Assembly: GCA_029289095.1 (NCBI GenBank)
Contig: JARFUG010000018.1
Coordinates: 18,774 to 51,075 of the forward strand
Direction of reading: 5' to 3'
Source: Desulfuromonadales bacterium
GTDB lineage: Bacteria; Desulfobacterota; Desulfuromonadia; Desulfuromonadales; JACZKF01
DNA: 32,302 bases
Of this stretch, positions 1 to 32,302 are shown one piece after another (the stretch's first letter is position 1; each line of letters starts with the position of its first letter). The translations under genes were made by a program, and so were the position numbers. The notes beneath the pieces were generated by a model, which worked only from the letters and a program-made list of their open reading frames with translations, did no database searches and was not told the origin of the DNA.

Positions 1-339
1 GACAGCGCTTCGATTCCTGTCGGAAAAGGAGGCGGGGGAGGGTGCTTTATCGCCACCGCCGCTTTCGGCTCCGAACTTCATCCCAGGGTGGCCGTCCTGC
101 GCCAGTTTCGGGACGAGGTCCTTCTCTCGAACCGCTGGGGCCGCATGTTCAACGAGCTCTATCTTCGCCTCAGCCCACCGCTGGCGAGTCGGATCGCGAA
201 GAGTGAAACGCTTCGCTCCGTCGTGCGCGCCGCTCTGACGCCGGTGTTCTTTGCCGTGGAATGGTGGATGGGGGGTGGTGAAGAGGAGGATAGAATCAAT
301 CAATCTCCACGTGCGTCCGCTGCCTTTTCAGGAGAGTGA
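1..339 (+). CDS. CFI-box C-terminal domain protein, 3' end only
   Basis: The frame is open from the first base of the window, so the gene begins upstream. The visible 112 residues start with a glycine run and then the motif [14 protein letters not shown] (about residues 15-28). This motif marks the CFI-box C-terminal domain found at the end of many secreted or envelope proteins of anaerobic deltaproteobacteria. After it come a basic amphipathic stretch with ALRQF-like spacing and a hydrophobic segment near the C-terminus (about residues 78-100). The main body of the protein is outside the window, so its role cannot be stated. The last 44 bp overlap tail to tail with the MFS transporter on the other strand. 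The motif is seen directly; the domain name is from memory of the family. Confidence 0.7.
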
Positions 340-1543
340 AAAAGGCAGCGAAAAGGCTCCAGATCCCGAGGCTGATGAAAGCCAGCCCCCAGGCCGAAAC
401 CCTCTCATTCCCCCCTGCCAGATCGAGAATGGCGCCAAAAGCCAGTGGCGCGGCGAAGCCTGCACCAAAGCCGAAGAGAGAATGCAGGGCCATGGAGGCC
501 CCTTTGCGCCCCGGTTCGGCCGCCGCGACCAGCCCCGCGGTGAGCGCCGCCGAGTCCCCCATGACCAGGAGAAAATAGAGCGTCATCAGCACGAAAACGA
601 TGACAATGGGAAGCGGGGCGCTGAAACCGACAATGCAGGCGACCCCTCCCGACAGGCTCATCATTGTCAGAACGGTCCTTCGGCGGCCGCGCTTTACGGC
701 GACTTCGTTGCCGAGAATGCTCGCGACGGGTCCGAGCAGATTGATCCATGCCGCCAGAGCGGCGGCGCCGAAGAGAAAGCCCGCGCCGTCGCCGGCAGCG
801 GCGCCGAGCCCCAGGCTGAAGGCAAAAAAAGCGGGCATCCAGGAGCGTAGACCGAAGAGTTCCCAGCAGTGGGCGGCATAGCCGAGGATGTATCCCATGG
901 CGCTGCGGTTTCGAAATACCGGACGGAAGTCGAAGATCGCCGTCGGATGCATTCCTGTCGACACGGGAGGTCTGGGGGGGAAATAGAAAAAAACGAGGGG
1001 ACCGGCGATGATCGGCCCCACTGCCGCGGCGGCAAAGACCCATTGCCACCCTGCGGTCTCCAGGGCTCCTGCGAGCAGGAGCGAGCCGGTGGTGCCGAAT
1101 CCGAAGCTCGCGGTATAGAAGGCGATGGCGCGGCTCTGGGTGGGGCCGCGATAGTTGTCCGTCAGGATCCTCAGCCCCGGCATGTAGGTGCCCGCAAGCC
1201 CCATCCCCACCATGGCCTGAAAGAAGATCGCCGAGGCGAGCCCCTGCGCGAAGAGGGCGAAGCCGAGGCTGCCGGTGAAGGCGAGGGCGGTGGCGGTCAG
1301 GTAGATGCGGCGGGCATCGATGCGGTCGGTGAGCCCCACCAGGAGGGGGACCGCGGCCATGTACCCCGCGAAAAAGACGCCGCTGACCAGCCCTGCCTCC
1401 GAATTTGTGATCCCCCATTCGTTCCTCATCAGAGGGATCAGGGCCGGCCAGGAGGCGAACCCCGTCATGCTGAGGATCTCCGCAAAGCACAGCAGCAGCA
1501 CGACGCGCGAGGGGGAAGGATTTGCCTTGTAGGAGGAGGTCAT
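296..1543 (-). CDS. MFS family transporter
   Basis: This is a 415-residue inner-membrane protein with about twelve hydrophobic segments in two halves. The loop after helix 2 reads [10 protein letters not shown], the conserved MFS loop (G-x-x-x-D-R-x-x-x-R-R), and the second half has a matching AVKRGRRR loop. The length fits a 12-helix major facilitator that moves a small solute by symport or antiport. The substrate cannot be told. No clear Shine-Dalgarno precedes the ATG at 1543, so the start is the weakest part of the call. Upstream, on the same strand, lies a perfect TTGACA (plus-strand 1582-1587) beside an imperfect palindrome TCAAATGAACAATTGA, but I see no matching -10. It is a single-gene unit, convergent with the gene at 1-339. 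Confidence 0.85.
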
Positions 1544-1622
1544 TGGAAAACGCCGTCAGCGGATCAAATGAACAATTGAACTGTCAAGGTAGCGGGAAGG
1601 GAGCGAAAGGTCAAAGGTAAAA

Positions 1623-1831
<209 letters not shown>

Positions 1832-1835
1832 GGTC

Positions 1836-3032
1836 TCAATAATCGCTCGTCATGATGAAGAACGGTTGGCGCATGAATGAATCGTAGGCGGGGCGCAGCC
1901 GCTCGATATCATAATATTTCTCCACGTCGACCACCTTGTGATGTCCGGTAATGACGTCGAGACTGGTGGTGTCGTACACGCCATTGTGCATGTTCACCAG
2001 GCGCCCCGAGGTGCCTGAGCGGACAAGGTCGAAGGCGATGTTGCCGAAGGCCATCGGCACGATGGAATCGAAGGCGTCGGGGTCGCCGCAGCGCACCAGG
2101 TAGCCGAGGCGCTGGCTGACGACGTTGATGCGGTGACCATTGTTGTATTTGGGAGAGAGTTCCTTGAGTTTGGCCGCCACCTTGTCGCCAATGCCGCCGA
2201 GTTTGCGGTGGCCGTACTGGTCCTTTTCAGCCCCTTCGAAAGACATATCCTCCTCGTGCAGCATCCTCGCCCCCTCGGAGATGAGAACGACCGAATATTT
2301 GCTCGGATGCCGGTTGCGGTCGGCGGTCAGAAGCTCCGCCAGATGTTCGATGTCAAAGGTGTGCTCCGGGATGATGCACCGGTCAGCCGCCCCGGCCAGG
2401 GTCGGCAGCAGCGCGGTGAATCCGGCGTATCGGCCGAAGACTTCAAGCACCAGATAGCGCTCGTGGGAGCCGGCGGTGGTGCGAAGCTTGTGCGTGAGTT
2501 CGACGGTCCGGGTGACGCAGGTGGAAAAACCGATGCAGTAATCGGTCCCAGGAACATCGTTATCCATCGTCTTTGGGATCGCCACGATCTTGACACCTTC
2601 CTTGTGAAGCCGCCCCGCATAGCTCAGGGTGTCGTCTCCGCCGATGGGAATGAGGAAGTCGATGCCGAGAAATTCGAGATTTTTCAGCACCTCGGGGGTG
2701 AGGTCGTTGATCTCGTCGGTGTAGCTGTCTCGAAGGTGCTCGGGCAGGACGTTCTTCGGGAGGTGGCTCGGTCGGGTCCGGGAGGTATGCAGGAATGTAC
2801 CGCCGGTCCGTCCCGCCTTGTTGACGATATCCTGGTTGAGGATCTGGATGTGTGCACTGTTGTCGGCCTCGGGGTCGCGCACCAGTTCGACGAGCCCCGC
2901 CCATCCGCGTCGTATCCCGATGACTTTGTATCCTTCGCGCAGCGCCCGGAAGGTTACCCCACGTATGGCGGGGTTGAGGCCCGGTACGTCGCCGCCGCCG
3001 GTCAGAATGCCGATCGTCCCTTTGTATGCCAT
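1836..3032 (-). CDS. pfkA: 6-phosphofructokinase, probably PPi-dependent
   Basis: The protein phosphorylates fructose 6-phosphate in glycolysis. It is 398 residues long from the chosen start. The nucleotide loop TGGGDVPGLN lies at 11-20, the phosphoryl-donor motif PIGGDDT at 129-135, and the catalytic motif PKTMDNDVPGTD at 153-164. In ATP enzymes the two diagnostic positions (E. coli G104 and G124) are glycines. Here they are D134 and K154, the pair known from pyrophosphate-dependent enzymes. So a reversible PPi-PFK is favoured, but this is an inference from two residues. An in-frame ATG lies 27 bp upstream at 3059, but AGGAG sits 7 bases before the ATG at 3032, so I use that one. The gene stands alone on its strand. 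Confidence 0.9.
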   Translation of the reverse strand: MAYKGTIGILTGGGDVPGLNPAIRGVTFRALREGYKVIGIRRGWAGLVELVRDPEADNSAHIQILNQDIVNKAGRTGGTFLHTSRTRPSHLPKNVLPEHLRDSYTDEINDLTPEVLKNLEFLGIDFLIPIGGDDTLSYAGRLHKEGVKIVAIPKTMDNDVPGTDYCIGFSTCVTRTVELTHKLRTTAGSHERYLVLEVFGRYAGFTALLPTLAGAADRCIIPEHTFDIEHLAELLTADRNRHPSKYSVVLISEGARMLHEEDMSFEGAEKDQYGHRKLGGIGDKVAAKLKELSPKYNNGHRINVVSQRLGYLVRCGDPDAFDSIVPMAFGNIAFDLVRSGTSGRLVNMHNGVYDTTSLDVITGHHKVVDVEKYYDIERLRPAYDSFMRQPFFIMTSDY

Positions 3033-3458
3033 ATCGAATCTCCTGGGGTCTTTGATCATCCATCTGAAAATATTCCTTCGTCAAGAATAGATCAGGCTTC
3101 GATGAACTCAAGTGTCCAATGCAATCAACGCAGGCAATTTGATTACCTTGGCGGTCTTGTTTTTTGAGGTGCATCGAAGCTATAATCGGGCGGCATCGCT
3201 ATTTTCATTAAATTGAAGTCCCAACCAACCAGACAAGGCAAAACGTCTCCCCGATCGGTTGCGTCCATGACAGGGAATGCTGTGGAGAGCCGAACCAGGA
3301 TGTAGAATATCCCCCACTCTCCCGGAGAATATTCCACAATAATTCTTTCTAATTTTTTTGAAACACGGTAAAGTCTCACCAAATTGGGAGCTTCTCCACT
3401 TTGGCACGAACCCTGAATACAGAAGCTCCGTAACCCACGTCCCCGGAGGATATCGTAA
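3033..3458. other. Long divergent intergenic region
   Basis: This 426-bp gap separates the minus-strand pfk gene from the plus-strand metal operon. It holds no convincing gene. On the plus strand a perfect TATAAT lies at 3181-3186 with a poor TTGTTT 18 bp before it; if used, it would give a leader of about 265 nt. Within that leader are short inverted repeats, such as TGTGGA 3282-3287 with TCCACA 3333-3338 and GAATAT 3305-3310 with ATATTC 3329-3334, but they compete and do not match a riboswitch I know. A sigma-54-like site is listed separately. Confidence 0.4.
3402..3417 (+). promoter_or_regulatory. Possible sigma-54 promoter before the metal operon
   Basis: The sequence TGGCACG, a full match to the -24 element, is followed by four bases and CTGAA. 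The GG-to-G spacing is the required 10 bases, but the -12 element has GA where GC is expected. The predicted start would be near 3428, about 30 bases before the ATG at 3459. The rpoN gene for this sigma factor is in the same window. No activator binding site was recognised. Confidence 0.35.
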
Positions 3459-4304
3459 ATGGGCAACAGAATCATTCTATTGGCGGCAGTTTTCGTTACG
3501 ACACTTGCTCTCGCTTCGGCAACTGCTTTCTTCGGGGAGTCGAAGAGGGCCTTCTCGCGCGAGGCCGAGTTTATCGTTCAGGACATCACCTGCGCAGCCT
3601 GCGTTTCAAATGTACAACGAGCCCTCAGCGCCGTCGACGGTGTCGGCAAGGCGAATGTGAACGTTCTGACCGGACGCATGCGGGTCGAATTCGATCCGGC
3701 CCGTATCGATGTTGAACGCATTGCAGCCGTGGTCACGCGAGCCGGTTACCGCGCCTTTCCTCAAAACGCAGTCTCGCTCGAAGCCTTGCAGGAACTGCAG
3801 TCCGAAGCGCAGCGCCTTTCGGCCGATTACGTCGGGCGCATCGGCGGGCGTCTCGTTTCGCGAGCCGATTTTGACCATGAGGTCGAGACCCTGAGAGCGA
3901 CCCTGCCGCCCCAGCATGCCCAGATGCCGCTTGAGTCCATAAAACTCCTTGTCTGGGAGAACGTGGTGCAACGCGAGACGCTTCTCGGCGAAGCCGATCG
4001 TCGAAGCTTGATCATTCAGGACGACGAGGTGGCGGCAGAACTCGAGGAGATGCGCGCCGAAATCCCTGATTTCCAAGCGTTCACAGAGCAGTTCGGGGGA
4101 CAGGAGCAGATTTCCCGCCGCATTCGGGAAGGCCTGCTCATCGAGCGACTCGTTCAGGAGCAGATGAGCCAGGGAGGACTTCCTCGCGATCAGGCACGGA
4201 TGAATCTTGAGCGCTGGTACCGCAATCTTTCTGAGAACACTGCCGTCGAGGTCTTCGATCCGGCTCTGCGATCCGCGAACGCTGGATGCTCCTGCTGCGG
4301 ATAA
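3459..4304 (+). CDS. Exported protein with HMA metal-binding and SurA-N-like domains
   Basis: The 281-residue product begins with a hydrophobic segment (about 4-25) that acts as a signal peptide or membrane anchor. A heavy-metal-associated fold follows (about 36-102) with the metal motif TCAAC (Cys45 and Cys48). The rest (about 115-255) is helical and resembles the SurA N-terminal region, including the pattern of a substituted-peptidase chaperone helix bundle. The C-terminus is CSCCG, a second possible thiol metal site. GGAGG lies 9 bases before the ATG. It is first in an operon with a DUF2318 protein and an ABC permease/ATPase pair, so an envelope metal-capture role is likely. Which metal is unknown. 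The domain calls are from pattern recognition, firm for HMA and less firm for SurA-N. Confidence 0.75.
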   Translation: MGNRIILLAAVFVTTLALASATAFFGESKRAFSREAEFIVQDITCAACVSNVQRALSAVDGVGKANVNVLTGRMRVEFDPARIDVERIAAVVTRAGYRAFPQNAVSLEALQELQSEAQRLSADYVGRIGGRLVSRADFDHEVETLRATLPPQHAQMPLESIKLLVWENVVQRETLLGEADRRSLIIQDDEVAAELEEMRAEIPDFQAFTEQFGGQEQISRRIREGLLIERLVQEQMSQGGLPRDQARMNLERWYRNLSENTAVEVFDPALRSANAGCSCCG

Positions 4305-4320
4305 AGTGAAAGGAATGAAC

Positions 4321-4839
4321 ATGGAACGAGAAGACAAGAAGTCACAGTTCGAGCAACCCGCCAAGCGCAGCCCTCTGCCGCTGGTGGCGGTCGTGATCTG
4401 CCTCGTTATTGTCGCCGGACTGGCCTATGCTTACATTGGGGGTGGTTCGTCGGATGGAAGACAGAGCGCGAAAGTCGTCAGTGCCGATCAGGGGCGGGTA
4501 AGCATTCCCCTGGCGCAGGTGAGCGACGGAAAAGCGCATTTCTTCACGATCCGCAGCGATGGAACGGATGTGCGCTTTTTTGTCGTCAAAAGCAACGACG
4601 GCGTGGTAAGGGCCGCCTTTGACACCTGCGATGTTTGCTACAGATACAACCAGGGGTATCGCCAGGAAGGGGACTTTATGGTCTGCAACGCCTGCAACAT
4701 GCGCTTCCGTTCCGACCAGGTCAACGAGGTCAAGGGCGGGTGCAACCCCGCGCCCCTGGAGCGTACGATCGTCGGCAGCAATCTCGTCATCGCCGTGGCC
4801 GACATCGGCCAGGGCGCATGGTACTTCAAGGGGAATTGA
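4321..4839 (+). CDS. DUF2318 membrane protein
   Basis: The 172-residue protein has a single N-terminal transmembrane segment (about 20-40), then a periplasmic domain with the DUF2318 signature: DTCDVCY, GYRQEGDFMVCNACNMRF and EVKGGCNPAP. The CxxC pairs and the last Cys are the expected metal or Fe-S ligands. Family members occur beside FTR1-type iron permeases and ABC transporters such as the Campylobacter p19 system, where they take part in iron handling. Here no FTR1 or P19 gene is next to it. The ATG at 4321 is preferred over the one at 4315 because GTGAAAGGA lies 7 bases upstream of 4321. The gap to the gene before is 16 bp. Confidence 0.85.
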   Translation: MEREDKKSQFEQPAKRSPLPLVAVVICLVIVAGLAYAYIGGGSSDGRQSAKVVSADQGRVSIPLAQVSDGKAHFFTIRSDGTDVRFFVVKSNDGVVRAAFDTCDVCYRYNQGYRQEGDFMVCNACNMRFRSDQVNEVKGGCNPAPLERTIVGSNLVIAVADIGQGAWYFKGN

Positions 4840-4873
4840 GAGCCGCTCAAGCGGATTCTGACGGAGGTTTTTC

Positions 4874-6031
4874 GTGAAACTCAGCACCATTGCATTCAAT
4901 AATCTGCGGCGTCGCAAATCGCGCATGGCCTTCCTGGTGGCCGGTCTGCTCATCGGGGTGGCCACCGTGGTGACGCTGCTTTCTCTGACGTCGTCGCTGA
5001 CGATGGACGCCGAACACAAGATGGACGTTTACGGGGCGAACATCCTTCTTACCCCGAAAACCGACGAACTTTCGCTTTCCTACGGCGGGATCACCCTGGG
5101 GGGCGTTTCGGTCGACCCGAAAAAGATCCTGCAAAGCGACCTGCCGAAAATTCGTCAGATCCCCGAGGCGCGCAACATCGCCCTGGTGGCTCCCAAGGTC
5201 CTGGGCGCGGTAGATGTGGGGAATTCCCGAGCGATGCTCATGGGGGTCGATCCCGAGGTAGAGTTCGTCATGAAGCGCTGGTGGACGGTGAGAGGGCGCA
5301 CGATGAGTGCCGAGGATGAACTGATCGTCGGCGTTGCCGCCGCCCGGCAACTAGGCCTCGGCATCGGCAGCCTTGTCGAGATAAAAGGCGAGGAGTTTGT
5401 CGTGACAGGAATTCTGCACGAGACCGGCTCCCAGGACGACCATCTGCTTATCTCGACTCTCGGCGCCGCGCAGGGTCTGTTCGGCAAAGAGGGAGAGGTT
5501 TCACTGGTGGAGGTTGCCGCTCTGTGCGGTGACTGTCCGGTCGAGGTGATGGTCGCCCAGATCTCCGAGGTTCTCCCGGGGGTTCGGGTCAGCGCCATTC
5601 AGCAGGTCGTGGCGAGCCGCATGCACGCTCTCGATCAGTTCAGGATCTTCACCTTCGGGGTGGCGGGGGTCGTTATCCTCATCGGGGCTCTCGTCGTCTT
5701 CGTCACCATGATGGGGTCTGTGAACGAGCGCACCAGAGAAATCGGCATCTTCCGGGCGCTCGGTTTCCGGCGCGGCCACGTTGTGGGGCTGATCCTCATG
5801 GAGGCCTCGTGGGTAAGCCTTCTGTCAGGGCTGCTCGGCTATCTGGTCGGGATGGGGGCGGCAGGGGCGATACTCCCCTTTCTCGCCGAGCACCACACCT
5901 ATCTCGTCTGGAGCGCACCGCTCGGAGGAGCCTCCATCCTGCTGGCCCTTCTGGTCGGCGCCGCGGCATCGTTCTACCCGGCCCTGCACGCCAGCCGGAT
6001 GGATCCGACGGAAGCGCTTCGTGCACTGTAA
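4874..6031 (+). CDS. ABC transporter permease, FtsX/MacB type
   Basis: This 385-residue protein has the FtsX-like layout: a transmembrane helix at about 17-38, a large periplasmic domain to about 255, and three helices at the C-terminus (about 260-290, 310-340, 350-372). The loop NERTREIGIFRALGFRRGHV is the typical coupling segment before the third helix, and the C-terminal PALHASRMDPTEALR is the usual MacB/LolC ending. The start is GTG, with GGAGG 8 bases before it. Proteins of this kind work as mechanotransmitters rather than classic channels. The ATPase for it is encoded at 6108-6821. Position in the operon suggests work on a metal carrier or an envelope protein, not proven. Confidence 0.85.
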   Translation: MKLSTIAFNNLRRRKSRMAFLVAGLLIGVATVVTLLSLTSSLTMDAEHKMDVYGANILLTPKTDELSLSYGGITLGGVSVDPKKILQSDLPKIRQIPEARNIALVAPKVLGAVDVGNSRAMLMGVDPEVEFVMKRWWTVRGRTMSAEDELIVGVAAARQLGLGIGSLVEIKGEEFVVTGILHETGSQDDHLLISTLGAAQGLFGKEGEVSLVEVAALCGDCPVEVMVAQISEVLPGVRVSAIQQVVASRMHALDQFRIFTFGVAGVVILIGALVVFVTMMGSVNERTREIGIFRALGFRRGHVVGLILMEASWVSLLSGLLGYLVGMGAAGAILPFLAEHHTYLVWSAPLGGASILLALLVGAAASFYPALHASRMDPTEALRAL

Positions 6032-6040
6032 AGACAATTT

Positions 6041-6089
6041 TGAATTCTGAATTTTGAATTTTGAATTGAATTCAAAAACTACAATTCAA
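6041..6089. repeat. AT-rich heptamer repeat and palindrome inside an operon
   Basis: Four phased heptamers TGAATTC, TGAATTT, TGAATTT, TGAATTG run from 6041 to 6068. They are followed by inverted units AATTCAA (6069-6075) and AATTCAA (6083-6089), separated by exactly one 7-base unit. A perfect palindrome with arms TTTTGAATT and AATTCAAAA and a one-base centre covers 6059-6077. The segment separates the permease and ATPase genes and is far more AT-rich than its surroundings. Confidence 0.9.
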
Positions 6090-6107
6090 AAGAACGGGAT
6101 AAAAAAA

Positions 6108-6821
6108 ATGGCATTTATCGATATTTCAGGGCTTCAGAAGAGCTACATCACTGGCGCGGAGCGGGTCGATGCCCTTCGGGGGCTCGATCTGGCCGTCGAC
6201 GAGGGGACCTTTCTCGGAGTCATGGGCCAGTCGGGGTCGGGCAAGAGCACCTTTCTCTCCATCCTCGGCGGGCTGTGTCATCCGTCGGCGGGGAAGATCA
6301 CCGTCGACGGCATCGACCTGTACGCCCTTTCCGGAGAGCGTCTGGCCGATTTCCGGCGCGAATACCTCGGTTTCGTCTTTCAGTCCTTCAACCTCGTTCC
6401 GTACCTGACCGCGCTGGAGAACGTCATGCTTCCTCTGGCGGTGAAGCGTATGAAGGCTTCGGAAAAGAAGGAGAGGGCGCGGGCCGTCCTGGCGCGGGTC
6501 GGCCTCTCCGAAAGGGAGAAACACCTCCCCAATCAGCTCTCCGGGGGAGAGCAGGAGCGTGTGGCCATTGCCCGCGCCCTGGTGAACCGACCTCCGCTGC
6601 TGCTGGCCGATGAGCCGACCGGCAGTCTCGATACCACGACTTCCAAGGAGATCATGGGCCTTCTTCAGGAACTCAACGACGAGGGGCAAACCATCGTCAT
6701 GGTCACCCACAACGCGGAAAACCGCTCCTGGTTTCACCGCACGGTCGTTCTGCGGGACGGCTGCATCGAGGAAGATACCCTCGAGCAGACCGCTTCACCG
6801 CTCAAAAGAGCGTGCGGCTGA
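6108..6821 (+). CDS. ABC transporter ATP-binding protein, LolD/MacB type
   Basis: The 237-residue ATPase has Walker [10 protein letters not shown] at 40-48, a Q-loop in [18 protein letters not shown], the signature [15 protein letters not shown] and Walker [13 protein letters not shown], followed by the switch His in MVTHN. This set is the LolD/MacB/FtsE class that pairs with FtsX-like permeases, such as the one just upstream. The reading frame is open further upstream to a possible start at 6054, but that would translate the heptamer repeat. The ATG at 6108 matches the family N-terminus. Its ribosome site is poor (GGGAT 8 bases before), so the repeat may affect how much ATPase is made. Confidence 0.9.
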
Positions 6822-6830
6822 GGATTTGTC

Positions 6831-7085
6831 ATGGTCCTTCTATTCCTTCTTCTCTTTGCTATTCTCGCTTATGCCATTCTGGCCGAAGTGGAGAATGCCT
6901 CTGAGCCTGCCCTTGGAACCGGCAAATGTCCGGGGTGCGCCCAGGTCGTGGAGGAGGACTGGATCCTGTGCCCCCGGTGCCGCACGATTCTGAAAACCGG
7001 ATGCGGCGGCTGCGGTCGCCGCATCGACGGCTGGCGCTCTTTCTGCCCCTGGTGCGGCCGCCGGGTGGAGGTGGCTCTGCCATGA
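6831..7085 (+). CDS. Small membrane-anchored double zinc ribbon
   Basis: The 84-residue product starts with a strongly hydrophobic helix (about 2-18) and then carries four Cys pairs: CPGC, CPRC, CGGC and CPWC. This is the spacing of two zinc ribbons. No enzyme motif is seen. It follows the ATPase gene by 9 bp and overlaps the next gene by 4 bp, so it belongs to the metal-type operon. A role as a metal sensor or adaptor is only a guess. Confidence 0.75.
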   Translation: MVLLFLLLFAILAYAILAEVENASEPALGTGKCPGCAQVVEEDWILCPRCRTILKTGCGGCGRRIDGWRSFCPWCGRRVEVALP

Positions 7086-7393
7086 AGAGAAAAGGGTTCA
7101 CCGCACTTGCCAGAGAAGTCATGATCCTGTTCGGCGTCATGGTCGTGGCCGTTCTCGTCTACAACACCTGGGCGTACTGCTGCGGCCGGTGCAGCATGGG
7201 AACGTTCATGACGCTCGGACCCACGGGCATGAGTCTTCTCGCCCTCAACGCAGTCGCCTTCGCCGTTCTGCTCTTTCTGCGCTTTCGCCGACATCAGGAT
7301 CCCTCCTCGAGGTCATGCTCCTGCGGGACCTCGCTGGGCGGAGACTGGCAGTACTGTCCCGATTGCGGCCGTCCGTCCATCACCCCTTCCTGA
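7082..7393 (+). CDS. Small two-helix membrane protein with zinc ribbon
   Basis: This 103-residue protein overlaps the previous gene through an ATGA junction. Two hydrophobic helices are seen (about 11-32 and 46-65). Between them lies CCGRC, possibly a thiol pair on the outer side. The C-terminal tail has CSCG and CPDC, one zinc-ribbon-like pair set. I recognise no named family. It is the last gene of the operon that starts at 3459, and its Cys pairs fit the metal theme of its neighbours. Confidence 0.7.
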   Translation: MKRKGFTALAREVMILFGVMVVAVLVYNTWAYCCGRCSMGTFMTLGPTGMSLLALNAVAFAVLLFLRFRRHQDPSSRSCSCGTSLGGDWQYCPDCGRPSITPS

Positions 7394-7497
7394 AGCCGAT
7401 TCGACTTTCCATCTGCACGGGCACTCCTTCTCAGGGTTTTCCTTTCATTTCATCTGCGTCTTGCTTCAGCGGTAAATATTTTTCCTCCTGTGATATC

Positions 7498-7515
7498 CTC
7501 CTGGAAAGGAGTTTT
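7498..7515 (+). terminator. Weak terminator-like hairpin
   Basis: A 5-bp stem CTCCT/AGGAG with a GGAA loop is followed by TTTTCTCTC. It lies about 100 bp after the metal operon and 85 bp before the histidine kinase. The stem is short, so the call is tentative. The rest of 7394-7600 shows nothing else. Confidence 0.3.
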
Positions 7516-7600
7516 CTCTCAATCTCATCCATTGAGTCCGTTTTCCGAACGAAGAACCTGATGCAGAAATCCGTTGTTCAACGAGATCGGAGGGTCCTGT

Positions 7601-9109
7601 ATGAGGAAGCGCTCTGAGAGGGGCAAATCGGAGATCTTGCGGGATCGGCTGATCGGCCTGGGCGAGCGCTCCTTCCGGAAAAATTACTATCCCGAACTGC
7701 AGAGCAGGCTCGATGAGCTTGAGCGTTTCCGCGCCCTTCTCGACCACACCCACGATCTGATCCTTCTGGCTCGCCTTCCCTCCTTTGAAATCGTCGATGT
7801 CAATCTGATGGCTTCGCGCCAACTCGGTCATGAAAATATCCGTGGAATCGCCCTCGAAGAGGTGATCAATCTGGAACACCTTCAATGGCCCGAGGAGGGG
7901 TGTCTGGACGGGTTGCTCACGACGGTCATGTGCCGCTCCGACGGGACGAGTTTCCCCGTGGAGATGACTCTTTGCGTCGATCGCTTCGATGACGACTCGT
8001 ATATCCTGGTCGTCGCCCGGGACATCAGTGAACGCCTGCGGGCGGAGGAAAGCCTCAGACGCGCGCTGGCGTCTGCGCAAGAAGAACGGGACAAAATCGA
8101 TGCCATCGTCAGTTCGGTGGCAGATGGCCTGCTGGTGGCTGATCCCGCCGGACGGATCCTGCTTCTCAACGCCGCCGCCGAAGACCTTCTTGAGATCGAT
8201 GCCGAAGAAGTTCTCGGCCGTCCGATCGAGGATGTCCTGATTGAGATATGCGGAGAGGCGATCCCTATGCTGCAGAACGGATCCCGCGATCTTGTATTGA
8301 ACACGGCCGCGGGCGGAACGCGAATTCTGCAGGCCCGCACTTCTCCGATCCGGCAACCTAGCGGCAAAGTTGCCGGAAGAGTCGTTTCGCTTCAGGACCG
8401 CACCCGCGACCGGCAGATCGATCAGATGAAGACCGAGTTCATTTCGACGGCCGCTCACGAACTTCGCACCCCCTTGACCTCGATCCAGGGGTTTTCCGAG
8501 CTCCTCCTCCTCCCGGGGCTGTCTGCATTGGAACAAAAGGAGTTTTTGAACTACATCCATGAAAAATCGGTGGCCCTCGGGCGTCTGATCAACGACCTGC
8601 TCGATATTGCCCGCATCGAAGCGGGCCAGGGGCTGAGACTCAATCGCCGTCTGTGGAGCGCCCGGGAGATCCTCAGTCAGGTGACGCCGCTGATGCGCAG
8701 CATCCGGACTCATCACTTTCAGGTCGTGCTGAACGATCCGAAGGCAAGGATTCGGGTCGATCGCGAGAAGATCGGTCAGGTGCTGGAAAATCTTCTGAGC
8801 AACGCCGTCAAATATTCCGCGCACGAGTCTCTGATCAGGTTGTGCGGCGAAAGCAGGGAAGATCGCTACCGCATATCGGTGAGCGATCAGGGGATCGGAA
8901 TGTCACCCGAGGCGATGGAACGTATCTTCGACAAGTTCTATCGCGTCGACACCTCCAACCGGGCGGTCGGAGGCATCGGTCTCGGCATGAGTATCGTCAG
9001 GAGCATCGTCGAGGCCCACGCAGGCACGATACGGGTCGAGAGTCGCCCCGGAATCGGGACGACGGTGACTTTCGATCTGCCTCTGGCCTCCGATGAGGAA
9101 GAGGTTTGA
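7601..9109 (+). CDS. Soluble PAS-PAS sensor histidine kinase
   Basis: The 502-residue kinase has no transmembrane helix. A short basic N-terminus and coiled coil (about 1-45) lead to a PAS domain (about 45-145), a second PAS domain (about 158-270) and the dimerisation/phosphoacceptor helix with AAHELRTPL, where His286 is the phosphorylation site. The ATPase domain follows (about 385-497) with the N box QVLENLLSNAVKYS, G1 DQGIGM and G2 GGIGLGMS. It should sense a cytoplasmic signal such as redox state or a ligand. No response regulator gene is next to it, so it is an orphan here. The ATG at 7601 is chosen because GGAGGG lies 7 bases before it; a TTG at 7574 is in frame but has no such site. 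Confidence 0.9.
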   Translation: MRKRSERGKSEILRDRLIGLGERSFRKNYYPELQSRLDELERFRALLDHTHDLILLARLPSFEIVDVNLMASRQLGHENIRGIALEEVINLEHLQWPEEGCLDGLLTTVMCRSDGTSFPVEMTLCVDRFDDDSYILVVARDISERLRAEESLRRALASAQEERDKIDAIVSSVADGLLVADPAGRILLLNAAAEDLLEIDAEEVLGRPIEDVLIEICGEAIPMLQNGSRDLVLNTAAGGTRILQARTSPIRQPSGKVAGRVVSLQDRTRDRQIDQMKTEFISTAAHELRTPLTSIQGFSELLLLPGLSALEQKEFLNYIHEKSVALGRLINDLLDIARIEAGQGLRLNRRLWSAREILSQVTPLMRSIRTHHFQVVLNDPKARIRVDREKIGQVLENLLSNAVKYSAHESLIRLCGESREDRYRISVSDQGIGMSPEAMERIFDKFYRVDTSNRAVGGIGLGMSIVRSIVEAHAGTIRVESRPGIGTTVTFDLPLASDEEEV

Positions 9110-9410
9110 ATCTGCATGACATGAGGAGCGCCGAAGACGAACTGCACGTGAAAACGGCGCCGCCTGCCGCACCGGTTTCATCCTGTTGTGCGCCTTGACT
9201 AATCCCGCCGAATTCATTACCCTACCTCACGCTGAGCAGCTTTCCCGCGAGCGAGAAATGCCCAGATGCAAGGCGCCTGACCGCCTCTCCCCCGCAGCCC
9301 CCTTCCGGGGTCGCCGCACCTCCTTCATGGGAGGTGGGAGGGCAGGCCCGATCCGCAGATGGGCGTTTTTTCGTCTGACTGCAATCTCCCGAAAGGAACC
9401 TCACGTTCAT
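9110..9410. other. Intergenic region between kinase and kdsB
   Basis: No gene is supported in these 301 bp. A perfect 7-bp hairpin CACCTCC/GGAGGTG lies at 9317-9336, followed by the terminator listed at 9346-9371. TTGACT at 9195-9200 with TACCCT 17 bp later is a poor promoter candidate. A frame open through this gap into kdsB lacks family similarity before 9411. Confidence 0.4.
9346..9371 (+). terminator. Rho-independent terminator before kdsB
   Basis: GCCC-G-ATC pairs with GATGGGC (7 bp with one bulged G) around a CGCA loop, and GTTTTTT follows. It lies 40 bp before the kdsB start and 240 bp after the kinase gene. It may end the kinase transcript or act as an attenuator for the Kdo operon. 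Confidence 0.5.
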
Positions 9411-10166
9411 ATGCGCGTCACCGCCATCATCCCCGCTCGCTACGCGTCGACCCGATTCCCGGGCAAGCCTCTTGCCGACATCCTTGGCAAACCGATGATC
9501 CAGAGGGTCTACGAAAGGACGGCCCTGTGCCGCGCCGTCGACCGGGTGATCGTCGCCACCGACGATGCGCGCATCGTCGAGGCGGTTCGCGCTTTCGGCG
9601 GGGAAGTGCAGATGACGCGTGACGATCATCCGACCGGCACCGACCGTCTGGCGGAGGTGGCCGAGCGCATCGATGCCGAACTGGTCGTGAACGTTCAGGG
9701 GGACGAACCCCTCATCGATCCGCGGATGATCGAGGCGGCGGTGGCTCCCTTGCGCGAAGACGCCGCCATCCCCATGGGGACGTTGAAGTCCCCAATCTCC
9801 ACGGTGGAGGAGTTCGCGAACCCCAATGTCGTCAAGGTGACGACCGATCTTCGTGGTTTCGCCCTAACCTTCTCCCGGGCATCCATCCCCTGCCCGAGGG
9901 ACATCGATGTTTCCGATTTCATCCGGCGTGGAGGGGCGTTCAAGCACATCGGGCTATACGTCTATCGGCGCGATTTCCTCCTGGCCTATCCGCGTCTTCC
10001 CCTCACCCCGCTGGAGGAGTTGGAGAAGCTCGAACAACTGCGCGCTCTGGAGCATGGCTACCGCATCCGGGTCGTTGCGACGGACCTCGTCTCGCAGGGG
10101 GTCGATACTCCCGAAGACCTGAATCATGTCAGAGCCTCGCTTCAGCGTTGTGGCGACGGATTTTGA
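9411..10166 (+). CDS. kdsB: CMP-Kdo synthetase (3-deoxy-manno-octulosonate cytidylyltransferase)
   Basis: KdsB joins CTP and Kdo to make CMP-Kdo in the cytoplasm, the activated sugar for LPS inner core. The 251-residue product begins [16 protein letters not shown], the family's nucleotide-binding start, and has the motifs [15 protein letters not shown] and [13 protein letters not shown], which hold the substrate and Mg. Length is normal (about 245-260). The upstream frame is open to 9186, but the conserved N-terminus fixes the ATG at 9411. A GAAAGGA site lies about 13 bases before it, slightly far. The next gene, pyrG, makes its CTP substrate. Confidence 0.95.
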
Positions 10167-10194
10167 TCTTCCCTTTTGGGCTTCGCAGATGTAG

Positions 10195-11862
<1,668 letters not shown>

Positions 11863-11867
11863 ATCAA

Positions 11868-12692
11868 ATGATACGTGAAGTCTGCGCCGGCTCCGTCACC
11901 TTCGGCGGAAGGCGCCCCCTGGTACTGATTGCCGGCCCCTGTGTCGTCGAGGAAGAGAAGCTCACCTTTCGCATCGCCGAATATCTCAAGAGGCTGACGG
12001 AAGAGTTGGGGATCGGTTTCGTCTTCAAGGCTTCTTACGACAAGGCGAACCGCACCTCGGTCACAAGCTACCGGGGGCAGGGGATGGAGGAAGGGCTTCG
12101 CATCCTGGCCCGGATCAAGCGCGAGCTCGACGTCCCTGTCGTCTCGGACATCCACGACATCTCCCAGGTGGAGCGTGCCGCCGAAGTCCTTGATATTCTT
12201 CAGATCCCCGCTTTTCTTTCGAGGCAGACCGATCTGCTGATCGCCGCGGGGAAGACCGGCCGGATCGTCAATGTGAAGAAGGGGCAGTTTCTCGCCCCCT
12301 GGGACATGAGAAATGCCGTCGGCAAGATCGAGTCGACGGGCAATCATCACATCCTTCTGACCGAGCGCGGCGCCTCCTTCGGCTACAACAACCTTGTGGT
12401 CGACATGCGATCGCTGCCGATCATGCGCGAGACCGGCTGCCCTGTCATATTCGATGCCACGCACGCCGTTCAACTTCCCGGAGGAGCCGGCACCTCCTCA
12501 GGAGGGCAGCGTCAGTTCGTCGGAGCCCTCTCCCGCGCTGCCGTCGCCACGGGGATCGACGGCCTTTTCTGGGAGGTGCACGAAGACCCGGAAAGAGCCC
12601 TGTGCGACGGCCCCAACTCCCTCTACCTGAAGGATCTTCGGGGAATGCTCGAGCAGGTGATGGCGATCGATGCAATTGTAAAAAAAGGATGA
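11868..12692 (+). CDS. kdsA: Kdo-8-phosphate synthase
   Basis: KdsA condenses arabinose 5-phosphate with phosphoenolpyruvate to form Kdo-8-phosphate. The 274-residue protein shows IAGPCVVE near the start, KASYDKANRTS, the SDIHD motif and the GNHHILLTERG loop. Cys25 in the GPC motif matches the metal ligand of the metal-dependent class; E. coli KdsA has Asn there. So a metal-dependent enzyme is inferred. It follows pyrG closely and is likely co-transcribed. Its last codons and stop (TGA 12690-12692) overlap the first unit of the heptamer element at 12685. Confidence 0.95.
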   Translation: MIREVCAGSVTFGGRRPLVLIAGPCVVEEEKLTFRIAEYLKRLTEELGIGFVFKASYDKANRTSVTSYRGQGMEEGLRILARIKRELDVPVVSDIHDISQVERAAEVLDILQIPAFLSRQTDLLIAAGKTGRIVNVKKGQFLAPWDMRNAVGKIESTGNHHILLTERGASFGYNNLVVDMRSLPIMRETGCPVIFDATHAVQLPGGAGTSSGGQRQFVGALSRAAVATGIDGLFWEVHEDPERALCDGPNSLYLKDLRGMLEQVMAIDAIVKKG

Positions 12693-12758
12693 AGGATAAA
12701 GGTTAAAGGGATAAGGACGTTTTCCTTCCACCTTTATCCTTTCACCTTATACCTGAGG
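12685..12758. repeat. Heptamer cruciform: five AAGGnnn then five CCTnnnn
   Basis: The left arm is AAGGATG, AAGGATA, AAGGTTA, AAGGGAT, AAGGACG (12685-12719). After four bases comes the right arm CCTTCCA, CCTTTAT, CCTTTCA, CCTTATA, CCTGAGG (12724-12758). Both arms keep a strict 7-bp step with a fixed AAGG or CCTT part and three free bases. The arms can pair into a long imperfect hairpin in the kdsA-kdsD gap. The final GAGG lies 5 bases before the kdsD ATG and probably serves as its ribosome site. Confidence 0.95.
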
Positions 12759-12763
12759 TTTCT

Positions 12764-13726
12764 ATGATCAACACAGCAAAACGCGTACTTCAGATCGAGG
12801 CCGAGGCGGTTCTGGCGTTGGCCGAGCGGATCAACGGCGACTTCGAGCGAGCCGTGGAGATGATCCTTTCCTGTCAGGGGAGGGTGGTAATCACCGGCAT
12901 GGGCAAATCGGGCCTGATCTGTCAGAAGATCGCCTCCACAATGGCCTCCACCGGGACACCGACCCTCTTTCTGCATCCGGCCGAGGGAATTCACGGCGAT
13001 CTGGGAATGCTGATGAAAGGGGACGTGGTCATCGCCGTTTCCAACTCCGGAACGACCGAGGAAATCGTGCGGATTCTGCCCGTGATCAAGCGCATGGGGC
13101 TTCCGCTCATCGCCATGGCCGGCAACCCCGCAAGCCCCCTTGCACGTGCAGGCGACGTTTTTCTCGACATCTCCGTGCGGGAAGAGGCCTGCCCCCTGGG
13201 GCTCGCCCCCACGGCCAGCACCACCGTGACCCTCGCCCTCGGCGACGCCCTGGCCGTCGCTCTTCTGGAGCGCCGCGGCTTTCGGGAAGAAGACTTCGCT
13301 CTTTTTCATCCGGGCGGCGCTCTCGGACGCAAGCTGCTGCTGCGTGTGGAAGACCTGATGCACTCGGGGCGCGACATCCCCATGGTCGATGAGCACACGC
13401 CGCTCAAGGTCGCCCTCTTCGAGATCACCAGCAAGAAGCTCGGAATCACCGGAGTGCGCGACGCCTCCGGAGCGCTGATCGGGGTCTTCACCGACGGAGA
13501 CCTGAGGCGATCTCTGGAGAAGGGATTCGAGGTCCTGGAGTCTCCCATCGGCAAGCTCATCACCCGCAATCCCAAGCGCATACTGCGCTCGAATCTTGCG
13601 GCCAAGGCCCTGCAGTTGATGGAGACCCACACAATCACCTCCCTCTTCGTTTTTGAGGAGGATCAGGCGCAGATTCCGGTCGGCATTATTCACATGCACG
13701 ATCTGCTCAAGGCGGGGGTGGTTTGA
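12764..13726 (+). CDS. kdsD: Arabinose-5-phosphate isomerase
   Basis: KdsD interconverts ribulose 5-phosphate and arabinose 5-phosphate, the first step of Kdo synthesis. The 320 residues hold a SIS sugar-isomerase domain (about 40-175; GMGKSG, SNSGTTEE and the HPGGALGRKL end) and two CBS domains (about 205-320). The CBS pair may give control by a nucleotide or CMP-Kdo. It follows kdsA after the heptamer element, and the stop overlaps the kdsC start by one base. Size and order match known family members. Confidence 0.95.
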   Translation: MINTAKRVLQIEAEAVLALAERINGDFERAVEMILSCQGRVVITGMGKSGLICQKIASTMASTGTPTLFLHPAEGIHGDLGMLMKGDVVIAVSNSGTTEEIVRILPVIKRMGLPLIAMAGNPASPLARAGDVFLDISVREEACPLGLAPTASTTVTLALGDALAVALLERRGFREEDFALFHPGGALGRKLLLRVEDLMHSGRDIPMVDEHTPLKVALFEITSKKLGITGVRDASGALIGVFTDGDLRRSLEKGFEVLESPIGKLITRNPKRILRSNLAAKALQLMETHTITSLFVFEEDQAQIPVGIIHMHDLLKAGVV

Positions 13727-14244
13727 TGCAGGAGAAACTCAGGCGGTTGAAGTTGCTGCTGCTCGACGTCGACGGCGTGATGACCGACGGACGTATCGTC
13801 TACAATGCCGACGGAGTGGAGACCAAGGCCTTCGACGTCAAGGACGGACATGGCCTGAAGATGCTGCAGCGCGCCGGTCTGCAGATTGGAATCATCACCG
13901 GCCGCACCTCTGAGGTCACCCGGGTGCGGGCCGACGAACTCGGCATCGATCTGGTGATCCAGGGGGCCAAGGAGAAGCTTCCGCGTTACCAGGAGGTGAT
14001 ATCGCGCCTTGGCCTGTGTGATGAAGAGGTCGCATACGTCGGAGACGACCTGATCGACCTTCCAGTTCTGCGAAGAGTCGGGTTTTCGGCTACCGTTGCG
14101 GACGCGGTCGAGGAGATCAAGCCTCACGTCCACTACATCACCCGCCGTCCCGGAGGGCGCGGCGCGGTGAGGGAAGTGTGCGATTTCATTCTGCGTACAA
14201 GCGGCAGATGGGAGGATGTCACGGCACGGTATTTCGAAGGATGA
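13726..14244 (+). CDS. kdsC: Kdo-8-phosphate phosphatase
   Basis: KdsC removes phosphate from Kdo-8-phosphate to give free Kdo. It is a 172-residue HAD-family protein of the tetramer-forming cap-less type. Asp14 and Asp16 in LLDVDGVMTDG are the nucleophile and acid, and YVGDDLIDLPVL carries the Mg-binding acidic pair. The ATG overlaps the kdsD stop (TGATG), so translation is coupled. With kdsB, kdsA and kdsD it completes the Kdo pathway in this block. Confidence 0.95.
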   Translation: MQEKLRRLKLLLLDVDGVMTDGRIVYNADGVETKAFDVKDGHGLKMLQRAGLQIGIITGRTSEVTRVRADELGIDLVIQGAKEKLPRYQEVISRLGLCDEEVAYVGDDLIDLPVLRRVGFSATVADAVEEIKPHVHYITRRPGGRGAVREVCDFILRTSGRWEDVTARYFEG

Positions 14245-14284
14245 AGGTCCTTTTCAAATCTCGTGCCAAGAAAATAGAATCGCC

Positions 14285-14313
14285 TTTACACGCCGGATGG
14301 CCAGTGGTATACT
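14285..14313 (+). promoter_or_regulatory. Strong sigma-70 promoter before lptC
   Basis: TTTACA (14285-14290) and TATACT (14308-14313) are each 5 of 6 matches to consensus with a 17-bp spacer. A TGG extension directly precedes the -10. The site lies in the 79-bp gap after kdsC. The predicted start near 14320 is only about four bases before the lptC ATG at 14324. Confidence 0.65.
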
Positions 14314-14323
14314 GAGTCCGCTT

Positions 14324-14902
14324 ATGTTTGAAAGACTCTCCATCCGTCATCTTCTGGGTCTTGCCATCCTCATCCTTTCCGGGGTACTGGTTGCAGCTAT
14401 TGTGATCAACCAGCGCGAGAGGGTTTCCGAGGAGACCATAGCCACCCTCCCCAAAGATGTCGATCTCGTTCTTCACGAGATCCACTACACGGAGACCCGC
14501 GACGGGATTCGACGCTGGACTCTGCTGGCCGATTCCGCGCAGCACATGGTGGGCGACGGCGTGACGCACATCGAAAACATCCGCATGACCTTCTTCGATC
14601 TCGAAGGTCACGGCGATGTTCTCCTGACGGCGCGAGAGGGAGCCTTTTATTCGGAGGTGGGCGAGGTCGAGGTTTTTGGAGACGTGGTGCTCGTGAGTCC
14701 TGCAGGCTATTCTTTCTACACCGACCGCGCCCGCTTCTACGATTCCGAGGCGCAGATCCGCAGCGAGGAGCCGGTGCGAATCGTCTCGGAGACGATGGAG
14801 CTGACGGGCAAGGGGATGCGACTCAGTCTTCGTGACCACACGTTTGTTCTGCTCGACGACATCAAGGGACGCTGGAGCACGGAAAAGGGGGACAAAAGGT
14901 GA
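14324..14902 (+). CDS. lptC: LPS export protein LptC
   Basis: LptC is the inner-membrane, periplasm-facing part of the LPS transport bridge and hands LPS from LptBFG to LptA. The 192-residue product has one N-terminal transmembrane helix (about 10-30) and a beta-rich domain with EIHYTETRDGIRRWTLLAD and alternating strands, the OstA-like jellyroll pattern. The frame is open further up, but the ATG at 14324 starts just before the membrane helix. There is no good Shine-Dalgarno, and the promoter at 14285-14313 would give an almost leaderless message. The stop overlaps lptA by 4 bp. Symbol is from fold pattern plus position before lptA and lptB. Confidence 0.85.
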   Translation: MFERLSIRHLLGLAILILSGVLVAAIVINQRERVSEETIATLPKDVDLVLHEIHYTETRDGIRRWTLLADSAQHMVGDGVTHIENIRMTFFDLEGHGDVLLTAREGAFYSEVGEVEVFGDVVLVSPAGYSFYTDRARFYDSEAQIRSEEPVRIVSETMELTGKGMRLSLRDHTFVLLDDIKGRWSTEKGDKR

Positions 14903-15381
14903 AGCTCCCCATTCTGTTTTTTCTTCTCGTCATGATCAGCGGGCCTGCTCTTGCACAGACGGGGGCCGATAAGTTTCAGCGCGATCTTCCGGTCGACGTT
15001 GCCGCCGATCGTCTGGAGGTCGAGGACGTCACCGGGCGGGTGAATTTCATCGGCCGGGTCGTCGCAACCCAGGGGGATTTGACGATCTATTCAAACCGGA
15101 TGACGCTTTTTCTGCACCCCGAAAGCCGTGATGTCGAGCGTGTCGAAGCCGTGGGAAACGTGCGCATCGTGCAAGGCGAGCGAGTCGCCACCGGGGATCG
15201 CGGCGTTTTTTTTCGCCATGAGGCCAGGATCGTCCTCACCGGCGCCCCCCGGGTCCACCAGGGCGACGATTTCATCTCCGGCGAGGAGATCATCGTCTTT
15301 CTCGAAGAGGAGCGCAGCGTCGTGCGCGGCAGCGGCGATGAGAGGGTGAGGGCCGTTTTCCATCCCAAGGGCGATCGTTGA
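14899..15381 (+). CDS. lptA: Periplasmic LPS-binding protein LptA
   Basis: LptA forms the periplasmic bridge that carries LPS to the outer membrane. The 160-residue precursor has a signal peptide (about 1-20, ending PALAQ) and an OstA domain of repeated short beta strands ([16 protein letters not shown], then [11 protein letters not shown]). The start is GTG within a GTGA overlap with lptC. An in-frame TGATG junction with lptB follows, so lptC, lptA and lptB are translationally coupled. Confidence 0.9.
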
Positions 15382-16106
15382 TGGAACGTCGACTGACCGC
15401 CGAAGGGCTCTGCAAATCGTACAAGGGGCGCCGCGTTGTGCACCAGGTCGATCTCTCCGTCTCCTCCGGCGAGGTCATCGGGCTTCTCGGACCCAACGGA
15501 GCGGGAAAGACGACCTCCTTTTACATGGTGGTCGGCCTGATCCGCCCGGACAGCGGTCGCGTCCTTCTGGACGGGCGCGACATCACGGCTCTGCCGATGT
15601 ATCAGAGAGCGCGGGCAGGGATCAGTTATCTGGCACAGGAAGCATCGGTTTTTCGCAAGCTGACCGTTGAGCAGAACCTCCTGGCGATTCTCGAGACGAT
15701 GGGGACCTCCAACAGGGAGCGGCAACTGAAAAAAGACGAACTTCTTGAGGAGTTTCGACTCACTCATGTCGCACGCTCCTACGGTTACGCCCTTTCCGGG
15801 GGGGAGCGGCGACGGGTCGAAATCGCCCGGGCGCTGGTGACCGAACCGTCCTTCATCCTTCTCGACGAGCCGTTCGCGGGGATCGATCCCATTGCCGTCA
15901 TGGATATTCAGAACATCATCGCCGAACTCAGGGAACGCAATATCGGCATTCTGATATCGGATCACAACGTGCGTGAGACCCTCGTGGTGTGCGACCAGGC
16001 GTACATCCTCAACCAGGGGGAAATTCTGGAGTTCGGCGAACCCGCTCAGGTAGCCGCCAGTCCCCGGGCCAGGGAGATCTATCTGGGAGAGAAGTTCAGA
16101 CTTTAA
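15381..16106 (+). CDS. lptB: LPS export ATPase LptB
   Basis: LptB is the cytoplasmic ATPase of the LptB2FG complex that extracts LPS from the inner membrane. The 241-residue protein has Walker [10 protein letters not shown] at 37-45, the signature [15 protein letters not shown] and Walker [13 protein letters not shown], with the switch His in SDHNVRE. The sequence [13 protein letters not shown] is highly typical of LptB. LptF and LptG are not in the window. The ATG overlaps the lptA stop; a TTG three bases upstream is less likely. Confidence 0.96.
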
Positions 16107-16133
16107 GTTCGGTGGCGGCGCCTGGCAACTCAT

Positions 16134-16175
16134 CCAGTCACCAGTCATCAGTCACTAGTCACCAGCTACTGACCA
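16134..16175. repeat. Heptamer array before rpoN
   Basis: Six units in a strict 7-bp step: CCAGTCA, CCAGTCA, TCAGTCA, CTAGTCA, CCAGCTA, CTGACCA. The last unit is inverted in sense: GTCA at 16159-16161 region can pair with TGAC at 16170-16173. It fills the 87-bp gap between lptB and rpoN. Confidence 0.85.
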
Positions 16176-16193
16176 AACACGCGATAGGACAGA

Positions 16194-17636
16194 ATGGCTC
16201 TGGAAATCCGCCAACAACTGAAGCTCAGCCAGCAGTTGGTCATGACGCCCCAACTGCAGCAGGCGATCAAGCTCCTTCAGCTCTCACGCATGGAGCTCGT
16301 CGATGTCGTTACCCAGGAACTGGAGGAAAATCCCGTTCTGGAAGAGGCCACAGACGTCTCCGAAGAAAAGGAAGAGTTCGTCGAACTCGCAGGGGAGGAG
16401 CTTCCTCCTTCCGAGGAGGTCAAGGAGTTGAAGGGGGAGAGCGAGGGGCTCGACGATATCGACTGGCAGACCTATCTCGAGGGTTACAACCTGGGGGGGT
16501 CGGTCGCCGACTCCTACGAGGACGAAGACGACCGCCCTTCGTATGAAAACCTGCTGACCAAACGCGGCACACTGACCGATCATCTGCTATGGCAGCTCAA
16601 CCTGTCTCCAATCAGGGAAGGCGATCGCGCCATCGCCGCCGAGATCATCGGCAACATCGACGAAGACGGTTATCTCCGGGCGAATCTGGAAGAAATCGCG
16701 TCGGGGATCGGGGTCGATCCCCAAAGGGTTGCCGAGATCCTCGCTGCCGTCCAGGACTTCGATCCGCCGGGGGTCGGTTCGCGCAATCTCCAGGAGTGCC
16801 TCCTGAAGCAGGTCAGGATTCTCGGGATGGAGGGGAGCCTGGTGGAGGCGATTCTATGCGATCATCTCGGCGAGCTCGAAAGCCGCAAGTACCAGTTTAT
16901 CGCCAAGGCCCGGGGGGTCACCCTGGAGGAGGTCCTCGAGGCGGCGAAGGTGATCAGCGGTCTCGATCCGCGTCCGGGGCGTCCCTACAGCTCCGAAGAG
17001 ATCCACTACATCGTCCCCGACATTTTCGTGCACAAGATCGGCGACGAATACCTCGTTGTCCTCAACGACGAGGGTCTGCCCAACTTGCGCATCAATTCAT
17101 TCTACAGAAACACCCTGGCCACTGGAGCCGACGGGGATGCGAAAGCCGGCGAGTATATCCAGGAGAAACTGCGCGGAGCGGTCTGGCTGATCAAGAGCAT
17201 CCATCAGCGCCAGCGCACCATCTATCGCGTCACCAAGAGCATCGTCAAGTTCCAGCGCGAGTTCTTCGACAAGGGGATCGAATATCTCAAGCCCCTGGTC
17301 CTGCGGGATGTCGCCGAGGACATCGAGATGCACGAATCGACCATCAGCCGCGTCACGACCAACAAGTACGTGCAGACGCCCCAGGGTCTTTATGAACTGA
17401 AATTTTTCTTCAACAGCAGCATCAACACCACTGAGGGCGACTCCCGGGCCTCCGAAAGCGTCAAGAGCAAGATCAAGGAGGTGATTGCGGGGGAGAACCG
17501 CAAAAAACCGTACTCCGACCAGAAGATCGTGGAGATCCTGCGCGGTCATGGCATCGATATCGCACGGCGCACGGTCACCAAATACCGCGAAATGCTAGGT
17601 CTCGGTTCATCGACCGAAAGAAAACGCTTTTTCTGA
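16194..17636 (+). CDS. rpoN: RNA polymerase sigma-54 factor
   Basis: RpoN directs RNA polymerase to -24/-12 promoters and needs an AAA+ activator. The 480 residues show region I rich in Gln and Leu (about 1-50; RQQLKLSQQLVMTPQLQQ), an acidic region II (about 50-115), the core-binding domain, the helix-turn-helix (DIEMHESTISRVTTNKYVQ) and the RpoN box ARRTVTKYRE at 457-466 that reads the -24 element. All key parts are intact. It lies between lptB and hpf, the usual order in proteobacteria. AGGA is 5 bases before the ATG. Confidence 0.97.
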   Translation: MALEIRQQLKLSQQLVMTPQLQQAIKLLQLSRMELVDVVTQELEENPVLEEATDVSEEKEEFVELAGEELPPSEEVKELKGESEGLDDIDWQTYLEGYNLGGSVADSYEDEDDRPSYENLLTKRGTLTDHLLWQLNLSPIREGDRAIAAEIIGNIDEDGYLRANLEEIASGIGVDPQRVAEILAAVQDFDPPGVGSRNLQECLLKQVRILGMEGSLVEAILCDHLGELESRKYQFIAKARGVTLEEVLEAAKVISGLDPRPGRPYSSEEIHYIVPDIFVHKIGDEYLVVLNDEGLPNLRINSFYRNTLATGADGDAKAGEYIQEKLRGAVWLIKSIHQRQRTIYRVTKSIVKFQREFFDKGIEYLKPLVLRDVAEDIEMHESTISRVTTNKYVQTPQGLYELKFFFNSSINTTEGDSRASESVKSKIKEVIAGENRKKPYSDQKIVEILRGHGIDIARRTVTKYREMLGLGSSTERKRFF

Positions 17637-17676
17637 TATCCGGCATCAACCTGTGGCCAACTTGCGCCAAGGTCGT

Positions 17677-17715
17677 TATAATTTATTTACGAGACCATCC
17701 CCCGGCAGCGGGGGA
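17677..17715 (+). promoter_or_regulatory. -10 box and leader hairpin before hpf
   Basis: A perfect TATAAT lies at 17677-17682, with no good -35 at 16-18 bp. After it a perfect 7-bp hairpin TCCCCCG/CGGGGGA with a GCAG loop covers 17698-17715, ending 9 bases before the AGGAGG of hpf. No T-run follows directly, so it is more likely a leader structure than a terminator. Confidence 0.45.
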
Positions 17716-17737
17716 CTCATTTTCAGGAGGTTTATTT

Positions 17738-18289
17738 ATGCAGATCGCCGTCACTTTCAGGCACATGGACGCCAGTGATTCTTTGAAGAGCTACGTTGAG
17801 GAGAAACTCGCAAGGGTCAAGAAGTACATCGAGGAGCCCATCGACGCTCAGGTCGCTCTCTCCGTGGAGAAGAAGATCCGCCACAAGGCCGAGGTGGCGA
17901 TCACTGCCAAGGGGATCACCATCAAAGGGTCGGAGGAGACCAACGACATGTACGCCGCCATTGACGCGATGGTGGACAAGATCGAGCGGCAGCTCAAGCG
18001 CTACAAGGAAAAGATCAAGAATCACAAACCTGCCGCCGGCAAAGAACGCCAGGTGGAGAAGACGGTCCTCGCCGCCCAGAGCATCGACGAGGGGAACCCT
18101 GAAGGACCTGTCATCATCCGCAGCCACAGCTTCCAGGTGAAACCGATGTCCGTCGAAGAGGCGGTGATGCAGATGGATCTGCTCAACAAGGAATTTCTTG
18201 TCTTCACCGACGACCGCACCGAAGACATCAACGTCGTTTATCGCCGCAAGGACGGCAATTACGGCCTGATCGCACCCCAGAGCAAATAG
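17738..18289 (+). CDS. hpf: Ribosome hibernation promoting factor, long form
   Basis: HPF binds the 30S decoding region and pairs ribosomes into inactive 100S dimers in starvation. The 183 residues include the N-terminal ribosome-binding domain (about 1-100) and a C-terminal dimerisation domain (about 125-180; HSFQVKPMSVEEAVMQMDLL, then FLVFTDD and VVYRRKDGNYGLI). This is the long form that dimerises ribosomes without RMF. AGGAGG lies 8 bases before the ATG. Its place between rpoN and ptsN is conserved in many proteobacteria. Confidence 0.95.
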   Translation: MQIAVTFRHMDASDSLKSYVEEKLARVKKYIEEPIDAQVALSVEKKIRHKAEVAITAKGITIKGSEETNDMYAAIDAMVDKIERQLKRYKEKIKNHKPAAGKERQVEKTVLAAQSIDEGNPEGPVIIRSHSFQVKPMSVEEAVMQMDLLNKEFLVFTDDRTEDINVVYRRKDGNYGLIAPQSK

Positions 18290-18306
18290 TCCCTCGAATT
18301 CTCCCG

Positions 18307-18337
18307 GGGGGAAGGCCCGTTCCTTCCCCCTCTCTTT
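18307..18337 (+). terminator. Terminator-like hairpin after hpf
   Basis: A perfect 9-bp stem GGGGGAAGG/CCTTCCCCC with a CCCGTT loop is followed by TCTCTTT. The pyrimidine tail is only partly T. It lies 18 bp after hpf and 26 bp before ptsN, so it may lower transcription into the PTS genes. Confidence 0.55.
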
Positions 18338-18362
18338 GTGAAAGAGTCTTGCGAATCCAACA

Positions 18363-18824
18363 ATGAAGATTTCAGAGCTGCTCAGCCCCGCTGCCGTTTC
18401 CGCAGATCTTCGTTCAAAGACGAAGAACGAGATTCTGTCCGAACTGACCGACGTCCTGCGGAAGGTCGAAACCGGACTCGACCGCGACGAGGTCGTGAGG
18501 GTGCTTCAGGAACGCGAACGCCTCGGCAGTACCGGCATTGGCGAGGGGGTCGCCATTCCGCATGGGAAACTCAGGCGTCTCGATCGACTCCTCATCTCCT
18601 TCGGACGCTGCCGCGAGGGGGTCGATTTCGATTCCATGGACGGCAAGCCGGCCCATCTTTTTTTTCTTCTGGTGGCGCCGGAGGAATCGGTCGGCATCCA
18701 TCTAAAAACCCTTGCGCGCATCTCCAAGCTATTGAAAAATCCAGATGTGCGCCAGAGGCTTCTTGACGCCTCCGAGGGGAGCGAAATCTACCGCATCATC
18801 GTCGAGGAAGAAAACAGACTGTAA
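18363..18824 (+). CDS. ptsN: PTS IIA-Ntr regulatory protein
   Basis: PtsN is a phosphoryl acceptor that regulates nitrogen, potassium and envelope functions and does not move sugar. The 153-residue protein has the PTS EIIA type-2 fold. His67 in GEGVAIPHGK is the phosphorylation site. LARISKLLKNPDVRQRLLDA is the typical C-terminal helix. No clear Shine-Dalgarno is seen before the ATG. It is 16 bp before hprK. Phosphate would come from HPr or a related carrier; no EI-Ntr (ptsP) is in the window. Confidence 0.93.
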   Translation: MKISELLSPAAVSADLRSKTKNEILSELTDVLRKVETGLDRDEVVRVLQERERLGSTGIGEGVAIPHGKLRRLDRLLISFGRCREGVDFDSMDGKPAHLFFLLVAPEESVGIHLKTLARISKLLKNPDVRQRLLDASEGSEIYRIIVEEENRL

Positions 18825-18840
18825 ACGGGCTGGAGGAGGT

Positions 18841-19815
18841 ATGGCCGGACTGACGATTCAGGAGCTGCTCAGCGAAAAGGAGGCCGGACTCGATCTGGAG
18901 TTGCTGGCCGGCGAAACCGGCCTCGGCAAGCGCGTGCACATGCCCCGGATTCAGAAGCCCGGACTCGCCCTGGCCGGATATACGGTCAATCTCCACCCCG
19001 ATCGCATTCAGGTGCTGGGCTCGACGGAACTGACCTATCTGAACAGCCTTCCTCTCGCGGTCGCCGAAGAAAATGTGCGGCAACTTTGCGCCCTGGACAT
19101 CTCGTGCTTCATCATCACCAAGGGGCAGACTCCCCCTGAGGTTCTGACGCGCGAGGTCGAGCGTCACGGCATCTCCCTTCTGCGCACCCACCACCAGAGT
19201 TCGACCTTCATCTCGCTTATCACCAAGTTCCTCGAAGAGCGCCTCCTGCCGTCGATGACGGTTCACGGTGTTCTCGTCGATGTTCTCGGGGTCGGCGTGC
19301 TTCTTCTTGGCAAGAGCGGCATCGGAAAGAGCGAATGCGCCCTCGACCTCGTTCTGCGAGGACACCGCCTGGTGGCGGACGATATCGTGAAGGTGCGGCT
19401 CAAACTCCCTGCCGTCATCTTCGGCGAAGGAATGGATCTTCTGCACTACCACATGGAGATCCGCGGCCTGGGGATCATCAACATCAAACATCTGTTCGGC
19501 GTCGCCGCCATCCGGGAGCGCAAGAAGATCGATCTGGCCGTGGAACTTGTTGAATGGCAGGACGGTCTCGAGTACGACCGGCTCGGGCTGGAGGAGCTGA
19601 AGTATACTGTTCTGGGAGTCGAGATCCCGCATCTCAAAGTGCCGGTACGCCCCGGGCGCAACATGACCTCCATCGTCGAGGTGGCCGCCCGCAATCAGCT
19701 CCTGAAGGAAATGGGCTATCACAGCGCCCTCGAGTTCCAGGACCGTCTTGAGCAGCGCATGGCGGAAATGGCTCGCCTCCACTCGCATCTGATTATCGGG
19801 GACAATCTGGAATGA
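18841..19815 (+). CDS. hprK: HPr kinase/phosphorylase
   Basis: HprK adds or removes phosphate on Ser46 of HPr. The 324 residues have the N-terminal domain (about 1-130), the catalytic His142, the P-loop GKSGIGKSE (157-165), RGHRLVADD and the signature EIRGLGIINI (206-215). The usual Asp in the loop (GDSGVGKSE) is Lys here. GGAGGAGGT lies directly before the ATG. The stop overlaps rapZ by 4 bp (ATGA). Its substrate HPr is encoded at 23061. Confidence 0.95.
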   Translation: MAGLTIQELLSEKEAGLDLELLAGETGLGKRVHMPRIQKPGLALAGYTVNLHPDRIQVLGSTELTYLNSLPLAVAEENVRQLCALDISCFIITKGQTPPEVLTREVERHGISLLRTHHQSSTFISLITKFLEERLLPSMTVHGVLVDVLGVGVLLLGKSGIGKSECALDLVLRGHRLVADDIVKVRLKLPAVIFGEGMDLLHYHMEIRGLGIINIKHLFGVAAIRERKKIDLAVELVEWQDGLEYDRLGLEELKYTVLGVEIPHLKVPVRPGRNMTSIVEVAARNQLLKEMGYHSALEFQDRLEQRMAEMARLHSHLIIGDNLE

Positions 19816-20681
19816 GTCGACTGCGCCTGGTCATCATCACCGGTCTTTCAGGTTCGGGCAAAACGACCGCGGCCAGGGTTCTCGAGGATGAGGGTTTCTT
19901 TGTCGTCGACAACCTGCCATTCGTTCTGCTTCCGCGATTTCTCGAGGTGACCGAGAGGGAGGGGCGCGACAACCCCAGGATCGCTGTCGTCCTCGATGTA
20001 CGCAACCGCAACTTTCTGGCGGGCTGGGAAACGATCCTGCAGGGGGTCCGCGACGCCGGTCACTTCGTGGAGATCTATTTCTTCGACGCTTCGGAAGAAT
20101 ATCTCATCCGGCGCTACTCCGAGACGCGCCGCCGCCATCCCCTGGTTCAGGAGGAGGGGATTTCCACCGCCATCGCCCGCGAGCGAGAGATGCTCACGGG
20201 ACTTCGCCGCCAGGCCACCGCCGTCTTCGATACCTCGGGGATCAATGTCCACCAGCTCAAGCAGCAGGTGCTGACCTATCTTCACGGCCCTGAGGGGCGG
20301 GCGCTCCCCATGGCGGTTCATCTTCAGTCCTTCGGATTCCGTTACGGCATCCCCCCCGATTCGGACCTCGTGTTCGACGTACGCTTTCTCCACAACCCCC
20401 ATTTCATCGACGAGTTGCGCCCGCTGACGGGACTCGATCGCGCCGTGAGCGGCTATATTCTGAAAATGCCGCCGTGTACGGAATTTCTCAAGCATCTTAG
20501 GGGGCTTTTCGGGTTTCTTCTGCCACACTACCGCAAGGAGGGCAAGAGCTACCTGACCGTGTCCATCGGGTGCACGGGGGGCCGCCACCGCAGTGTGACC
20601 ATTGTGGAGGAGCTGCGTTCCAGCTTTGCCATCGAAGGAGTGACTCTCGACGTCATCCACAGAGACATAGCCAAAGGATAA
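19812..20681 (+). CDS. rapZ: RNase adapter protein RapZ
   Basis: RapZ is a nucleotide-binding adapter. In E. coli it steers RNase E to GlmZ small RNA and so controls GlmS; here that partner is not known. The 289 residues have Walker A GLSGSGKTT (11-19), DVRFLHNPHF and the C-terminal IGCTGGRHRSV motif. Size is normal. It is coupled to hprK through ATGA and sits 4 bp before the PTS IIA gene. The position in the rpoN-PTS cluster is conserved widely. Confidence 0.95.
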   Translation: MSRLRLVIITGLSGSGKTTAARVLEDEGFFVVDNLPFVLLPRFLEVTEREGRDNPRIAVVLDVRNRNFLAGWETILQGVRDAGHFVEIYFFDASEEYLIRRYSETRRRHPLVQEEGISTAIAREREMLTGLRRQATAVFDTSGINVHQLKQQVLTYLHGPEGRALPMAVHLQSFGFRYGIPPDSDLVFDVRFLHNPHFIDELRPLTGLDRAVSGYILKMPPCTEFLKHLRGLFGFLLPHYRKEGKSYLTVSIGCTGGRHRSVTIVEELRSSFAIEGVTLDVIHRDIAKG

Positions 20682-20685
20682 CGCC

Positions 20686-21090
20686 ATGATCGGACTCGTA
20701 ATCGCCACCCATTCGAGGCTTGCCGAAGAGTTCGTCCGCGCCTCGGAAATGATCATCGGACCGCTGCAGAATACCCGATCGGTCTGCATCACCCCGGATG
20801 ACGGGGTCGAGAAGATCCGAAACGACATCTCCACGGCCATCGAGGAGGTCGGAGCGGAGGGCGAGGGCGTGATCATTCTGACCGACATGTTCGGCGGCAC
20901 ACCGTCCAATATCGGTCTGTCTTTTCTCGATCCCCAGCGCGTCGAGGTTCTGACGGGGGTGAATCTTCCCATGGTGCTCAAGTTCTTCAACAGCCGGGAA
21001 GACCTCCCTCTCGATCAATTGGCCGGGCTTCTCAAGGCCTACGGGCAGCAGAGTATTTCCCTGGCGAGCGAACTGCTCCAGAACAAATGA
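20686..21090 (+). CDS. PTS mannose-class EIIA
   Basis: The 134-residue protein is a stand-alone EIIA of the mannose/fructose/sorbose family. His9 in VIATHSRLAEE is the phosphorylation site, and ILTDMFGGTPSNI is the family motif. It takes phosphate from HPr and gives it to the EIIB encoded next. It follows rapZ in the same block. Symbols such as manX would imply a sugar that cannot be known here. Confidence 0.92.
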   Translation: MIGLVIATHSRLAEEFVRASEMIIGPLQNTRSVCITPDDGVEKIRNDISTAIEEVGAEGEGVIILTDMFGGTPSNIGLSFLDPQRVEVLTGVNLPMVLKFFNSREDLPLDQLAGLLKAYGQQSISLASELLQNK

Positions 21091-21112
21091 CCGCAGGAGC
21101 GGCGAAGCAAAG

Positions 21113-21598
21113 ATGAGCATCGTTCTTGCCCGCATAGACAACCGTTTGATCCACGGTCAGGTGATCGAGGCCTGGGTCCCTTCCGTCAAGGCCGACTGCA
21201 TCGTCGTCGCCAACGACCAGGTCGCCCGGCATCCCTTCCAGCGGGTTCTGATGGAGGCCGCTGTTCCCAGGGGGATCCGCGTCGAAATCAGTGCGATCGA
21301 ACAGATCGCCGCCGTTCTGGGATCCGATTCGTGCCGCAACGGCCGCGTCCTTCTGCTCTTTGCGTCTTCTGAGGATGCCTTGAAGGCCCACCGGGCAGGG
21401 GTTGACTTTTCTGAACTCAATCTCGGCAACATGCATGCCGGCGATGGAAAGCTGCGCTATTCGTGCACCATCGCTCTGGATGCCGACGACATTGAAAACC
21501 TAGGTCGCCTGGAGGAGGACGGCGTGCAGATCGTCTCCCAGTGCATTCCGTCGGACCGCCGCCAGCCCTGGCGCAAGATGATCAGAACGACCAGTTGA
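21113..21598 (+). CDS. PTS mannose-class EIIB
   Basis: The 161-residue protein has RIDNRLIHGQV with the phosphorylated His14, the EIIB signature of the mannose class. It lacks a fused EIIA domain. GGAGCGGCGAAGCAAAG precedes the ATG, a modest ribosome site. Expected role: phosphoryl transfer from EIIA to the incoming sugar bound by EIIC/EIID. Confidence 0.92.
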   Translation: MSIVLARIDNRLIHGQVIEAWVPSVKADCIVVANDQVARHPFQRVLMEAAVPRGIRVEISAIEQIAAVLGSDSCRNGRVLLLFASSEDALKAHRAGVDFSELNLGNMHAGDGKLRYSCTIALDADDIENLGRLEEDGVQIVSQCIPSDRRQPWRKMIRTTS

Positions 21599-21599
21599 G

Positions 21600-22292
21600 A
21601 TGATGCTTGCCGATTACCTTATGGCCTCCGTCGTGGCCGTCATCGCCGGACTCGACCGCACTGCAGCCTTTCAGTTCATGCTCTCACGCCCCATCGTCGC
21701 CGCTCCGTTGACGGGACTGCTCCTCGGAAGCCCTCTGACCGGTTTGCAGGTCGGCGCACTCATCGAACTCCTCTACCTCGGGCGCCTGCCGATCGGGGCC
21801 GCAATCCCGCCGGACGACACCCAGGTAGCGGTCGGGGCGAGCGCCATCGCCGTGAGCACGGGGGGCGCACTGGGACTCGCTGGCTTTCCGTTCGCCATTC
21901 TCGCCACGCTGATCGCCCTGCCACTCGGAAAGGTCGGTCAGCTTTTCGATCGGGCCGCACGCGTTTGGAACGCCCGCCTGCTTGCGCAGGCCGAGGCCGA
22001 CATCAACGCAGGGCGACTCGAAACGTTCGAGAAGCTCCATCTGCGGGGAATGGTGCATTTTTCGCTCTGCTCCCTCGGCACCTATGCGGTCATCGTCGTG
22101 CTCGGGTCGCTGTTGCTGCATGGCGTCGCTCCGCTTCTGATCGAGGAGGTCGCAGATGCTGCCGGCTGGCTCACTCTCGCCTTTGTCGTGCTGGGGGGGG
22201 CTGCCATTCTCGGCACCATCAATGTGAGTCGCTCCATGACCCTTTTCGCCGCCTCTTTCGCCACAGCGTTTCTGATGCTGTGGCTTCTGTGA
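21600..22292 (+). CDS. PTS mannose-class EIIC
   Basis: The 230-residue membrane protein has several hydrophobic helices and the EIIC-like motif GLLLGSPLTGLQVGALIELL, followed by IPPDDTQ. It is slightly shorter than typical members (about 250-265). It makes the sugar channel with EIID. Two ATGs in tandem (21600 and 21603) start the gene one base after the EIIB stop. The sugar is unknown. Confidence 0.88.
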   Translation: MMLADYLMASVVAVIAGLDRTAAFQFMLSRPIVAAPLTGLLLGSPLTGLQVGALIELLYLGRLPIGAAIPPDDTQVAVGASAIAVSTGGALGLAGFPFAILATLIALPLGKVGQLFDRAARVWNARLLAQAEADINAGRLETFEKLHLRGMVHFSLCSLGTYAVIVVLGSLLLHGVAPLLIEEVADAAGWLTLAFVVLGGAAILGTINVSRSMTLFAASFATAFLMLWLL

Positions 22293-22299
22293 GGGTTCG

Positions 22300-23046
22300 A
22301 TGAAGGAAGGTCGTTTGTCCAGAAGGGTTCTCGGACAGGTTGTCTGGCGCTCCTTCTTTCTTCAGGCGAGCTGGAATTTCGAGCGCCTGCAGAGCCTGGG
22401 GATGCTCTACGCCATCGCTCCGGCCCTCAGGGTACTGCACCAGGGTGAAGATCTGGTGGCGGCCTGTCGCAGACACCTGGAGTATTTCAATACGCATCCT
22501 TTTATGGCGTCGCCGGTCCTGGGGACGGTTCTTTTCCTTGAAGAGCAATCCGACGATCCGGACTATGCCGAGATCACGGAGTTCCGGCGCATGGTGATGG
22601 CCCCCTATGCGGCGATGGGGGATGCCCTCTTCTGGGGTGGACTGCGCCCGGTCGCCGCGGGCGTTTCGCTCTTTTTCGCCGCCAGGGGATCTCTCTGGGC
22701 GCCGGTGATCTTTCTGCTCTTCTTCAATATTCCTCATCTCTGGCTGCGCATCAGCGGTCTTTTCCGCGGATATGTTCAGGGGCTCAAGGTCGTCGAGCTC
22801 ATCCAGCGGCGTCGTCTTCCGGATGCGGCGATCCGCCTGAAGGAAGGGATGATCGTTCTTCTGGGCGGACTGTGCGCTTATATGACCTTTCTCACGCTGC
22901 GCGGCGAAGATGTCGCGACCGGCCTTGGATTTCTGGTTGTTCCTCTTGTTTTGCTGGGGGGGAGGCTCATTGCAAACGGGTTCTCCACTCTGCTGTTGAT
23001 CTTGACTGCATCGGCTCTGATTACCTGGGTGATATGGATTTTTTGA
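22300..23046 (+). CDS. PTS mannose-class EIID
   Basis: The 248-residue protein begins with the EIID-like RRVLGQVVWRSFFLQASWNFER and has NTHPFMASPVLGTVLFLEE, both near-diagnostic for this subunit. Helices at the C-terminus (about 180-248) form the membrane part. It is shorter than typical EIID (about 270-285). EIID exists only in the mannose class, so it fixes the family of the cluster. The HPr gene follows 14 bp later. Confidence 0.9.
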   Translation: MKEGRLSRRVLGQVVWRSFFLQASWNFERLQSLGMLYAIAPALRVLHQGEDLVAACRRHLEYFNTHPFMASPVLGTVLFLEEQSDDPDYAEITEFRRMVMAPYAAMGDALFWGGLRPVAAGVSLFFAARGSLWAPVIFLLFFNIPHLWLRISGLFRGYVQGLKVVELIQRRRLPDAAIRLKEGMIVLLGGLCAYMTFLTLRGEDVATGLGFLVVPLVLLGGRLIANGFSTLLLILTASALITWVIWIF

Positions 23047-23060
23047 GGGAAGGTGAACGG

Positions 23061-23327
23061 ATGGAAAAACGCGAATTCATCATAGTAAATCGTCTCGGCC
23101 TGCATGCGCGCGCAGCGGCTCAACTCGTCAAGACTGCCAACCGCTTCCGCTCCGACGTCCTGATCGACAAGGACGGCATGGAGGTCAACGGAAAGAGCAT
23201 CATGGGAATTCTCATGCTTGCGGCCCCCAAGGGCTCCCGCATTACCGTCACCGTCAACGGCGAAGATGCCGCAGACGCGATGAACGCACTCAGAGAACTG
23301 ATAGAGGCCGGCTTTGGAGAAGAGTGA
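23061..23327 (+). CDS. ptsH: Phosphocarrier protein HPr
   Basis: HPr carries phosphate from Enzyme I to EIIA proteins. The 88-residue product has His15 in NRLGLHARAA and Ser46 in NGKSIMGILML. Both sites are intact, so HPr can be charged by EI at His and by HprK at Ser. The ATG at 23061 is chosen from the family start; GGTGAACGG lies before it. The stop lies inside the start of ptsI (14-base overlap). Confidence 0.96.
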   Translation: MEKREFIIVNRLGLHARAAAQLVKTANRFRSDVLIDKDGMEVNGKSIMGILMLAAPKGSRITVTVNGEDAADAMNALRELIEAGFGEE

Positions 23328-25092
23328 TATCGCTCCCGATACCTTTCTGATCGGTATCGCTGCATCACCCGGCGTCGCCATCGGAGAAACTTTTCTGGTC
23401 AACCGGACCCGGATGATCCCCGTGGAGAGGCCCATTTCCGCTGACGAAGCGCCGTCGCAGGTCGAGGCTTTTCTCGAAGCGGTGCGTTTGTCCAAGGCCC
23501 AGCTCGAGGAGGTGAAGGCGAGCGTCGCCGACCGCAGTCTGGCTGAGCATCTCTACATCATCGACACCCATCTGCTCATTCTTGACGACGAGATGCTTAT
23601 CAGGGAGACGATCTCCCGAATCGAGCAGGAACAGGTCAACGCCGAAGGGGCGCTCAAGCGGGTTCTTGCCCGGTTCCGACAGGTATTCGACAGCATCGAT
23701 GACGAATACCTCCGGGAGCGCCGCAGCGACATCGATTTCGTCGGCGACCGCCTCCTGCGCAATCTTATGGGGAAAGGACAGCAGTCCCTCTCGGAAATCG
23801 ATCAGAAGGCCATCGTTGTCGCGCACGATCTCTCCCCCGCCGACACCATGCAGATGGACCGGGAGAAGATCATCGGGTTCATCACCGATGTGGGCGGTCC
23901 AACGTCACATACCGCCATCCTCAGCCGCTCCCTGGCGATTCCCGCCGTCGTAGGGCTCGAGACCGCCAGCACCTACATACCCGGCGGCATCCCCGCCATC
24001 ATCGACGGCTCACACGGAATGGTCATTCTGAATCCGAGCCCCGAAACTTTTCGCGAATATCTCGAAAAAAAACAGTTTCTCGAATACCAGGAAAAGGAAC
24101 TCCTCTGCTATCGCGACCTTCCAGCCGTCACTCTGGACGATTGCCGGATCAGCCTGCGAGGCAATGTCGAGGTGTCCGAAGAAATCCCTTATGTGATCGA
24201 ACAGGGTGCTGAGGGGGTCGGTCTTTTCCGTACCGAATTCCTCTATATGAACCGCCTGGTTCCTCCAGATGAGGCCGAACAGTTCGAAATCTTCCGGGAG
24301 ATCGTGACCCGCATGGCTCCCCATCCGGTCACCATCCGCACTCTCGATGTGGGCGGGGATAAATTCGTGCCGGAGATCAACCTGGCCGATGAGGCCAATC
24401 CAGCCATGGGACTCCGCGGCATCCGCTTCTCTTTGAAAGAGGTTCGTCTGCTCAAAGAACAGTTGCGGGCCATCCTGCGCGCGAGCGCCTTTGGAAAGGT
24501 CCGGATCATGTTTCCGCTCATCTCCGGGATTTCGGAGATCCGCGCCTGCAAGGAGTATTTCGAAGAGATCAAGGCTGAACTTTCGAGCGAGGGGGTCGCT
24601 TTCGATCCGACGACGAAAATGGGGATCATGATCGAGACGCCCTCTGCCGCTCTGCTCGCCGACCGTCTGGCACGCGAAGTCGATTTCTTCTCCGTAGGGA
24701 CCAACGACCTGATCCAGTATCTTCTGGCCGTCGATCGGGGAAACGAACATGTGGCCTACCTCTATGAACCTCTGCATCCCGCAGTTCTGCGCGCACTGCG
24801 CACGATCTGTAGTGCAGCCGAGGAGAACGGCATCGAGGTCGGAATGTGCGGGGAGATGGCGGGAGATCCCCTGTATGCGCTTGTGCTGCTCGGGCTCGGG
24901 TTTCGGGAGCTGTCGATGAACGCCCCCGGCATCCCCCGGGTAAAGCGCATTCTGCGCCAGGTGAGGCGCGCTGACGCAGACGACCTGCTGGAGCAACTCA
25001 TGCTCTGCGACACGGCTCAGGAGGCCTCCTCCTGGCTGGAAGAGGAAATGGCTCGTCGATTTCCCGATCTTTTCGGCGCTCCGGCCATCTGA
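23314..25092 (+). CDS. ptsI: PTS Enzyme I
   Basis: Enzyme I takes phosphate from phosphoenolpyruvate and passes it to HPr. The 592 residues contain the N-terminal HPr-binding domain with the active His199 in GGPTSHTAILSRSLAIP and the C-terminal PEP-binding barrel with GVGLFRTEFLYM, DVGGDK, FFSVGTNDLIQY and MCGEMAGDP. It starts with TTG inside ptsH; AGAGG is 7 bases before. No GAF domain precedes, so it is the sugar-type EI (PtsI), not PtsP. Confidence 0.95.
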   Translation: MEKSDIAPDTFLIGIAASPGVAIGETFLVNRTRMIPVERPISADEAPSQVEAFLEAVRLSKAQLEEVKASVADRSLAEHLYIIDTHLLILDDEMLIRETISRIEQEQVNAEGALKRVLARFRQVFDSIDDEYLRERRSDIDFVGDRLLRNLMGKGQQSLSEIDQKAIVVAHDLSPADTMQMDREKIIGFITDVGGPTSHTAILSRSLAIPAVVGLETASTYIPGGIPAIIDGSHGMVILNPSPETFREYLEKKQFLEYQEKELLCYRDLPAVTLDDCRISLRGNVEVSEEIPYVIEQGAEGVGLFRTEFLYMNRLVPPDEAEQFEIFREIVTRMAPHPVTIRTLDVGGDKFVPEINLADEANPAMGLRGIRFSLKEVRLLKEQLRAILRASAFGKVRIMFPLISGISEIRACKEYFEEIKAELSSEGVAFDPTTKMGIMIETPSAALLADRLAREVDFFSVGTNDLIQYLLAVDRGNEHVAYLYEPLHPAVLRALRTICSAAEENGIEVGMCGEMAGDPLYALVLLGLGFRELSMNAPGIPRVKRILRQVRRADADDLLEQLMLCDTAQEASSWLEEEMARRFPDLFGAPAI

Positions 25093-25143
25093 CTTGGCCG
25101 CCAGGCGCAGCACTTCGACCGTGACGCTCCAGGGATTTTGCCC

Positions 25144-25172
25144 TTGACACTACCATAGCGATTTGCTATCAA
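25144..25172 (+). promoter_or_regulatory. Promoter of tRNA-Cys
   Basis: A perfect TTGACA (25144-25149), a 17-bp spacer and TATCAA (25167-25172) with a TGC extension. An inverted repeat ATAGC-GATTT-GCTAT spans the spacer and the -10. The mature tRNA begins about 30 bp later. Confidence 0.7.
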
Positions 25173-25202
25173 TACCGAGCTTCGGAACCCCCTGGTTTCC
25201 GC

Positions 25203-25276
<74 letters not shown>

Positions 25277-25288
25277 TCCGTTACTCAG

Positions 25289-25316
25289 CCAGCTCCGGAA
25301 GGGGCTGGTTTTTTTT
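25289..25316 (+). terminator. Terminator of tRNA-Cys
   Basis: CCAGCTCC pairs with GGGGCTGG around a GGAA tetraloop (8 bp including one G-T pair), followed by eight T. It begins 12 bp after the tRNA CCA. Confidence 0.9.
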
Positions 25317-25380
25317 ATATCTGAATCCGTGAGTTTTGCTGGCAGTACCTGTTTTTCTGCGGTTTTTCATCTGTCGTTTG

Positions 25381-25475
25381 GCGAGGAGTGAGTTGTGAGG
25401 AGAGAGGTATAACTTCTCAAGAAACAAGCCTTTACATCTTTCTCGCACTCTTGGCTCTCAACGCCTCACGGATTC
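25381..25475. repeat. Heptamer hairpin element related to the one at 1624-1831
   Basis: Left units GCGAGGA, GTGAGTT, GTGAGGA, GAGAGGT (25381-25408) and right units TCTCGCA, CTCTTGG, CTCTCAA, CGCCTCA, CGGATTC (25441-25475) keep a 7-bp step and are roughly inverted. The middle (25412-25431, CTTCTCAAGAAACAAGCC) resembles the middle of the copy at 1774-1797. Both therefore look like copies of one dispersed element. Confidence 0.8.
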
Positions 25476-25497
25476 AGGTTCCCCCCGCTCCGACAAC

Positions 25498-25515
25498 GGC
25501 GCAATGAATTGCGCC
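25498..25515. repeat. Perfect palindrome before TauE gene
   Basis: GGCGCAAT-GA-ATTGCGCC, with 8-bp arms and a 2-bp centre. It lies 28 bp before the ATG of the TauE/SafE gene, so it could be an operator, a REP-like element or an mRNA hairpin. Confidence 0.7.
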
Positions 25516-25542
25516 TACCGTGACCTCTCTCGGGGAGACCGG

Positions 25543-26364
25543 ATGATTCCATTCGACCCGACCATTCTCGCTCTCTTTGTCGTTCTCGGCTCCTTTGCCG
25601 GCTTTTTGGCCGGCCTGCTCGGCATCGGGGGGGGAATCATCCTGGTGCCGCTCTTCCTCTGGGCCTTCGCTCTGGCCGGTTTCGATGAATCGATCATCGT
25701 CCATGCCGCCTTCGCCACCAGTCTCGCCATCATTGTCCCGACCGCCCTGAGCAGCACTCTCGGGCATCGGCGCCGCGGAAACGTCGATTGGCGCCAGGTC
25801 TTTCGCCTGTGCCTCGGAGGATTGGCCGGTTCGATCATCGGAGCCTCTGTGGCGGCGGGGCTCAGCGGCATTTGGCTAAAGACGCTCTTCGGTACGATGC
25901 AGATCGTCGTTGCGGCGCATATGCTGCGTCGCCCGCGCTATCTCCCTCCCGAGCGCACGGAGCCGGTCCCTTCCCGTCACCTCGTCCTGGTCGGACTGGC
26001 TGGAGGGACCTTTTCCGCCTTCTTCGGCGTCGGAGGCGGTGTTGTCGCCGTGCCGCTCATGATCATCGTCCTGCAGATGCCGATTCACCTCGCCATCGGC
26101 AACTCGAGCGCCCTTATCGTCGTCTCGGCTTTCTTCGGCGCCCTCTCCTATACCGTCCACGGATGGAATCATCCGGACCTCGCCCCCTTCTCCCTCGGAT
26201 ACGTCAATGTACTGGTGGCATTTCTGGTGGCCCCCTTCGCGATGCTCAACGCCCGGCTCGGAGTGAGGGTTGCCGCTCGCCTGCACCATGATAAACTTTC
26301 GAAAATATTTGCTCTTGTTCTGATCCTCGTCGGTCTGCGGATGATCGTTCGTGCCTTCAACTGA
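25543..26364 (+). CDS. TauE/SafE family (sulfite exporter type) permease
   Basis: The 273-residue membrane protein has about eight hydrophobic segments in two related halves. Each half has the family glycine motif: GLLGIGGGIILVPL at about 22-35 and FGVGGGVVAVPL in the second. The family exports sulfite, sulfoacetate or other organosulfur anions, but many members have unknown substrates. An upstream ATG at 25504 is in the palindrome; I use 25543, which has GGGGAG just before it. It is 13 bp before the MEMO-family gene. Confidence 0.85.
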   Translation: MIPFDPTILALFVVLGSFAGFLAGLLGIGGGIILVPLFLWAFALAGFDESIIVHAAFATSLAIIVPTALSSTLGHRRRGNVDWRQVFRLCLGGLAGSIIGASVAAGLSGIWLKTLFGTMQIVVAAHMLRRPRYLPPERTEPVPSRHLVLVGLAGGTFSAFFGVGGGVVAVPLMIIVLQMPIHLAIGNSSALIVVSAFFGALSYTVHGWNHPDLAPFSLGYVNVLVAFLVAPFAMLNARLGVRVAARLHHDKLSKIFALVLILVGLRMIVRAFN

Positions 26365-26377
26365 AAGGATGCGTCAG

Positions 26378-27181
26378 ATGCAGCGCTCCCCCGCCGTCGC
26401 CGGTCAGTTTTATCCTGCAGGTTCAGAGTCCCTTCGGCGCATCCTCTCCGAACTGATTCCTTCCGCCCCACGCCCCCTCGATGCCGTCGGAGTGGTGGCC
26501 CCCCACGCGGGGTATATCTACTCGGGGGCGATTGCCGGTCGAACCTTGGCTGGTGTGCGGATTCCAAAGACGGTGGTGATCCTCGGCCCCAACCACCACG
26601 GCACGGGGCATCCCGCCGCCGTCTATCCGGCAGGGAATTGGTCAACCCCCCTGGGGCAGAGCGCGATCGATGCGGTGCTGGCCGAGCGGATTCTCGCCGC
26701 CTGCCCCGCCATGGCGCCCGATACGACGGCTCACCGCTACGAACATTCTCTCGAAGTTCAACTCCCCTTTCTTCAGGTTCTCGCCTCCGATGTTCTCATC
26801 GTCCCTATCTGCCTGCGCTACGCCCCCGTGGAGAAACTTCTGGCGATGGGAGAAGGACTCGCCAGTGCGATAGCCTCGGCCGGAGAGGGCGTTCTCATGG
26901 TGGCGAGCAGCGACATGACTCACTATGAGCCCGGCGACATCGCCCGGCAGAAGGACGAGCGCGCCCTGAAGCGCATCCTCGATCTCGATCCCGGCGGTCT
27001 CTACGAGGTTGTGAGCAGCGAGAGGATCTCCATGTGCGGCGTCGTGCCTGTGGTGGTGATGCTGGAGGCGGCCAGACGCCTCGGGGCCGCTTCGGCGACG
27101 CTGGTGCAGTACGGCAATTCCGGAGACGTCACCGGCAACCAGTCCGAAGTGGTCGGGTACGCCGGAGTGGTCGTCTCGTAG
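26378..27181 (+). CDS. MEMO1 family protein (AmmeMemoRadiSam system protein B type)
   Basis: The 267-residue protein starts AVAGQFYPA and has PHAGYIYSGAIAG (His43), GPNHHGTG, EHSLEVQLPFLQ, SSDMTHY and MCGVVP. These are the His and Cys positions that bind metal in human MEMO1. In bacteria the gene often goes with an AMMECR1 gene and a radical SAM gene, but those partners are not next to it here. Its reaction is not settled. The ATG at 26378 has GAAAGGA 8 bases before it, and that site overlaps the stop of the gene before. Confidence 0.88.
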   Translation: MQRSPAVAGQFYPAGSESLRRILSELIPSAPRPLDAVGVVAPHAGYIYSGAIAGRTLAGVRIPKTVVILGPNHHGTGHPAAVYPAGNWSTPLGQSAIDAVLAERILAACPAMAPDTTAHRYEHSLEVQLPFLQVLASDVLIVPICLRYAPVEKLLAMGEGLASAIASAGEGVLMVASSDMTHYEPGDIARQKDERALKRILDLDPGGLYEVVSSERISMCGVVPVVVMLEAARRLGAASATLVQYGNSGDVTGNQSEVVGYAGVVVS

Positions 27182-27202
27182 GGACGTTCCTCGAAAAGAA
27201 CC

Positions 27203-27232
27203 TTGTCATAACCATTGTTTTTGCAGTATAAA
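27203..27232 (+). promoter_or_regulatory. Possible promoter before gltX
   Basis: TTGTCA (27203-27208) and TATAAA (27227-27232), each 5 of 6, are 18 bp apart. The predicted start near 27239 coincides with the first base of the terminator-like hairpin below, so the two calls conflict in part. Confidence 0.4.
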
Positions 27233-27238
27233 AGGCGG

Positions 27239-27268
27239 GGTCGCCCAACGGCGGCCTCTTTTTGTTTT
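27239..27268 (+). terminator. Terminator or leader hairpin between MEMO gene and gltX
   Basis: GGTCGCC pairs with GGCGGCC (7 bp with one G-T pair) around a CAAC loop, followed by TCTTTTTGTTTT. It may end the TauE-MEMO transcript, or it may sit at the 5' end of the gltX message. Confidence 0.55.
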
Positions 27269-27315
27269 CGTTCAAATCGAAAGCATTTCACGCCCGCTCC
27301 TTTCAGTCGCTCGCC

Positions 27316-27339
27316 TCGAGTGAGCGGAGCGAACGGGCG
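27316..27339 (-). repeat. 24-bp dispersed repeat, copy 1
   Basis: Read on the minus strand, this 24-bp segment matches the plus-strand copy at 30333-30356 in 22 of 24 positions (core TTCGCTC-GCTCACTCGA). It lies in the gltX leader and overlaps an imperfect inverted repeat TCGCTC..GAGCGA. Confidence 0.75.
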
Positions 27340-27405
27340 AGAGAATTCTTTACAGGATTACTTCCGTCGACTCTCCAAAATCTTGCGCCTCAAAGGAGTT
27401 ATTTC

Positions 27406-28806
27406 ATGTCCGGCCTGCGTGTCCGATTCGCCCCCAGTCCCACCGGTTATCTGCATATCGGCGGCGCCCGCACCGCTCTTTTCAATTACCTGCTGGCCCG
27501 CAAGGAGAAAGGGACGTTCGTTCTGCGCATCGAGGACACCGACGTGGCGCGCTCGACCCAGGAATCTGTCGACGCCATCCTTCAGGCGATGGAGTGGCTC
27601 GGCCTCTCCTATGACGAGGGGCCGTTCTACCAGTCCGAGCGCTTCGATCTCTACCGGCAGAAGGTGCAGCAGCTTCTCGACTCCGGCAAGGCGTACCGCT
27701 GCTACTGCAGCGCCGAAGAACTGGAGGCGAGGCGTGAGGCGGCTCTGAAAGAGGGGGGAAAGCCGAAGTACGACCGGACGTGCCTGCGGCGAACCGAGGC
27801 GCCCGAAGGAAGCCCCTATGTGGTGCGTTTCCAGGTCGAGGACGAAGAAGGCGTCACCGCTTTCGACGACCGCATCAAGGGGACGATCACCTTTCGCAAC
27901 GATGAGCTCGACGACCTGATCATCCTGCGCTCCGACGGAACCCCGACCTACAATTTCGTCGTCGTCGTAGATGACGCCGAAATGGGCATCAATCTCGTCA
28001 TCCGGGGAGACGATCATATCAACAATACCCCCCGCCAGATTCTCATGTACAAGGCCCTGGGGTATCCGGTCCCCGGGTTTGCGCATGTGCCGATGATCCT
28101 GGGGGCCGACAAGACGCGACTCTCCAAGCGCCACGGCGCCACTTCGGTCATGGTCTATCGCGAGATGGGCTATCTGCCCGAAGCAATGGTCAACTATCTC
28201 GTGCGCCTCGGATGGTCTCACGGCGATGAGGAGATCTTCTCCATGTCCGATCTCATCGACAAATTCACCCTGGAAGCGGTCGGCAAGTCGGCCGGAGTCT
28301 TCAACCCCGAGAAGCTTCTGTGGCTCAATGCGCACTACATCAAGACCGGCGATCCGGCGCGCCTCGGCAAGCTGCTGCTGGAATACCTTGCTGCAGAAGG
28401 AATCGATGCGACGAGGGGTCCCGATCCGGCCGCCGTCGTCGTTACCTTGCGCGAGCGCGCCAGGACGATGGTGGAGATGGCCAAGGGCGCCGCATTCTAC
28501 TACGTGCCCGAAGTCACCTACGAGGCGGAGGCCGCAGCAAAGTTTCTCACCGAGGCGCAGCGTCCCGTCCTGGAGAGCGTCACGGCTCGGCTCGAGGCTC
28601 TGGAGACTTTCGACGAGGAGGCGATCTCTCAGGCATTCGGCATGGTCATGGAAGAGACGGGGCTGAAGCTCGGAAAGGTCGCCCCCCCCGTTCGCGTTGC
28701 ACTGACCGGCAGTACCGTCAGCCCCAGCGTCTACGAGGTCATCGCAGTCCTTGGCCGCGAACAGACCCTTCAGCGCCTGCGCCGGGCCGCCGCCGCCATT
28801 TCCTGA
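27406..28806 (+). CDS. gltX: Glutamyl-tRNA synthetase
   Basis: GltX charges tRNA-Glu. The 466-residue class I enzyme has [19 protein letters not shown] with the HIGH-type motif near the N-terminus and TRLSKRHGA as the KMSKS-type motif at about 240. The anticodon-binding helical domain forms the C-terminal third. The frame is open upstream to 27262, but AAAGGAG precedes the ATG at 27406, and the family start fits. Whether it also charges tRNA-Gln cannot be told; no GatCAB is in the window. Confidence 0.96.
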
Positions 28807-28846
28807 CGCTCTGTGGCGCCCCGCTGCAGGGTGTGGTACAAATAAG

Positions 28847-28902
28847 CAGAAGCCAGAAGTCGGGCAGAAGGCAAAAGGCCAAAGGATAAAGGCCGAAGGT
28901 CT
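28847..28902. repeat. Heptamer array between gltX and yacG
   Basis: Eight units in strict 7-bp phase: CAGAAGC, CAGAAGT, CGGGCAG, AAGGCAA, AAGGCCA, AAGGATA, AAGGCCG, AAGGTCT. The later five share AAGG with the element at 12685-12758. No inverted arm is seen here. It ends 16 bp before the yacG ATG. Confidence 0.9.
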
Positions 28903-28918
28903 ATGTGAGTAGCGATTT

Positions 28919-29128
28919 ATGACTGATTCGAAGGAAATCCGCGTCACTTGCCCCCGGTGCCGCGTCCCCGCCCTCTGGCAGGGGAATCCGCATCGGCCGT
29001 TCTGTTCCGAGAGGTGCCGGCTGGTCGATCTGGGGCGGTGGGCATCCGAAGAGTACCGGGTCGCCGGTGGGCCTGTCGATCCTCTCGATCCGGGCAATCT
29101 TGTGGAGTTTCCAAAAAAGGAAGAATGA
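28919..29128 (+). CDS. yacG: DNA gyrase inhibitor YacG
   Basis: This 69-residue zinc protein has CPRC (Cys11, Cys14) and FCSERCR (Cys29, Cys33), then LVDLGRWASEEYRV, the YacG signature. In E. coli YacG binds GyrB and limits gyrase. No strong Shine-Dalgarno precedes the ATG. The heptamer array lies directly upstream. Confidence 0.93.
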   Translation: MTDSKEIRVTCPRCRVPALWQGNPHRPFCSERCRLVDLGRWASEEYRVAGGPVDPLDPGNLVEFPKKEE

Positions 29129-29136
29129 ATTTTTTT

Positions 29137-29172
29137 CTCCGCGAACTCCGCGTTCTCTGCGGTAAATGCGGT
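29137..29172. repeat. 9-bp periodic repeat before queD
   Basis: Four units in 9-bp phase: CTCCGCGAA, CTCCGCGTT, CTCTGCGGT, AAATGCGGT. Units one and two share seven bases. It fills most of the yacG-queD gap. Confidence 0.6.
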
Positions 29173-29207
29173 ATCTGATTACGAATGGGTTCAGTTCAGG
29201 AGAGCCG

Positions 29208-29579
29208 ATGTATCACCTCACGATTCACACCGATTTTGCCGCCGCGCACAATCTCATCAACTACCAGGGGGATTGCGAAAATCTCCACGGCCACAACTGG
29301 AAAGTGGAGGTCACGGTGGGCGCCCGGGAACTCGACAAGGCCGGGTTGGGGATCGATTTCAAGATTCTCAAGCGCCGGACCAAGGAAGTCCTGGGGCTTC
29401 TCGACCATAAATACCTCAACGAGGTCGCGCCCTTCGACCGGCTGAGCCCCTCGTCCGAGAACATCTCGCGCTTTCTCTTCGAGAAACTCGCAGATGTCCT
29501 CGACGACGGCAATGTCAAGGTTGAAAAGGTCACCGTCTGGGAGTCCGACAATGCCTGCGCCTCCTACACCCTCGACTGA
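29208..29579 (+). CDS. queD: 6-carboxy-5,6,7,8-tetrahydropterin synthase
   Basis: QueD makes 6-carboxytetrahydropterin from dihydroneopterin triphosphate, a step to queuosine. The 123-residue protein has zinc ligands His14, His27 and His29 and the catalytic Cys23 in CENLHGH, the CxxxHGH pattern of true QueD. CAGGAG lies 6 bases before the ATG at 29208, chosen over a start at 29166. The end overlaps queE by 29 bp. Confidence 0.95.
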   Translation: MYHLTIHTDFAAAHNLINYQGDCENLHGHNWKVEVTVGARELDKAGLGIDFKILKRRTKEVLGLLDHKYLNEVAPFDRLSPSSENISRFLFEKLADVLDDGNVKVEKVTVWESDNACASYTLD

Positions 29580-30312
29580 CGGGCAGCTTCTTGAGGTCTT
29601 CTCGTCGATCCAGGGCGAGGGTCTTTATGTTGGGTGCCGCCAGGTCTTCCTGCGCATGGCAGGTTGCAACCTCGACTGCGCTTATTGCGACACCCCCTTC
29701 GTCCCCCAGCCCGACTGTCGGTTGGAGGACGCTCCCGGGTCGCGAAACTTCCGCAACCTCCCCAACCCCGTCCCTCTTGAGACTCTCTACAACATCCTCT
29801 TCCAGTGGAACGAGTTCGTCCCCGGCGTTCACCACTCCCTGAGCGTGACGGGCGGCGAGCCCCTCGTCCAGGCCGAGGTTCTTCGGGAGTGGCTCCCTGC
29901 GCTGCGGCAGATCTTTCCCATCTACCTGGAGACCAACGGCTCTCTCCCCGATGCACTGGAGCCCCTTCTGCCCGACATCGACATCGTCTCCATGGATTTC
30001 AAGCTCCCTTCCCAGACCGGGCTGGCGCCGCTTTGGGACGAGCACAGGCGCTTTCTCACGCTGGCCCGGGAGCGCGCCTGCCAGGTGAAGATGGTGGTGG
30101 GGGAGGACACCCCCTGGGAGGAGATCGAGGAAGCGGCCACACTGCTGCAGGAGGTCGCTCCGGAAGTCCCCCTCATCCTCCAGGCCCTCACGCGAAACGC
30201 CAAGATCGCCGTCTCCGGCCGCGTTCTGATGGAGATGCAGACCCGGGCCGCACGGATTCATCCACCCACGCGGGTTATCCCGCAGACGCACCGGTTCCTG
30301 GGGTTGCTTTAA
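29551..30312 (+). CDS. queE: 7-carboxy-7-deazaguanine synthase
   Basis: QueE is a radical SAM enzyme that turns carboxytetrahydropterin into 7-carboxy-7-deazaguanine. The 253-residue protein has EVFSSIQGEG and the cluster motif CNLDCAYC (Cys39, Cys43, Cys46; Cx3Cx2C), then VTGGEPL and the strand FPIYLETNG. GGGAG lies 8 bases before the ATG inside queD. QueC, next in the pathway, is not in the window. Confidence 0.95.
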   Translation: MPAPPTPSTDGQLLEVFSSIQGEGLYVGCRQVFLRMAGCNLDCAYCDTPFVPQPDCRLEDAPGSRNFRNLPNPVPLETLYNILFQWNEFVPGVHHSLSVTGGEPLVQAEVLREWLPALRQIFPIYLETNGSLPDALEPLLPDIDIVSMDFKLPSQTGLAPLWDEHRRFLTLARERACQVKMVVGEDTPWEEIEEAATLLQEVAPEVPLILQALTRNAKIAVSGRVLMEMQTRAARIHPPTRVIPQTHRFLGLL

Positions 30313-30332
30313 CAAAAATCAAGTAAATCTCA

Positions 30333-30356
30333 CGCCCCTTCGCTCGGCTCACTCGA
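30333..30356 (+). repeat. 24-bp dispersed repeat, copy 2
   Basis: It matches the minus-strand copy at 27316-27339 in 22 of 24 positions. It lies 20 bp after queE. Confidence 0.75.
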
Positions 30357-30393
30357 CGTCGACAGCTCAAAAGCGAAACTCAAAGGCGAATGG

Positions 30394-30472
30394 AACGCGG
30401 ATTTACGCAGAAAAAGCTCTGATAAGAATCTGATTTCAATTTTATCTGCGCGCATCAGATTTGATCCGCGTT
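30394..30472. repeat. Nested palindromic repeat before creatininase-family gene
   Basis: The outer arms are AACGCGGAT (30394-30402) and ATCCGCGTT (30464-30472). The inner arms are AATCTGAT (30427-30434) and ATCAGATT (30454-30461). It looks like a dispersed palindromic element of about 80 bp with an AT-rich centre, 62 bp before the gene at 30535. Confidence 0.8.
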
Positions 30473-30534
30473 CAAATTAGATTTTGATTCTTTGTTCTTC
30501 CCACATGATCATGGGGGGCTGCAGGAGAACATCG

Positions 30535-31254
30535 ATGATCCTCGAAGAGATGACGATGCCGGAGTTCGAGGAGGGGCTTAAGAAGACGCGCACCGTCTAT
30601 ATCCCCTTCGGGGCGACCGAAGAGCATGGCAGCCATCTCCCCCTCTCCACGGATACGCTGATGGCGGCCGAGGTCGGGCGCAAGCTCGCCCTCAGGCGCC
30701 CCATTTTTATCGCGCCGGCCATCCCCTACGGCGTCTGCCGCTCCACCTCCTGCCACCCTGGAACGGTCTCCATTACCACGGCGACGCTGCGTTCGCTGGT
30801 CATCGATCTCGTCACCGACTTCTACCGCCAGGGGCTGCGCACCTTCATCCTTCTCACAGGCCACGCCGGGGGGACCCACGGCGCCGTTCTCATCGATGCG
30901 GGCGAAGAGCTGCTGCAGCGTTTCCCTGATATCGGCATCGCCGTTCTGACCGAATATCATCTGGCAAGCAGGGAGGGGAGGGCCATCATCGAGACTCCGG
31001 ACGACTCCCACGCCGGGGAGATCGAGACGTCGCGCCTCCTGCACAGCCATCCGCACCTGGTCAAGGGTGAAGGACAGAAGGAATACCCGAATTTTCCCGC
31101 GGGAATTCTGGTGAGGGACAAGCGCCGGTACTGGCCCGGTGGCGTCTGGGGAGATCCGACCAGAGCGAGCGCCGAAAAGGGGGCGCGTCTTGAAGAGATC
31201 GTGGTCTCGGCCCTGGAGCGCCTCGTGGATGAACTCGAAAAAGAAATCACCTGA
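30535..31254 (+). CDS. Creatininase family amidohydrolase
   Basis: The 239-residue protein shows the creatininase metal motif: GATEEHGSHLPLSTD with Glu29, His31 and Asp40, then TGHAGG and HAGEIETS. The family cleaves cyclic amides and includes creatininase, an archaeal formamide hydrolase of riboflavin/F420 synthesis, and the peptidase MftE. None of the partner genes of those pathways are seen here, so the substrate is open. GCAGGAG lies 8 bases before the ATG at 30535. Confidence 0.88.
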   Translation: MILEEMTMPEFEEGLKKTRTVYIPFGATEEHGSHLPLSTDTLMAAEVGRKLALRRPIFIAPAIPYGVCRSTSCHPGTVSITTATLRSLVIDLVTDFYRQGLRTFILLTGHAGGTHGAVLIDAGEELLQRFPDIGIAVLTEYHLASREGRAIIETPDDSHAGEIETSRLLHSHPHLVKGEGQKEYPNFPAGILVRDKRRYWPGGVWGDPTRASAEKGARLEEIVVSALERLVDELEKEIT

Positions 31255-31338
31255 TGATCCGTCCCGCTGCCCCTTTTTCATGCAGAAGGCCAGCACCCTT
31301 GAAATGGTGCGCCTTTGACCGTTGCTGTCCACAGAAAG

Positions 31339-31381
31339 GGGCTCCCTTATCCATAATGGCTGTGGATAGGCGAGGGAGCCC
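31339..31381. other. Long two-part hairpin in the gap before wrbA
   Basis: The outer arms are GGGCTCCCT (31339-31347) and AGGGAGCCC (31373-31381), a perfect 9 bp. The inner arms TATCCA (31348-31353) and TGGATA (31363-31368) are directly stacked on the left and separated by GGCG on the right. No T-run follows. It could be a structured RNA, a terminator without tail, or an operator. Confidence 0.6.
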
Positions 31382-31409
31382 TTGTCAGGCTCTGAGGAAA
31401 TTGTAGACT
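31382..31409 (+). promoter_or_regulatory. Possible wrbA promoter
   Basis: TTGTCA (31382-31387) and TAGACT (31404-31409) are 16 bp apart. The -35 directly follows the hairpin at 31339-31381. The leader to the ATG would be about 49 nt. Confidence 0.35.
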
Positions 31410-31464
31410 GTCTGATGTAATCCGGATACCCGGCCAATCTGCTATCCAAAGGAGGTCGATTCTC

Positions 31465-32142
31465 ATGGCGAACGCAAGCGAGCAGCAGACCAACATCCTC
31501 GTGGCCTACTACAGCACCTACGGACATACCTTCCAGATGGCCGAGTCGGTTGTCGAAGGGGCGCGCAGCATCCCGGGAACCGAGGTGCGCCTTCGCCGCA
31601 TTCCCGAACTCGAGGAGGCCCGAAAGGCCCTCTCGAAGCAGGACGCCTATGTGAAGGCTCAGGAGCGCCAGGCTGAGATCCCAGAGGTCACCCACGACGA
31701 TCTGCGCTGGGCCCACGGGATCCTCTGGGGCACCCCGACCCGCTACGGCAACATGACAGCTCAGATGAAACAGTTCATCGACACCACTGGAGCGTTGTGG
31801 ATGGCCGGTGACCTGGAGGACAAGGTCACCGGAGTCTTCACCAGCACCGCCACCATTCACGGGGGCCAGGAGTCGACGGTCCTGACGAGCCTCGTGCCTC
31901 TGCTGCACCTGGGGATGATCTTCATCGGCACTCCCTACGGGCAGAATCCGCAGATTCTCGTCACCGACGGCATTGGCGGTTCACCCTACGGTCCCGGCAC
32001 CCTGGCGGGACCCGACGGCTCCCGCCAGCCCGTCGAGTCGGAACTCCAGACGGCACGAAATCTTGGAAGCCGCGCCGCCCGGGTGGCGCAGCGGACCAAA
32101 ATCCTCCGCCAGACCGAAGAGCACGGAAAACAGTCTTCCTAG
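31465..32142 (+). CDS. wrbA: NAD(P)H:quinone oxidoreductase, WrbA type
   Basis: WrbA is a flavodoxin-like FMN enzyme that reduces quinones by two electrons in the cytoplasm. The 225-residue protein has the FMN loop YYSTYGHTFQMA, the motif WGTPTRYGNM, TSTATIHGGQE and the C-terminal GSRAARVA helix. AAAGGAGG lies before the ATG. It has about 20 more residues than E. coli WrbA, mostly insertions and a short tail. The stop TAG is made by a T and the first two bases of the inverted-repeat element at 32141, so that element may have changed the C-terminus. Confidence 0.93.
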   Translation: MANASEQQTNILVAYYSTYGHTFQMAESVVEGARSIPGTEVRLRRIPELEEARKALSKQDAYVKAQERQAEIPEVTHDDLRWAHGILWGTPTRYGNMTAQMKQFIDTTGALWMAGDLEDKVTGVFTSTATIHGGQESTVLTSLVPLLHLGMIFIGTPYGQNPQILVTDGIGGSPYGPGTLAGPDGSRQPVESELQTARNLGSRAARVAQRTKILRQTEEHGKQSS

Positions 32143-32302
32143 TGTTCCGTGCGGTTTATTTCCCTCCATTAATTCTGGTCCTTTTGCCCGCTGGCTGGAT
32201 TGCGTCTCCTCGGCTTAGCTTTGGCCAGGCCGGCGTCGACGCCCCCTGCCAGCGGCCAAAATTGCTCAGAGTTACTTGAAAGGACTAACCGCACGGGACA
32301 CT
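32141..32302. mobile_element. MITE-like inverted-repeat element (162 bp)
   Basis: The left end AGTGTTCCGTGCGGTT and the right end AACCGCACGGGACACT (32287-32302) are inverted copies with one mismatch in 16. The similarity continues inward for about 65 bp with gaps; both sides contain TAA-TCTG, TTTTG-CCGCTGGC and GCGTC. No transposase frame is present. It could be a MITE or a non-autonomous copy of an unknown IS. The last base of the window is the last base of the right end, so flanking target duplication cannot be seen. Confidence 0.7.

Follow-up and report, generated by a model that had tools for sequence, protein, structure and literature searches.

A short repeat of the Desulfuromonadales that takes part in TAG stop codons is very probably an IS630-type MITE

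The wrbA-like gene at the end of a Desulfuromonadales contig stops at a 160-bp element that is very probably a non-autonomous MITE of the IS630/Tc1-mariner type, landing in TA, often within CTAG, and preserving the stop codons that it enters. It is read in this way because its ends are those of a complete IS630-family element found in a relative. Of the features of a MITE, it shows terminal inverted repeats, short length, lack of a transposase gene, many copies and a target site duplication, the last seen from the empty sites of two orthologous pairs; mobilisation in trans is presumed. With the IS630 family the element shares the TA target duplication, and it has ends in common with an element coding for an IS630 transposase; no transposase to match, which a MITE does not need, was found in the draft of its own genome. 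The element's part in forming a TAG stop is general across the family, which is a new one within the known IS630-type MITEs.

The window, the whole stretch of 32,302 nucleotides analysed, ends with the gene and the element listed in Table 1. The wrbA-like protein scored 202.7 bits against TIGR01755 (cut-off 132.5) and 222.1 bits against NF002999 (cut-off 141) and is complete over these models. The relatives found are 45-53% identical to it, and its C-terminus, compared by eye, is about ten residues longer than in all 11 relatives compared.

A preliminary description of this DNA had proposed an inverted-repeat element at 32141-32302 with 16-bp ends matching at all but one position, and the arms 32141-32156 and 32287-32302 are indeed identical at 15 of 16 positions. 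The best 16-base end pair at equal spacing in the rest of the window matched at 12/16, in a scan that ended one position short of the element. The proposed folding back of the whole 162 bp was also borne out: RNA folding of 32130-32302 gave -86.2 kcal/mol, compared with -51.2 (sd 4.1) for shuffled sequences (z = -8.55; 0/200 as good), and the pairing spans the whole length with bulges and internal loops. Similarity of the arms for about 65 bp inward, as had been described, is found when gaps are allowed but not without them, the ungapped match being 43/81 positions. While the inverted repeat stands, the limits of the element had to be moved, as by the logic of the target the core is 32142-32301, and the outer bases, A at 32141 and T at 32302, are parts of the duplicated TA outside the 160-bp core. 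In the same way, of the AG that the left end was said to supply to the stop codon, the G comes from the element but the A belongs to the duplicated target. In the form given, the statement of an element writing the stop codon was not borne out, since only the G is its own and the element-free site already bears the stop in both orthologous pairs examined. No Rfam covariance model matched 31900-32302 at E <= 1, and searches of plasmid and phage collections with the element returned no match.

Table 1. Features at the end of the window, with positions counted from its first base
Feature	Position	Strand	Remarks
wrbA-like NAD(P)H:quinone oxidoreductase	31465..32142	+	225 aa; stop TAG = TA (target) + G (element)
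CTAG at left boundary	32139..32142	unstranded	its C closes codon TCC; TAG follows
Left target-duplication TA	32140-32141		from the sequence and the C-TA-G consensus of 204 ends
Core of the element, very probably an IS630-type MITE	32142..32301	unstranded	160 bp, without transposase gene, end-to-end fold
Left terminal inverted repeat	32142..32156	+	first base is the G of TAG; resembles the ends of the L060 IS630-family element
Right terminal inverted repeat	32287..32301	-	resembles the ends of the L060 IS630-family element
T of right-hand TA copy	32302	unstranded	its A is base 56 of contig C55, if C55 truly adjoins

The 204 ends of 102 copies identified by homology gave the target consensus C-TA-G (C 78%, T 77%, A 91%, G 98%). 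Exact CTAG was present at 110/204 ends, with 33 copies having it both left and right, and the other 94/204 ends differ from it; flanks beyond CTAG showed little base preference. Two orthologous pairs, one site filled and the other empty, were available. In the first pair, the empty CTAGCG in genome G094 (L318) corresponds to CTA-[element]-TAGCG in G093 (L129). In the second pair, the empty TTCTAGG in G097 (L321) corresponds to TTC-TAG at the element in G094 (L134), and in another five orthologues this codon is also the stop, as TAA or TGA. Orthologous filled and empty loci are 79% identical.

Stop codons at other insertions were counted with codon-scored gene calls in the homology set, in which 91 of 95 independent sites were kept after leaving out four with short flanks. 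A gene ends exactly at the boundary TAG in 35/91 sites, compared with 7/117 unoccupied CTAG controls when all loci are used (Fisher p = 6e-9), 7/67 when the 50 genic controls are subtracted (p = 1e-4) and 3/41 at the loci of the homology set (p = 2e-4). Simpler gene calls, based on ORFs only, gave 56/154 copies at a stop against 4/119 CTAG controls, in the same direction. Among 99 gene 3' ends that face an element, 36 lie at exactly the stop-boundary distance. When the flanks of 37 stop-forming boundaries were joined, 26 (25 sites) gave a stop with either copy of the TA, 9 only with their own copy and 2 with neither. The 9 boundaries depend on their own copy because the other has changed; with that mutated copy they fail, and the frame would run on for 208 codons at L023 and 113 codons at L205. 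The 26 boundaries that stop with either copy suggest that most of the stops predate the insertion, and the other 9 and 2 that a few may have been created by it. Counting only the 25/91 secure sites, the Fisher p values were 3e-5 against 7/117, 0.009 against 7/67 and 0.01 against 3/41.

The element is also biased towards gene 3' ends more widely. It lies in a stop codon or up to 100 bp downstream of one at 62/86 sites, compared with 19/66 non-genic CTAG sites, and at 50/71 sites after removal of the 17 at which an ORF spans the joined flanks. Neighbouring genes are convergent at 23 and divergent at 9 of 85 sites, with 539 and 613, respectively, for 2912 intergenic TA sites. Since an insertion breaks the ORF that it enters, insertions in gene interiors were counted from joined flanks, a spanning ORF being one that extends beyond about 40 bases on either side of the site. 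By this measure 17/91 element sites lie inside an ORF (9 of the 17 are also counted as stop sites), compared with 2112/3344 TA sites and 11/41 CTAG sites (p = 0.36 against CTAG). Tolerance of insertions at 3' ends, together with the CTAG that stop codons often supply, would explain the excess of stop sites. As the putative cause of the 3' bias, tolerance is weakened by the finding that the element is not clearly depleted within ORFs relative to CTAG. Special targeting of stop codons was considered and rejected, the ratio of stop to near-3' sites being 35:27 for the elements and 9:10 for the CTAG controls.

A homology search found similar copies in 62/136 genomes and 30/53 genera of the order Desulfuromonadales. 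A sample of 395 genomes from the phylum contained 8 with a match, of which seven belong to the same order and the eighth (G346) has a 29-base piece. A pattern of the element end plus interior recovered 91 stretches from the genome_contigs collection, all in records titled Desulfuromonadales, Desulfuromonadaceae, Desulfuromusa, Pelobacter, Geoalkalibacter or Dive96 'Deltaproteobacteria' bins (two). The loci retrieved were those returned by the searches and 80 hand-picked regions, chosen among the matches listed. They comprised 274 places, 59 partial and 215 full-length, the latter reduced to 171 distinct full-length copies by removal of 44 that were duplicates or were truncated at the end of a locus, and to 154 by merging 17 shared sites. 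The commonest length was 163 (model from TA to TA). Variant forms were also observed: four with 258-328 bp between paired ends (L069, L070, L073 and L074, in G014 and G030), one in which a second core piece directly adjoins the first (L024, in G030), and two very short ones, L071 1450-1521 (G013; 72 bp) and L072 1459-1551 (G014; 93 bp between ends). The titles and abstract beginnings listed in literature searches contained no description of the element, and the multicopy-sequence supplements of papers on Pelobacter carbinolicus and Geobacter metallireducens (PMC3543383, PMC2700814) may contain it.

The kinship with IS630 comes from a complete 1.15-kb insertion sequence in G013 (L060 997-2150), which has similar ends and CTAG on both sides. 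Within it, L060 1045-2136 codes for a 363-aa transposase that scored 285.6 bits against NF033545 (IS630; cut-off 100) and 82.6 bits against Pfam DDE_3 (cut-off 28.6). Fragments of an insertion sequence of this kind, again with similar ends, lie at contig ends in G028 and G016. L060-like transposases were detected at E <= 1e-20 in 9/136 genomes, most of them distant or partial, with a complete and close one only in G013; relatives in G131 (with one stop) and G063 are 80% and 47% identical, respectively. No IS630-type transposase was found in the 154 contigs of the element's own draft genome with the L060 protein and PF13358 as queries. In most of its hosts the element may by now have ceased to move, or the insertion sequence may be absent from the draft assemblies. 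In L313 91-1048 (G093, contig C77), a copy of the element lies within about 50 bases of a match to an IS630-type transposase of another clade, 35% identical to the L060 protein.

By the mechanism proposed for this MITE, a transposase encoded elsewhere would bind the GTGTCCCGTGCGGTTA ends and mobilise the element in trans, cutting it out and pasting it into a TA, preferably one within CTAG. Repair would duplicate the TA to give C-TA-[GTGTCCC...GGGACAC]-TA-G, with CTAG re-formed at both ends. The first base of the element is G and its last is C, so that a TAG or TAA stop hit by an insertion would be left as an in-frame TAG; the gene would then escape truncation and the insertion would be tolerated. 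Such tolerance is the putative cause of the 3' bias. The wrbA gene would have carried a stop before the insertion.

The conservation of the fold was examined on 42 diverse copies (alignment A2; 43 before L253, which has a 5-base insertion, was left out). RNAalifold gave only 20 pairs on A2, and the pairs recurring in the folds of the single copies were used instead, a choice that favours the structure. The resulting 64-pair structure has 85.1% standard pairs on the 42 copies. Changes on both sides were seen at 36/64 pairs and 156 cells, whereas shuffles gave 21.7 and 58.4, and sliding the structure gave no more than 22 and 38. These values are partly built in by the derivation of the structure from the same sequences. 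Between 10 subfamily consensuses, 156/658 differences in paired columns were double with pairing kept (pairwise counts, which are not independent). Among private changes at paired positions, 6/167 were Watson-Crick double changes and 154 were single changes affecting a pair, 42 of them to G-U. From these alignments, pairing therefore seems to be kept in the moving lineage, whether through selection while it transposes or through quasi-palindrome correction, and to erode once a copy has been inserted.

Granted that the element is a MITE, the compensation might be the work of quasi-palindrome correction alone, in which template switching copies one arm onto the other, and not of selection on the fold. 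Compensation between subfamilies and hardly any among private changes would fit such a process, as would the lack of a strand preference relative to the host gene (28/55 copies fold better in the sense strand, p = 0.71), which a DNA-level mechanism would be expected to produce. However, the consensus arms keep constant differences (GGCCCTTTT versus GAGTCATTTT) that frequent correction should erase, and correction within single copies would give private double changes, which are few. This origin of the compensation is thus possible but doubtful.

A structured RNA or terminator that serves the host, retained at the 3' ends of genes in the manner of REP or SPRITE sequences and mobile only in the past, would account for the accumulation of sites in and just behind stop codons, for the excess of convergent over divergent neighbours and for the changes on both sides of pairs. 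A-C mismatches also outnumber G-U mismatches on A2 (232 to 102), a hint of strand bias; but private changes give 57 to 42 and the sense/antisense folds show no bias, and the excess on A2 is read as putatively inherited columns. Against such a role, a consensus scan of the element found no terminator-like site, Rfam had no match, neither strand is preferred relative to the host gene, and private changes mostly break pairs. This explanation is decidedly unlikely. The apparent decay of pairing after insertion and the lack of a strand preference speak against a function conserved for the host at every site, and an effect at some sites is possible.

The preliminary description had taken the element to be multi-copy, named a single genomic copy as the finding that would count against it, and suggested that the contig had been broken there. 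In the element's own genome (G000), 13 matches at 10 places were found, the window copy included, and the single-copy case fails. Of the nine other places, four are essentially full length and 82-92% identical, and one is the 55-base start of contig C55; with further copies on C6 and C125, about a dozen places carry the element. The window corresponds to G000:C114:18774-51075 and the length of C114 is 51075, hence the element ends exactly not only at the end of the window, as described, but also at that of the contig. The final 55 bases of C114 (32248-32302) are identical to C55:1-55, and the match stops at base 56, which resembles an overlap left by the assembler where a repeat branches. Contig C48 likewise ends inside a copy of the element. 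Both the overlap and C48 support a break at a multi-copy element, which is probably the reason for the assembly break at wrbA. Position exactly at a contig end would also suit a chance inverted repeat or a hairpin created by the assembly where the contig ends. This can practically be dismissed, as full-length copies occur in the interior of long contigs from this genome (C77, C91, C12 and C29) and copies also in the single-contig genomes G013 and G014.

C55 is likely to be the true neighbour of C114, the 55-base overlap being the one link between them. Past base 55, C55 reads AGTGCCCCGTACGGTTAGTC, and C55:56-80 is about 92% like an element end over 25-26 bases. If C55 adjoins, the element of C114 may be followed by the end of a second element, recognisable for about 25-35 bases, with a CTAG common to both. 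C55:56-80 is the sole good candidate for a tandem landing. The flanks of L121, L208, L099 and L231 match an element end at 12-13/16 bases, none of them far beyond, and may be remnants of tandem landings for which a regenerated CTAG was the target. The flank of L186 was dropped as a further candidate, its match covering only about 8 bases.

A wider reading would see an order-wide MITE whose fold is maintained in the moving lineage, for which CTAG stops are safe landing sites, and part of whose 3' bias is due to selection for a hairpin behind genes. As a whole this is unlikely, and it is put forward tentatively. If it were true, the re-formed in-frame TAG and the CTAG on both sides would let further copies land at the same stop, as may be the case at wrbA if C55 adjoins. 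For annotators of Desulfuromonadales, the element is a defined repeat with known ends, target and likely parent element. It can break draft assemblies, and it could wrongly pass for a terminator or a small RNA. As it re-forms the stop codon in which it lands, it can serve as a natural probe of the positions at which insertions are tolerated, and filled and empty orthologous sites in sister genomes permit a direct test of transcript effects.

Among known systems, the Chunjie MITE, which has an A+T-rich target, comes from Geobacter uraniireducens, a metal-reducing bacterium and kin to the present host. As described in part of its source, Chunjie is also a MITE, of 178-235 bp (PMC10969869), and was compared by description only. 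The ERIC and Correia elements, likewise compared by description only, are short repeats with a terminal TA, a TSD and highly paired transcripts in the portion of PMC2229807 that covers them, and differ from the element in their hosts. SPRITE of S. pneumoniae resembles it in a strong enrichment near the 3' ends of convergent genes, whereas the relevant section of PMC3049150 gives SPRITE a U-rich terminator-like tail, which the element lacks by consensus scan, and no TIR match to pneumococcal IS. Within the IS630/Tc1-mariner group, a cut-and-paste mechanism was shown for ISY100 (excerpts of PMC2170065), and a preference for CTAG is stated for IS630 of Shigella sonnei in the title of Tenzen and Ohtsubo 1991 (cited in PMC2170065). 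Both share the TA duplication with the element but encode their own transposase, which the element does not. RUP of Streptococcus pneumoniae, 107 bp long and with IS630-Spn1 as its proposed mover, is similar in being short, in its end-to-end fold, in its TA target and in its IS630-family-like ends, as set out in parts of PMC2229807 and PMC3049150. It differs in sequence and host, and those parts are silent for RUP on a CTAG target and on frequent placement in stop codons, both features of the 160-bp element described here.
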